A stretch of 64,000 nt of DNA. It comes from Lenzites betulinus (lineage: Eukaryota > Basidiomycota > Agaricomycetes > Polyporales > Polyporaceae). A model generated the notes under the pieces. The model was not told the origin of the DNA. It did not search any database and was given only the letters and a program-made list of their open reading frames with translations. How positions within the stretch are numbered: the stretch's first letter is position 1; the number at the start of each line of letters is the position of its first letter. This document shows positions 1 to 64,000 of the stretch, piece after piece. The stretch lies in contig JABYQU010000027.1 of assembly GCA_022264855.1 (NCBI GenBank), positions 1 to 64,000 of the forward strand, read 5' to 3'. The position numbers and the translations under genes were made by a program.

Positions 1-255
1 TGTAGAGATCAATAGTGACAGCATGTTGTTGATCAATAGATAGGGTTGTGTAGGATGGATCCAAACGGCTTTTCAGATTGGGGGAGATCTGAATGATATC
101 CAGAACATTTGGGCAACTAGACGATCTATGAGGGCAGAGAGATCGGTATCTGGTCCGATGTCATCGTGGTCGTCTTCAGGAATACCGCGGTGGAAGGCAA
201 CATCTGGTCCAGAGAGTTCGAGAGATGGGGCTATAGAGATGTTCAAGCAGCAAGG

Positions 256-2358
256 TCAAGTCCAAGGGAACCACCGCATCCGGATTGAGATATGTATCTC
301 GGCAGTACGGTCACGACGGTTTGAAATGCGGGTAGTATTGGCATCTCTAGCAGTCCTGCGAAGACCAGTTGCTCCTAGGTTGCCTTCAATATCAGCCAAA
401 CTGGCAGCCTTGTAGAGTGTGAACAGCTGGGTAGTTCCAGTCGCGCCGACCAATCGGCACCGCCACCAGCCTTCTTTTTCGTCACGAAGGATATCGCAAA
501 CGAAATAGAGTCCCTGCTGATCTCCAATCGGCTCTATATCTTCAGGCTCGTACTCCAATTCGAGGGTGCCAGGATCTTGAATGTCTTCACCATGTGGGAC
601 CAGGAGTGCACAAGCTTCGGCAAGGGCGCGCTCTGCTCCCCAATCTCCAGGACGAGAGATGGTCGCATTGAGCATGTAGATCAAAACAGCCCTAAGGCTA
701 AGGATGGCACTAGGGCTCGAGACCTGGGTGGATTGGAGGCCATTTCTTCTAGCACATAGTTGATCGCAGCAACACGACAGAACTTGAAATCCCTAAATCA
801 AATGATTAATATTATTATAATCAAGATATTGAATTACTTACCACCAGATTGCATTAGGGATGCAGATTGCACTAGCACGGAGAAGTTCGGCAGGAAACGT
901 GTTCAATGTTGACATGGCTTTCGCCATACCAACCCGGATTTCAAACCGTGCGGTTCCATCTTGAGACTGGCCATTGGCACCAGCACACTCTGTGAACATC
1001 TTCGCGATGATGTCGATGTCACTGAGTAGCTTGGTTATAGCACCTGGATAAAGCGATGGGGTGGAATGGAGGGAGAAAGCACCATGATGAAGTTGGTATG
1101 TCACTGTCTTATCAGTGGTGTAGAGTTGGATGTGAGCGACCTGGCTGGGACGTCCACGAGCACCTGGATGGCATCGGAACCCGGATAGATCAAAGAGGTG
1201 GGCAGCAGTATCGCGAGAGAACAAAGACCCTTCATGGAGTGAGGTGATGCTACTTGCAGGGAGAGTTGACAAGGCATGTTGAAGCAGTTGTTCATGGGCA
1301 CCAGAAAGCCATTGAACCACATGATAAGGCCGCACAACTTCCATCCCCACGTCCACATACCAACGATCAAGATGGGCATGCTCCGACGCCATATTGAGTT
1401 GATCGAGCATCCGATTCAGAGCATCTTGGCGTGCTTCGATGTTTCCAAATGGAAAGGAATACATCCCTTTGGTACCCCGTAGCTCAATTTGGAAAAAGGG
1501 GACACCAAGGCGGCGGGAGTTTCGCAGATTTGCACGGAAGGTGTCAGCGAATTCTTCAAGGTAGTCGGGGGGATGTCGATAGAGCCGAAGTGATATTGAC
1601 CATTACTGCCACGATAGAGAGCCATAGCAGCTTGATACGAAGGAGGCCAGTGTGCACGTTGGTCTGGAAGAACTGTTTCGACTGCAGGTAGAATACCCTG
1701 ATCATAGATCAAGGCCAGATCTTCCTGGGATAGGGCAATAGGACCATCTTCTCCAAGGAGGTGTGGGAAAAACGCGCGGACTTGGGAACGTATTCCAAAT
1801 GTCCCGAAGCACACATTCGCAATTTTGTGAACTGGAACTGACTTGGGTACCTTAATAGAATACTCATTAGAGGTGTCAATATCAAATTATAATATAGAGC
1901 CTTACTCCATTGACTGTGACAGTGATATTGATGTGAACTGGCTTCTTTAAGGTATTCTTAAAGTTTGGAACAGGGTAGATGGAAAGTGGAAGAGCAATGG
2001 GGAGGTGTGGAGTAAAGCCAAGGAGAGAATCGAAGTCGCCAGTGAGAGTGCACTCAGAAGATGATGCTGAGGACATTCCCTGAAGAGGGTTAACAAAGAC
2101 TCGCTTCACAAGGTCGCCCTCCCATAAACGGCCTGCAAGGATAAGGGTTACAAAGTCATCAGAGTGACCTTGTTGTAACATGGTGCGGGCCTTCTCAAGA
2201 AGACCAGGGAGCCCAAGCTGAATGGCAGGGAGGATATCATCGGGATAGTCCATGATGTGGTAGGAAGAAGAAAAGGGAGGGGAACAGTTTTGCTCACTGC
2301 CAGGTATATATACCCCATGGCTATTTGCATATGATGCACCAATATCCATCAAATTCAA
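256..2358 (-). pseudogene. Multi-exon gene of unknown function, frameshifted
   Basis: I do not recognise the family. Seen: a first exon from about 2358 ends at a donor near 1901. A 50-60 nt AT-rich intron follows, and the reading resumes with VPKSVPVHKIANVCFGTFG. The text is good protein down to FGSIDIPP. There the frame breaks at a run of six C on the coding strand (1567-1572). One extra C would continue it as DYLEEFADTFRANLRNSRRL, and the protein then reads on to about 840 (LGVPFFQIELRGTKGM and onward). A third exon follows an intron at about 790-836, but its frame meets a TGA near 680 before the last good stretch (NATISRPGDWGAERALAEAC). Most of a cytoplasmic- or nuclear-looking protein of roughly 650 residues is present, with no signal peptide or membrane segment seen. 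Base use is more AT-rich than in the genes after 24 kb. Either a recently decayed gene or an assembly error in the homopolymer; call of coding origin is firm, function unknown. Confidence 0.6.
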
Positions 2359-2949
2359 AAATCACGATCATCAAATTAGCCATCGATCAGGGGACAATAA
2401 ATTACCAAACAATTTTCGTACCTCAAATATTATAAGTATATATCAATATATTATATCTAATCTAAGGAGAAGTTGATAGCTATGAGGAGGACAAAGATTA
2501 GTAAATATGTAAGAAAATCTTGCGCAGAGGATAAAATATGCTTATTAAGTAGTAATAAGAAAAAGAATAATCAATGTAAGCTTGGAGCGGGCCAACAAAG
2601 GTCCACTATGCAATATAATATTAGAAATTGTAACCATATAGGCATCTAGGCTGCAGTTCATAGCCTAGATATGTAAGACACAAGGAAAAAGGCTTGCCAC
2701 GTAATGTGAGTAGCTATGGTCTGCTGCTATTGTGGCACTATATAAAAACTGTTCCAATGTGACTTGTGTAAATTATATTTAATGCAACCTGATCAGGATG
2801 AAGGACAAATACGAATATCCCGTACACGCAACACGGCCGGGTGTGCTCTCTCACAGTGTTCTTTCCAGAAAATACATAGATTTTGAGATCCAAAGCAGTG
2901 TGCTACGCCTATGCTTGGCACTTATATGAGCAGTCAAGTTTTGGCCACT
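2359..2949. other. AT-rich intergenic stretch
   Basis: No coding signal. The block is markedly AT-rich compared with both sides and lies upstream of the minus-strand gene at 256-2358, so it probably includes its promoter. I see no repeat or clear TATA placement that decides a start. Confidence 0.5.
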
Positions 2950-5250
2950 GCAGTTAACAGTGCTCGATGAAGACTCCGGGTGGCCCGGCAACGCGAAACG
3001 GTCAAGCGCGCTATCATACGCGTTGCAGTCACATAAGTCAGGCTGCACAAAGGTACGTGCCTTTCCGGAAACTAACCCTAAGTGACAGATCTAATGTACG
3101 CCCTCAGGCCTGTGCATGACATGCGCACGCGCCATCAACTTGTGCCGACCGCGGTCCACAGCGCTCAAGGGAGACTCCGGGTGGCCCGCCGACGCGACGC
3201 GACACAACCACCGAGCATGCCATCATACGCGTTGGCGGTTCCCAGTCTCTGAACTCCAGGACTACATAGGTATGTGCTTCCACGAAATACGCAATGCGCT
3301 TGTCGGAGCCCCGCGCGGTCAACTTATACCAACCGCGATCACCATTGCACAGGCGAGACACCGGGTGGCCCGCCGTCGCGACTCGGCCCAGCGCGTCATA
3401 AAATGTGGACGGTGTCGGCGTCCCTCTCGACGTAACCTCGGCGAGACTCCGGGTGGCCCGCCCGCGTGACACACCCTAGGCGCCGCCTCGTAGGCTTCGG
3501 CAGACTACAGCACAGAGGCTGCACACAGGTATGTTTTTCCAGGAAAGACGCGAATGCTCCACACACTGAACGCCCCACGGACGTCTGCGACTGGCGTCTG
3601 GACGCGCGGTCAACCAATGCCCACCGCGACCACCATCGCATAGGCGAGACTCCGGGTGGCCCGGCGACGCGACGCGACACGACCACTGAGCGCGCCATCA
3701 TACGCGTTGGCAGTTTGCATTCACTGAAATAAGGCCGTACATAGGTACGTGATTCCAGGAAATATGCGAATGCGCTTGCCGTCTGCCCGCGCAGTCAACT
3801 TATACCAACCGCGATCACCATCGCACAGGCGAGACACCGGGTGGCCCGCCGTCGCGACTCGGCCCAGCGCGTCATACAATGTGGACGATGTCGGCGTCCC
3901 TCTCGATGGAACCTTGACGAGACTCCGGGTGGCCCGCCCGCGCGACACACACTAGGCGCCGCCTCGTAGGCTTCGGCAGACTACAGCACAGAGGCTGCAC
4001 ACAGGTATGTTTTTCCAGGAAAGACGCGAATGCTCCACACACTGAACGCCCCACGGACGTCTGCGACTGGCGTCTGGACGCGCGGTCAACCAATGCCCAC
4101 CGCGACCACCATCGCATAGGCGAGACTCCGGGTGGCCCGGCGACGCGACGCGACACGACCACTGAGCGCGCCATCATACGCGTTGGCAGTTTGCATTCAC
4201 TGAAATAAGGCCGTACATAGGTACGTGATTCCAGGAAATATGCGAATGCGCTTGCCGTCTGCCCGCGCAGTCAACTTATACCAACCGCGATCACCATCGC
4301 ACAGGCGAGACACCGGGTGGCCCGCCGTCGCGACTCGGCCCAGCGCGTCATAAAATGTGGACGGTGTCGGCGTCCCTCTCGACGTAACCTCGGCGAGACT
4401 CCGGGTGGCCCGCCCGCGCGACACACCCTAGGCGCCGCCTCGTAGGCTTCGGCAGACTACAGCACAGAGGCTGCACACAGGTATGTTTTTCCAGGAAAGA
4501 CGCGAATGCTCCACACACTGAACGCCCCACGGACGTCTGCGACTGGCGTCTGGACGCGCGGTCAACCAATGCCCACCGCGACCACCATCGCATAGGCGAG
4601 ACTCCGGGTGGCCCGGCGACGCGACGCGACACGACCACTGAGCGCGCCATCATACGCGTTGGCAGTTTGCATTCACTGAAATAAGGCCGTACATAGGTAC
4701 GTGATTCCAGGAAATATGCGAATGCGCTTGCCGTCTGCCCGCGCAGTCAACTTATACCAACCGCGATCACCATCGCACAGGCGAGACACCGGGTGGCCCG
4801 CCGTCGCGACTCGGCCCAGCGCGTCATACAATGTGGACGATGTCGGCGTCCCTCTCGATGGAACCTTGACGAGACTCCGGGTGGCCCGCCCGCGCGACAC
4901 ACACTAGGCGCCGCCTCGTAGGCTTCGGCAGACTACAGCACAGAGGCTGCACACAGGTATGTTTTTCCAGGAAAGACGCGAATGCTCCACACACTGAAGG
5001 ACCCCACGGACGTCTGCGACTGGCGTCTGGACGCACGGTCAGCTAGTGCCCACCGCGATCAACATGGCGCCAGCGAGACTCCGGGTGGCCCGCCGTCGCC
5101 ACTCGGTCCAGCACGTCTTACGACGTTGACCCTGTCGGCGTCCTCCTCGGTGGGCCAACGAAGAGACTCGGGGTGGCTCATTCAAGCGACGCGGCCCAGC
5201 GCGCCCTCATACTCCGGCGAGCATCCGCGACCGCTTAAAGGTAGTGGGTG
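2950..5250. repeat. Satellite array, 476-bp units in ABAB order
   Basis: A marker (AGGAAAGACGCGAATGCTCC) recurs at 3541, 4017, 4493 and 4969, exactly 476 bp apart. Each unit is itself a dimer of related 216- and 260-bp halves (a diverged marker lies at 3757, 4233 and 4709). Each unit carries three copies of GCGAGACTCCGGGTGGCCCG or a close variant. Units alternate between two variants: the segments at about 3397 and 4349 read CATAAAATGTGGACGGTG, those at about 3873 and 4825 read CATACAATGTGGACGATG. The true period is therefore 952 bp. Diverged partial copies extend to about 2950 on the left and 5250 on the right. The short open frames inside repeat with the array and are not genes. Confidence 0.92.
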
Positions 5251-6102
5251 AGGTACTCGAAGAGTCGATGGCGTTAATAGCTCGGACTAACGAGGAGCTT
5301 AATCAGATACAGACAGTTCTGGATGACTCGACAGCGGACTTCAAGTTCGTCGACACGAACAGATAGCGGGTGTCCGTTGAGGGTGGAGTGGCAGAACGCC
5401 GGCTGCACACAGGTACGTGGTTCCAGGAAACACGCGAATGCTCTAGACTGAAACTAACCTCCGAGATACCGACCGCGGTCAGGTTCTGCATCCCTCTATC
5501 CACACGGCGCAGGCGAGACTCCGGGACACACGCCTACCGGGTAGGCGAGACGCGATAGGACTTCCATGTGTCCCGTGTTAGTTCGCTTGTGGACGTACTG
5601 CGAGTCGGCGGTTACTGACAATCAAGTCCCTAGGTGTATCTCGGTTCCACCGTCATGCCAACGAGCTGAACATCGCGCGATACAGCATACAGGAGGGCTG
5701 CGTACATTAGCCCGCCATGCTATCGCTCGGGTCGACACCTTCAATGAAATGAACATCGGACTCCCAAAGTTCGGCGCAACTGCTATCCAAATATAAGAGC
5801 CGTGTATGCCGGTGACAAGCCGAGCCAACTGCGCGCATTTTAATTCAGACTGGGAGAGTTACTCTCTCATCTGGCCAAGGAAGTACATGTTTATTAGTTA
5901 CGGTTAATGGCGAAACATCAATATATGTTGGGGACCTGGGCCATCCAGCCGCGCGCTGTGTCGGACTGCGGGACAGTGCCATGTGAGAGAACCATAATAT
6001 GAGTGCGATACGTGTATTTGAGTAGTCTACTGTACATTCGGTAAGCAGAAGAACTCTATGTCCTGCACAAACGGAAGGCGGAGACGATTAGCGGGGATAG
6101 TG
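5251..6102. other. Intergenic, degenerate repeat remnants
   Basis: No gene recognised. The left part still holds scattered array-like words (for example GCACACAGGTACGTGGTTCCAGGAAA near 5405, and GCGAGACTCCGGGACACACG near 5513), which are decayed members of the satellite to the left. The right part is unique sequence downstream of the helicase gene, whose stop lies at 6103. Confidence 0.5.
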
Positions 6103-9100
6103 TCATTTGCGAGTACTAAGGTGGCGAGATGCTCCTCCCCTCTTGCCACCTCGCGACGAGCCACCCGCGGGAGGAAGTCCTGCGAGGTTGGCAGGGCGCG
6201 TGTTCTGTCCTAAACCCAGCATAGCGACCTGATTGCGGGTGGCAGGCCGCATGTACTGTGCGAGAAGCTGCGCCGAGTCGCTATTACCCGCGCTTTTGTG
6301 ACGCTTTGGTTGGCGGCCATCGGGGTCCTCCGTATCGCTGAGGTGAGTGCTGCCGCGAGTGCGCGGAACTGCGCGTTCCTTTCCTTTGTCGGACGCCATC
6401 GTGCGAGCGGTCCCGCTTTGAGAAGAGGATGGCCCCGATGCGATGTCCCGCCCGACGTCGTGCGCAACCGGATCCACCTGCATTGCTACCTGGGTCTCGG
6501 TGTCGACGTCCGCGTTGTACTGCGGGAACGCGTCTTCGAACTCGTTGGTGCCGTAGTCCTCGTCAGCTTCTCCGTCCCGGTCTGCGTCCTCTGCAAATTT
6601 ATATGTGGGCCCTTCGCGGTGCCCAACAACGTCGCGCGAGCTCGCTGTGTCGTCCGCAGTGTCGGGGTGGGCTGTGGGGTCATCCCCACTGGTGGCGTTG
6701 GAGGTAATCGGAGCATTCGGCTGTAGCGATAGTGAGTTAGACATATGAGAGTAGAAACATGTAGACAAGCCTACCGTCGGACTGTCTGTCGCTATGGTTC
6801 TGGGAGCAGCCGAGAGGGGCGTCCGATGCTCGTTACAAGATGCCCCTGGGGCCGAAGAGGTCTTTCCCATCTGCGTCGCGAGTACCTTCGTGTCTTGCAG
6901 GGAAGACTCTGCTGTGTTGCGTGAGCCCGCGGGGACGTCGTCGTCCTTGACTGCGCAAGTGGCAGAGGTGGCCTCAGAGGTGGGCTGGCTAGAACCGACT
7001 GGCGGAGTGCAAGAGACAGCGCGGATCCTGCTGGCCGCGTGGAATCCAGGCGCGGAGGGCGATTCTCCGTTCCCGGACTTCGAAACAGACCCGCCAGGGC
7101 TGCCAGAGGTCGTGTTGGCGGGTATGGTGTTGAGGACCGCGCTTTTCACGGCACTTCCGTTCATCGCTGACGCGTGGCCGTCGTTTCGAGAGGCGGTGAG
7201 GTCGCGCTGTCCACGCGACGCATCAGCGCCCGCACTTGCACTTAAGGACACATTCTGCGATGCGGCGTTGGCGGACATGGTCGTGGTAGGAGATGAAGAG
7301 GGGGTCGGGAAGATAATCGACCCCTCGCGTGAGTTACTGTGCGACGCATTGGACGCGTGTGCCACCCCGAGTGTAGCCGAGATCCGGGAGGCTAGAGGGG
7401 ACGGCGGCGAGGAAGGGCGAGCCGGGGTGGTCGACGAGGGAGGCGGTGTCGGAGGCGTCGCTGACGGATGCGCGGTCAGGGGCGTCGACGAAGGAGGCGG
7501 ACTCGGATGTGCGGCCGTAGACGGGGAATGCGAAAACGGGGCCGTCGACGAGGGAGGCGGAGGTGGATGCGCGGTCGTCGGAGGCGGGGGCGTCGACGGA
7601 GGTGGAGACCGGGGCGTCGACGGAGGTGGAGGCGGATGTGCGGTTGTCGACGAGGGAGGCGGAGGCGGATGCGCGGTCGTCGACGAGGAAGGCGGAGGCG
7701 GGGGCGTCGACGGAGGCGGACTCGGTTGCGCGGCCGTCGAAGAGGGGGGCGGAGGCGGATGCGCGGCCGTCGACGAGGGAGGCGGAGGCGGAGGCGCGGT
7801 CGTCGACGACGGAGGTGGAGGCCGGGGGGTCGACGAGGGAGGCGGAGGCGGAGGCGCGGTCGTCGACGACGGAGGTGGAGGCCGGGGGTCGAAGAGGGGG
7901 GCGGAGGCGGATGCGCGGCCGTCGACGAGGGGGCAGAGCCGGGGACGTCGACGAGGGAGGCGGACTCGGAGGCGGAAGGGGCGCATGCGGGGGAGACGAT
8001 GGCGACTGCGGCTGCCTGGACCCGCTAGTAGCATTGAAGACCGGATTGTCGTCGTCAGAGCTCTCTACCGTTGGCGCGCTCTTTACAGCTACCTTTTTGG
8101 ACGTCTTCCTCGCACGTGTGGTAAGGGCCTTCGCTTTTGCTGCCGCCTGAAATGCGTCTTTGGAGGCCAAATCTATCAACGGTGTATCAGATGTTTTCTT
8201 ACTCGCGCGGCGAGCGGTGGTGGTCTTCTTCGCGCGACCGCGAGCACTCGATGTCTTCTTGCTGCGACCTGACGTCGTCTCCTCGGTAGTCGTGCCCCGT
8301 TCGCGAGGCGCCTTCGTCACGGTGACTCTCGAGGGCCCCGCTTGGTTGTGATCAGCTTCATCGGTGGAATCCTCAGAATCAGAGTCTTCGTCCCCGCTCG
8401 ACGGTTCAAATGCACGACCTGTGCGAAGCATAAGTATACTGCAGTCAAGTTCGATCGACTACACGTACGCAGAGTGGGCTCGAGCCCGGAGAATTCCTCG
8501 TGCAGCGTACCCTTCTCGAAACTGATGTTGTTGAGGAAAACATCCGACGTACGACGAGCGATAACGCGGTAAATCGTGACGGGCTTCTTCTGGGGGAACC
8601 TGGACACCCGGCCGATCAGCTGCTGGTCCTCTTGTGCGGACCAGAGGTTGTCCTATGACAAAATAAGCATTAGACGACTGTATTTCGACGACAGCGACCC
8701 GAACGTACGACGATTATGATGATGTTCGCGAAAGCCATATTAAGGCCGCACATACCGACACCGGAGAGCAACAGAACGTGGCAGTCCGGGTTTGTCCGGA
8801 ACTCGGCGAGGGCGGCGGAACGATGAGTGGCGTTCATGTTCCCATTGAGCTCTTGGAACTTGATGGAGCGCTCTTCGAGGGCCTGCAATAAGTCCGTAAG
8901 GGATCTTCAGGAAAGACTGTGGCCATAGACATACCGAGATAATCAGCCAATTAAGGCTGGGAAACGCCAGGTAAACAATAATCTTGTCTTCCGGATACTC
9001 TTCACCAGCAGCGTCCCATGACCATGCCTCGGGTGATGCAGGCACCAACTCGTCGTTTTTGAGGGTAACAGGGGGGCGACAAACATGTTCGAGGTGCCAG

Positions 9101-12100
9101 TCGAGAAGCCGAAGGACCGCGTTGATTTTCGTCGACGGATGCTCCGAATAAGGTTTCGACATGTCAGCGCTATCGAAAAGGTGTCCGGCAAGACCGGAGA
9201 AACCAGGGTGCAGGAGTGCTTGTCGGATTTTGAGGTAAAAGCTCTGTGAAATGGTCAGTGAGTGTTTCTATGCACGCGGAACCCAAAGTATCTGTCATGG
9301 ACGCTCGCATGTGTGGGGGATTACCGCATGAGTAATCGGCACGTCCCGACGTGTACTCTCGGGATCGAGGGCCACCGGGAGACACGCTCGCACGTGCATA
9401 GGAAGAAGGATTCGCCATGCGCGCCAACCACCGCGCCGTGGCCACACTGCGTGTCTGGGAGTTGCAAACTGTGATCGCGGAACGTTCGCCGTTGAGAACT
9501 TACAGCGTGGGTCGCAGGAAGTTTGTCTGAACACATACGTATCGAAAGCCGCTCCGCAGGACACGTACTTAAAGAAAGGTAGCGGGAGCCCCGGTCGGTC
9601 GATGGCACTTGTCTCGGCGTATATGCGCAGACGCTGTGCAGCTGGCGACGTGTCGTAGATACGAGCACATCACACAGTGAGCATGGACGTGTCTCCCGGA
9701 GACCCGCCATCCGCACTCCCACTCCCACAACCGGTGTAGCGCAATGCCAGGCGCACCAATGTCGTGTTTCGCGGAGGCACGCTCTCAGCCGCGGTAAGTG
9801 AGCACCTCGTAGAAACGCGCAGTCACCTGCGCGCCGCACACAGAGGAGCCTCCCGGACACATGCTCTTCCGACAGGAAAGGGCGAGTGCGTCGCGGACGA
9901 GCGTGGACATCCGCGATATGGGCGTGCCACGCAGGCGAGCCTCCCGGAGACATGCTCTTCCCACAGGAAAGGGCGGGTGCGTCGCGGACGAGCGTGGACA
10001 TCCACGATAAGGGCGTGCCACGCAGGCGAGCCTCCCGGAGACAGGCTCCCTGGCGTGTTCCACGCGTGAACAGCAAGCATGTCTTCGGGACACAGACTTT
10101 GCATGTATCGCTAGCACGAGCTGAGACAAGATGACTTACCCGAACTCCTTTGGAAGCCACGGACACGCCTTCCTCTGCCAGAGTAGCTGCCAGGCGCCGT
10201 TGCACATCCATCTCCTCGTCGGTAAGATTGACAAGTATTGATGATTCAAGCCACGGTGGAAGACCGGAAATCGGGTTGCCGGTGTTGTCCAGCGAGCACA
10301 CTGTGCGACGCATCATGTATCCCTCGAAGCGTTCGCGCAGACGAGCGATCCACTCGCGGTTGGCCGTCTTGACATCGTCAACATTGGGGGCTTTGCTGTA
10401 CTTTCCTAGCGCGACCGAGCGAGCGAGCCGGACTTCGCCCTTCCCGTCGCGGCGTTTCTTCCGTTCTTCGCGGCGCGCGCGCTCAACCCTACGTCGGAAC
10501 TCTTGCATCTCTGAGTCAATGATGCCAGGGATCTCGAGAAGTCGAGCAATGTTGACGATATCCTAGGAGCTTTCAGCAGCAGTACCTGACGAGTTGCGGG
10601 AGAAAGGGACTGACCATTGGAGTTGTCATGACGGGCGTGGCAGTCATGGCGATGGTCATCCGACCAAGCGAGGCCAACTCCACGCACCCAATGCGGAATT
10701 TGTTCTGCGTACGCGCGTAGTGCGCTTCGTCGATGACGATCAGAGCGAAGCGCCGATTTGGCGAAAATAGAGTGTTGTCGACAAGTCCTGGAGGGCATGA
10801 TCGGCTCGGACTGGGTCGGATGCCTTTTATCGGTTTCTGGAAATAAACCTCCATATCGGAGTTGACTGCCTATAGGTAGCGGGTGAGTCTCCGGTGTGCG
10901 AAAAAAATGCGTAAGACCTACGGTGCTGGTTGCGAGGATAATTGCTGGCTTGGGGACGGAGGCGTAGAGCTCCCAGAACGCCCGTCGACCTTCAACGGAG
11001 CAGCTGCTCGTATACGGCAGAACACTGAATGAGCCGTGTTGAAGGTAGCGATGAAGCTCCATTAGCCACTGGTGGCTAAGCCCGGGTGGAACGACGATCA
11101 CGTGGGTGTCGGCCTTCAGCTGAAGCTTCTCCTTGGAACCGCGTGCTAGGCAAAAACTCAGGGTCAGCGCTCGTAATTGTCCAGTAAACGTAGCACTCAC
11201 CAAAGCGCTCGGTATACTTTCCGTGAGTCTTGTAATGCAGGCGTTGGTATTCGTACATGGCTATAGCTCCGACGGCTTGGAGGGTTTTTCCGACGCCAAC
11301 GTCGTCCATGATGAGAATGTTCTTCTTGTCGAACAGGTTGTCCATGATCTTGACTATTCCCACCCACTGGTGCCACCTGGGGCCGAGCGGTACGGCGGTT
11401 TCGACGCGCAGAGCAGCGAGTCCCTCCTCCGACCATGCATCGAGCTCACCAATCGCGTCCTGCTTCTCGTTGAAGAAAGGGAGGTTGGAGTTCGTCAGGC
11501 CGAGCGCGCGAGTGAGCTTCGATATGGGGAGTGCTTGGTACTCCTCAACGCCCTCCTTCCAGCCCTTCATGTCCCCCTCCTTCGTCGAGCGAACGATCGG
11601 GTCTTCCTCGTCGTGGTTGTGGCAGGCGATCAACTCCATGACCGAGCCCAGCACCTGCGCGCATTCTTCCTGCGTCGCAAGAGTCGCCAGAGCGGCAGCA
11701 AGCGCAGCAGGCAGTTCTGTGAACAGGTTACGATGTGTTTAGATTGTGATGCAAACTCGCGAACTCACTCTTCGACGCGGTGGTGGGCATGCCTTGCAGT
11801 TGGTCACGTATGCCCTCCAATATTTCCTTGGCGTGGCTGTGTTTGTCCCCGAGGTGATCGACCTTCCACCGGCTCAAGCGATTGAGCCAAGTTTCGAGGG
11901 CGCGAATGTACCGCATTCCGGCCGATGCCGTAGGACGGGGCAGCGATTCGAAAGCTTTAGATATATCAGTATGCGCGCATTTCCGCCATGACGCATGCAC
12001 TTACAGCTGCGCTCCCGTTCTACCGTTTGTTCCGCTTTCCTAAGGGCCGCGCGCTCGCGGGTGAGTTTGTTGCGCATCCTCTTCCAGTACCCGGCACACA

Positions 12101-12587
12101 GGGTGCGGACAAAACGCGTAGCTGGCTCCTTTACCATGAGACTGTTCTGATAGGCGTCGTCTCCGAAGAACCTCACCGCGAGTTCGCGGTAGAGCGCGAC
12201 GGCGGGCGAGAGGTCTAGAGGGTAGAGCTGCGGGGGCTTGAGTGATGCCTGATAGCCAAGGAATCCAGCACGTACCTTTTCCATCCCAGGTTCAGCCATA
12301 GTAAAAACGTCGATATCGTGGTCCTTGAGCAATGTGTCGACAGTTTCGTTGATTCCCCACTCGGACCACTTGTCAGCGAGGTATCGTATGAACGCGTCGC
12401 GACCGGCGAGGTTGTTATGAGCACCACGACGCTGACAGTAGGCGGTGCGGTCCTTGGCCGAGGAGAGCGCGTAGTAACCCTGTGCGAAGGCCTTTATTTT
12501 GTCGATTACATCCTGGCTCATGCCGCTGTTCAACGGGGTGGCCGAGAGGGCCCAAGGGGTACGGTATCGGCTATGCATTCGCGCCAT
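6103..12587 (-). CDS. SNF2-family helicase/ATPase with long disordered tail
   Basis: Predicted DNA-dependent ATPase of the SNF2 superfamily, acting in the nucleus on chromatin or DNA. Exons run from right to left. 12587-12005 and 11954-11768 are an all-helical N-terminal part; the intron between them is 11955-12004. About 11716-11205 holds the Walker A motif (MDDVGVGKTLQ, near 11300). About 11148-10922 reads HVIVVPPGLSHQW. About 10870-10620 holds the DEAH box (VIDEAHYART) and motif III (TATPV). 10562-10140 follows, and after an 896-bp intron 9243-8941. The next two exons carry the helicase C-terminal domain (LLLSGVGMCGLNMAF; QLIGRVSRFPQKKPV). From about 8424 a Ser/Pro/basic disordered tail follows. 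It crosses a coding minisatellite where the open frame must change, and ends in a tail with a DGRQPKRHK nuclear signal. The start is uncertain: good coding sequence in another frame lies upstream to about 12730 and may be an extra exon. Helicase identity is firm; the remodeller subclass is unknown. Confidence 0.85.
7420..7930 (-). repeat. Coding minisatellite in helicase tail (24-33 bp units)
   Basis: Units of 24, 27 or 33 bp, nearly all multiples of three, each begin with the palindrome GTCGAC followed by GA/GG-rich sequence such as GAGGGAGGCGGAGGCGGATG. The repeat lies in the C-terminal exon of the helicase gene. Read in one minus frame it gives VDDRASASASL repeats, in the other PPPPPSST repeats. 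All three plus frames are also open. One unit near 7886 has one G fewer than its neighbour near 7826 (5 against 6 G), which moves the reading frame. Confidence 0.85.
9244..10139 (-). repeat. 896-bp helicase intron filled by palindromic minisatellite
   Basis: The donor is GTAAGT at 10139-10134 on the minus strand and the acceptor is TTCACAG ending at 9244. Joining SKGVR to SFYLKIRQALLHPG keeps the helicase frame. The other introns of this gene are about 50-60 nt. Inside, units of about 90 bp begin at 9846, 9938 and 10028, each with GAGCCTCCCGGAGACA and GTGCGTCGCGGACGAGCGTG. Further single copies of the CCCGGAGAC core lie near 9366 and 9685. Confidence 0.82.
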
Positions 12588-13350
12588 TCAGGCCAGCAGA
12601 ATGGCGCGGGCATGGATGTATCGGTCGAGGCCGCCATATGCAGGAAAGCCTCGAAATACTGGTCGGTAGGCATTCTGAGTGTAGCTGTTAGACGCAGGGA
12701 ACGGGTTTCGAGGAGCGGGGGGATCCTGCGCACCTTGTGGCCATGTTTTATAAGTCCAGCAGTATACCGGAAGTACTATTGGACCGCTAGAGAATTGTTA
12801 GATAATGGGACTCATTCGCGCGTGTACAATTCTCCATACCAGTCAGCATCCCGCTCCTCCGCCATCCCTGCGCCCGAAGGACCGATCGATCTACCGCCAC
12901 CATCCGCCGATAAGTCGTCCGACGTGAGGGTAGCGCATGTTTCAGCGTCGCGATAATCATCTTAGATATTGTGAGCTCGCGTCAATGCGTTGGGAGGTGC
13001 AGGTTTTCGGCGTGAATGGGCGTTGATTTCAGTTGCACGCGCGAATAACTACGATTGCCATAAGCGGACGACGACTAACCAGTCAACTAGCCGGTCCAGG
13101 CGCGGAGTTCCAACCCTAACTCTAATCTCTAATCTCGCGGCTCCTGATGCCAAGCTCTCTCTCACCAGGCACCTTTGCACTCTTAACGTTGGACGCTCGT
13201 TTATCTGTTCACGTCTACTCACTCGTGTTTATCGTCATCCTAATCTTGCTAGAGCTCTAACTTACCCTTCGAGCGAATTGGGCACCGGCGCTGTGCGCGG
13301 AACTTTGGTGCGTGTAGGGATGGGAGGAGGGCAACGAACGGTACGACGAT
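12588..13350. other. Upstream region of helicase, no firm gene
   Basis: About 12590-12730 may hold an upstream exon of the helicase on the minus strand (LRMPTDQYFEAFLHMAAST). The remainder shows no coding signal or repeat that I can support. Confidence 0.4.
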
Positions 13351-14220
13351 TCACCAACTAACCTATGTTTCGTGCGCAACTAACCCCAGTGCCGACGCAG
13401 TTTGTATCGCGATCATCCTCCGGAGCATTCGCGAACGGTAAGCAACGCCCGTGGAACTCTGAGTGTACCATCGCGAATAATGGCAAGGCATCTCGTCCTG
13501 GTCCGCCGTCCTCGGGTATGTCCACCATCCGCCTGTTTGATGTTGCTGACACTGACCAGTCTGGTCCTCGTCGCTGTCTCCGGGAAGCCCTCCCCGCACA
13601 TCACCGCGCCCCACGACCTTGTCCAGTCTCGTCGCTATCCATGTCTCCGGGACGACCTGCCCGCGGCCGTCAAATACTGTGCGCGGCGGTTGTGCGCATG
13701 CGTGTCTCCCGGAACCCCTCGCACGCGCTCAGCCTTGCCGTGATCGCTCGCTTTCGCGGTACGCCCATCGCTACCGGGTGAGACGGCCGTTATTACCTGC
13801 GTGAGCGTTGATCGCTAATACAAGCACCTCCTAGATGTGACTTCATAACGGACTAACGAGCGCCTTGATACGATGTAGTAGCTTCTTCTGTATTCCCGGC
13901 TGTAGCGCCATATCAAGCACTCCAAATAATATAGTAGTACCGTATATCTGTGTTGTGTACAGACTCGCAAGACGGCTGTGACGGTGCCCGTGTCCAAGCC
14001 CCCATCTCGCGAGGGTAGGCGCCGGAGTGACTAGCACGTCGGCGTGTCTCCCGGAGGCACGCCAACGTGCGAAGGATGAAATTCCATATCTATAAGCTCA
14101 CATCCCCTACAGACCGGCGCACTCCAAGGACGCGACGCGCTCTCGCGGGCACTCTCAGGCCCATGCCCAGGCGTGTCTCCCGGAGACACGGCTGCGCATC
14201 GTTCCCGCGAACGAGAACGT
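13351..14220. repeat. Degenerate palindromic minisatellite, left of the inverted repeat
   Basis: Scattered copies of the core occur as TGTCTCCGGGAAGCCC (near 13570), ATGTCTCCGGGACGACC (near 13640), GTGTCTCCCGGAACCCC (near 13705) and GTGTCTCCCGGAGGCACG (near 14045). An intact copy lies at 14172-14190, with 9-bp arms around one C. The last unit runs to GAGAACGT at 14220, where the inverted-repeat element interrupts it. Its continuation is the array after 17032. Confidence 0.75.
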
Positions 14221-17031
14221 CCACCTGTGGCTTCCACTGTTGTATTACAATAGCCCACCAAGGTGGTACCAGCAGTGTGTATTCTGTAGCCACCATAGTT
14301 TATTGTTAATCTGGCCCCCAGGTGTTGTACAAACCCATTAATGGTTGTTAATCTGTACAGTGTTGTTATTGATTGTAAAATAGAGCGCATTTATACAATG
14401 GACCCTAGCATTGTCAAATGATGTTAATCATTGTTAAAAGCTGCTTTAGATGTTGTTAATGGTTGTAAAATAAGCCCTGAGGTTGTTTAACATTGTTAAA
14501 AGCTGCTTGGGATGTTGTTAATGATTGTAAAATCAGTGCCTGCTTGTAGGTCCCTGTTTACCGCTTAATGGGCGCTTTTTTGGCTTCCCAATAGGGTAGG
14601 TATACCAAATGACCGCATTTGGGCGCTTTTTTGGCTTCCAAATGGGGCAGTGGCCTACCACCACCCCCTGGGGGCTCCCTTTTGGCCCCCCTGGGCGCAT
14701 TATTGCCCTATTTTGTGCCCTATGTATATGTGGTGATCATGATACATATCAGGGTATTCTGTGGGGGCCAAAAACAGACCAAAAGCGGTCAAAAAAGCGA
14801 ACCCAGGGCAGGGGTCAGCAGGTCCTGGTAGGTGCATGCAGCATATAATTGGTTCCTCTGGGCCCATTACATTGATCAATATATCATTTGAAAGCTATAG
14901 TTCAGGGCTTTCTGGGACATCTATTTGCATAGCCCACGGTGCTATATTGATGAAGATATGGCCTTTCGCATTTTCGCAAAAAGCAGCCATTTTGTTTGCT
15001 CCATAGCTCCTGATCCAGGGCACATATAAATTCACCCTATACATCGTTAGAATTGTATTTAGCATACCTTTAAAACGGGCCTACTCTCAGGATATTCCAT
15101 CCACATGTATTCTGCCCCTCCTCCTGCCTCCCTGCTAATAGATCGCCCTCCAGGGCCCTCAGTTCCTGATAGATTCCCTTGAAAGTCTTTGCAGTTTGTA
15201 CTGGCAATATATCCAAACATATTTCCAGCTTTGCATGATTTAAAATGGCCTACCCCTTACGTGCCCTCTTGCTGTACATTTTGTGCACTCCCAGCTTGTT
15301 TGCTCCATAATTTTATACCCTGTACAGATATGGTCCTGCTCTATTTTGCATGCTGTCTGTGTATACTATAGCTACCAATAGATTTGCTCAAAAGTGTTAT
15401 CGGACATCTGGATCTCTTATAGGCTCCTTATCAGTAGCCCACAGAGTAGCCCAATCTGTCGCTTTCTGGGGGAATATTATATAGATCAGACAGCATAGCT
15501 GTACTGGCATAGTGCTCAGAATCATGTTGCAAAAAACATCATGAGATTTGGTGGAGAAGTGACGGAGGTATGGGCAGAATATCCCAAATGGTGGTCTACA
15601 TGCTCAAACACAGCTTACAGCAGTGCATTCATGTATTCTTCACCAACTGCATCAAAGGGTCATTCTGAGGTGTTTCCTCCATACCTCCGTCACTTCTCCA
15701 CCAAATCTCATGATGTTTTTTGCAACATGATTCTGAGCACTATGCCAGTACAGCTATGCTGTCTGATCTATATAATATTCCCCCAGAAAGCGACAGATTG
15801 GGCTACTCTGTGGGCTACTGATAAGGAGCCTATAAGAGATCCAGATGTCCGATAACACTTTTGAGCAAATCTATTGGTAGCTATAGTATACACAGACAGC
15901 ATGCAAAATAGAGCAGGACCATATCTGTACAGGGTATAAAATTATGGAGCAAACAAGCTGGGAGTGCACAAAATGTACAGCAAGAGGGCACGTAAGGGGT
16001 AGGCCATTTTAAATCATGCAAAGCTGGAAATATGTTTGGATATATTGCCAGTACAAACTGCAAAGACTTTCAAGGGAATCTATCAGGAACTGAGGGCCCT
16101 GGAGGGCGATCTATTAGCAGGGAGGCAGGAGGAGGGGCAGAATACATGTGGATGGAATATCCTGAGAGTAGGCCCGTTTTAAAGGTATGCTAAATACAAT
16201 TCTAACGATGTATAGGGTGAATTTATATGTGCCCTGGATCAGGAGCTATGGAGCAAACAAAATGGCTGCTTTTTGCGAAAATGCGAAAGGCCATATCTTC
16301 ATCAATATAGCACCGTGGGCTATGCAAATAGATGTCCCAGAAAGCCCTGAACTATAGCTTTCAAATGATATATTGATCAATGTAATGGGCCCAGAGGAAC
16401 CAATTATATGCTGCATGCACCTACCAGGACCTGCTGACCCCTGCCCTGGGTTCGCTTTTTTGACCGCTTTTGGTCTGTTTTTGGCCCCCACAGAATACCC
16501 TGATATGTATCATGATCACCACATATACATAGGGCACAAAATAGGGCAATAATGCGCCCAGGGGGGCCAAAAGGGAGCCCCCAGGGGGTGGTGGTAGGCC
16601 ACTGCCCCATTTGGAAGCCAAAAAAGCGCCCAAATGCGGTCATTTGGTATACCTACCCTATTGGGAAGCCAAAAAAGCGCCCATTAAGCGGTAAACAGGG
16701 ACCTACAAGCAGGCACTGATTTTACAATCATTAACAACATCCCAAGCAGCTTTTAACAATGTTAAACAACCTCAGGGCTTATTTTACAACCATTAACAAC
16801 ATCTAAAGCAGCTTTTAACAATGATTAACATCATTTGACAATGCTAGGGTCCATTGTATAAATGCGCTCTATTTTACAATCAATAACAACACTGTACAGA
16901 TTAACAACCATTAATGGGTTTGTACAACACCTGGGGGCCAGATTAACAATAAACTATGGTGGCCACAGAATACACACTGCTGGTACCACCTTGGTGGGCT
17001 ATTGTAATACAACAGTGGAAGCCACAGGTGG
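14221..17031. mobile_element. 2.8-kb giant inverted-repeat element with 5-bp target duplication
   Basis: The left arm 14221-15573 and right arm 15679-17031 are reverse complements at a constant coordinate sum of 31252. I found one mismatch by eye (14288/16964). The spacer is 105 bp (15574-15678). The ends read CCACCTGTGGC and GCCACAGGTGG. AACGT flanks both ends (14216-14220 and 17032-17036). The uninterrupted site GAGAACGTCGCC occurs in a sister repeat unit at about 17229-17240, so the insertion and its target duplication are documented inside the window. The arms hold short open frames, identical in both arms, with no transposase motif. They also hold AT-rich ends with TTGTTAAT/TTGTAAAA repeats. 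The element is non-autonomous. The 5-bp duplication fits only some superfamilies (Transib for one), and I do not assign it. Near-identical arms suggest recent origin or conversion between arms. Confidence 0.93.
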
Positions 17032-18060
17032 AACGTCGCCACGCGCGCGCGATCTCGAGTGCGCGCTCTCTGGCCCTTGCGCGCGCGTGTCTCCCGGAGA
17101 CACGCCCTCGAGATCGTTCCCGCGAACGCGAACGGCGCGACGCGGGCGCGATCTCCTCGCGGGCTCTCTCTCTCTCCCTCGCGCGCGCGTGTCTCCCGGA
17201 GACACGCCAGCCCATCGTTCCCGCGAACGAGAACGTCGCCACGCGCGCGCGATCTCGAGTGCGCGCTCTCTGGCCCTTGCGCGCGCGTGTCTCCCGGAGA
17301 CACGCCCTCGAGATCGTTCCCGCGAACGCGAACGGCGCGACGCGGGCGCGATCTCCTCGCGGGCTCTCTCTCTCCCTCGCGCGCGCGCGTCTCCCGGAGA
17401 CACGCCAACCCGTCGTGCCTGCGAACGCAAACGTCGCGACGCGTGCGCAATCTCGCGGGCGCTCTCTGGCCCTCGCACGCGCGTGTCTCCCGGAGACACG
17501 CCCTCGAGATCATTCCTGCGAACGCGAACGGCGCGACACGGGCGCGATCTCCTCGCAGGCTCTCTCCCTCCCTCGCGCGCGCGTGTCTCCAGGAGAAATG
17601 GCTGCGCATCATTCCCGCAAACGCGAACGACGCGACACGTGCGCGATGTCTGGCCCTTGCGCCCGCATTTCTCCCGGAGACACACCCTCGAGATCGTTCC
17701 CGCGTCGCATCGCGCCGTTTGCGTTCGCGGGAACAATCTCGAGGGCGCGACGAGTGCGTGGTCTCGCGGGCACTGTTGCACCTTCGCGCCCGCGTGTCTC
17801 CCGAAGACACGCCTGCGCTTTGTTTCCTCGAACTTGAACGGCGCAACACATGCGCGATCTCGCGACCGCTCTCTGGCCGTCGCGGGCATGTTTCCTGGAT
17901 GCACATGTGTCCTCGGACCGCAGCGACTCCATCTCATGAGTGTGTGGTGCCCTCATGAACGGACATATGTCCCGGAGACACGGCCCAGTCATCGAGCACC
18001 ATGGGAAACTCTGGTGGGGCTTCGCATGTGTCTCCCGGAGACATAGTGTTCATGCTCATA
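17032..18060. repeat. Palindrome-centred minisatellite, about 100/200-bp units
   Basis: About ten copies of GTGTCTCCCGGAGACAC or a close variant are spaced about 100 bp apart (17085, 17187, 17286, 17388, 17481, 17581, 17670, 17790, 17967, 18028). The intact form has 10-bp arms around one C (17085-17105). A higher-order period of 198-200 bp is marked by AACGTCGC at 17032, 17232 and 17430. Units also hold CGTTCCCGCGAACG, a second small hairpin. After about 17700 the units decay and one is inverted. Several long Arg-rich open frames cross the array on both strands and are products of the repeat. Confidence 0.9.
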
Positions 18061-18428
18061 TGCGTGGTAGTCCCTGTTGCTCTGCTGACTATGATTAATT
18101 AAGTGGGAGTAATCGTTATGCAATAGTTTAGGCCAACCCTCATAGTTCCAGCATGTGCGTGCCGACAGGCGTGGCTGTATATTTAATTATGTAACTTGAT
18201 ATAAATGTTATTTATGAGACATAGGTATCTGCTGATTTTCATAAATATCTGTGCTGTGATTGTGATATATAGATATCAGGGACCACATGAGAGTTTTAGT
18301 GATCATGATCACCACACGATACCATCAGTGATCCCGATCATCTGATAGCCACTGGATTTTCACTATATAATGTGAGCTGTTTGGCCTTGGCTTCCCCCTC
18401 TTCCCCTTGCCAGTTTTCCCCTTTAGCC
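18061..18428 (+). promoter_or_regulatory. AT-rich upstream region with TATA box of BAH gene
   Basis: AT-rich sequence between the minisatellite and the BAH gene. CACTATATAATGTG at about 18360-18373 is a good TATA element, about 65 bp before the ATG at 18429. GATCATGATCACC-type short palindromes occur near 18300. Confidence 0.5.
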
Positions 18429-19698
18429 ATGCCTACCCTTCCACCTGTCCCTCGCTCTGCCACAGAGTGGAGTGATGTGTTCCGTGCTGGTGAAGTCGTG
18501 CAGGGCCTGTTGTGTAAGTGTTCATCCCGCCCGTGTGCTGGTGTATTTTCTAAGTTGAATTATTAGGCCGTCGCCCAGAACCTGGTGAAAGCTTCTACAT
18601 CAAATGTCGTGATTAGTATGGCTCTGCCTGTCATTTGTGCACAGACGCTAACAGTTTGCTTGCAGTGTCTCCATTTACCCTGACGGGTCGGGACGTGACG
18701 ATGCAATCAAGTTCGACCGCAAGATGTATGCACGCATTGCTGCATTGTGCAAGCATCCTGAACTGGGTTCGGTAAGTACATATACAACATGTAATATGCT
18801 ATCTCTCACATTACACTTCACATAGCTTGTCAAGCTCCACTGGTACTTCTCCTATGGGGAGCTTACCCCTGATGAGATGGTCAACCAAGTCGGGCGGGAC
18901 TTTATCGTGTCCCAGGGGGAGAACGAGCTTGTATCGCTGTCCCACGACACATACACATTTGCCGAACGCATCCATTCGCTCGAGCGGGTCATCAATATGA
19001 CCCCCACTGCCATCTCCTTCCCAGTGATCGATGCGGCCACCCTTTTTGCCAGGGGTGACAAGACTCTCATACGCAGCTTCAACATGAACAACCCCACCCT
19101 TGAGCGCTATGAGCTGCCACTCGTGAGTTCTTTCCCCCCGTATTTGCTCAAATCTATTTCTAATATGTATTGACTTTAGAGCTGTGTGTTCAGCATGTGC
19201 ACCGAAACCTGTGATGGCCAGTATAGCCTACCGGCCATGGGAGCTGAGGGTGACATACTTCGGTGGTGCTTTCGGTGCAACAAGTGGCTCCATACCACCT
19301 GCTGCGAGCGCTCCAATGCTGTCGAGGTCTCCCTCCCCCTCCCTCGCGATACCCGTCCTCTTCAGCCCCAAACAGTCGAGGAGGCCGTTCAAATGCGATG
19401 CGGAAACCGTGTCCAATATGGGCCATTCGACTGGTTGCTTTGGCAGCAGCTCAGCACACTTCCCATCCAGCGTGGGATGCCAGGCCTCAACTACGTGCTC
19501 TCATTCGAGCTCATTGTCAGCAAGATTTGCGAAGAAGATGCTCAGAACGGCTGCCCCAATGACGTTCAAGAGTACCTTCTGGAGAATATTGGTGTGGCAA
19601 AGGATATTGGGCTGATGCCGCAGGAGGCATTGGCTATGTTGCAGGGTTGGAAACCGGAGGACATTTATGAATGCCCTATTTGTGGAAATGATATATAA
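18429..19698 (+). CDS. BAH domain plus PHD-like zinc finger protein
   Basis: Likely a nuclear chromatin-binding protein. The ATG at 18429 starts MPTLPPVPRSATEWSDVFRA. Introns of about 50-60 nt split five or so exons (donors near 18513, 18775 and 19125; acceptors near 18565, 18664, 18826 and 19179). The BAH-like part runs from FRAGEVVQGLL through PGESFYIKC and IYPDGSGRDDAIKFDRK to VKLHWYFSYGELTPDEM and the ENELVSLSHDTYTF strand. A Cys-rich segment follows, with C-x3-C-x3-C spacing, then RWCFRCNKWLHTTCC, which looks like a PHD-type zinc site. The C-terminus ends ECPICGNDI, a further Cys pair. The exon joining near 18600-18664 is the least certain. The gene stands alone between repeat arrays and looks intact. 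BAH assignment is by motif pattern and inferred fold, not by search. Confidence 0.7.
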
Positions 19699-19814
19699 TA
19701 GTTTAACTTGGGTTGTATACAATTTATAGAAATCTCTGATAGAGCATAACTGAGACATAGGCTGCTTACATATAACTTAACACTGACACCCGCTCAGAGC
19801 ACAGTACAAATACA

Positions 19815-20290
19815 TGACCAGGGGGTGCTTCCGGGAAGCACCCCTGCACACGCACCTGCTCAGAGCATTAGGCAGTTTTGTATGGTGTGTACACGTGCAC
19901 AGGGGGTGTTTCCGGGAAGCACCCCTGCACACACACCTGCTCAGAGCATTATGCCGGTGTGTGAGCACGGGGTGTTTCCGGGAGACATGCTCTGTATACA
20001 CACCTGCTCCGAGTGCTACGTACAGTGTGTACACGTGCACAGGGGGTGTTTCCGGGAAGCACCCCTGCACACACACCTGCTCAGAGCATTATGCCGGTGT
20101 GTGAGCACGGGGTGTTTCCGGGAGACATGCTCCATATACACACCTGCTCCGAGTGCCACGTACGGTGTGTACACGTGCACAGGGGGTGTTTCCAGGAGAC
20201 ATGCTCTATACACGCACCTGCTCCAAGTACACACACGGTGCGTATGAAGCTATGTACTACATACTAGCAGAGCCTCCGGGAGACACCCCT
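19815..20290. repeat. Palindromic minisatellite with two alternating unit types
   Basis: Units of about 67-73 bp carry either a GGAAGCACCCC or a GGAGACATGCTC right arm. From about 19902 they mostly alternate, giving a period near 140 bp. The first unit holds a perfect palindrome: GGGGTGCTTCC at 19822-19832, one G at 19833, then GGAAGCACCCC at 19834-19844. The rest of each unit reads GCACACACACCTGCTC. The last weak copy is at about 20270 (CCTCCGGGAGACACCCC). Open frames across it repeat with the unit and are not genes. Confidence 0.9.
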
Positions 20291-20398
20291 TGTCATATGA
20301 TACGCAAATATTATCTGCTATACCTAACTTGTAGCGAAATATATTTTATGACTGATGTCCCAATAAGGCAAGTGCTAACCCTAACAGTGCGCACCGTG

Positions 20399-20454
20399 GG
20401 GTTAGGTTTGGCCCATAATCTGACCCCTGTGACCCCTGGCATGTCCTCATAACC
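20399..20454 (+). repeat. 56-bp direct repeat, left copy
   Basis: Starts GGGTTAGGTTTGGCCCATAA and ends ATGTCCTCATAACC. It is identical to 23095-23150 and in the same orientation. Confidence 0.9.
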
Positions 20455-21540
20455 TTAATACCTTGATACCTTAATACCTTAATATCTTACTCTTTCACTT
20501 TTAAAAACTTTTAACTCGCTTTTCACACTCCCTAACACCCAAACACTCCTTAACAAACTTAGCTTACCCCTCTTGACACTCCTTAACACTCTGTAACACT
20601 CTGTACCACTCCCTAACAAACTTAGCTTACCCCTTACTTACTCCCTAGTAACCCCTTAACACCTAAGCTTACTCACTCTTACTCTCCCTTAACACTCCTT
20701 ACAACTCCCTAAGCTTAGCCCTACTACACACCTACTACTCCCTTAACACCTAAGCTTACTTACACTTACTCACCTAGTACACTCTGACACTACTTACCCA
20801 CAGCTTACTTGTCCCTTACACTCACTCACTCACTGGCTACACCACAAGTGGTCGCATTTTTTGACACTTGGTAGTCTTACTTGTCACTTGTTAGCACTGT
20901 GTTAGTAGTCACTTGTAGTCTGAGCTACTAGTGTGCTTTGTAGTGGTTGCTAGCAGTGTGTTGACTCACTTGTTGCATCTCACACTGGGTTGACACTAGT
21001 TGCTAGTGCTGCTTGACTTCGCATTTTTTGCTTACTTGACTAGTAGCTGTTACTTGCTGCAGTATCTGAGTACACATTTGCTGGTAGTCTGACTAGTGTG
21101 GCGCATTTTTTAGGTTTTGGGTGACATGATTACTTGGTGGTCACTGGGTTTGCTCAAGTAGTGGTTATAGTTGTAGTTTGGTTCGCATTTTTTGCTTACT
21201 GACTTGCACTAGTAGTCAAGTATACTAGCACCAGGTTGTACAAGTACACTTGTGTCGCATTTTTGGCTTACTGGGTGACATTGATATTCTGAGGGTTGGT
21301 CAAGTGTGGTCTAGTAGCAGCAGTAGTAGCATACTAGTCCGCATTTTTTGGTTGTAGTCAGTCATAAACTCTTTGTAGTTGACTCTAGTGCTGGTAGTTA
21401 GCAGGGTGAGTACACACTTTGCTTCGCATTTTTGCTTACTTGGCAGTCAGAGTTGCTTACTAGCAGTTACTTACTGCTTATGACTAGTTGGCCTACACTT
21501 TGCTTCGCATTTTTTGGTCTTGGCTGGCTTAGCTGATAAT
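20455..21540. repeat. Pyrimidine-rich tract and spaced CGCATTTTTTG motif
   Basis: 20455-20830 is a low-complexity run of CCTTAATAC, TTAACACTCC and AGCTTAC words. From 20866 the motif CGCATTTTTTG or a one-base variant recurs at about 20866, 21020, 21100, 21183, 21256, 21341, 21423 and 21503, about 80 bp apart (the first gap is double). The sequence between copies varies and is rich in CTAGTAG and CACTTG words. No gene seen. Confidence 0.7.
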
Positions 21541-22000
21541 CAGAGCTTGTAGGCCCATTAGATACCTACTAGTAGCACTTTGTTACATGTTTGTAGCCCC
21601 ATTAGTTCCGGAGTTTTTTAACTTACAAGTTTAGGGGGGGTCAATAATGTAAACTGTGACACAGGTGACATGGGTCATGTGATCTTGGTCTGCCAGACCT
21701 GGGTCACATGACCACTTGCCTTATCTGAACATGAACTGATGGCTGTCGCATTTTTTCACTAGCACAGCCACCTGACAATCTCAAAACGTCGGCCTATTAG
21801 ATCTAAACTAGTAGCACTTTGTTATGTACTAATAGCCCTACTACTCATTGAGATAAGTGACTATTAAAGAAAGGGGGGGGCGTTTCTGTAACTTGGACCG
21901 TCAGTGAAGGTCACCGATTCACTCCGGAAAAGTTGTGGCCTGTAGCCAGAGCTTATCTGAATCTAGATCACCTACTTACATACTCTCAGGTGTTGTGGTG
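21541..22000. repeat. Diverged tandem pair, about 240 bp, with poly-G and nested hairpin
   Basis: CTAGTAGCACTTTGTTA occurs at about 21569 and 21808 in similar surroundings, each followed by a run of 7-9 G (near 21634 and 21871). Between them lies a nested hairpin: outer arms GGTCATGTGA (21673-21682) and TCACATGACC (21714-21723), inner arms GGTCT and AGACC (21687-21699). Confidence 0.65.
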
Positions 22001-22138
22001 ATGGAGCAATGGCCCTTGGAACTGTGCAAAAAGTCGACATTTGGAGGTGTGCACGGATCCAAGGCCAGTGTGGGACGGGGAAACATCGCACAGCCATGAG
22101 AGCTACATTTCTGAATAGCCCTGAAGCAGGGCTATAAT

Positions 22139-22740
22139 CTAAGGCCTTGGATCCAAGGGGTTGTCCAGGTGGTTGTGGAGCAATGGCCTTGGATCCGTGC
22201 TTGGATCCATTTGGTTACGCTTGGATCCGACGGATCCAAGGCTGTTGTGAGACGGGGAGAGCAGCTATCACCCTAAAACCAAGTGCATATTGTAGCCCTG
22301 AATCAGGGCTATAGAATAAGGCCTTGGATCCATGGGGTTGTCCAAGCGGTTGTCCCATAAACTGCCTTGGATCCGTGCTTGGATCCATTTGGATCCGGAA
22401 TCTACATGTAGATTCCAGTATTATATGGATAGGGCTATGATCTAAGGCCTTGGAACCGAGGAGTTGTCCAGGTGGTTGTTGAGTAATGGCCTTGGAACCG
22501 TGCTTGGAACCTTTTGTGTACGCTTGGAACCGACGGTTCCAAGGTCATTGTGGGACGGGGAGAGCAGCTATGACCATGAAACCAAGTGCATCTTGTAGCC
22601 CTAAATGAGGGCTATAGGAATATGCCTTGGAACATGGGGTTTCTCAAAGTGGTTGTCCCATAAACTGCGTTGGAACGTTGCTTGGAACGATTTGGAACGA
22701 CTTTTACAATTGTAAAAGCCGGGTTATATGGATAGGGACA
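22139..22740. repeat. Tandem 300-bp dimer with covarying hairpins
   Basis: Copy A (22139-22441) and copy B (22442-22740) align along their whole length. Wherever A has GGATCC, B has GGAACC, GGTTCC or GGAACG. The stem CTTGGATCC-GAC-GGATCCAAG in A (22220-22240) becomes CTTGGAACC-GAC-GGTTCCAAG in B (22523-22543). At the matching place near each end, A has GGAATCTACATGTAGATTCC (22397-22416) and B has CTTTTACAATTGTAAAAG (22701-22718); both are perfect palindromes. A diverged half-copy precedes A from about 22009. Confidence 0.9.
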
Positions 22741-22817
22741 CCATCAAGTCCAGGTATAATGCTGTCCCAGCATCGGCAATGCCGTTGGAGAGACTCCATA
22801 CCCACCCTTAACCGCCC

Positions 22818-22848
22818 GTCTCTCCATCGGCATTGCCGATGGAGAGAC
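22818..22848. repeat. Perfect palindrome with 15-bp arms and one central base
   Basis: GTCTCTCCATCGGCA, one T, then TGCCGATGGAGAGAC. A half copy without the left arm lies at about 22770-22796. The outer part (GTCTCTCC/GGAGAGAC) resembles the core of the minisatellites, here split by a longer inner stem. Confidence 0.9.
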
Positions 22849-23094
22849 ACCCCCAGCACTTGCTATAACACACATTCCCCCATATATCCCATCATGTTTT
22901 TGGCCCTCTTTTCCCCGTTTCTATCCTGCCCCTGCCTTAACCTCTGCTTTAACCCCCAGTTTGGCCAAATCCTACCCCTACCCTGCCCTAACCCCCACCA
23001 GGGTTACAAAAAGAGACATTTAATAGGTAATTATGTGGGTTCCGCACAAATCTACCTGCGGTGGACGCTTACCTATGCTCAGCTCTACACCATA

Positions 23095-23150
23095 GGGTTA
23101 GGTTTGGCCCATAATCTGACCCCTGTGACCCCTGGCATGTCCTCATAACC
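23095..23150 (+). repeat. 56-bp direct repeat, right copy
   Basis: Identical to 20399-20454, same orientation, 2696 bp downstream. Together the two copies bound the hairpin-rich, gene-free segment. Confidence 0.9.
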
Positions 23151-23879
23151 CTAAGTACTCTGGTCCGGGCTCATATTTGGGCTCGGCGTACTCGTAGGGA
23201 TGGTGGAGGGTAGTAAGGACTTGCCCTCCACCGGGCGCCTGAGTTCCGAATACTCGGGACACCGTACGCGGTGATATTACATACATGCGGCTATCCGCAC
23301 ACTAATATGCGCACATGTATGTATGGTCCGATACCATAGATATTAGTTGTGCATTTTGCACAACTAATAGCTCATGTAGGAGCGCATAGTACGTGCTCCT
23401 TACAATCAAGTAGCTCAAAGTCAAATTAAGACGTCCAGTAACTACAAGGTGCCAAGTGTCTCAGACGATTCCCTGATGTAATATATACCCGGCCGACACA
23501 ACTGGACTACATGCACACGACTCGCACCCTGTTGATCTGCCTCTGAGACGGGACATGCATATATATTGTCCCAGACCCAATAGTCCGCGTCGCACTCTAC
23601 AGCCGCAGACAGACAGAACACAACGTCATACACCCGCTTTACATCTCGGTCTATACCTGTAAGTATATCAACGTACACCCCCATGTACACACACTCGCAG
23701 TCCTACCCATTACCATATTACGTGCCCAAGATGTCATAGTCGTCACTGAGGTCGTACAAGAGCCCGTTGCAGAAAGGCACAGAGATTGTTCGTGTAAATG
23801 TGCATCTGCTGACAGTGAGCCTCAGATCCACAATCGTTCGCACACACGGTGAAGGGGCACTCACCACATACCGCCGACA
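23151..23879. other. Gene-free stretch with a cluster of hairpins
   Basis: GGTGGAGGG (23202-23210) pairs with CCCTCCACC (23224-23232). TATTAGTTGTGCA-TTT-TGCACAACTAATA at 23341-23369 is a perfect 13-bp stem. ACATACATG and CATGTATGT surround GCGGCTATCCGC near 23280-23325. The part after 23430 is ordinary unique sequence downstream of the next gene (stop at 23880). Confidence 0.7.
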
Positions 23880-26172
23880 CTAGTACCGCACTCCGTCCGC
23901 GAACGCAAGCCCCTCCTCGCGCATTACCCGCGCCCCCGCACCCTCGCCAAGCTCGTCCAGACACAGCCATCGTGCGTCGTGCGCCCTGTCCACGCGCCAG
24001 AATCGCCTCTCGCACGACACCTGTGGCGCACCGCCCAGAGCCGGCGCGTGTGACGGAGAGGTGGGCGGAGGACTCCTCGCGACCGCCTCAGCAACGCCGT
24101 TCTGTGCCGCCGCAGACCAGATCGACGCGGGCGCGTCGGCGCGGGACAGCTGTGGTTCGCACGGGGAGGAGCCGTCGTCCCGGGGTGGGGGAGGGGCCGG
24201 GGGCGGCGCGTCGCGCACGACCTCTGCGCACACGTACCGCAGCGCAGGCATCTCCTCCGCGAGCAGCGCTACGAACGCCTCGAGGCGGGACGTCGGTGCC
24301 GCACGCGCGTCGGACGCCGACGACGGCGGATGGTGGTATGCGTCCTCGGCGGGGACGCGCGCGAACGGGACGGACGTCCTGTCCCAGCAGAGCACGAGCG
24401 TCACGAGTGTGCGCGCGAGCGGCTTCAGCATCGCCGCGAGGTCCCTCTGCACGACGCGGGTCAGCAAACGCGCACAGACGGGGGAATGCCCAGAATGGGG
24501 CCACGCACGGTGACGGCCGGCCACGTCCCCGCCTCCTCGATGCGCACGACAAGCGCCTTCACGCCCGCCCAGCCCGTCGGCGCACCCTCCTCCTCGCCCG
24601 CGTCGAACATCGTGCGCAGGGCCGCCGTTTCGTGCGCAGGTGCGTTCGGCGCCCACCACCCGCGCCCGAGCGTGAGTCCGATGCGGGTGGGCGTCGTGTC
24701 TGCGACAACGCGCCGCACCATCTCTGCCTCGTTCAGCCCGCCGGGCGGCATCGCGCCCCACCACGCGTGCCTGCGCTCCCAGTCCTTGTCCAGGGAGGCG
24801 CCGTCCCCCGCCCCGAGCCAAAGCCGTGGCGCGACGTTTCCGACCTCGAGGTGCGCAACGGGGCAAGTCAGGCCGAGCGCGTACAGCCCGGGCGCGAACC
24901 CGCTTACGCGTGCCAGCGGCGGAAAGGAGCTGTACATCTGCGACGTGCGGTTGGCCTCGCAGGTTGCGTCGAGCAGCGGCAGCGGCGGCGGCGAAGGCTG
25001 CGGAGACTGTGTTTGGGCCAGCACCTCTGTCTTCCCTCTTCGCTTCAACTTGCTCTTGCCGTCTCTTGCAGCGTCTGTTGTAATCCCGAGGCCCAGGCCC
25101 AAGCCGGTCTGGGAGCCGGAGGTGGACGGCGCCGCCGCGCGGGCGCCACACCCGTCGTACGGCGTGTACACATACAACTCCTGCAGCGCCGGGAAGGCGT
25201 GCACGAGCGGGGTCACGATCGGCACGCCGACGAGCCGCAGCCGCAGCTCGCGCAGCGCGGGGTAGCGCACCGTGTCCGCGACGGTGGCGAGCACGACGTC
25301 GCTCGCGTGGAGCACGCGCAGCGTGCGCATCGAGTGCGCCAGGAGCGACACCGGGTCCGGCAGGATCCCCGCGTCGCCCTGGGAGTGCGCGCGTGCGTGG
25401 AGATAGACGCCGCGGTGGTAAGTCGCCGTCGCGGCGGGCGTCGTGGCGGGCGAGGGCGCGGGCGTGGGCAGTCCGCTCGAGTCGCCGTTGGGCAAGGCAG
25501 GGACGAGGGTGCAGGCGCTTGTGTTGGCGCTGCTGTAGGTGGAGTCGGCGTTGGAGGGCGTGGGCGCGGCGCCGCACACGCTGCTGACCCACGTCTCGTC
25601 AAATGCGAGCTGTGCGGCGTGCAGGCTGCAGGGGAGATCGCGGAGGAAGGCGCATGCGCGCGGGCCAAGGCCAGATGCGGTGAGGTGGGTGAGGCGGGAC
25701 AGTGCGCGGGCGAGTGCGCGTGTGAGTGCGGGCGAGTGGGTGAGCAGCACCTCGGCGTGGGCGAGGTGGAGGTGGGTGATGGGCGTCGCGTCGGCGAGCG
25801 CGTCGAGGATACGGGTGAGTGCATCGGTCGGGAAGGAGGGCGTGAGTTCGGCGGGGGGACGGCGAGGCGGAGGCGGCGCGTGGGCGGCGGCGGCGTTTCT
25901 GGACGGGTTGCACGGGGCGAGGATGCGGGCGAGACGGGCGACGATGAGCGTGAGGGCACTGAGCGTGCGCTCAGGTAGCCCTCGCTGGAGTCCGTGTCCT
26001 CGTCGCTGTCTCCGTCCGCGTCGGCGTCGTCTCCCGTCTCCGACCCATCCCTCGCCGCGCTATCCCGATCCCAGAACGTCACCAGTCTCTGCACGTCGCT
26101 CGAAGAGCACAATGCGATTGTCCCATCCGTCTCAGGCGCGTTCCATGGCCTAGACGACGATGGCAGAGGCAT
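23880..26172 (-). CDS. F-box/LRR-like protein, divergent
   Basis: Probable F-box-like leucine-rich repeat protein, of a type that is very numerous in Agaricomycetes. Exon 1 (about 26172-25975) reads WNAPETDGTIALCSSSDVQR and then an acidic Asp-rich segment. Exon 2 runs from about 25975 to 24508. It has LRR-like strands (LTHLTASGLGPRACAFLRDL; SMRTLRVLHASDVVLATVAD; YPALRELRLRLVGVPIVTPL) broken by Gly/Ser/Pro-rich loops. A 50-60 nt intron (donor GTGCGTGG near 24508, acceptor CAG near 24451) leads to exon 3 (RDLAAMLKPLARTLVTLVLC), which ends EEGLAFADGVRY at 23880. The N-terminal F-box is not clearly seen, so an upstream exon may exist. GC content is very high, which opens long antisense frames with no merit. 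Gene reality is good; the F-box label is inference. Confidence 0.65.
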
Positions 26173-26883
26173 TGGAGGAGGGCGGGCGCAGTGCGCACGC
26201 GAGTTGAGACGAGAGCGGGAGATCGCCGTTGGAGAGAAAGCCGCAAGTGATGGAGAAGGCGTCGGCCGTGTAGTCTCAGCAGAAGAATCGCTCGAGCCTG
26301 CAGCTCAGCTCGAAGAGTGGTGGGCAGAAGATGGAGGTCAAGAAGAAAGTGCGATGATATATGCAAGTAAGAAAGATACTGATTCATGTATAGCCGAGTA
26401 AGAAAGATATTGACTTGCTTGTGTAAAGATATTGACTCGAGCGTATACGAGTAAGAAAGCTTTGATTCCGGTGTATCCAAGTAAGAAAATGATAGTGAAC
26501 ACTATTTGTGGCTCCGCTTCCACTTCTTGCCTACTAATATTCATACATATACGTTACACACTAGTACTCCTGATACACTCACAGCGACGTCGGCCGTCGA
26601 CAACACGCGACGACACCATTAGTATCACCGCCGAGCGCAGGTCCGACCCGTGGCCGCCTCCCAGGCGCATTGTCCGCCGATGGCTTCAAGTGCGAACGCT
26701 GCAAACATCCGAATGATTGCGGCCGGCATACGGCCGCTTGCCTATCGTCGGTGGTGTCTGGCGTGGATGTCGACTATGATCATACTTGCCGTCTGAGATG
26801 GCGGGGGCGGACAAGGTGGGATAGCCAAGTAACGCTTACCTATGCGCTCGCTGTGCACCACCCCGTCGTATGGCATGTTTGTC
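26173..26883. other. Intergenic between LRR gene and prefoldin 6
   Basis: No firm gene. 26390-26480 has AAGAAAGATATTGA-type and GTAAGAAAG short repeats. An upstream exon of the LRR gene could lie at 26173-26400 but has no decisive motif. Confidence 0.4.
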
Positions 26884-27417
26884 CTATGCCGCGGCGGGCG
26901 CAGCTCCCTGTTGGATAGCAGCCTGGATCTCGACCAGCTACAGGACACACGGTGAACGTCGGGCGCAGAGAGCAGATAGCGGACGCACCTCATGCTTTTT
27001 CTTGTCCGACTTGTCGCCGAGATCCTTGAGCTGTCCCTCTACGCGGTTTCTACGCGCACACGAGCGTGAGCAGAGGACGAGAGCGGGCGGACATGAGCTC
27101 GAGCAGACGCACATCTCGCTCCGGATGAAGGCGAGGCGGGTGTCCACGTTCTGTTTCGCCTCGGCCTGGTCCTGCTGCACGAGGACAGGCCCGAGGAGCT
27201 TGTACACTGTGTTGTCCGCGGAGAGCGACGCGAACTCCTGGGGGGTGGTGAGCACGCGGATGGGCGCGCGGACGAGCGCACGCACTTTCTGGACGAGCTC
27301 GTTCTCGGAGAGCTGCGCGTCGAGCTTCTGGCGGGCGTCGACGACGGCGGAAAGCTCGGCCTGGATGGACTGATACTCGGTGGAGGCGGCCTGGAGGCGT
27401 GCTTGGAGCGCAGCCAT
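26884..27417 (-). CDS. YKE2: Prefoldin subunit 6
   Basis: Beta-type prefoldin subunit, part of the hexameric cytosolic co-chaperone that hands nascent actin and tubulin to the CCT chaperonin. It starts at 27417 (MAALQARLQAASTEYQSIQA). The coiled-coil N-terminal helix is followed by SENELVQK, and a 48-nt intron (GTGCGTGC..CCCAG) that is open in frame but is cut out by comparison with the family. EFASLSADNTVYKLLGPVLV follows, then a second intron at about 27110-27050, the C-terminal helix NRVEGQLKDLGDKSDKKKHE, a third intron, and LVEIQAAIQQGAAPAAA to a TAG at 26884. The length, about 120 residues, is normal for the family. It is divergent from VTI1. Confident. Confidence 0.92.
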
Positions 27418-27875
27418 GTGTATGTGGGTGCAAGCTGTGCGTGAGTGCGTGCGTGCGTGAGCGAGTGAATATCCGTCGTGAATATTCGTGGGCTGCGCCA
27501 AGCACGGACAAACACCGCGCGTGGCGGCGAGTCTCACCGAGCCCTGCGCTCCTCCTCCGTTACGAGTTCTACGTACTTTGAATCTACCTCCTCAATATTT
27601 ACACTCCCTCACCCACCCACTGTACGTGCAGGTGCAAGGTGAATGCAAGCGTGCTGATAGAGAGCCGTACACCCTCAGGCGGCAAACAGGAACAAACTCG
27701 ACGTCGCGCGCAGCGTCCTCGGCCGTCCGTCCTCCATCCTCCGTGCTCTCTCCTCCACCTCCCCCTACGGAGCGCTCTCGCCACTGCTACTCATCAGCCC
27801 GCTGCTGCTACTCATTGACTCACCGCTGATACTCATCGACTCGCCGCTGGACGCCGACACACCACCCGACCGCAC
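27418..27875. promoter_or_regulatory. Shared promoter region of prefoldin 6 and VTI1
   Basis: The 458 bp between the two divergent start codons have no gene. CT-rich tracts (near 27735-27770, CTCTCTCCTCCACCTCCCC) precede VTI1. A repeated CGTGCGTGAGCGAGTGA tract lies 30-60 bp before the prefoldin start. No TATA box is clear. Confidence 0.45.
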
Positions 27876-28810
27876 ATGAACATGGACACCTCCCCGACCG
27901 CGCTCTTCGACTCGTACGAACAGGACTTCAAGCAGATTATCCACAGCATCCGCGACAAGCTCGACGCCGACGCCCACGATGCCCAGGGCGGTGTGTCTCT
28001 GCCCTCCCCAGCCGCTTAACGTGATACTGACGGTGCCGCGCAGAGGCGCGCAAGGCGGCCCTCAGGCGGGTCGAGATGGAACTCGACGAGGCTGATGAGA
28101 TGGTCAGTCCCACCCTGCGACGCATTCCCCACCGCACTCACCCGCCCCCAGGTCTCCCAAATGGAAATCGAGATCCAGGGCATCCCGCAGTCGCTCCGCC
28201 CCGCCTACCAAACGCGCATCAAGGCGTCCAAAGCCGACCTGCAGCGGTACAAGAAGCTGTCCAAGGAGCAGCACGCGCAGCTCTCGCGCTCGGAGCTGCT
28301 CGCGCGCCCCGGCGGCGCCGCGGACGCGACGAGCGACGAGCCGTACGGCGCGAGCAGCGACCGCACGCGGCTGCTGGCGGGCACGAGCCTGCTCGAGGAC
28401 GGCTCGCGCCGGCTGCTCGACAGCCAGCGGATCGCGCTCGAGACGGAGGAGCAGGGCGCGGACATCCTCCGCAGTCTGCGCGGTCAGCGCGAGCAGATCC
28501 AGAACGCGCGCGACACGGTCCGTCCCCGCGCCGAGTGCACTCTTGTCGTTGCTGACCGGCTGGGTCTGTGCAGCTCCAGCGGGCGGACACGTCGATTGAC
28601 CGGGCCTCGGGGACGCTGAAGAAGATGATCAGACGGTGCGTGTGCTCGCATGCGCCCAGCGTGCGCGGCGGCCTTGATATGTGTGCGTGTCTGTAGATGG
28701 TTCTGACGGCGGTGTGCAGGATGTACCAGCAGCGGTTTGTGACGGCGGGGATCATTGTGGTGCTCGTCCTGCTCATTCTGCTCATTCTGTGGATCAAGCT
28801 CTGGCGATAG
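27876..28810 (+). CDS. VTI1: Vti1 v-SNARE
   Basis: Qb-type SNARE of Golgi, endosome and vacuole traffic. It starts at ATG 27876 (or 27882; MNMDTSPTALFDSYEQDFKQ). The N-terminal three-helix domain covers about residues 1-95 (LRRVEMELDEADEMVSQMEI, joined across two short introns). The SNARE motif follows (LLEDGSRRLLDSQRIALETE), with ADILRSLRGQREQIQNARDT leading to the central glutamine layer. Two more introns, near 28520-28572 and 28636-28718, separate LQRADTSIDRASGTLKKMIR and RMYQQRFV. A C-terminal membrane anchor (GIIVVLVLLILLILWIKLWR) ends at TAG 28808-28810. About 225 residues, the usual size. Confident. Confidence 0.95.
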
Positions 28811-30393
28811 ACGCGTGCGGCGGTGGTCGTTCGTGGTGGCAGGGGTAACTTATGTATATGCTTTGGTGTATGGATTCCAACTAGTTGCGAGTGGAGTGAG
28901 TATCTCTATGGTGCAATGCTCGCAAACCAAAGACCACCCGGGAGATGTAGTTCTTGAGCCCATACTTGTTCATGGTGCTGTTACTCACATGGGTGGAGTC
29001 TATTGCTGTTCTCGCGGCGCTTGTCGCCGGCCTGATTTCGATTTTTTCGCACACTCACTGCTCTGCGAACGCCTCCACTCAGAACATCGATAACTCGCTC
29101 AATTTTCCGTCTTTTGGCTTGATTCCTTCAGATTCGGACTCGTCTCGTCTGCGCGCAGGGCACAATGGTCGTTTCGTTACGAACGGACAACATAGGCTAC
29201 CCACCCTCCTCGGCAGCCACCGCAACACCAGAACACGAATATCAGATGAAGCACGCATCGTGGACGAGTGGGGATTGTCTCCCTGGGTTCCTTGCGAGCC
29301 GATGGAGGGCATGACACTAAATTTTTGCGGTACGGTGCATAGTCTCAGTGTCTTCCTTACCACTTGGCTCCCTTGCCGCCTCCTCCCCCGTCTTTGCTTC
29401 GTCTGTCTTGCTCGCACATATGCAAAGAACCCCGGTTTACACTGCATGTATCCACCATCTCTAACCAGACATATTTTATGCCAGAATGGAATCCGATTGC
29501 TTGTATTTCGCTTGAGCGTGCTCAAGTCATGGGAAGATATCTCTCCCTGTGTTATGTATTTCAGACCACTTCGTCTTTCTTTGCACGCTTTTATCAAAGA
29601 AGTAATGATGATACAGGAGATGCATTGACAGGCCTGACTATTACGTAGCACATATAAGCTCGTCCAATGTAATATTTGTGTCATGCAAGACTGCGCCACA
29701 GCCCAGTGCTCGAACAGCTGCAATGCGAAGCAGACTATGCACCGTACCGCAAAAATTGAGTGTCATGCCCTCTGCCGCACCTCAAATACCCTCGAGAACC
29801 TCTTCCCATCTGCCTGCGGCGCGCGGTTCACTTGCAAACCGTGTTCTGGTGCTGAAGGGGGTCTTCGAGGAGCGGGTGGGTCCGAGTTATCCGTTTACGA
29901 CGAAACCAGCACCGTGCCCTGCGCGCAGACGAGAAGATCCCGAATCTGAAGGAATCAAGCTAAAAGACGGAAAATTGAGCGAGTTATCGATGTTCTGAGT
30001 GGAGGCGTTCGCAGAGCAGTGAGTGTGCGAAAAAATCGAAATCAGGCCGGCGACAAGCGCCGCGAGAACAGCAATAAAACACGTTTGAAACGGCATAATG
30101 TACATGCATGGGAGCTACGGATGTGTTGTGCAACCAATACGAGGTGCGGTGAGTGATTCGGACCGGTAAGTACTACCAGCTGACGGCCGCTAGTAACTTT
30201 GGCATTAGGTGGAATTCAAGCTCCGCTATTAGACTTGGTACAATCCGAAACTCCGACTGCCCCACGGGGAATCAGCAGACGGTGAGCGCGGGGCGAAGCA
30301 CGACGAGCTGGCCTGGGTGAATCTACCTCCTCCTCCTCCTCCTCGCTCTCTCTCTCGTCCCATACTTGCACACTACCCTCGCGTCCAGCGACC
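28811..30393. repeat. Diverged inverted duplication, 345-bp arms
   Basis: Left arm 29001-29345 and right arm 29732-30076 match as reverse complements at a constant coordinate sum of 59077, with a spacer of 386 bp. They differ at many sites, so this is older than the 14-kb element. The outward ends both encode AVLAALVAGLISIFSHTHCS, and then NFPSFxLIPSDS. On the minus strand the frame starts at 30105 (MYIMPFQTCF) and could be a small secreted or membrane protein of 72 residues. The inner ends share MTLNFCGTVHSL. Whether either copy is expressed cannot be told. No other gene in the interval. Confidence 0.7.
29887..30105 (-). CDS. Small hydrophobic-start protein, right arm of inverted duplication
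   Basis: 72 residues from MYIMPFQTCFIAVLAALVAG to a stop at 29887, with an N-terminal hydrophobic segment that could be a signal peptide or anchor. The plus-strand counterpart at about 29004-29190 keeps the same reading, with most differences conservative. That is weak support for coding origin. Function unknown; may be one exon of a longer gene or a relic. Confidence 0.3.
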   Translation of the reverse strand: MYIMPFQTCFIAVLAALVAGLISIFSHTHCSANASTQNIDNSLNFPSFSLIPSDSGSSRLRAGHGAGFVVNG

Positions 30394-31414
30394 ATGGCCG
30401 GCCTCCTCCAAGCTTTCAAGTACGCATCCCCGCGTGCACGGAAACATCCACAAGCACTCACCCCCGTCTCGCAGCGCGTCCCTCATCCGCCGCCCGCTCG
30501 TCACCCAGTGCGCGACCTCCGCCGTGCTCTTCGGCGCCGGCGACGTCCTCGCCCAGCAGGTCTTCGAGAAGAAGGGCGCGGACCACGACGTGCGCACCGT
30601 CCCTGTTCCTCCCTCTCGCCCGCTGACCCGTGACGGCCGCAGTTCATGCGCACCGCCCGCCTCTCGTTCTACGGCGGTGAGTACACTGTGTGCGCGCGCC
30701 CGGCGGACGTACAGTGCTGACGCGGTCGTCGTGCGGCTCCCCGCAGGCGCGATCTTCGGCCCCGTGCTCACCAAGTGGCTCCAGTTCCTCGAGCGCCTCA
30801 AGTTCTCCTCGCCCACCAAGGGCGTCGTCTACCGGGTACGCCCTGCCCTCTTCCCGGTGCACGGAAGCTGACGCGTCGCGGCGCGCAGGTGTACCTCGAC
30901 CAGGGCGTCTTCACCCCGAGTGCGTCCGCGTCCCCTGCGCGCACACCGTGACGTAAACCGCGCGCCCGCTGACCGCCCCGCCCGCACACAGTGGTCGTGG
31001 GCATGTTCTTCGGCTCGCTGACGCTTCTCGAGGGCAAGACCCTGCGCGACGCCAAGGAGCGCATCCGCGAGGCCTACACGCCCACCCTCGTCCGCAACTG
31101 GTCCGTCCCCGCCCCCTCCCTCCCTCCTCGCTCGCACGCATGCTGACACGCGCCACCCGCGCAGGGGCGTGTTCATCCCCACGCAGATCGTCAACTTTGC
31201 CGTCGTGCCGCCACACCTGCGCTTCGTCACCGTCGGCGTCGTCTCGCTGTTCTGGAGTGCGTGCTCGTTCTCTCCGTCGACGTCTGTGCGCGGTGTGCTG
31301 ACATTGCGGACGGCAGATGCATACCTGAGCTCGGTGAATGCGCAAAAGCAGCTCGAGGCGCCCGATGTCGAGGCGGACGCAGGCACGGACGAAAAGAAGC
31401 TCGCGCCCGCGTAG
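30394..31414 (+). CDS. SYM1: Mpv17/PMP22-family protein (Sym1-like)
   Basis: Membrane protein of the Mpv17/PMP22 family. Yeast Sym1 lies in the mitochondrial inner membrane and is needed for growth on ethanol at high temperature. It starts at ATG 30394 (MAGLLQAFK) and has seven or so short introns. Spliced segments: [20 protein letters not shown] and [33 protein letters not shown] and [53 protein letters not shown], the conserved W-x-P-x-x-x-x-N-F signature; then [17 protein letters not shown]. The C-terminal tail is acidic and ends at TAG 31414. The order of four membrane helices fits the family. Confident about family; Sym1 orthology is inferred. Confidence 0.92.
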
Positions 31415-31947
31415 TGTCTGTGACCGCTGCTGCTCCGAGCCCAAGGCACGCTAGGACTACACATACATAGACACGCTGGTCACATCCTATACCTCGCGCT
31501 GGGACGTGCCCGCCGATACCATAGACTGTGCTCGTCTGAACGCACTACTAACAATACCAATACTATCGACCGCATCAAATATGCGCCCTTCAGTGCACGA
31601 AGAAGTCGCGACGGACGATAACCATGGATAGTGGTGAACTAGTAGCAGTACGAGTACTAGTAGCGCCAGTAGTCCTCGCGTCGTAAGTACTGCAGTCTTG
31701 GTAATACTATGCACTAGTACTAGTAGCGCTAGTTACTAGGCCTACTACACTTTGCTACTGACCGGTCACTAACAGTGTTTGCATGTGTTTGTATTGTGGC
31801 CTTGGTTGCGGTTGTGCGTGCTATCTCTTTCACCTCGACCTCGACCCCGACCCCGACCTCCTCTTTGACCTCTTCCTCGCAACTCCCGACGACGACTTCG
31901 ACGCTTGCGACGCTGCTACTCCCTGCCCCGACACGACTCCAACACAC
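31415..31947. other. Intergenic before PHD-SET gene
   Basis: No gene. Short ACTAGTACTAGTAG repeats near 31650-31735. An in-frame upstream ATG at 31783 could extend the next protein by 55 residues of Asp/Pro-rich text; I prefer the downstream ATG. Confidence 0.45.
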
Positions 31948-34900
31948 ATGCACAGCGATGCCACCGAGGCTGCTCTAGGCTTGCTCGGGCTCACCACTGC
32001 TGCTGCCCCCTCTGCCGCATCCCCCTCGTCGTCCACCGTCCCTGCGAAGCGCAAGCCGCCGCCGTCTGCGTCCTCGAATGACCCTTCGCCCAGCTCAGAC
32101 ACCATCTCCTGCATCTGCGGTATCCCCGCCGACGACGGCTTCTCCATCGCCTGCGACGCTTGCGCCCGCTGGTGCCATGCCGCCTGCTTCCAGATCGACG
32201 AGCACCAGGTCCCCGACGAGTGGCTCTGCTGGCGCTGCAACCCCCGCCCCGTCGACAAGGAGCGCGCGGTCAAAATCCAGCGTGCACGCCAGCGCGCCGC
32301 CGCCCATTCTGCCGGCCTCCACAAGCGCAGAGCCAGCCCTGGCGTCGACCGCAGGTCTCGCAAGCCCAGCGCCCTCTCCGCCGACGGCCACCCCAACAAG
32401 CGCAAACGACGCGCCTCCATCGTAGCCCCAGCGCACCCCGCCGAGGACGAGCACGTCGACATCGATGAGCCCTGGCAGCAGACCTACGTCCCCATCTCCA
32501 AGGACATCGTCAAGTCCGACGACGCCCGCGACCGCCTCCGCAGGTTCTCCGCCGACTGGCGCGGCATCACTGCCATAAGTCCCTCTCCGTCTCTCACCCC
32601 AGGCTGCTCGACCCCCGCCATGCTCACCCCGGACGCCTTTCCTGCCCATCCCCCCATTTCCCTCCAGCCCCTCCCGAACAATGGTGCCTACCCTTCACTC
32701 TTTGCGTCCGGCAACCCCTCGGTACGTCCACCGCTCTATGCCGTCCACGCTACCCAGCCCATCCCCTCTGCAAAGTACATCGCTCCGTACCCATCCACGA
32801 TCGTCTCCACCGCCGCTTACCTCGCCGACCCGCTCAACTCGTACGCACACCTCGGGCTTCCGAAAGCGCACGTGCACCTCATCGGCCCCCCGCTCGACGT
32901 CGCGCTTGATGCGCGGTTCACTGGCGACCAGAGCAGGTTCGTTCGGAGCGGCTGCCGTCCCAACGCTGTCATTCGCCCTGTCCTCTGTCACGCCAAGAGC
33001 TCGCCACCTTCGCCGTCCGAGGATTCCCTCTCTTTCGGCATCTTTGCCCTCCGCGACCTCAAGCCAAACGAGGAGATCGTGCTCGGGTGGGAATGGGATG
33101 ACGGCAATGTCGTGCATTACCTCCCCGCTCTGATCGAGAGCGCGTTCGAATTCCCGTGCGTCCCCCCTGCTTCGCGCTAATCTCATACTCTTACTCACCC
33201 GCTCCCAGCCCACATCAGATCCAGCACTTCCGCAAGCAGATGACCTCGCTCTTACACACCCTCTCGTACACGTTCACGACGTGCGCGTGTGGCGCGAACG
33301 CGCGCGACTGTGCCCTCGCGCGTATGGCCGAGTTCGTCGAGACCCAGGCGCCGCCCACGCCCGAGCCCTCTCCGCCCTCCCAGTTCACGAAGGAGAAGAA
33401 CGCGGCGCGCGCGGGCGCTGCGGACAACACCACGCCCGACCCCGTCGACTTCGGCCCGCTCGTCGGCGTCGAGCGCGGGTTCCGCACGCGCGAGCGTATA
33501 CCGTCGTCTGGCGGCATGGGCGGCGTCGAGGTCGTACCACCCGAAGCCGGCCCGTCGCGTGTGCCCGCGGAGCCTTCCAGTGCGCGGCGGGTATCGTTCC
33601 CCGACGACCTACTGAGTCCGCCAGTGAAAGCGCGGCACGGGAAGAGCAGGCACCGGGATAGGAAGGGGAAGGCGCGGGCGGAGGATGACGAGGTCACGGA
33701 GGAGAGCGACGGGGATGTGGGACGGGCGAAAGGTGCGTCTTCCATGCGTTTTCATTCCCCCTGTATGGCGGTGCTGATGTTCGCTTGTCTTGATGGGTAG
33801 CACGATCTCGAATACGCCGCCGCGAGTCCCCGGACCCAGACCAGGAGGATGGGATGGATGTGGATAGGGATGAGAAAGGAAGTGAGGTACCAGAGGAGAT
33901 GCTCCCGCCCAAGCTGCGCAAGGCTTGGATGCGCGAGCGCGCAGCGCGCTTGCACGAGGAGCGCCGCCGCATGTCCATCGGACAGGACGCGCGCACGCAG
34001 ACCGCAGTGGAGGCAGCACCTGAGGACGCCACGATGGGTGGCACGGAGTCTTTCGGTAAGCTGTGCGTACGCATGATCAGTATCAGTTCCACTAACACCT
34101 CTCCGATAGACTCGCGCGAGATGCCGCCGCCGCCAGTCCCGCCCTCACGCACGCCCCCGCTCGCCTCCGCGCCCCCCACGGCGGCGGCCCACTCGCGTTC
34201 CCATCCGCCTCTCTCCGCGTCACCCCTGTTGTCCGCCGCCCCCGCGTCCGCAGCAGCCAAAGCGCCGCGCACGCCCGCCTCCCCCTCCATGCCCTTCTCC
34301 CGCCTCTCTCTCCTCTCCCCCGTCATCCCCGCCCCCGCCTCCATCTCCGGCTCGGCAAACACCGAGTCGGCGTCCCCGTCCCCCGCACTATCCACCGCCT
34401 CCCTACCCGCCGCGGCCACGGCGCCCGCACGGAAACGGAAGCAGTCCGCGGCGTCCGCTGAGGGCAAGGACACGAAGAAGCCCCGTGCGCGTGCACGCAA
34501 GGAGAAGGCGCGTCCCGCCGCGGACAGCGAGAAAGAGCCCGCGACGCCGTCTGCGGAGCGGGATGATGCGCCTGCGCTCCTCGCGCCGTCGCTCGTGCGC
34601 AAGGACTCGGCGGGCGCGGGCGCGGCGAAGCGCAAGAAGAGCACCGCCGGCGCCGCGCAAGGCAAGGCGGGCGCGGGCGCGAGGGTGAAGGCCGGTGACA
34701 AGGCCAAAGTTTCGAAGGAGGCGGCGGCGCAGGAGAAGGGCGGTGGCAAGGCTGGCAAGGCCAGCCGAAAAACGGAGAAAGACACTGCGGAGCGAGGTAA
34801 GGCAGAGCAGAGCCCGCGAGCAGGCGTGCAGGAGCTCTCGCCGTCGACGAGCGGCGTGTCGTCCCCCGCTCTCGCCAGTGCCGCTCTTCCCTCGTTTCTT

Positions 34901-36913
34901 CCCGCAGAAACCCCCGTCATGCAAGAGCGTCCCGAGCCACCTCGTTCACCGTCATCTACACCAATATTAACGCCGCTGCTCACATCGAACATCCCGAGCG
35001 AGCCTGTGGAGACCGTTCCCGCTGCTGCAACCACCCCACCGGAAGATGGGGGTACGGAAGCTGCGCAGGAGCACCCGACGACACCCACACCAGCCGTAGT
35101 CACACCCACTCTCCCAGCCCCAGCCGCGTTACTCGTTCAGGAAAAGGACGAGGATGTACAGATGATGGCCAACGACCCCGCCCCTCCGCCCCCCCAAGAC
35201 CGCCCCGCTCCTGAAGATCAGCTCTTACCTGCACGCGTGCCGTCTCCTCCGCCTCTGCCCCAAGCGACGCCGTCCCCCTGTGTACCCGCCTCGGACCTGC
35301 ACTCGCCTGCGGTCTCCACCACGGTGCCAGTACGCTCGCCCACCCCGCCAGACGCGTCCAACCTCTTTGCCCCAGACGCGACCGTGCCGTCGCTCACGAC
35401 CGCCGCCCCCGCGCCCCCATCTCCGGATCCGAACGATGAGTCCTTCCGCCTCACTCACGCCTCCCCCCCGGCACCCACCCGCGCGAAGTCGCCATCCCCG
35501 CCGCCGCCGCCACCAAAGGTGAAGCTCTCGCTGAAGGACTTCGCGATGCGCAAGAAGAAGCAGCGCGCGGAACAGCAGGCGTCTGCGTCGCCGCAGGTGG
35601 GCGTGCCCGCGCTTCCCCCCGAGGATACGTCTGCTTCGCCGCTGGGAGGCTCGCGTGGGCTGCCCGAGGACGCCGTGCCTGCGAGTGCGGAGGACGCCGC
35701 GTCTGCTGTTTGGGACGACGAGACGCGAGCTCGCACACCTGCATCGGTAGAGGCCGCCTCTGGGGCGGAGGACCGGAGGGACGGCCGTCAGAATTCGCCT
35801 GGTATGCCGCCGAGTGTACACAAGACGAAGGATGAAGATGGCGACGTGCAAATGGGCGAGGATGCGCAGGCTGTCATAGCTGCCACCCCCGAAATACCGC
35901 GGCCGTCCACTCCTCCCCTCGCGCAAGTCCCTGTTTGCTCTGATGTGGCTGCCACATCAGTTGCGCCAGCTGAGGAAGCCGTTTCTGAGAGGAAGCAAGC
36001 TCCGCAGAGTAACCATCCCGAGGACGCAAACCACCGTCCCCCCACGTCTTCACTATCGCGTTCTCCGGAGCCTGTTCACAAGCCCGCGACGTACCGTGAG
36101 GATCCGCGTCTCACCTGGCGCTCCTCCACAGAGGATTCCTTCCGGGCCAAGGTCGAGGTACTCGAGGATCGAGTTCCCGGCGGACATGACCGACACTACC
36201 AACGCCATCGGTCGTACTCGCCTCCTCCCTACACCCCGTCGCCCATCTCGCCCACCAGAGACCGCTTCAACGAACCCTCCTCGGCGCCCAGCCGTCCCTT
36301 GTCCATCTCCAGCCAGGCCTACTCCCGCGCCCGCACCCCAACCCCACCCTGGTCCCCTCCTCAGTTCTCGACCCCGCGCCACCTGCCCGCCGCACCCGCC
36401 TCCGCACCCCCGCCCCAACATCCGCAAGAGGACGGCGAGATCTTCAGCCCACCGCCGCCCAAGGCGCCGCCGCTCGCACCGCCCACGCAGCCCCGCTCCT
36501 TCTACGCACTCGGCGGCGGTGGCGCAAACGTGTCCCCGCCGCCGTCCCGGCGCACCACGCCCCCACCGTCGATCCGCCGTCCGCTGCACCCCGCGTCGTA
36601 CCGGAACGCGCCCGCCGCGCGCCCGCTCCCGAGTGCCCCGCGCGCGCTGCGTGCCCCCGGTGCGTTCCAGACGTACTCCGGCACGGGGGGCGCGGGGGGC
36701 CAGAACGCGCCGTACTACGCGCCGCGCGGGCCGTCCGCAGACCGGGACCGGGATCGGGACAGCCGGGATCGCGAGCGCGACAGAGACCGCGAGCGGGACC
36801 GGGACAGGGATAGGGAGCGGGATCGGCGGGACTGGGGGCGGGAGCGCGGCGAGGCGGACAGGGCGTGGATCCCTGGGCCGTCGCGCGGGCGTGGCCGCGG
36901 CTGGGGCCGCTGA
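31948..36913 (+). CDS. PHD-SET protein, Set3-like
   Basis: Predicted chromatin protein of the Set3/UpSET/MLL5 group, whose SET domain is generally thought not to methylate. The start chosen is ATG 31948 (MHSDATEAALGLLG). A C4HC3 PHD finger lies at about residues 50-100 (CICGIPADDGFSIACDACAR, then WCHAACF and WLCWRC). Basic nuclear signals (NKRKRRAS) and a SET domain follow, at about residues 285-410 (RFVRSGCRPNAVIRPVLC; FGIFALRDLKPNEEIVLGWE). Introns occur near 33155-33215, 33733-33800 and 34055-34110. The rest, about 1000 residues, is disordered: Pro/Ser/Ala-rich with Lys-rich patches. It ends in Arg-Asp/Arg-Glu dipeptide repeats (36735-36840) and RGRGRGWGR. The total is about 1600 residues. 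The SET core lacks the usual NHS start of the catalytic motif. Confident about architecture; orthology to Set3 is inference. Confidence 0.88.
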
Positions 36914-38090
36914 ATATTAATGTGCGTCGCGCCGCTGTTCTTGTGTTCCTGTGCTTGTCCGAGTCTGTGTATGCGCGGAGCTAGAAGATTGAATCGTTTG
37001 TGTATGTGCTGTATCGCCCGACGCTGCTCCGGCCGCGCGTCCGCTCCTTGCCCGCCCGCTCTTGCTCTTGCTCTTCCGTATCGCCACATAATGTTCTTGC
37101 CGTCCCCGTCGTTCGCTTATGATTATAGTATTATTGGCCCAGCAGCCTCAGCCGGATCTCGCCACGGCGCCGCCCTCCTTGTATCTCCCCTGTTCTGGTT
37201 AGCCGTACGTACTACCATTAATCCGACTGTTGTTGAACACCGCACACATGCTTCTGTCTTGACGGAATGGTTTTCGTCCCCCTCGTCCGCCAGTAAGTAG
37301 TACAGGTAGTGGTACTTAAGTATCCGACGCGCGCCTACTCGTCACCCATCTCCGCCTTCTCCAACGACGACGACCAACTACCACGACGTCCCGGATGTAT
37401 ACTCGTCAGCGTCGGACAGATCTGCGGGATTTGGTACTGACTTGGTACAGGCATTGGTTATCAGTTCGCGGAGTGTTCGCGGATGCTTAGTGCGGCGCGA
37501 CAGAGCCTTGCGCCTCTCCAACTTCCGTGACGGTACAGTATGTCGGGTCGCCCAAAATCCGCAGGTAGCCTGACCCGTCTCTCTTGAACACGAGCACGCC
37601 GATTACGACTTGTGTCCGCCACCGTAGTCTCTTCAAGAATGACATCCCACGGCGCCCCTTCGCCCGGATCCCACTGTCTGTCACCGACCCATCCGACCCA
37701 TCCAGATTGGCCATGACATGCCGTAACGAGTACATGAGGGCGCAAAGTTCACGCGCAGGACCCCTGACGACCTTGTAATTTCTAAAGATGACAGGCGCGA
37801 GGAGGATACGCAAGGACGACCGGCAGCGCGCGATGGTCGAAGCTACCGCAGCACACACCACGACTCCGCGCGATGGTCGAAGCTACCGCAGCACACACCA
37901 CGACTCCGCGCCTCACGGTGCACGCGCGTACAGAGTTCACGCAGCCCGGGGGCAAGTGTATAAAAGACCTCTGCGGGAGGCGGGAGACAACAAGGACCCC
38001 TGACGACCGCCGCCATCTTCGCACCTCCGCACACTTTGCTGCTCATACGCACCAAAGTGAAGATTCGTAACTCTTCAATTCGTACTACGC
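36914..38090. other. Intergenic, with a perfect 40-bp tandem duplication
   Basis: 37831-37910 is two identical 40-bp copies (each starts CGATGGTCGAAGCTACCGCA). A minus-strand open frame at 37487-37861 (APVIFRNYKVVRGPARELCA and onward) has protein-like composition, but no family that I know and no supporting intron signals. The rest is 3' and 5' flanking sequence. Confidence 0.45.
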
Positions 38091-41017
38091 ATGCCAGTGC
38101 GACACCCACCCAGGATGATATCGGTATCGACGTCGAGCACCGCGCTTACCGCAGCATCCGAACCCCTTTTGCCGGGAACGGAAGTAGAGACGTCGCTCTT
38201 AGGCGACTCGTCGTTTAACAAGTCAAGCCAGGAGCTCATCCAGTTCGTCACGACGCTTCGCAGCCTTGGGTACGCGTCCATTCTGTTCCTCGCGTCCTTG
38301 GTTACTGGTACTTCGCGCGGCTGACCCTTTCGCGTCGCGTCGCAGTGCGCAGGTCCTACTTGATCTCCCCCGCATCGTCGTTATCGGAAACCAGTCCGCT
38401 GGAAAGTCCAGTCTCGTCGAGGCCATCTCGGGCGTACGCCGTCCCCTTCTCATTCTCCGCCTCGGACTCACCCCCTCTCGCAGATCAGCGTCCCGCGCGA
38501 CGCCGGCACATGCACGCGCTGCCCCATGGAGTGCCGTCTCGCGCACGTCCCCGCCTCCGCCGGCTGGACATGCCAGATCTCGATCCGTTGGGAGTTCGAC
38601 GGCGACGGGATGCGCCTGGACGAGGTCGCGGAGACGCCGTTCGGGGCGCTGCTCACGGACAAGGCGGACGTTGAACCGATGCTCCGGCGCGCGCAGGCCG
38701 CAATCCTCTCCGTGTCGGCCATGTCTTCCGGACGCGATGCCGCCGTGCGTCAGTTCGAGGGAATGGCGATGGAGGAGGTGCGGCGGAGCGCGGACCCGAG
38801 GACGGGCGGCGCGCGCGTGCTCGCGTTCTCGCGCAACACGATCTGTGTGGACCTGAAGGGCCCCGAGCTCGTCGACCTCTCCTTTGTAGACTTGCCCGGT
38901 GAGCACACACACGCTGTAGAAGTGTTGTGAGGCCCGCTGATGTAGCCAACAGGGATCGTGCAGAACGCGGAGGCAGAAATTGTCCAGCTCGTCGAGGACC
39001 TCGTGACCTCCTACTGCCAAGGCAACTGCTTGATCCTAGTCGCTCTTCCCATGAGTGGTAGGTATCTTGCCTGACCGCTCGCTGAACTGGTGCTGATCTT
39101 ACCTAGATGATATCGAGAACCAAAAGGCTGCTCGCATCGCTAGACACGCAGACCCCAGTGGCAAGCGCACTATCGGTAAGCTTTTCTATTCAGCTCTCAG
39201 AGCAGCACACACTGACCCAGCGTCCTCCCAGGCGTGCTGACAAAACCAGACACGATCCCCGCGGGCTCCACGAAGCGGCGCGACATGTGGCTCGATGTCC
39301 TTGAGGGGCGTGAGCACGTCCTCACGCACGGGTACTACTGCACGCGCCAGCCGGACGACGACCAGCGGCTCGCGGGCGTCACACAGGCCGCTGCGCGCAC
39401 AGCGGAGGCCGAGTTCTTCCGAGGGACGCCTCCGTGGAGCTCGTCAACGCACCCGCACCGGTTTGGGACGCAGAACCTGGTGAAAAACATCAGTGAGCTG
39501 CTCACGAAGATCATCGGCGAGTCGTATGTACTCTCAGACATCGTTACTCGTCTGTGGTACTGACCCACCTGGGCCGGCGTGGCCAGGCTCCCCGGGCTGC
39601 TGGAGGAAGTCGCCAAGCAGCTCACGCAGGCGAACGCGTTGCTGCAGGCGCTCCCGCCGGCCGTGACGACGGAGCCGTCCGCATTCGTGCTGGATCTCAT
39701 CACCAAATTCAGCAACGACGTCGCCGAGCTTGTCCAGGGCTCCGAACGGCAGGCCGCGCTTGTGCAGAGCACTCGCGACTCGTATATCAAGTTCAAGTAC
39801 GCGATTCTTGGGACGGCGCCGCAGTTCATACCGTACGAAGACGCGCAGCGGGGCGGGGCGAAGTCGAAGCGCGCCTTCCTGGCGATCGACGAAGAGAAGG
39901 ATGAGAATGTAAAGGTGAAGGTCCCGGCAAGGCATCTGTATCTCGAGGACGTGCGGGAGCACATTCGCGCGTACGTGTGCGCTACTTCTGTTGCCTGGGC
40001 CTCTGACGATCGAGCGACGCAGGTCGGTGACAAGGGAGCTTCCGAACAACATTCCGTATTCTGCCAAGCGGTCGCTCATCGCGGACTTCCAGCAGACATG
40101 GGGGGTCCACGCTACGACCTGTTTCGAGCGTGTCCAGACAGAGCTCAAGAGCCGCTTGACGGAGCTGGTCAAGCACCGCTTCGAGCGGTTCAGCCATCTC
40201 AAGGCTGTGATTACGTATGCCCTTCCGCTGTGCTCTCTCTGTCGAGTAGAGACAACTAACGACGTAATCCCAATAGCCCAGCACTTTTTGAGCAAGTCAA
40301 CATATGCGGCTTGGAAACAATTGCACACCTGGAAACGACCTTGAAGCTGGAGCGGGGGCCACCTTTCACGCAGAATACGCACTATCTCGCGGAGAAACGC
40401 GCCAAACAGCTTGCTTTGTACAAGCAGGCGCGTGCTAGCAACAGCAGATCCAACAAGGGTGATGGCCAAAGCGAGGACGACGAGAGCAGCGGAAGCACCA
40501 GCAGGCCCTCGACTTCATCGTTCGGTGGGTTCAGGCTGCAAGATATGAGGAGGCCCGAGGAGGCGGAAGAGGAGAGGGGGAAGGAAGAGAGTCTCAGGAC
40601 TGTACTAAGCGAGTTGGTTAAGTTGGGGTACTCCGTGAAGGCAGAGGATCTCGGGAAGCTGAACCCGCCAGATGAGTACGAGGAGGAGCTCGAGGTGATG
40701 GCGGAGGTGCGGGCGTATTTCCAGGTCACGTACAAGGTGCGTCTGTCGCACTCCTCTGTCCACTCAGTACTGACTGCGCGCAGCGGGTCATCGACTCCAT
40801 CCCGCTCTCGATCGACCTCCACTTGCTCTACACGCTGGCGGAACGGTTGCAGGCCGTGCTCATCGAGAAGCTGGGCCTGGGGTCCGCGAAGTCGGACGCG
40901 CGATGTGCGGCGTACATCGCAGAGGACCCGCACGTCGCCGCGCAGCGGTCGGAGCTCCTCGCGAAGAAAAAGAAGCTCGAGGCCGTCCAGCGCGAGCTCT
41001 TCAACTTCGGCTTGTGA
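38091..41017 (+). CDS. Dynamin-family GTPase (Mx/DRP-like)
   Basis: Large GTPase that assembles on membranes and severs or remodels them. It starts at ATG 38091 (MPVRHPPRMISVSTSSTALT), with an alternative at 38115. About ten short introns. Seen in order: SSQELIQFVTTLRSLG; G1 GNQSAGKSSLVEAISG (about 38388-38436); ISVPRDAGTCTRCPMECRLA; G3 LSFVDLPG (ending about 38900); IVQLVEDLVTSYCQGNCLIL; G4 VLTKPDTIPAGS (about 39236); a middle domain (LPGLLEEVAKQLTQANALLQ; RELPNNIPYSAKRSLIADFQ); an acidic/Ser-rich insert (about 40440-40600); and a C-terminal GTPase effector domain (VIDSIPLSIDLHLLYTLAER) to a TGA at 41015-41017. No pleckstrin or mitochondrial signature was seen. Fits the Mx-like dynamins common in basidiomycetes. 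Confident about family, not about the role. Confidence 0.92.
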
Positions 41018-42585
41018 GCGTGCCGCGTGGGTATAGCACGTATCGGACTCGCTCAGGCTGATGATGGCTACGAACGTTGTCTTGGTCTCCCTTGCATATT
41101 GCTGTCAACTGTTATCGTTGTTGTATTACGAACAAGTCTCAATCCCTCATCCCGCTCATGGAACGCCCGCGACACGGTGTACTGTACTCTCCAAGCGATG
41201 TGGGAATGGTAAAATTGGCTTAGAGCGGCCAGAGATGGATCGGGGACAGCCTGAGACGACGGAGACAAGGACGTAGACAGCGAGGCGCACCCTCGCTGCC
41301 TTACTACATAGTACCGCTCGTCGCCCCACTCGCATCTTCACCACGCTCGCCCATTCGACACCCGTCACCCGTGAAGCTTGAAGCTTGAAAGTCTCAAGAC
41401 CGGCAAGAGAACGCGGATCAAACAGGCACGCTGCCTCACTTAGATTGCCAGCGCTCCGAAGGACAACAGCACGCGTCCGCCGGTCTGTTCTCTCCTCTCA
41501 CCATCGAAAATCAACGCTCGACAGTCGTGTAGAGAGAGCCTTGCGCTACGTCGTCTCACCACTGGCATTGCAAGTACCGATAGCTAAACCATGACAGCCC
41601 CTACATTACAACAGTCGTGTACCGTGGCGATGGCATCAATGCTCGTCAGGCCCGAGTCAATTGTGCCATCAAGTCGACTACCATCTGCTGTCCCGGCATC
41701 CTCGCCGCACTCGCAACGTCAAAGCTAGGCGTGGAGAGACATTGTAGGGTCACCCGGCCATGGTGCAAAATACGCAAGGGTCCGGTTACCCCTGCCGCAT
41801 GTGTGGCTGTGGGTAGACTGCGGGCGGAGAGGAAAGCTGTCCCTGGGTTCTTCCAAACGCCGATCCGATGGTGACAACGAAGGCTGGGAACTAGGAAGAG
41901 ACATCACGATGGTGAGTGCACAATCCGTGGGTATGAACAGGACCGCTAAAACGAGATCCGTGGGCAGACGCCGGGTTGCAGATGCGACATACTACCACTG
42001 CTACCAGGGTTTTCGCGGGCCCGTCGCCGGCATGTCACTCTGGCTTACCGACGCCGTGTCGCTACGGAACGTGCGCAGGTGTGTCTCTTGCGTAAGCTGC
42101 AGGCTACACACTTCGGACGTAAATGCGAGTGGGTCAGACGCGCCTTAAACGCATGCGCCTGGCGGACTGCTATTCTTGCAGGTATGCCACGCTCGGCCGC
42201 CTGCCAAAGTGGCATACGTCCTGGGCCGCCCTGATCCGCTATGGCAAGCATGCTCACGCTGTGGACGTATCCAGGAACGGGCTTCCCCCGCCGGTCATCA
42301 TTCGTGGGTATTGGCAGCTCTCACCGCATGGGACGGTCAATGCACGAAGCCGCTCTCTGCCATCGATTGGCTGCGCACCCTCTGATTGCGTTGTGTAGGT
42401 CAGTACCCACCCATCAGTGCATCCGCAAAGCCCCCTCGTCAGCCCATCACCCGACCAGACACTTTTCTGGATTGACCATGCACTCGAGCCCCATCCGATG
42501 ATCCCGTTGACGCTTCGCCAAGGGCGTATAAGAATGGAGTCCGCTACCTTAGCCCTTGACCTGTTCCCCCTTTCCCAGACAACCC
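41018..42585. other. 1.6-kb intergenic region
   Basis: No gene or repeat that I can support. The right end is the promoter of the phospholipase gene: GCGTATAAGAATGG near 42520 is a TATA-like element about 60 bp before its ATG, followed by a CT-rich tract (CTGTTCCCCCTTTCCCAG). Confidence 0.45.
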
Positions 42586-44724
42586 ATGCGAGTTCTTGCT
42601 GCCTGCTGTCTCGTCTGGCTCTGTGCCGTGCCTTCGGTCTTTGCCCAGACTGTTGCTGCTCAGGCGTACGCCCCGACATCGCAGTCGTGTCCTCCTGGCA
42701 CGAACCTCGTGCGGGAAGCGGGACAAGACGTTTATAGCCAAACGCTCAGCGACGACGAGCAATGCTATATCTCGGCCAGGCAGTCCCTCGTCCTCCCGCA
42801 GGCGTGGGCTGCGTACTCGCTAAACGTCCATCAGACTGCGCCTGTGGCACTTCCTCCATACGTCGCCGCGATTCTGAGCGGCCTACTGGGCAATGATGCA
42901 CTTCCGAACCTCGGCATTGCTACCAGCGGCGGCGGCCTCCGGGCTGCGCTCTTCGGTGCAGGCATACTCGGCGCGCTCGACGGACGCAACCAGACCTCGG
43001 CCCAAGCTGGAGTCGGCGGTCTCCTCCAGGCAGCGCAGTACCTAGCGGGGCTTTCTGGCGGCTCTTGGCTGGTCTCTTCACTCTCTCAGGCCGACTTCCC
43101 GATGCTTCCGGACCTCGTGTTTGGGACTCCACAGGCGGCGGCGGGCGAGGACGCTTTCGGGGGGTGGATTACGCCCATCGACCTCCTCCAGCCAAGCCCA
43201 GACGCGAACGTCACGGCCGCATTCCTCGAACTCCTCGTCTTCGAGATCCGCTCAAAGTGGGCGGCGGGGTTCCCAGTGTCCATTACGGACGTGTGGGGCC
43301 GCTCTCTATCGCGCCACTTTGTGAACGGGACGACTGCGGCGAACTTTTTCGACACAAGCGTGGCACATGGCGCGGGCATCACGCTCTCTGCGATCGCGAA
43401 CGTGTATGTCCTCTGGAGATCGTTGGCGATGCACGTTCATCTCTCACCGTGCTTCTGCAGATCAACGTTCCGCGCTTATGCGCAGCCGTTTCCCATTGTT
43501 ATCGCCGATTCGCTTGTGGACAGGCCCAATTCCTCGGTGGTCGTCACCGAGGCGGGCGACATTGTCCCATTGGTGAACCCTATCTACGAATTCAACGTCT
43601 GTAAGTTCGCGGAATATCTATAGCCGTGCCAGTTTACCCCAGACTCACGCATCAAGGTAGACGAGACCGGCTCCTTTGATCCCGTGCTGGGGGCGTTCAC
43701 ACCGACAAGGCTTCTCGGATCGCCCAACAGCAGCATCTGCGTCGAGGGCTACGACCAGCTCTCGTTCATTCAGGGGGCGTCTTCCAACCTGTTCAACGGT
43801 CAAAACACCTCGGTACGCACCAGTCTGCATCATTGTTCGCGCCGACGTAGCAGCGACTTGACACACTGCGTTCGTGGCCCATGTAGGCAGCGGCGCTCGC
43901 GAACTCCTCGGCAGGCCCTATCATCGGGCTCATCGAGGAGCTCATGCCGCAAACCGGGCTCCGCTTAGACGCCGCGCCGCTCCCAAACCCGTTCTTTGGT
44001 CTGTCGCCGGACACCTTCGTCGACACGAATAGTACAATCTTGGCGCTTGTGGACGGCGGCGAGGACGGCGAGACGACACCTTTGCAGCCGTTGCTCGTCA
44101 GGGCGCGCGGACTGGACACGATTATCGCGATCGACTCTGTACGTGCTATGCGCTGATCTGGTTAAAAATCCGCTCAGGCTTTTCGCACAGCCCGCTGACA
44201 CCGCGGACAACTTTGCGGACGGGAGCTCGCTCATCGTGAGACTGCCCTACTCGCCTCCTTGCCCAATCCCGCTGACCCGCCTTCCGCAGGCAACGCAAGC
44301 CCGCGTACAGGCCCTCAACGGCGCGTACGCCTTCCCCCCGGTCCCCCGCACGCCCGCCGAGTTCCTCGCGCAAAACCTGACCGCGCGCCCCACGTTCTTC
44401 GGGTGCAACAGCAGCGCCGCGTCCGGCGCGCCGCTCGTCATATACCTCGCGAACGGCGCCGCGCCCCTCGGGCAGCCCCCGCTGACGAACAACCCGACGG
44501 CGAAGCTCTCGTACACCGCGGACGAGGCGCAGGCGGTGCTCAACCAGGTGTTCGACGTCGCGACGCAGGGCATCCCGGGCGAGGGCGCGGACGGCGCCCC
44601 GGCGAAGGACCCCGAGTGGCCGTCGTGTTTGGCGTGCGCGGTCGTCGACCGGGCCAGGCGGAAGCTGGGGTTCGTGCGGGACGGCGTGTGTGCCAGCTGC
44701 TTTGAGCGGTATTGTTGGAGCTGA
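42586..44724 (+). CDS. Secreted lysophospholipase / phospholipase B
   Basis: Fungal PLB of the cPLA2 catalytic family. It cleaves acyl chains from (lyso)phospholipids outside the cell or at the wall. ATG 42586. Signal peptide MRVLAACCLVWLCAVPSVFA. The oxyanion loop SGGGLRAA lies at about residue 113 and the nucleophile motif GLSGGSW at about residues 155-161. The catalytic Asp lies in LVDGGEDGETTPLQPLLVRA. Short introns near 43410-43460, 43602-43655, 43812-43890, 44140-44195 and 44236-44290. The C-terminal part (LTARPTFFGCNSSAASGAPL; CLACAVVDRARRKLGF) has the paired cysteines of this family and ends CFERYCWS at a TGA (44722-44724). No clear GPI signal, so likely free secreted. Several N-glycosylation sites (NGT, NSS, NTS). 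About 600 residues, the usual size. Confident. Confidence 0.93.
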
Positions 44725-45558
44725 GGGGGTGAGTGCCGGTACCTCTGGGGAGTGTTTGAAGGCAGGCGCGCTGACGTGGGGCGGTAGCTGGACGCTTGCG
44801 GGGTCTGCGTGTCTCTCGAGGTGATCTGGTGTGGGTTAATGAGGTATATTATACTTTTTTATCAATTTCTTGTTGCACAATCGATAGTCTTGCAAGTGAG
44901 CACTCACCTTTTTCATGGGTATCCGGGCAGGATTTTGAAGGACAACAGTACGGTACGAGGGAAAGGTCGCTAACTTAAAGCTCTCTCGTTTAGAAAGGAA
45001 CTCGGCCCCTCCGAGCTTGGATTCAGTAGGTGTCACACGACCTCTCTATCACCAACATCATCGTTCAGGATCAGGATAATCACGCGTCGCGTTCATGTTG
45101 AGTTCTGAGGTAAGTATGTCGCAACACCTCCAGCGTCTGGGTGTGTATATATTCGCGCTCTGGACGTCGTCACAGGTTCAGATAATACCGCCACCGAGAG
45201 CGCCGATGATGGCGCCATAATCCGTGGTCCTCGAACCCACCACCCGAATCACTCTCAGTACAATGTCGTCCTCGGCCGAGGCCATCCGAACATGAGACAC
45301 AGCCAAAAATCGATCACATGCACGGCAGCAGGTGACTCGCGACTCACTGATCATTCATAATTATGCTGCGAAAGGCGTCCGCGCGCACTCCATTTTACGT
45401 CCCCGTGCCCGCCGCATCCCAGGCGATCAGCGATAACGGCTGCGCGGTCCCTGCGGTGGGTGGTTCTCTCGACGTACGTTGTGACTCGTCTGCGTACTGC
45501 ACAGGTATATGTGGACAGCGCGCGGCACAGCGTCCCGCACGACACCGTCCTAGTAAGA
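44725..45558. other. Intergenic, phospholipase to MFS gene
   Basis: No gene supported. The AT-rich part at 44840-44990 is probably the 3' flank of the phospholipase gene. Confidence 0.4.
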
Positions 45559-47989
45559 ATGCCTGACAGGGAACGACACGCGCAGGAAGGCTCCGAGCCC
45601 AGGGTCGATGACGCACAAACCAGCGCTACTGCTACTGTCAGTGAGGTGCTCGATATCGAGCACGCTGTGGTCGAAGACGACCCTAGAGAGTGGTCAAGGA
45701 CACGCAAGGTCTGTCCGTTTTGACCCACCTAATTCACACTGCTGTATCTGAACAGTTCGCTAGTTGGTCGTTGTCGCTACCATCACAGCCGCGAGCGTCC
45801 TCAACGGTCTCGGAGCCAGTATATATACCCGTGAGTACTCTGGTGGTCATGAACGCCAGGCTGTGTATGACACATTTTGGACGTTAGCCGCGATTGCACA
45901 GATAGAGGAGCAGTTGAAGGCGTCGAGCGGCGCCATCAGCCTGAGCCTCTCGCTGTTCATATTCCTCCAGGGCTGCGTGCCGCTGCTATGGACGACACTA
46001 TGCGAGTTCTGGGGACGGAAGGTGAGTGGTATCGATCGCACCTCTGGCGCACTACCGGATGCTCACACACAGCGCGCAGAGAGTCTACTTGTTATCCACG
46101 GCGCTCTGTTTCGTGGGATGCGTCGTGTGCGCTCTGGCGCGGACAGTGGGCGTCTTGATCGGTATGCGATGCGTACAGGCCGCAGGGTGAGTCCCCATCC
46201 GCCGCGCCTATCGAACACAGCAGAGCTGCTCACGCCCGCAGCCTGAGTGCCGTCCTCTCCCTCGGAGCGGCGACACTAGCCGACATATACGAGCCCCGAG
46301 AGCGCGGGACCATGATGGGCATATACTACAGGTCCGCCCCCCCCACCCCCCCTTACTCTCCCAGTCCGAGTCCCGCTAAGTAAAAATTGCGCACCAGCGG
46401 CCCGCTCCTCGGACCGTCGCTAGGGCCCATCCTCGGCGGCGCGCTCACGCAGGCGTTCAGCTGGCGCGCGACGTTCTGGTTCCTCGCGATCTTCGTCGGG
46501 GCGTGTTTCGTGCTCTTCGTCCCCTTCCGGGACACGTACCGGCGGGAGCGCAGCCTCGTGTACCAGCTCGCGCTCCGGCGGCGCGTCGCACAGCGGTCTG
46601 CGCAGGCGTCGGAGCTCTCCAGCCAAGCCGAGTGGGTCCCTGGAGATGCGGATGCGGCCGGACGTAAAACCGATGCGGAGAACTCGCCCCGGCACGCGGT
46701 CTCTGAAGATCGCAGAGAAACCGACACAGGCAATGCGGACATCGAGAAGCAGGAGAAGCAGATCTCCCAAGTCCGCACGAGCGAAGCGGCACCGCAGGCC
46801 TCCGCGCCCCTCGCACAAGTCGAGCTATCGCTCGCGGACGTGAACCCCGTGAAGCCAGTCGTCCACGTGCTGCGCCGCCTGAACAACATCGCGATGTTCC
46901 TCGCCTCAGGTGCGCCGCGCCCGCGCCCCTCCTCTGACACCATGTACAGCGACAGACCGGTACCCTCCGTCCCGATGCAGCGCTCGTGTTCGCGTGCACA
47001 TACTCCATCACGTACACCTGCTCCCGCACACTCGCCGCCGAGTACGGATACGACGCGCTCCAGACGGGGCTCGTCCTCCTCGCCTTCGGGATCGGTACGC
47101 ACGCACGCACGTCGGCCGGCTGCGTGGACATTCCGCTCACTCATCGATGTGCAGGCTCGTTATCCGGCAGCGTCCTGGGCGGCCGCTACTCCGACCTCGT
47201 TCTCCGCAGACTCAAAGAGCGCAACGGCGGCAAGGCGCGCCCCGAGGTGCGTACACCCATACCTCCCCGCGGCAGACAGCCTCGTCTAAGCGCACCCAGA
47301 TGCGCCTGGGCAGCACCCTCGTGCCGATGACGCTGCTCCCGCCGTCCGTGCTCGCCTACGGATGGGCATGCGAGCGCCACGCCAGCATCGCCGCCCTCTG
47401 CGCCACCCTATTCCTGATAGGCTTCTTCTCCATGTGCGTGCTGCTGCTGTGCCCAAGTTCACCTTGCACGCTGCATTCCGACTCTCGAGTCGCCCCTCGG
47501 CAATGGCAATGGCATAGCCGCAGACGCTGACGTCCCCGGCGCAGCTCGTTCTACTCATGCACCCTCGCCTACATCGTCGACGCGAACACCGGCCGCGCCT
47601 CGTCCGCGCTCGCCGCGAACAGCACCGTGCGCGGCCTCTGCGCGCTCGTCGCGGCCGAGGCCGCCGTCCCGCTGCAGGTACGTCCGTCAGTGTCTCGCCT
47701 CTTCGCCTCTTCGCCTCTTCGCCTCTTCCCCTCTTCGCCTCTTCGCCTCTTCGCCTCTTCGCCTCACGCCCGCGGTGTGCGGTGTGCGGTGTGTGGTGTA
47801 CATGATGCACGCGCGTTGCTGACCTGACCCGACACCGCACGGCAGGACGCGCTGGGCGACGGCGGGCTGTATTCGCTCTGGGCAGGGCTCGTGCTCGTGG
47901 CGGGGCTGCTCACGCTGGTGGTGTGGCGGAGGGGCGGCGCGTGGCGGGAAAGGTGGGAGGCTAGGGAGCAGGGCGCCGTCGCATCGTGA
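45559..47989 (+). CDS. MFS transporter, DHA1-like drug/proton antiporter
   Basis: Plasma-membrane or vacuolar exporter of the major facilitator superfamily. The start at 45559 gives an acidic N-tail (MPDRERHAQEGSEPRVDDAQ). About ten short introns. Helix segments: LVVVATITAASVLNGLGASI; LKASSGAISLSLSLFIFLQG with PLLWTTLCEFWGRK, the loop 2-3 motif; SLSAVLSLGAATLADIYEPR with ERGTMMGIYY; GPLLGPSLGPILGGALTQAF, the antiporter motif C; and FWFLAIFVGACFVLFVPFRD. A long polar central loop (about 46560-46850) follows, then ALVFACTYSITYTCSRTLAA, SLSGSVLGGRYSDLVLRRLK and SSFYSCTLAYIVDANTGRAS. A TGA at 47987-47989 ends it after a last helix (LWAGLVLVAGLLTLVVW). Motif C supports 12-helix DHA1 antiport; the substrate is unknown. 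One intron holds a 9-bp microsatellite. Confidence 0.88.
47695..47766. repeat. 9-bp microsatellite in MFS intron
   Basis: CTCTTCGCC repeated about seven times, with one CTCTTCCCC variant, within the second-last intron of the MFS gene (about 47680-47845). The intron is longer than its neighbours because of it. Confidence 0.85.
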
Positions 47990-49805
47990 CTAGTACTGTG
48001 ACCTTGGATGGCGCGCGCGCGGGCGTAGCTTTCTCCGATCTGTCTCTCTTGTGCGCCGGGAGCGTGAACGCGGTTAGTGGGAGTACTTGTACGTCCTACG
48101 ATACCGAAGCTGTCGAAGGGGGGGGGGGGTGGCCCACTTCGAATCTGCCAACCTCCAGTACTATAGAGTAAGCGTCACTCCCCAATCGCTCTTCGCTCAC
48201 AAGACACGACACACCAAACAACCAAACACACCCCACCTCGGGCATTAGTGCTGCACCAGCCCAACACACGCACAGAAGGCCCGAAACCCATGTAGAATCG
48301 CGATCGGCGTCCGCGTGTGCGGACGCGCCGTGCGCACCGCACACATCGCAACATTAATCGACAGCGACAAACCCAGACTATGAGACCCGTCACCCACCCT
48401 CACCCACCCCACCGCGAGATGTACAGTACCGCACCGCGTAGTTAGGTTATCGTTTGAGGTGCACGCAGATCATGCACATATCCCGAGTTGAACCTACTGT
48501 ACCTCCTCCTCCCCCCGACTCCCGCGTCCCGACCCACACGGATCAAACCCAAACCCAGACCCTAACCCCATCCAGCCCCCGCATCAATGACATCACCCCC
48601 GACGCGTCTCCCGCGTCGGATTCCATACGCATCCGGATCAATTTTAAGTTCTAACAATACCAACCCCAGTCCACAAATACCCTCGCGCAGCTGGCCAGTC
48701 GCGTCTCGTCTCGTACGGGCCAGGCAGGGCACTGCGGCAAACAGGTACTCAAATACTCAGCAGCCGATCGCGAAGGTCAACACAGCTCAGACTAGCTAGG
48801 GGCGCGCTTTCGCGGGGTAGACAATAGAGGGCGGCGGTAGATAGGTAGACAGTAGGCAGTAGGCAGTAGGTAGGTGGGCGGACGGTACTCTCGGCGGGAC
48901 AGGAGGGACGGGACGGGCGGGGCAGGGCGGGCAGCACGGATGCGGAGGGTACGCGTACGGGGGCTAGCGAAGGGGCGGGGTGCGGGGTGAGGGGCTGTCG
49001 AGTGGTGAGAGGACGAACGGGCGGAGGAGCGGGACGGCGTGTGCATGTGTGCGGGCGGGCGGGCGGGGAGGGTGTGAGGATGGTGGTGGCGAGCGTGCGG
49101 GTTCGGATGTGAGGGTTCGGATGTGAGGATGAGGGTGAGGGGATGTCGGTGGGATACGGGGAAGGGTCAGAATCAAAAGAAACAAAACACGCGAAAACGA
49201 GAGGTCCATTGCAAGGCAGATCGAAAAGAAGGCGCGCGCGGGGGGGAGGGGGAGAGAAAAGACAGAACAGAACAGAAAGTGCAACAAGTCCGTCCGGGCC
49301 AGTGTCCGACGTGGGGCGAGCGATCGTGAGCGTCGTTGGGTGGTGGGGTGGTGTGAGGTGGTGCGGTGTGGTGAGGCGTGGTGTGGTGAGGTGTGGGGGC
49401 GAGCGAGCGAGCGTGGGCGTACGAATCGATGCGAAACGAAACGAAACAAAAAAGATGCGTAGAAGTCCGGTGCACGACAGCGTAGCAGGGGCGTGCGGGT
49501 GCGGGAGAATACAACGAGCGTGGCGCGTGGCGTGCGGATGTGACGTGCGTACATGGCAGTTTTGTCGAAGGGGGGGACACGACGGGGTGTTATGTTAGTT
49601 AGTTAAAGGGCGGGGGACGACGGACGACGGGGCGGACGGGGGGCGGGCGGGAGGAGGCGCACACGGTCAGCGCGCCGCGCGCATCCAGCAGGGGAACGAA
49701 ACACCCACTCGGTCGTGTAGTGTTCTCTCACCGCCACCGCCCGGCGCCCCTCCACGTGCGGCGCACTCTTCTCCAATGCGCACCCAGCACCCGCGCGGGG
49801 CGCAT
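47990..49805. other. 1.8-kb low-complexity intergenic region
   Basis: No gene supported. A run of 12 G at 48118-48129. TAGGCAGTAGGCAGTAGGTA at about 48850. From 48880 to 49650 the plus strand is strongly purine/GT-rich (GGTGGTGCGGTGTGGTGAGG near 49350), so long pyrimidine-coded frames open on the other strand. It lies between the convergent ends of the MFS and Rho genes and may be 3' untranslated sequence. Confidence 0.5.
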
Positions 49806-51340
49806 CTAACAAACAACGCAACAGCGCCCCTTATCCTCCCATCCCTCCTCGGCGCTGCTCGCGCCCCGCCGATGGCCCATGCTCCCGCCGTGCCGGCCGT
49901 GCTGGTGCCCGCCGGCGTGCGCGGGCACGCCCTCGCGCATGAGCATGCTCGCGCGCGTCGCCGCCTCGAACACGTCGTCGACGCCCTCGATCTTCAGCGC
50001 CGAGCACTCCTTGTACGCGCGCGCGCCGATCGCCTGCGCGACGCGCTCCGCCTGCTCCGTGGACACGTACTGCGCCGCGTTTGGCGCGCCTGGGGCCGGC
50101 CGGGGTCAGTGCGCGTATGGAGGCGGGAGAAGCGTGCGTACCGGGGGGCGGCCGCAGGTCCGATTTGCAGCCGACGAGGATGACGGGGATCGTGGGCCCG
50201 CAGATCGACCGCACCTCTTCTATCCACTGCGCTTTCGTCAGTCTCTAGCACACCGCAAGGCGGCGGCGCGGCGACGTACCTTTGCCGCGACGTTGTCGAG
50301 CGAGTCGGGCGTGTCGATGGCGAACGCAATGAGGATGACGTGCGACTTCGAGTACGACATCGGCCGCAGCCGCTCATACTCTTCCTGGCCGCTGCGGAGA
50401 TCAGAGCGACGGTCAGCGAATGCGACGGTCATTGCCACGGTCCTGCCACCGGTTCATCACCGCGCCCGCTATTAGAGGTGGACTAGGCATGCGGCGGTCT
50501 CGGCGGGACGTGCTCCACAGGACGTCGGTCGCAGACGGGGTTGTGCGCCGGGCAGCCGTGATCTTGGCATGACGGCGGAGTGCGTGTGTCCTCGGCGACA
50601 GCCACTGGGGCCGCGGGCCGAGGACGCGCCTCTAGAGACGCGACGGTCTCATTGCAACAAGGCTTATGTCCAGCACCAGCGTGCCCGACTCACACTGCAC
50701 CTCACCTCACGCCTGCAACCGACGTCCTGTGGAGCACCTCCCCTGCGATGTCCGCGGGCGAGAGCGGCATGCGCAGGAGATGGACGGGCTCGGGAGGGCA
50801 CGGGCGGGAAATGAATAGCACCTCCCGAGTCGCCGCTCGAACGCAAACTGGCAGTCAGGGCGGAAGCGCACCCGGTGGCGGGCGACACGCTGGCAGGGAA
50901 GAGAGGGCGGGGGAGACTCACGCGGTGTCCCATAGTGCGAGCTGCACGGCCTTGCCGTCTAACCGGATCTCCGCGACGTAGTTTTCGAAGATGGCTGTAT
51001 GCGGGTTGCGGGTGAGGACGGCAGCGCGGGGCGCAGGGGCGCAGGGACGGGCTTACTGGGTTGCTAGAGCGTGCACGGGCGGGGTGAGGACAGCAGACGC
51101 GATAAGAGGGGACGGGACTGACGTATTCCTTGGGAAACTCTCCTAGGGCGAAGGAGCAGAGGAGGGACGTCTTTCCGCATGCGCCTGGGAAGGCGGTGAG
51201 ACGGGGCACGGGCAGGCGAGAGAGGGTGCGTACCATCGCCCACGATGACGAGCTTTCTCCTGATCTGTGGTGGGTTAGGGTGAGGCGGACGACGGGAAGA
51301 AAGGCAGACGACGGACGGGGTTCGTGGCGGAGCCAGACAT
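49806..51340 (-). CDS. Rho-family small GTPase
   Basis: Prenylated Rho GTPase, a membrane switch for polarity, actin and wall synthesis. Exons from right to left. ATG 51340 gives [19 protein letters not shown] (about 51247-51276) follows, then [20 protein letters not shown] (G1). A 7-nt microexon at 51057-51063 codes QP and the first base of [21 protein letters not shown] and WDTA come next, then a 530-bp intron. [20 protein letters not shown] continues it, with [37 protein letters not shown] and KSDLRPPP (G4). The last exon has [20 protein letters not shown] and ECSALK (G5), then a His/Gly-rich tail that ends RCCVVC at a TAG (49806-49808). The CAAX box CVVC would favour farnesylation. The effector loop P-T-I-F-E-N-Y is complete only with the microexon. 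Family firm; Rho subtype not assigned. Confidence 0.9.
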
Positions 51341-52208
51341 GGGCTGAACGGGGCGGGGAGCGAGGCGGGGCGGGTGGTGGGGCTTGGTGGGCTGGGGGGC
51401 GTGGCAGTCGAGGGAGGGAGGAGAGTCGGAGGGGAGAGGACTTGTGGACTGAAGAGAGAGGCGGCGGCGGCGAGCGTGCGCTGCTGCTTATGTCATCAGG
51501 GCGGTGTCCCCGACCGACTGCGCGCGTCATCGTCCACTCACGCTGCGAGCTCTACTTTACTAGTACGCCAGTACTTGTACTAGACGTGGACGCCCTGGCT
51601 GACGATGGACTGGCCGCTAGCAATATCTCCAGAGACCGCCTATGACGAACAATATGCGCACTTATACATGCGTAGCCCCAAACCAGCGTGGACGGCGCAG
51701 TCAGACCAATTAGATACAAGCTAAGCTATCCTCACTCACTGCAAGTCCGCCACCCATCCCTCTCGCCCAACGCCTCGCACTCGCCGCCGACGCCCCCCGC
51801 TCTTGCCGTGCGTCCCCAGCCTCCCCGGCCTGCGCTATCCGAATCCCCACCCGCCTCTCCCCTGCCATCCACCGCGAACTCGGTGCTCCCCTGGGTGCCG
51901 CTGCGTGCCGAGACGCTGCCGCAGTACCGCCTCCCCCCGTTGGCTCCCGGACGTCCTCCCTCCGGCCCCAGACGCGCCATTTATTCCAAATATTGCTCGC
52001 CGACGTCGCCCACACGGCGTGCACCCCCCTCAACTCTATCTCATTCCATGTCCGCGACGTCCTCCCGTGTACACACCCGCGCCGCGCCGCCGCGGTCCCA
52101 CGCCCGCGCATCCAGCCGCAAACTTGAATGCGAGCGCGTCGCGAACTTGCGGCCCAGGCGGGATGTGTAGTCGCTCTCAACCGAGAGACGGTGTAGAGTT
52201 CGCGTATT
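51341..52208. other. Rho promoter side and tRNA upstream region
   Basis: No gene supported. GGGAGGGAGGAGAGTCGGAGG purine tract near 51410-51440, upstream of the Rho gene. Pro-rich open frames in 51700-52170 have no recognisable domain. Confidence 0.4.
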
Positions 52209-52280
52209 GGCTCTATAGCTCAGTGGTAGAGCATACGATTGCAGATCGTAGGGTCCCGTGTTCGAACCACGGTGGGGCCT
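52209..52280 (+). tRNA. tRNA-Cys (GCA)
   Basis: 72 nt. Acceptor GGCTCTA pairs with TGGGGCC (two G-T pairs), discriminator T. D stem GCTC/GAGC with box A TAGCTCAGTGG. Anticodon stem TACGA/TCGTA with loop TTGCAGA, anticodon GCA. T arm CCGTG-TTCGAAC-CACGG, box B. No intron. A pol III terminator TTTTT follows at 52284-52288. Confidence 0.97.
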
Positions 52281-52288
52281 CGCCTTTT

Positions 52289-52839
52289 TGGTGAGTAGCA
52301 CGACGTCCCCATCCTGACTTCACCATGTCTCCAGTCCTCATAACGGCGTATTGATATCACGCGTACTTCAATAATCACCAATATATAAGCTAGCAAAGCA
52401 ACACAACCTGGACGTTCTCCACAGCGTTACGGTATAGGTGCTACGTCGCGCTGCTGTACTCTTCATGCAGCTTCAAATTACAAGCATCACAACCGCGTAC
52501 GTTCGTCAACTTTTCAACAATGTCGGTCATACATGAGCAAAACAGCGATACGTACTAAGCCGCTTCTCGAACATGACCATGCTACAGCATCTAAAACACC
52601 ACATCGCAGCCCGCTCAAACGCAGCCTGAGTGTTCGCATAAACCGTCAAAAAACCACAAACGCGAATCCACGCTGTACGTGCCGTCGCGCCTTGTCGTCC
52701 TCTCCGACCTCCGCTCAGGCAAACACGCTTCAAGCCTGACCGCATGCATCCAAACCACAACCCAGAACGGGGCTGTCAAAGCGGAGTCCACCCATCCAAC
52801 CCACCTCCACGACTCACGAAACAGGCTGCAAGTCTCCGA
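52289..52839. other. Intergenic after tRNA-Cys
   Basis: AT-richer unique sequence. No gene or repeat supported. Confidence 0.4.
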
Positions 52840-54530
52840 GCCTGCCATCCACTGGTAGCAGGCCGAGGCCCTCGGCGTGCACCAGCGCGTCGTGCAGCAG
52901 CTGCCACGGGCGCAGGCTGCCGTCCCCGCCGCGGAGCGTCCGGCGCTCACAGCGTCTGCCCTCGGAGCTCGATGTCCAGGACGACGTGCGTTCGCGCCGG
53001 ATCCGCTGCAGCACGGCGGACCAGTCACCAGGCCGGGGGCTGCAGGCCCTCGTCGATGTCGCTGGTCTCGAACGGTCTGTCCTCGGTCCCGCGTTCAGCC
53101 TGTCTCTCAGCTTCCCCCGGGAGTCGATTTCGTTGGTCCCTTCGATTTCGCCCTCGCCCTCGCCCTCACTTTCGATCTCGCTCTCCCCCTCGCTCGCGCC
53201 CCCGTGCCCACTTTCACCCTCGCCCTCGCCCTCGCCTTAATCCTCGCTCCCGCCCTCTCTAGACTCCGGCCCCACCGACCAACCCGCCTCTGAGATCTGA
53301 GGAAGAAGCAATCGGCAGGCTGGTCGAACACCAGACGCCCAAGAACCGCAGGATGTCGATGAGGAACCCGCCCGGGTGCACGCGCAGCACCGCCGCAACG
53401 CGCGACTGTCCCAGTCCACCCCGCCTCAGCCCAAAGCGCACTGGCACGCACGCACCAGTACGCGCACGCACGCACCACGTACTGCTCCACCGGCCCCTCA
53501 GCATCAAGACCCCCATGTTCAGCACCACTGGCAGGTGCGTGATCCCCATCTCCTGCCTCCTGCGCCGGTGGCAAGAGCCCGACCAAAAACTCCGGACAGC
53601 CCCGAGTGCGCCGGTGCGTCGGGCGGGTGTCCCGACCACCTCGCGCACTGCGCAGCCGCTCGAGCACCTCCCCGTCCGCAAACACGCGGTACACCTCGAG
53701 CACCCGCGCGCCGCACAGCCGTCGAGGACCCCCCCCCCCCCCCCGGGTGCGCCCCCCCCGCCCCCGTTCCGCGCGCGCATCTCCTCCAGATACTAATAGT
53801 TACCGCGTTCCATAGGGCGGAGATCCAGATGCGCACTGGCGCGCTCCTCGAGGGTGCCCGTCAGATCGCCCAGCGCGGGGTTGTCCGGCCCATACGCGTT
53901 GACGTTGACGCACACCGCATGCAGCGCGACTCGGACCAGCGACGACTGCATGTCCGCCAGGAGCCCGGGCGCGCGCTCGTCGATGGGCGATGGGGGCGAT
54001 CTGCAGCCGGCGCAGGCGCGTGAGGCTGCCAGTGCAGATCGCCGTCGACAGCCTGTCGGCGCAGGTGCGGTGCTCCTTGTACGCGCCGACGGTCAGATCC
54101 TAGAGGTACGGCGCGCTCTCCGGGATCCGGGCGAGCATCGCGACGATGCGCCTCGAGCGCGCGGCAGCGCGCTCGGGATTCCGACCGTTGTCTTCGTCGG
54201 CGTATGCGTTGGGCGGCGCCCCGAGCGTGCGCAGGAGCAGCATCCTAAGCGCGAACCTGCGCAGATGCCGCGCGCGCGCGCGCGGGCCCGCTGGGGGCGT
54301 TGAGCATGCATGTGCAGTTGAAGGCGCGTAGCGCGGGCTGGGTCTCGACGACGACGCCGGGGGCGCGCAGGGCGCGCATGCCGGCTGCGTGCGGCGCTTT
54401 GCAGGTGCGCATCAGCGCTGCGCCGTCGGCCTGCCGCGGTATGGCGTCCGGGAGCACGAGGAGGATATCTGAATAGAGACGCGGCCCAGCGGGGAGCATT
54501 GTTGATGTCGATGTTAGTGTTGAAGTTGCG
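52840..54530 (-). pseudogene. F-box/LRR pseudogene of the cluster family
   Basis: The N-terminal part (about 54510-54300) reads MLPAGPRLYSDILLVLPDAI, with RQADGAALMRTCKAPHAAG and LRAFNCTCML, matching the start of the intact genes to the right. After it the frame shifts. An in-frame TAG interrupts PYL*DLTVGAYKEH at 54100-54102 and another stop follows ERGNY near 53800. A run of 16 C (53729-53744) adds a further shift, but VLEVYRVFADGEVLERLRSA downstream still matches the family. The last exon region (53010-52860) retains ERRTLRGGDGSLRPW and LVHAEGLGL. The gene is therefore a full-length decayed paralogue. Its GC content is higher than in the intact copies. Confidence 0.85.
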
Positions 54531-55704
54531 CTGTTTGACCGTGTGTTGGTAGCATAGAAGAAGCAAAAACAAGCATGCGGTCGCACTGGACGGTTTGGAC
54601 GTGATGTACGAGGGACCAGTGGGCAGATGGACGGAACGCCCTGTCACTGCTACATTTTATACACACCCCAGTCTCCTCGTGGAGACAACGGGCCCGATTG
54701 TCACCGCAGCTCCAATCCCAGCACCCACAAAATGTCAAAGCTATCAGAACTGTCGCTGCGCCTCTTCCGCTCCAATTGTCATGTTGTGTCGAGCGTGCGC
54801 GAAGTCACGAAGGCAAGAATTGCAGAAGGCTCGGCATCTGAGGGAGCTCTCGCACAGTCATAATCATACTTCGTTCATTTCCGACTTGACACTAGGTGCA
54901 GGTGGGATCTGACATACATCGAAGCGAAATCCCCTTGACATCAGATATCTAGAGCCCCACGTCCTCAGCGCATCGGTCGGGCCTTCAAGCTGTCCAGACT
55001 CTACCCGGGCCGCAGCGATGCGGCAATTTGCCTAGATGATCGCATATGTTACAGGCGGGACGACGTCCCAGTGTTTCATGAATGAAATACAGTCAGCTAG
55101 CACTCAAGAGGGGAGAACGTCCCGCAAGATGCGCCATCCATACCTGAGGGAGAACCTGCCCCAAACGCGGGACCGGTGTCATCGAATTCAGTCGTCGCCA
55201 GTTGTCAGTCAGTTTCTTACAACCAGAGACGTATGTCATGTGTCCCAGCGGCATGTAGACGTTCCGGGTGAGCTGCATGTAGAAGACGACTGTGCAGTAA
55301 TCTTGGTGGTCAGGCACGAAGAGCAGGAGACTTCGACACTCACTCACTCACTCGAAAGTGGCAACGCGATGCGGACGCCACAACGCGGTCACGTGCGCGT
55401 CGTACACTCCCTGCCATTTCCCCGTACAGTCTTTTTCAAGTGTTCCTACCGCGGGGATTTATGTTCTCCTCCAAAAGCCCAAGCTTTGCGGCTCATTATT
55501 ACCCCAACAACATTCTATCTGTGTGCACCGGTAATCAGGCACCGCGGCGTAGTGATCTGAGTTGCTCATTGCAACTCGGAGACGTCAATGCAGAGAATTG
55601 TTTCAACATTACATATAGTCCACGGTGCAGACACCAAAGCGATATAGTCCAAAAGCGGTCATCAAGACAGTCAATCTCTATAACACACACTACAAGCCCA
55701 AGCC
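54531..55704. other. Intergenic between pseudogene and F-box gene 1
   Basis: No gene supported. A few 60-100-residue open frames have no family resemblance and no clear splice context. Confidence 0.4.
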
Positions 55705-57336
55705 TCAGATTTTGCCATCTGTCAGCCCGAGTCCCTCGGCGTGTACGAGCGCACAACCCGTCGCGTCGTCCAGCAACTGTGTAAGCAGGCCGCCGCCCGC
55801 GCGACGGAGTGTCCAATGCTCACATCCTCTGCCCTCAATGTCCAGGACAACGTTAGCGAGCGCCGGATCAGAATCGTACAGCCGTCGCAGAACGTTCTCG
55901 AAGGGAGAGGATGTCATGGCCTCGACAACCTCGTTGTCCTTCAGCGGCTTCGACTCGGCTCCAATCTCGCCCCCGCGCTCCTCTGCGACACCATCGATGC
56001 CATGGTCCAGTACCTGACGCTGAAGAAAACGGAGAACGAGGAACTTGATCTGTTGAGTGCGTAGAAGCGTCCCAAGGGCGGACTGAGCACCCACAGTGAG
56101 ACAGCATCACCAGCGTACGCGAGAAACACAACCGCTCACCAAGAACTCCTCCCCGCTGCCCCCCAAGCACCCGACCGACATGTTCAACACCAGGTGCGCG
56201 ACCGTCCTGCTCCGAAACGACACCAGGTTCGAAATGTCTCTCGCAAAGAAGTTGGGACTGATGTCACTGTAGCCCCTGCCGAGATGCAGCACCAGCTGGG
56301 TCGGCTCCGTGTCCAACACGACCTCGCGCAGCTGGCTGAGCAGCACCGGGTGCGAGTGCACGCGGTACACCTCGAGGAGCCTCGCGCGCGGCGCACCGCC
56401 GAGCGCATAGAGCGACTCGGCGGCGCCGCACAGGCGGTCGAGGACGCCCCACGGGTGTGCGAACGCATCGCGCGCGGTGTCCCTGCGCATCTCCTCCGTG
56501 TCGATGTCGTTCTCCCGCGTGGAGAACTCGAGGCTTCGGAGCGCGGGAAACGCGTGGTGCAGCACGGCGACGCTGTGCAGGTCGTCGACGTCGCGGAGGG
56601 CGAGCGCGCGCACGCGGGGGAACACTAGGATGTCTTCCGAGACGTCGTCGGCGTAGACACCCATGATTTGCCCGTGCCGCGCGGTGAGCTTCTCGAGGGT
56701 GGGGGCGTACGGTGCTGCCAGGTGGAGGATGCGGAGCATGGACCTCTTAGACTCGACGTAACAGTCCAGATCGAGTTCTACCAGCGGCGACCTCCCCAGG
56801 TTGAGGACCTCCACGACGACGGGCCCGATGGAGCCCACGCGGAGACGTCGGAGGTGCTCGAGGTTAACGACCGCTGTCGACAGAGAAGCTTCGTCATCCA
56901 GAGCGAGGAGCTCATCACACCAGTCCATGCACAAGTCCTCGAGATTGGTGGCCTTCTCCAGGATGCGAGTCAGGATGGCGACGTCTTCCCGTGACACACA
57001 GGTATTCCCCTGTCCGGGATGGGGCTCCGTATCGTCCGAGTCGTCCGAGTCCGTAGACCGTGTATCGGGGTAGTGCTCGACCGACAACTTGACGTGCAAT
57101 TGGCGAAGAAGCGGCGCGCGGGCGGAGATGTCGGTGTACATGAACGCGCAGAACGAGCGTAGCGCAGCGGGCGTTCGGACCACAGTGCCGTGTGCGAGCA
57201 GAACCCTCAGTCCGCCTTTCCAGAGCGCCTTGCGAGTGCTCATCAGGGCGGCCACGTCGGATTGTCGGGGTATGTGGCGGAACAGCTCGAGGAGGATGTC
57301 GTGACTCAGACTTGGGCCAGATGCGTACACGGACAT
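55705..57336 (-). CDS. F-box/LRR protein, cluster gene 1
   Basis: Likely substrate receptor of an SCF ubiquitin ligase, or a relative. Start at 57336 (MSVYASGPSLSHDILLELFR). F-box-like helices at about residues 9-45 (HDILLELFRHIPRQSDVAAL, then MSTRKALWKGG). LRR-like segments follow (ILEKATNLEDLCMDWCDELL; VVNLEHLRRLRVGSIGPVVV; FPRVRALALRDVDDLHSVAV; HAFPALRSLEFS) and a conserved GVLDRLCGAAESLYALGG with LLEVYRV. The single intron has its donor after EEFL (GTGAGCGG, about 56150) and its acceptor CTCAG (about 56090). Exon 2 reads SALGTLLRTQQIKFLVLRFL, then VVLDIEGRGCEHWTL and LVHAEGLGLTDGKI to a TGA at 55705. About 540 residues, intact. Confidence 0.88.
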
Positions 57337-58078
57337 TGAGTCGCGGAATGCCGCGTTCGATGAGGATTGCTTGTGCTGTCATGTCTGTGAGCATCAGCCC
57401 ATTGGGTACATGAGCAAGAGAGGTCGTACACTACCAAGGGAAAGCGTGTGTGTTGCTGGCACCCGACCGCTGCCCATTGTCAGGTCAACATAAGTATCAG
57501 TGACATAAAGGATCCGTTGGCTGACGAAGGTTAGTTTTGCCTTCGACACGGCTCTACAACGTTAACCGGAGCACTTCAGTGGTACCGGAGACACTGTCAT
57601 TGTTACCGCTAGTCGTGGCAACAATTGAACACGTACGAGAACCTACGGTTGATCAAGCGCCCGACGTTCATTGTGGCGCGCAGGCGGTGGGTTCGGAGGT
57701 GCGCAGGCTGTTGTGTTGCACCCTTGTGAAGCCGTCGTCAAGGGTAGAACTTGGAGAGTAGTGTATACATCCCACGAGGTGAGTCTGAAAGGAAGGGACA
57801 CGGAGGGGCCTCGGACGATTAACACAATGAGAGTAACAAGGTAGGAACGGGCTGACGATCGTTCATGTACTTACATGTCCAGATCTCCGATCGAGTCTCG
57901 GGCCTGGCACACAGAATAGAGAGCGTGGGACGTGTTGCATAAGTCTTGCGATGCAGCTCCACGCTGCGATGACGTCCGCTGTTACCATGTGAAGCATCTG
58001 CAAAAACGAATCAGAAGCGTATGCAATTCTGGGCCGTGATACAATATCAGCATCTCAGCCTGACAAACGAGGTGACCG
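57337..58078. other. Intergenic between F-box genes 1 and 2
   Basis: No gene supported. 57337-57420 is the promoter side of gene 1. The remainder has short open frames only. Confidence 0.4.
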
Positions 58079-59784
58079 CTAGTAGCATCGTGCATTAAAC
58101 AAGCCCTCTGTGAACTCGAGGCCCTGCGCCCGCACAAGCGCGACACTCGCCGACTCGTCGAGCACCTGTATCACCAGGCCGTCATCTCCGCCGCGGAGCG
58201 TCCAATGACTATAACGGTGACCCTCGATCTCCAGCACGACGTGAGCGAGGGTCGGGGCAGCTTTGAAAAGACGCCGGAGCACGTCCTCGAAGGACGAGGT
58301 TTTGAATCCCTCGACCATTTTGTTCTGCTTCGGGCGGTGCCACCAGCCCCCGAAATCTTCCTGTTCCGGATCAAATGCATCGGGCTCGAGCTTCTCGAGG
58401 CGGAGAATGAGGAACTCGAGGGGGTGATCGCACAGTAGCGTTGCGAGGGTAGACTGGCAGTCTTGGGTCAGACGTCTGCACCAGACACGCAGCTGCTATA
58501 GTCACGCACCACGAATCTCTCTTTGCTCCCCCACAATGCTGAAGCTACAATCTCCAGGTACAGGTGCGTGAGCTTTATGCCAGGCGGGATGAGCATGGTG
58601 AGGTCGCTGGCGATAAAGCCGGGCTCGACGCCGATGTGCAGAATCAAGCGGGAGGGCTGGGTCTCCGAGATCACCGTGCGCAGCCATTCGAGGATTGGCA
58701 TCTCACAGCTCACGCGGTACACCTCGAGAATCTTCGTGCGAAGCGCGCTGCCGAGGCCGTAGAGCGAATCCACGTCGCCGCACAGGCGATCGAGCACCCC
58801 CCACGTGTAGTAGGTCATAGCAAACTGAGCCTCCTCTCGCATCGCCTCTGCGTCCATGTTCTCCCCGATCAAGAGTTGGAACTGACGGACGGAAGGGAAA
58901 GTTTCGAAGAGCAATACAAGCTCTTCAATGTCTTCGATGTCACGGAGGCCGAGTGTATGGACACGGGGGAACTTCACATTGAGTCCTGATTCCGTGTTGA
59001 GAGAGGTGAGGTGCCAGATGTTCATAACCTGCCAGTCGCGCCAGACGAGTTTCCCCAGGTCCACGACGAGCTTTTCGAGGGTAGACACGAAAGGCACCGC
59101 CAGTTCGATGATGCTTGTCTCCCGCCCTATCGGAGCGCTGCAGTCCAGGTAGAGCGTCTTCAGCGGCGACTTCATCAGCCTCAAGACGTCCAAGGTGAGG
59201 TAGTCTCCAACGTCCGAGTCGGCTACATGGAAACGTCGCAGGTGCTCGTGGTTGACGATGGCAGCCGCGAAGAAGCTTTCGTCGTCAAGGCCGAGGAGGC
59301 CGTCGCAGTTCTCGACACTGAGATCCTCGAGATTTTTCGCCTGCTCCAGGACTTGGGCGAGCATGTTGACGAGCTCCGTCGTCAAGCAGGCGTCGTAGAC
59401 TTGCTCGGGCCAGGGAACCCCGACGATGTAACCTAGACGATTGTCACCAGATACCTTGTCTTGAGGGACAGCGATATCTAGGAGAGACTCGTCTTCGGAG
59501 TCCGGATAGTGGTACATGTCTTCGCGTGGTATCTTGATGGAGAACTGGCGAAGAAATGACGCTCGAGAGGGGAGATCACTGAGCATGAATGCGCAAAAAG
59601 AGCGCAGCTCGGCAGGCTTTTGGATAACCACTCCGTCGGCGAGCAGGGTTCTGACTCCAGCGTGCCGAAGGGTCTTGCATGTGCTCATGAGCGCTGCCAC
59701 GTCAGCTCGCCGCGGCGCGACGTAGTTGAACAGATCGAGGAGGAGGTCATGGTTGAGACGTGGCCTCTGTGCGTAGGCGGACAT
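58079..59784 (-). CDS. F-box/LRR protein, cluster gene 2
   Basis: Paralogue of gene 1. I chose ATG 59784 (MSAYAQRPRLNHDLLLDLFN) because it aligns with the starts of genes 1 and 3. An in-frame ATG at 59880 would add 32 residues with no match. F-box-like LNHDLLLDLFNYVAPRRADV, then AALMSTCKTLRHAGVRTLLA. Leucine-rich strands (LEQAKNLEDLSVENCDGLLG; IVNHEHLRRFHVADSDVGDY; FPRVHTLGLRDIEDIEELVL) and GVLDRLCGDVDSLYGLGSAL. The intron donor follows RFV (GTGCGTGA, about 58507) and the acceptor is TGCCAG (about 58454). Exon 2 starts STLATLLCDHPLEFLILRLE and ends GLEFTEGLFNARCY at 58079. About 550 residues, intact. Confidence 0.88.
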
Positions 59785-60737
59785 GTGGTGATGACTCGCA
59801 GGGTACGGTACTCGACGTCGGCGAAGAGTTCTGTAGAAATGGAGCTTATGAGTAAATGAATTTTGTAGGGACCTGGGCAAATTTGGAGGTTACCAGGAGG
59901 TGCCATGCAAGAGCCGAGTACGTTCGCTTATGCTAGCACCTCGAAGTTCGGTATACGCACGGTGCTGGCAGATCAAAGTGAGTATGTGTTCCAATGAAGA
60001 ATTCGTCGGCTCGCAAGGTATCAACGAGTGAGGCGAGCGCTGTTCTCATAGGAACTTCAGCGTCTCGCCGCTTAGTCGGCGAGTGCCTTGAACTTGAAGC
60101 AGTGCACCAAGGTGCATCGCCGCTGGGAGCTTGAATCCTCCCTACCAGGGAAGTGTCGTAAGTACGCCGACTGAGTGAGTGAGTGAGTGAGAGTGAGTAC
60201 GAGCTCGGACGACGCTGCCTGATCCGGTCACACCCATTGTGCAAGAGGCAAATACCGTGGCCGCGGCCCGGATTCGGGGTATGTTCTACACTCGCACTCA
60301 CTAGCCTCCACTCGCGTGCTAAAACATGCGCCAGCACACTTCTTCCGCCGACAAGTCACAGGGCCTCGACAACTTCAAGCTCGCATACTTTGTGAACAAC
60401 ACAGTACGCAGTATCTAGCAAACCACTGGCACGTCTTAGCGAACTTAGCTAGCAAACTTCACGGCACCCCATGCAGCTCCCGGCTAACAACACCATCTGC
60501 GAGAGAGAGGAAGACTTCGAGACGTTCAAGGGGCTCTCAGCTCATACGAACTGTCATTTTCTAATCTCAATGACCGCGAGCGCATGCTCACGCTCCTTTG
60601 AGCTACACATCATCGACCTGCTTGGCCAGGGACAGGGACTCTGTCTCCTCATTTGCTGCGTAGTACATCCGGGCTTTTCATCGTGAGTAAAGAGCATAGT
60701 ACAAACATCCAGAGTCATCCAGCCAACCAAAGCCTCT
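59785..60737. other. Intergenic between F-box genes 2 and 3
   Basis: GAGT tetranucleotide microsatellite at about 60173-60199. No gene supported. Confidence 0.5.
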
Positions 60738-62422
60738 TCACGAGCCACTCCACGAACACTCGATCAAGCCGTCTCTCAACCCGAGCCCCGCCGCATGCAC
60801 CACTGCACGACCCGTCGCCTCGTCGAGCAGCTCTGGCACTAGACCGTCATATCCGTCCTGCAGCTTCCAGTGAGTATAACTGTGACCCTCGATCTCCAAC
60901 ACAACGTGGGACACTGCCAGGGAAGCCCCGAAAAGGCGCGGGTGCACTGTCTCCTCGATGAGCGCGGTTTTCATCCCCTCGACGATCTCGGACTGCATCA
61001 GCGATTGCCGCTCACCCTTAGGCTTCGGGTCATTGATGTTGCTCTGTTCCTGGACAAGTACCTCACGCTCTATAAAGCGAATAATGACGAACTGGACAGG
61101 GTGAGTGTACAGTAGCGCTGCGAGAGCAAACTAGGCGTCTGGATTAGTCCACGGGAAAGATATACGCAGCTGACACGACAACCCACCAAGAAAACATCTG
61201 CGGTCCCCTCCATGAACGAGGCTATCGTTAGGTTCAACACCAGGTGCGTGACATTCTTGTACCCAAGCGGAAGGAGGCTGATGATGCCGATGGCAGAAAA
61301 CCCAGGGTCGAGGTCGATGTGCAGAACCAAGTGGGTTGGCTGGATCTCCCAGATCACCACATGCAGCCATTCGGACTGGTCCGCATCGGAGCGGTTCACG
61401 CAATACACCTCGAGGGTCTTCGCGCAGAGAGTGCCACGGAGACCGTAGAGCGAGTTCACGTCACCGCACAGGCGGTCGAGAACCCCCCACCGAAACACGT
61501 CGGGAGGAGCGTAGGCTCGCATGAGCTTCATATTCGATTTTGGGTTGTCGAAGAATTCAAAATGTCGAAGGGCAGGGAATGAGTGGTTGAGCAGGGTGAC
61601 GATAGAAGCCTCGCGGCCTTGATAGTCACGGAGAGAAAGTGCGCGGAGCTTGGGGAATTCCACACAGCCTCCCGACCCGTCCCCAGCAAATACTAGTGTT
61701 CCCAAGTCTCCACACTTCACAAGGAGCTTCTCGAGGGAGTCATAGTGTGGTCCCGTCAGCGCGAGAACATGATCCGCATATTTGTGCGAAAAAGTGCTAT
61801 CGAGATCAAGCTCCACCAGCCGCGAGTCCATTGTCTCCAGGAGTTCTGCTGCGGGTCCCCATATGCCCTCCATACGGACTCGCCGGAGATGCTTGAGATG
61901 GATGATGGCATCGGAGATGGAGATGGCTTTGTTGAGGGATATGTCTTTCTTGATGGAGAGGAGGTGGGCGCAAGCATCAACGCTGAGATCCTCGATATTC
62001 TCCGTCTTCTGCAGGACTCGAGCGAGCATGTCCGCCAGATCCCATGTCAGGAGGGAATCACGCCCCTGCTCGGAATGGAGCTCCGAGTCAAACTCCTGTT
62101 CAAATTCATCGCGGTTCGCGAAGATACCGCCTTCATAGTACGTGTATGGGCCGAAGAGGTCGTCCGGTATCTCGATTGAGAGTCGTCTCAGGAGTGGTGC
62201 GCGGGTAACGATGTCCCCAAACATGAATGCGCAGAACGAACGCAGCGCGAACGGCGTGCGGACCACCACTCCGTGCGCAAACAGAGGTGTGACCCCCGCC
62301 CTCCGAAGGGTCTTGCATGTGCTCATCAGCAATATCACGTCCGCTTGGTCCTGCATATGCTCGAACAGATAGAGCAGGATGTCGTGGCTGAGACGGGGCC
62401 GAGATAAGTAGGCGGACGTCAT
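60738..62422 (-). CDS. F-box/LRR protein, cluster gene 3
   Basis: Third paralogue. ATG 62422 (MTSAYLSRPRLSHDILLYLF) fits the family start; an in-frame ATG at 62488 is upstream. F-box-like YLFEHMQDQADVILLMSTCK. LRR-like segments (VLQKTENIEDLSVDACAHLL; IIHLKHLRRVRMEGIWGPAA; FPKLRALSLRDYQGREASIV) and GVLDRLCGDVNSLYGLRGTL with TLEVYCV. Intron: donor GTGGGTTG after DVFL (about 61194). The acceptor that keeps the family text is CCTAG near 61132, giving FALAALLYTHPVQFVIIRFI; the nearer CAG would lead to an early stop. Exon 2 has VVLEIEGHSYTHWKL and AVVHAAGLGLRDGL and ends at 60738. Intact. Confidence 0.87.
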
Positions 62423-63051
62423 ACTGCGGCGTATGACGGGCGAAGGCGAAGTAGATACCTGTAAGTTGAGGTCAGATGGATAGTTCATATCTGTAAACAG
62501 CTAGGAAAACGGGGGCGTTACCGGGGGCAACGACGCAGGGAGTTGCGCCATTTCCTTCGAGTCTTTGCCGACAGCGGCATGCGTTGTAGGAGTCATGAAT
62601 ATGTCCGGTGGCTCGCGAGAGTGCTGGTTGAGTTGTGAGTTCGACCAAACTGAAGTGACGGAAGATAATTGTAGTAGGACAACCCTGACATCTGTACAGC
62701 CCTGTGGCTGAGTGGTTTATGTGTATCACTCTTACTTAGGCTTTTTCAGCAGGTCCGGTGTTCAATTCCGCTGGCTGCGTGTTCTTTTCGTGGCTGCAAC
62801 TACAATAGACGCCCACCTCGCCGTGACTGCAACTGCAGATAGGCGCCTGCGTCTCGCGCGTCAGTGGCTGTGCCAAACGGCGCCTATTTGGCCTTAAACC
62901 GCTGAAGTTGCAACTACCGCTATTTATTACACCTAGAATGTTGCAACAACTGTTGTATACTCTACCATTCTTCGAAATGCATTTGCCTGATTTCATTTAC
63001 ATCAGACATCAAATCGTCCCATAGAACTCAAACACTGCAGTCCGTGCTATT
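62423..63051. other. Divergent spacer of F-box genes 3 and 4
   Basis: The two genes face away from each other, so this holds both promoters. It also carries the tRNA-like relic at 62698-62777. No other gene. Confidence 0.45.
62698..62777 (+). pseudogene. tRNA-like relic with box A and box B
   Basis: Box A TGGCTGAGTGG at 62705-62715 and box B GTTCAATTCC near 62760 have tRNA spacing. The acceptor pairs only for four base pairs (AGCC with GGCT), and the anticodon and T stems are poor. It may be a decayed tRNA (Leu or Ser type box A) or a tRNA-derived repeat end. Not a working tRNA as read. Confidence 0.35.
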
Positions 63052-64000
63052 ATGTCTGGCAAACCACCTCTCAACGACGACATCCTCGTCGAAGTTCTGC
63101 ACCACATCCAGCGTCAATCTGACGTGGCGAGGATGATGCGCACGTGCAAAATCCTTTGGCAAAGTGGAGCAAAAGCGTTACTCGCTCACGGAGTCGTAGT
63201 CACAAATCCGCCCTCCCTGGGCTCATTCTGCACCTTCATGCTCAGCAACATCGCGGCTCGTGCGCCACATCTACGCCAATTTCACTTCGACATGCCATTT
63301 GTCCTAAAGAAATGGTTATGGGGTTCGGACTGGAGCAAGGTCAGAGACGAAGACGAAAAGTATGAATATATGCCATTGTATGAAGACGAAGACGAAGACG
63401 AGATGCATTCCTTGACGTTTCTGCCAAGAGCATTTGCCGGTATGCTTGCACAAGTCCTACACAAGACCGTGAATCTCCAGGATCTTACCATTGTTTCGTG
63501 CGAGAGGCTCATTACCCTGGACAACAACGCCAAATTTTCCGAGGCCATCATCGCTCTCCGACACCTCCGCCGCTTCCGAATGGAGTCCGTTGGGGTCGCC
63601 ACCGCAGAGGTTCTGAAGGCCATGGCGTCTCCGCTGGTTGAGCTCCATCTCGGATACTTCTGGGATGGCTGTATCCCATCTGCCGGACTCTTCTCGCTGG
63701 CAGAACATCACGCCTCGACCCTCGAAAAGCTCAGCGCAGAGGATTTCTCACTCGACAAGAAAGTCACAACGACGTTTCCTCGTGTCCGTGCGCTCGCTCT
63801 CCGCGACTGTAGCATAGAGGGTATCACCGTGCTCCATGAGGCATTCCCCGGCCTCCGATCTCTTGAGGTGTCTGGTACAACTGCACGGTACTATGACAAT
63901 GGTAGAGCACGGGGGCTAGAGCGCACCCAACCATGGGGGGAACTCGACCGCTTGTGCGGTGACACCGACTCGCTGTACGTGCTGGGTCGATGTCCTCGCG
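63052..64000 (+). CDS. F-box/LRR protein, cluster gene 4 (runs off the window)
   Basis: Plus-strand paralogue of genes 1-3, open without a stop to the last base (316 codons seen). ATG 63052 (MSGKPPLNDDILVEVLHHIQ). F-box-like DDILVEVLHHIQRQSDVARM and MRTCKILWQSGAKALLAHGV. An acidic insert follows (YEDEDEDEDEMHSL, about residue 108). LRR-like strands (VLHKTVNLQDLTIVSCERLI; IIALRHLRRFRMESVGVATA; FPRVRALALRDCSIEGITVL; HEAFPGLRSLEVSG), then GELDRLCGDTDSLYVLGR, the same conserved block as the other copies. The conserved intron and C-terminal exon must lie beyond 64000. Confidence 0.9.
   Translation, partial: MSGKPPLNDDILVEVLHHIQRQSDVARMMRTCKILWQSGAKALLAHGVVVTNPPSLGSFCTFMLSNIAARAPHLRQFHFDMPFVLKKWLWGSDWSKVRDEDEKYEYMPLYEDEDEDEMHSLTFLPRAFAGMLAQVLHKTVNLQDLTIVSCERLITLDNNAKFSEAIIALRHLRRFRMESVGVATAEVLKAMASPLVELHLGYFWDGCIPSAGLFSLAEHHASTLEKLSAEDFSLDKKVTTTFPRVRALALRDCSIEGITVLHEAFPGLRSLEVSGTTARYYDNGRARGLERTQPWGELDRLCGDTDSLYVLGRCPR

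Follow-up and report, generated by a model that had tools for sequence, protein, structure and literature searches.

Copies A and B, two neighbouring units of about 300 bp in Lenzites betulinus, each form the inner end of a separate subtelomeric element; the two elements differ and are placed head to tail, and the copies are not a tandem duplication as the sequence-only reading had described them. The elements are of the telomere-linked-helicase kind, and it is their centromere-side ends that are seen here. They have a fixed end and a constant orientation, and near this end they carry an array of 9-bp words which changes in concert from class to class. Base pairing fails to explain this concerted change. 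From sequence comparison, we consider it moderately likely that the zinc-finger helicase encoded by the element binds these words, and that a replacement of its finger makes them switch. The analysis covered the window, that is the whole stretch of 64,000 nucleotides (C29:1-64000), together with the genome it belongs to, which comprises 37.4 Mb in 108 contigs.

Copies A and B as ends of subtelomeric elements

The two copies align in register along about 300 bp, as had been reported, at a distance of 303 bp and with 85% identity over 266 bp. The sequence at C25:530510-530812 is identical to copy A across all 303 bp, and its 5' side passes straight into TTAGGG repeats. For copy B, identity amounts to 99.3% with the lone copy of locus L019 and to 97.7% with the copy of L018. 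A and B are therefore the ends of two different elements that have become juxtaposed. Copy A has its 5' end toward the contig end, the telomere side, and its 5' limit is approximate; at its fixed end, other copies stop at the same base and continue with unrelated sequence. Copy B is truncated at its 5' side and is joined to the fixed end of A with a common AG, and another element, X, is joined to the fixed end of B with one common G at 22735. The coordinates of all these features are collected in Table 1.

Table 1. Features of copies A and B and of the adjoining element X (positions in the window)
Feature	Position	Strand	Remark
Y element copy A, gene-less, 5'-shortened, inner part of a subtelomeric element	20484..22432	+	homologous stretches in 18 loci
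3'-terminal unit of copy A, class W1 (CTTGGATCC), palindrome P1	22128..22432	+	
3'-terminal unit of copy B, second element, class W2 (CTTGGAACC), palindrome P2	22433..22735	+	
A words, direct	22146..22154, 22188-22196, 22200-22208, 22220-22228, 22323-22331, 22366-22374, 22378-22386, 22388-22396	+	
A word, inverted	22232..22240	-	
B words, direct	22449..22457, 22491-22499, 22503-22511, 22523-22531, 22626-22634, 22669-22677, 22681-22689, 22691-22699	+	A positions + 303
B word, inverted	22535..22543	-	
12-bp stem, word at -244 with inverted word at -201	22187..22241	+	
9-bp stem with GAC loop	22220..22240 (A), 22523-22543 (B)	+	
Terminal palindrome P1 of A	22397..22416	.	perfect
Terminal palindrome P2 of B	22701..22718	.	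perfect
Constant tail TTATATGGATAG, ends exactly at the fixed end	22421..22432 (A), 22724-22735 (B)	+	
Element X, 3' end, telomere-facing, 5'-truncated	22735..23024	+	13 near-full-length genome matches

The unit is the last 300 bp or so of a longer repeat, here named Y. Exact matches to its constant tail number 32 in the genome, including 25 subtelomeric and 7 internal ones. All 25 non-H7 matches lie at most 30 kb from a contig end with the fixed end pointing inward; since C71 and C93 share one end (L010/L011), they represent at most 24 distinct ends. This subtelomeric location is the one that characterizes telomere-linked-helicase elements. The sequence beyond the fixed end varies from copy to copy, and the 5' ends of Y are cut at various points, some of them beside CCCTAA repeats (L009, L010 and L016a). 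C25, C56 and C75 have TTAGGG at their right ends, and left contig ends mostly have no telomere repeats.

Several observations on the assembly and on the tail may be recorded here. TTAGGGx4 gives 218 forward matches across the assembly and 1 reverse match; telomere repeats thus occur almost only in one contig orientation, an oddity of the assembly. Positions 1-2530 of the window are 99.5% identical to C25:526000-528540, about 4 kb from the C25 telomere, and the start of the window is therefore probably close to a chromosome end. The seven internal tail matches belong to another interspersed family of seven copies (L065-L071, on C13, C19, C25, C41, C46, C51 and C87), which has CA|TC before it and the palindrome CCCCTAATTAGGGG just 5' of the same 12-mer TTATATGGATAG; it is possibly a relative, or the likeness may be due to chance.

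We then compared Y ends with undisturbed neighbour sequence. Such sequence is known for 13 of the 26 listed Y ends (for L009b and L020 from the same locus), a count which leaves out L019, whose alignment starts 8 bases in, and L013_4631, whose last G is missing. The element end matches the undisturbed sequence by at least 2 nt in 8 of these 13 junctions, by 1 nt in 3 and by 0 nt in 2, the chance of a match of at least 2 nt being about 1/16 per junction. At the six X junctions (end GAGACATTTAAT) the common bases are AT in five and T in one. In none of the 8 informative junctions among 19 was the displaced outer half found, the only matches being short or weak repeat ones (26-87 bp). The informative junctions are B with X, L014b, L016a, L016b, L023 and L026 for Y, and L014 and L017 for X; on the outer side the search extended to the contig end in four of them (B with X and three on C56/C75) and over about 4.5 kb in the other four. 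The remaining 11 of the 19 are uninformative: in these, the outer half belongs to Y or X, sits in the locus itself or falls beyond the outer sequence covered. A missing outer half together with 2-nt matches agrees with addition of the elements to chromosome ends that have broken or eroded.

Known retroelement features were sought within the following limits. None of the RVT_1 matches listed lies in the fetched Y and X stretches (150 of 168 candidates scored, the outer parts of the long copies being partly fetched), and hammerhead ribozymes are absent from positions 20400-23200 of the window at E<=5 and from ten loci at the gathering threshold. The fixed end carries neither telomeric repeat nor poly(A).

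Three further kinds of fixed end were met at these loci. Element X faces the telomere and has, besides its fixed end, hairpin repeats CATCGGCATTGCCGATG and minus-strand ORFs; in one of these ORFs a PHD-like finger scores weakly, below cut-off (E 0.008). Element Z, seen at about 20453 and 23145 of the window and also in L019 and L026, has the fixed end GGCATGTCCTCATAAC, which is in places followed by telomere-like CCTAA. The fourth fixed end, CACTCGACTTTTGCCCCTGTG(T), occurs in L019, L020 and L022, where the Y copies joined to it have varying truncation points.

Word classes and base pairing

Each aligned unit contains 7-9 copies of the 9-bp word at fixed positions, one of them inverted. Alignment A1 consists of 19 units, in each of which nine word sites were scored; L009_4509 (equal to the window A unit), L011 (equal to the L010 unit), L026 (a duplicate unit) and five ends that are short or decayed (L009_3646, L013_4631, L016_2209, L025_146 and L025_282) were left out. 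The words fall into five classes, namely W1 CTTGGATCC, W2 CTTGGAACC, W3 CTTGCATCC, W4 CTCGCATCC and W5 CTTGTACCC, and the steps W1-W2, W1-W3 and W3-W4 are single-base changes repeated along the array. Among the 171 word cells, 149 hold a word of the unit's own class, 5 a word of another class and 17 no word. With 149 of 154 readable words being own-class, the concerted change first noticed between A and B extends to their relatives.

The sequence-only reading also stated that GGATCC words in A become GGAACC or GGTTCC in B at every site. The T to A change at word base 7 is indeed found in 9 of 9 words, but the full word is as described in 5 of 9 only: B has five GGAACC/GGTTCC words, one GGAACA (22626-22634) and GGAACG in the last three (22669-22699), so that 4 of 9 B words are changed at the last base too. 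The upstream A word, at about 22015, is GGAACT, i.e. B-like.

Twenty-one differences in the unit are fixed between the 5 copies of W1 and the 6 of W2. Nine of them lie in the 81 word columns, one per word and always on the same base, with none in the remaining 72 word columns; the other 12 are spread over 203 columns outside the words. Within classes, differences amount to 4/810 comparisons in words and 85/1,974 in other columns for W1, 58/1,170 and 203/2,940 for W2, 15/480 and 36/1,218 for W3, 4/80 and 28/203 for W4, and 0/73 and 1/201 for W5. Words are thus clearly better kept than other columns in W1 and W4, little better in W2 and not better in W3. Class purity has exceptions: all 4 W3 copies retain a W1 word at -286, and L017 (W2) has a W5 word at -109. 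Beyond the nine sites scored, the W1 copies having the stretch also show a W2-like word, at -417. All five classes come apart in an unrooted tree built from the non-word columns, with support of 1.00 for W5, 0.94 for W1, 0.81 for W3, 0.61 for W2 and only 0.23 for W4.

Selection on paired structure had been suggested as a cause of the concerted change. The 9-bp stem was found as described, with CTTGGATCC-GAC-GGATCCAAG in A and CTTGGAACC-GAC-GGTTCCAAG in B. Over the 19 aligned units, the long stem (-244/-201') is paired in 99.1% of cells with 4 pairs doubly changed, and the GAC hairpin (-212/-201') in 95.9% with 3 pairs doubly changed; the former is found in all five classes and the latter is missing in W5. 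Both stems exceed shuffled and slid controls in cells paired and in covariation score, and independent variation of their two sides was not seen, the stems staying paired. However, far word pairs that form no stem score equally. The inverted word and the word at -44, 156 columns off and with no local stem, are 97.7% paired with 3 pairs doubly changed, and the inverted word and the word at -66 are 89.9% paired with 4. Because non-stem words covary equally, pairing fails to explain the concerted change; covariation is here a by-product of all words being alike and does not serve as a sign of structure.

In this light, selection on RNA or single-stranded DNA hairpins that maintains pairing appears very improbable, even though the pairing values of both stems and folding z-scores from -2.3 to -7.6 speak for it. 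The words at -109, -66, -54 and -44 of W2-W5 are mutually non-complementary and yet switch with the others, and in W3/W4 the long stem has lost its outer part. The z-scores for the two strands are -6.8/-7.6 in A and -2.3/-2.7 in a W3 copy, about equal in both copies folded, and this missing strand bias also argues against a folded single strand.

The terminal palindrome behaves differently from the words. As had been observed, a perfect palindrome in A is replaced by an unrelated perfect one in B. Across the units 92.1% of its cells are paired and 6 of 8 pairs are changed on both sides, so a true pairing constraint is likely here, as judged from the alignment. Stepwise compensation is represented by one A-T to T-A change, in L012; for the most part the palindrome and the next few bases are swapped between copies as a block of about 25 bp. 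Palindrome types are independent of word class, with P1 in W1, W2 and W3, P2 in W1, W2, W3 and W4, P3 in W2 and W4, and P4 in W5 only. It thus forms a cassette of its own, which has passed from one word class to another.

Helicase gene and finger module

Two long copies, L012 (W1, within C25) and L015 (W2), have at least 4.3 kb in common at 92% and contain a gene that is read toward the telomere. Its first exon shows an OrsD domain above cut-off (E 8.4e-7 in L012 and 1.4e-6 in L015) that spans two C2H2-like fingers at the N terminus. A RecQ match at C25:509053, 3.9 kb downstream on the same strand, lies below the family cut-off. The peptide encoded by L012 is contained in P0011, a homologue from Lenzites betulinus with annotated OrsD, DEAD and Helicase_C domains, and a profile of homologues matches RecQ5 and BLM (E 5e-7 and 1.7e-5). 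The RecQ-type helicase with OrsD that marks telomere-linked-helicase elements is therefore present, in the two long copies only. The gene is absent from the window copies and has 4 matches in the genome in all; none of these 4 belongs to a W3 or W4 copy, and in the W5 copy (L014) the gene is cut at about the start of finger 2 or inside it. The complete fingers to compare in this genome are two only, those of W1 and W2.

L012 and L015 differ at 348 of 4,304 aligned columns, and 31 of these differences fall within the 93 columns of finger 2. This is the most divergent 90-bp stretch of the pair; 21 of 4,211 overlapping windows reach its value, all at the same spot. Among its 30 codons there are 9 nonsynonymous and 10 synonymous changes and 1 indel, against 11 nonsynonymous and 20 synonymous changes in the other 236 codons. 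Nonsynonymous changes are in excess in finger 2 (p=6e-5), and the ratio of nonsynonymous to synonymous changes is not different from the rest (p=0.55). Since synonymous changes are raised as well, the pattern fits replacement of a module and not point-by-point selection, and finger 2 looks like a replaced module.

Homologues from other species vary in this region as well. In Trametes polyzona, where the finger region is hypervariable between paralogues, P0001, P0002 and P0016 have 47-58% identity over 101 finger-region residues and 92-94% over the next 220, and P0005 is identical to P0016 in their 21-residue overlap in the finger region. Complete cross-species pairs have 35-50% identity in the finger region against 60-71% beside it. 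Such faster change of the finger region than of the adjoining part is what the word classes would require. The middle domain (L015:7382-8593 and homologues) contains the motifs GRTTEL, HKMR, LRRKHAG and GHS...RYG, which we take to resemble those of tyrosine recombinases such as Crypton-like elements have. Of 16 homologues, several with incomplete gene models, 4 have all four motifs and 15 have one or more; structure models of this domain had low confidence and gave no PDB match for a recombinase fold.

Origin of the word classes and related systems

For the binding-site reading, the link between protein and words comes from one full contrast, W1 against W2, and it is suggested by the coincidence of word switch and finger divergence in this pair. 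The fingers would bind the words of their own element; once the finger module has been replaced, the whole array would be selected to follow, and all words would change together. The array probably brings the helicase to its own inner end, where it may serve spread of the element or repair of the chromosome end. Elements would be added at broken or eroded chromosome ends through their fixed end with pairing of about 2 nt, and different classes would therefore come to be stacked head to tail, like A and B. Against this reading, the gene strand is opposite to that needed by RNA-primed end addition, W3 words are no better conserved than spacers, and the W1 word at -286 is kept in W3. More tentatively, and with some doubt, the arrays may form a private address code, in which a hypervariable helicase finger reads its cognate 9-bp array, a swap of the finger forces the array to switch, the classes of these selfish elements are mutually exclusive in compatibility, and broken chromosome ends are healed by the fixed end through two-nucleotide pairing, possibly via the recombinase-like domain.

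The words may instead be bound by a host factor for transcription, silencing or replication, with classes reflecting different factors or escape in an arms race. The persistence of word arrays in copies that lack the gene, A and B among them, agrees with this, but under a conserved factor five coexisting word classes would not be favoured, and the most divergent stretch of the compared pair is a DNA-binding-type module of the element's own protein; we regard a host factor as unlikely. It is rather improbable that gene conversion or template switching has spread one word variant through the unit without selection. The unit is made of internal repeats (D1-D4), and VANC target motifs are reported, in the part of the source cited here, to change together via repeat turnover (PMC5735166). 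However, with those 12 fixed differences spread over 203 spacer columns and nine words all altered at one base, conversion tracts would need to be a few bases long and to end at word edges, and intermediates with spacer blocks moving with the word are absent from the 19 aligned units.

The fixed end itself has other possible origins. Reverse transcription from a chromosome 3' end, in the style of HeT-A or Terminons, with the words as RNA-level packaging or recognition sites of the reverse transcriptase, would account for the orientation, the 5' truncation, the telomeric repeats at some 5' ends (L009, L010, L016) and the 2-nt terminal pairing. The fetched elements lack a reverse transcriptase match among the 150 of 168 candidates scored, the gene runs the opposite way, and an inverted word suits duplex DNA and not an RNA-binding site, which makes this origin distinctly unlikely. 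Helitrons end in 3' CTRR and use an A|T target. Y resembles a plain Helitron 3' end in its palindrome 16-17 nt from the end and in the T that follows 11 of 26 ends, and Helitron proteins occur in the genome (26 matches). But its tail ends in ATAG instead of CTRR and no T follows 15 of the 26 ends, so the combination of CTRR end and A|T target is not found; together with the constant telomere-facing orientation, the common AG at junctions and the missing outer half, this makes a Helitron hardly credible.

Fungi were known by 1998 at the latest to have RecQ-like helicase genes in subtelomeric positions, according to the cited portions of two reports (PMC7473861, PMC10532341). The telomere-linked helicases described there, UTASa/UTASb of Ustilago maydis and those of Agaricus bisporus var. 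burnettii, are of the same family as the present ones, which they resemble in being subtelomeric, in having OrsD and RecQ-type parts and in existing as many truncated copies. The same portions describe no word array, fixed inner end or hypervariable finger module for them, and report only the helicase core domain for the Agaricus subtelomeric RecQ proteins that were examined (PMC10532341, PMC7473861).

By analogy, the closest principle to the switching of Y words seems to be that of VANC and VANDAL elements in Arabidopsis, an anti-silencing system in which the element's protein binds its motif and removes methylation. As far as the cited part of the source goes, short non-coding motifs of about 8-9 bp differ there by subfamily and change together, and they are bound by a fast-evolving protein of the element (PMC5735166). 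The VANDAL motifs spread by tandem-repeat turnover (PMC5735166, same part), whereas Y word sites keep their positions and spacers. The two systems are also unlike in host, in protein family and in chromosomal setting; in a Pfam search the VANC domains DUF1985 and DUF287 were absent from four long-copy ORFs, which gave OrsD and weak C2H2 matches instead. The class-specific word array and the hypervariable finger offer a direct and cheap binding test. If the binding-site reading is true, this would be the second case of evolution of a self-recognition code after VANC/VANDAL, now at chromosome ends, and it would supply a natural series of matched changes in C2H2 fingers and their sites as well as a route by which elements cap broken chromosomes.

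In their arrangement, Y elements resemble Terminons (EN-deficient Penelope-like elements) and HeT-A, for which the cited sections describe telomere-facing head-to-tail arrays, precise 3' attachment and 5' truncation with telomeric repeats (PMC6431247, PMC3846280, PMC5537684). Unlike these, Y has no reverse transcriptase match in the fetched stretches (same 150 scored candidates), and its fixed end is without poly(A), hammerhead or telomeric-repeat tail; the 3' hammerhead with reverse-complement telomeric repeats typical of Terminons does not occur in the window stretch and ten loci searched. FoTeRs and MoTeRs are likewise fungal chromosome-end elements situated beside telomere-linked helicases, and the cited part of their description gives them as non-LTR retrotransposons in telomeric repeats (PMC12857005), whereas Y attaches to diverse sequence.
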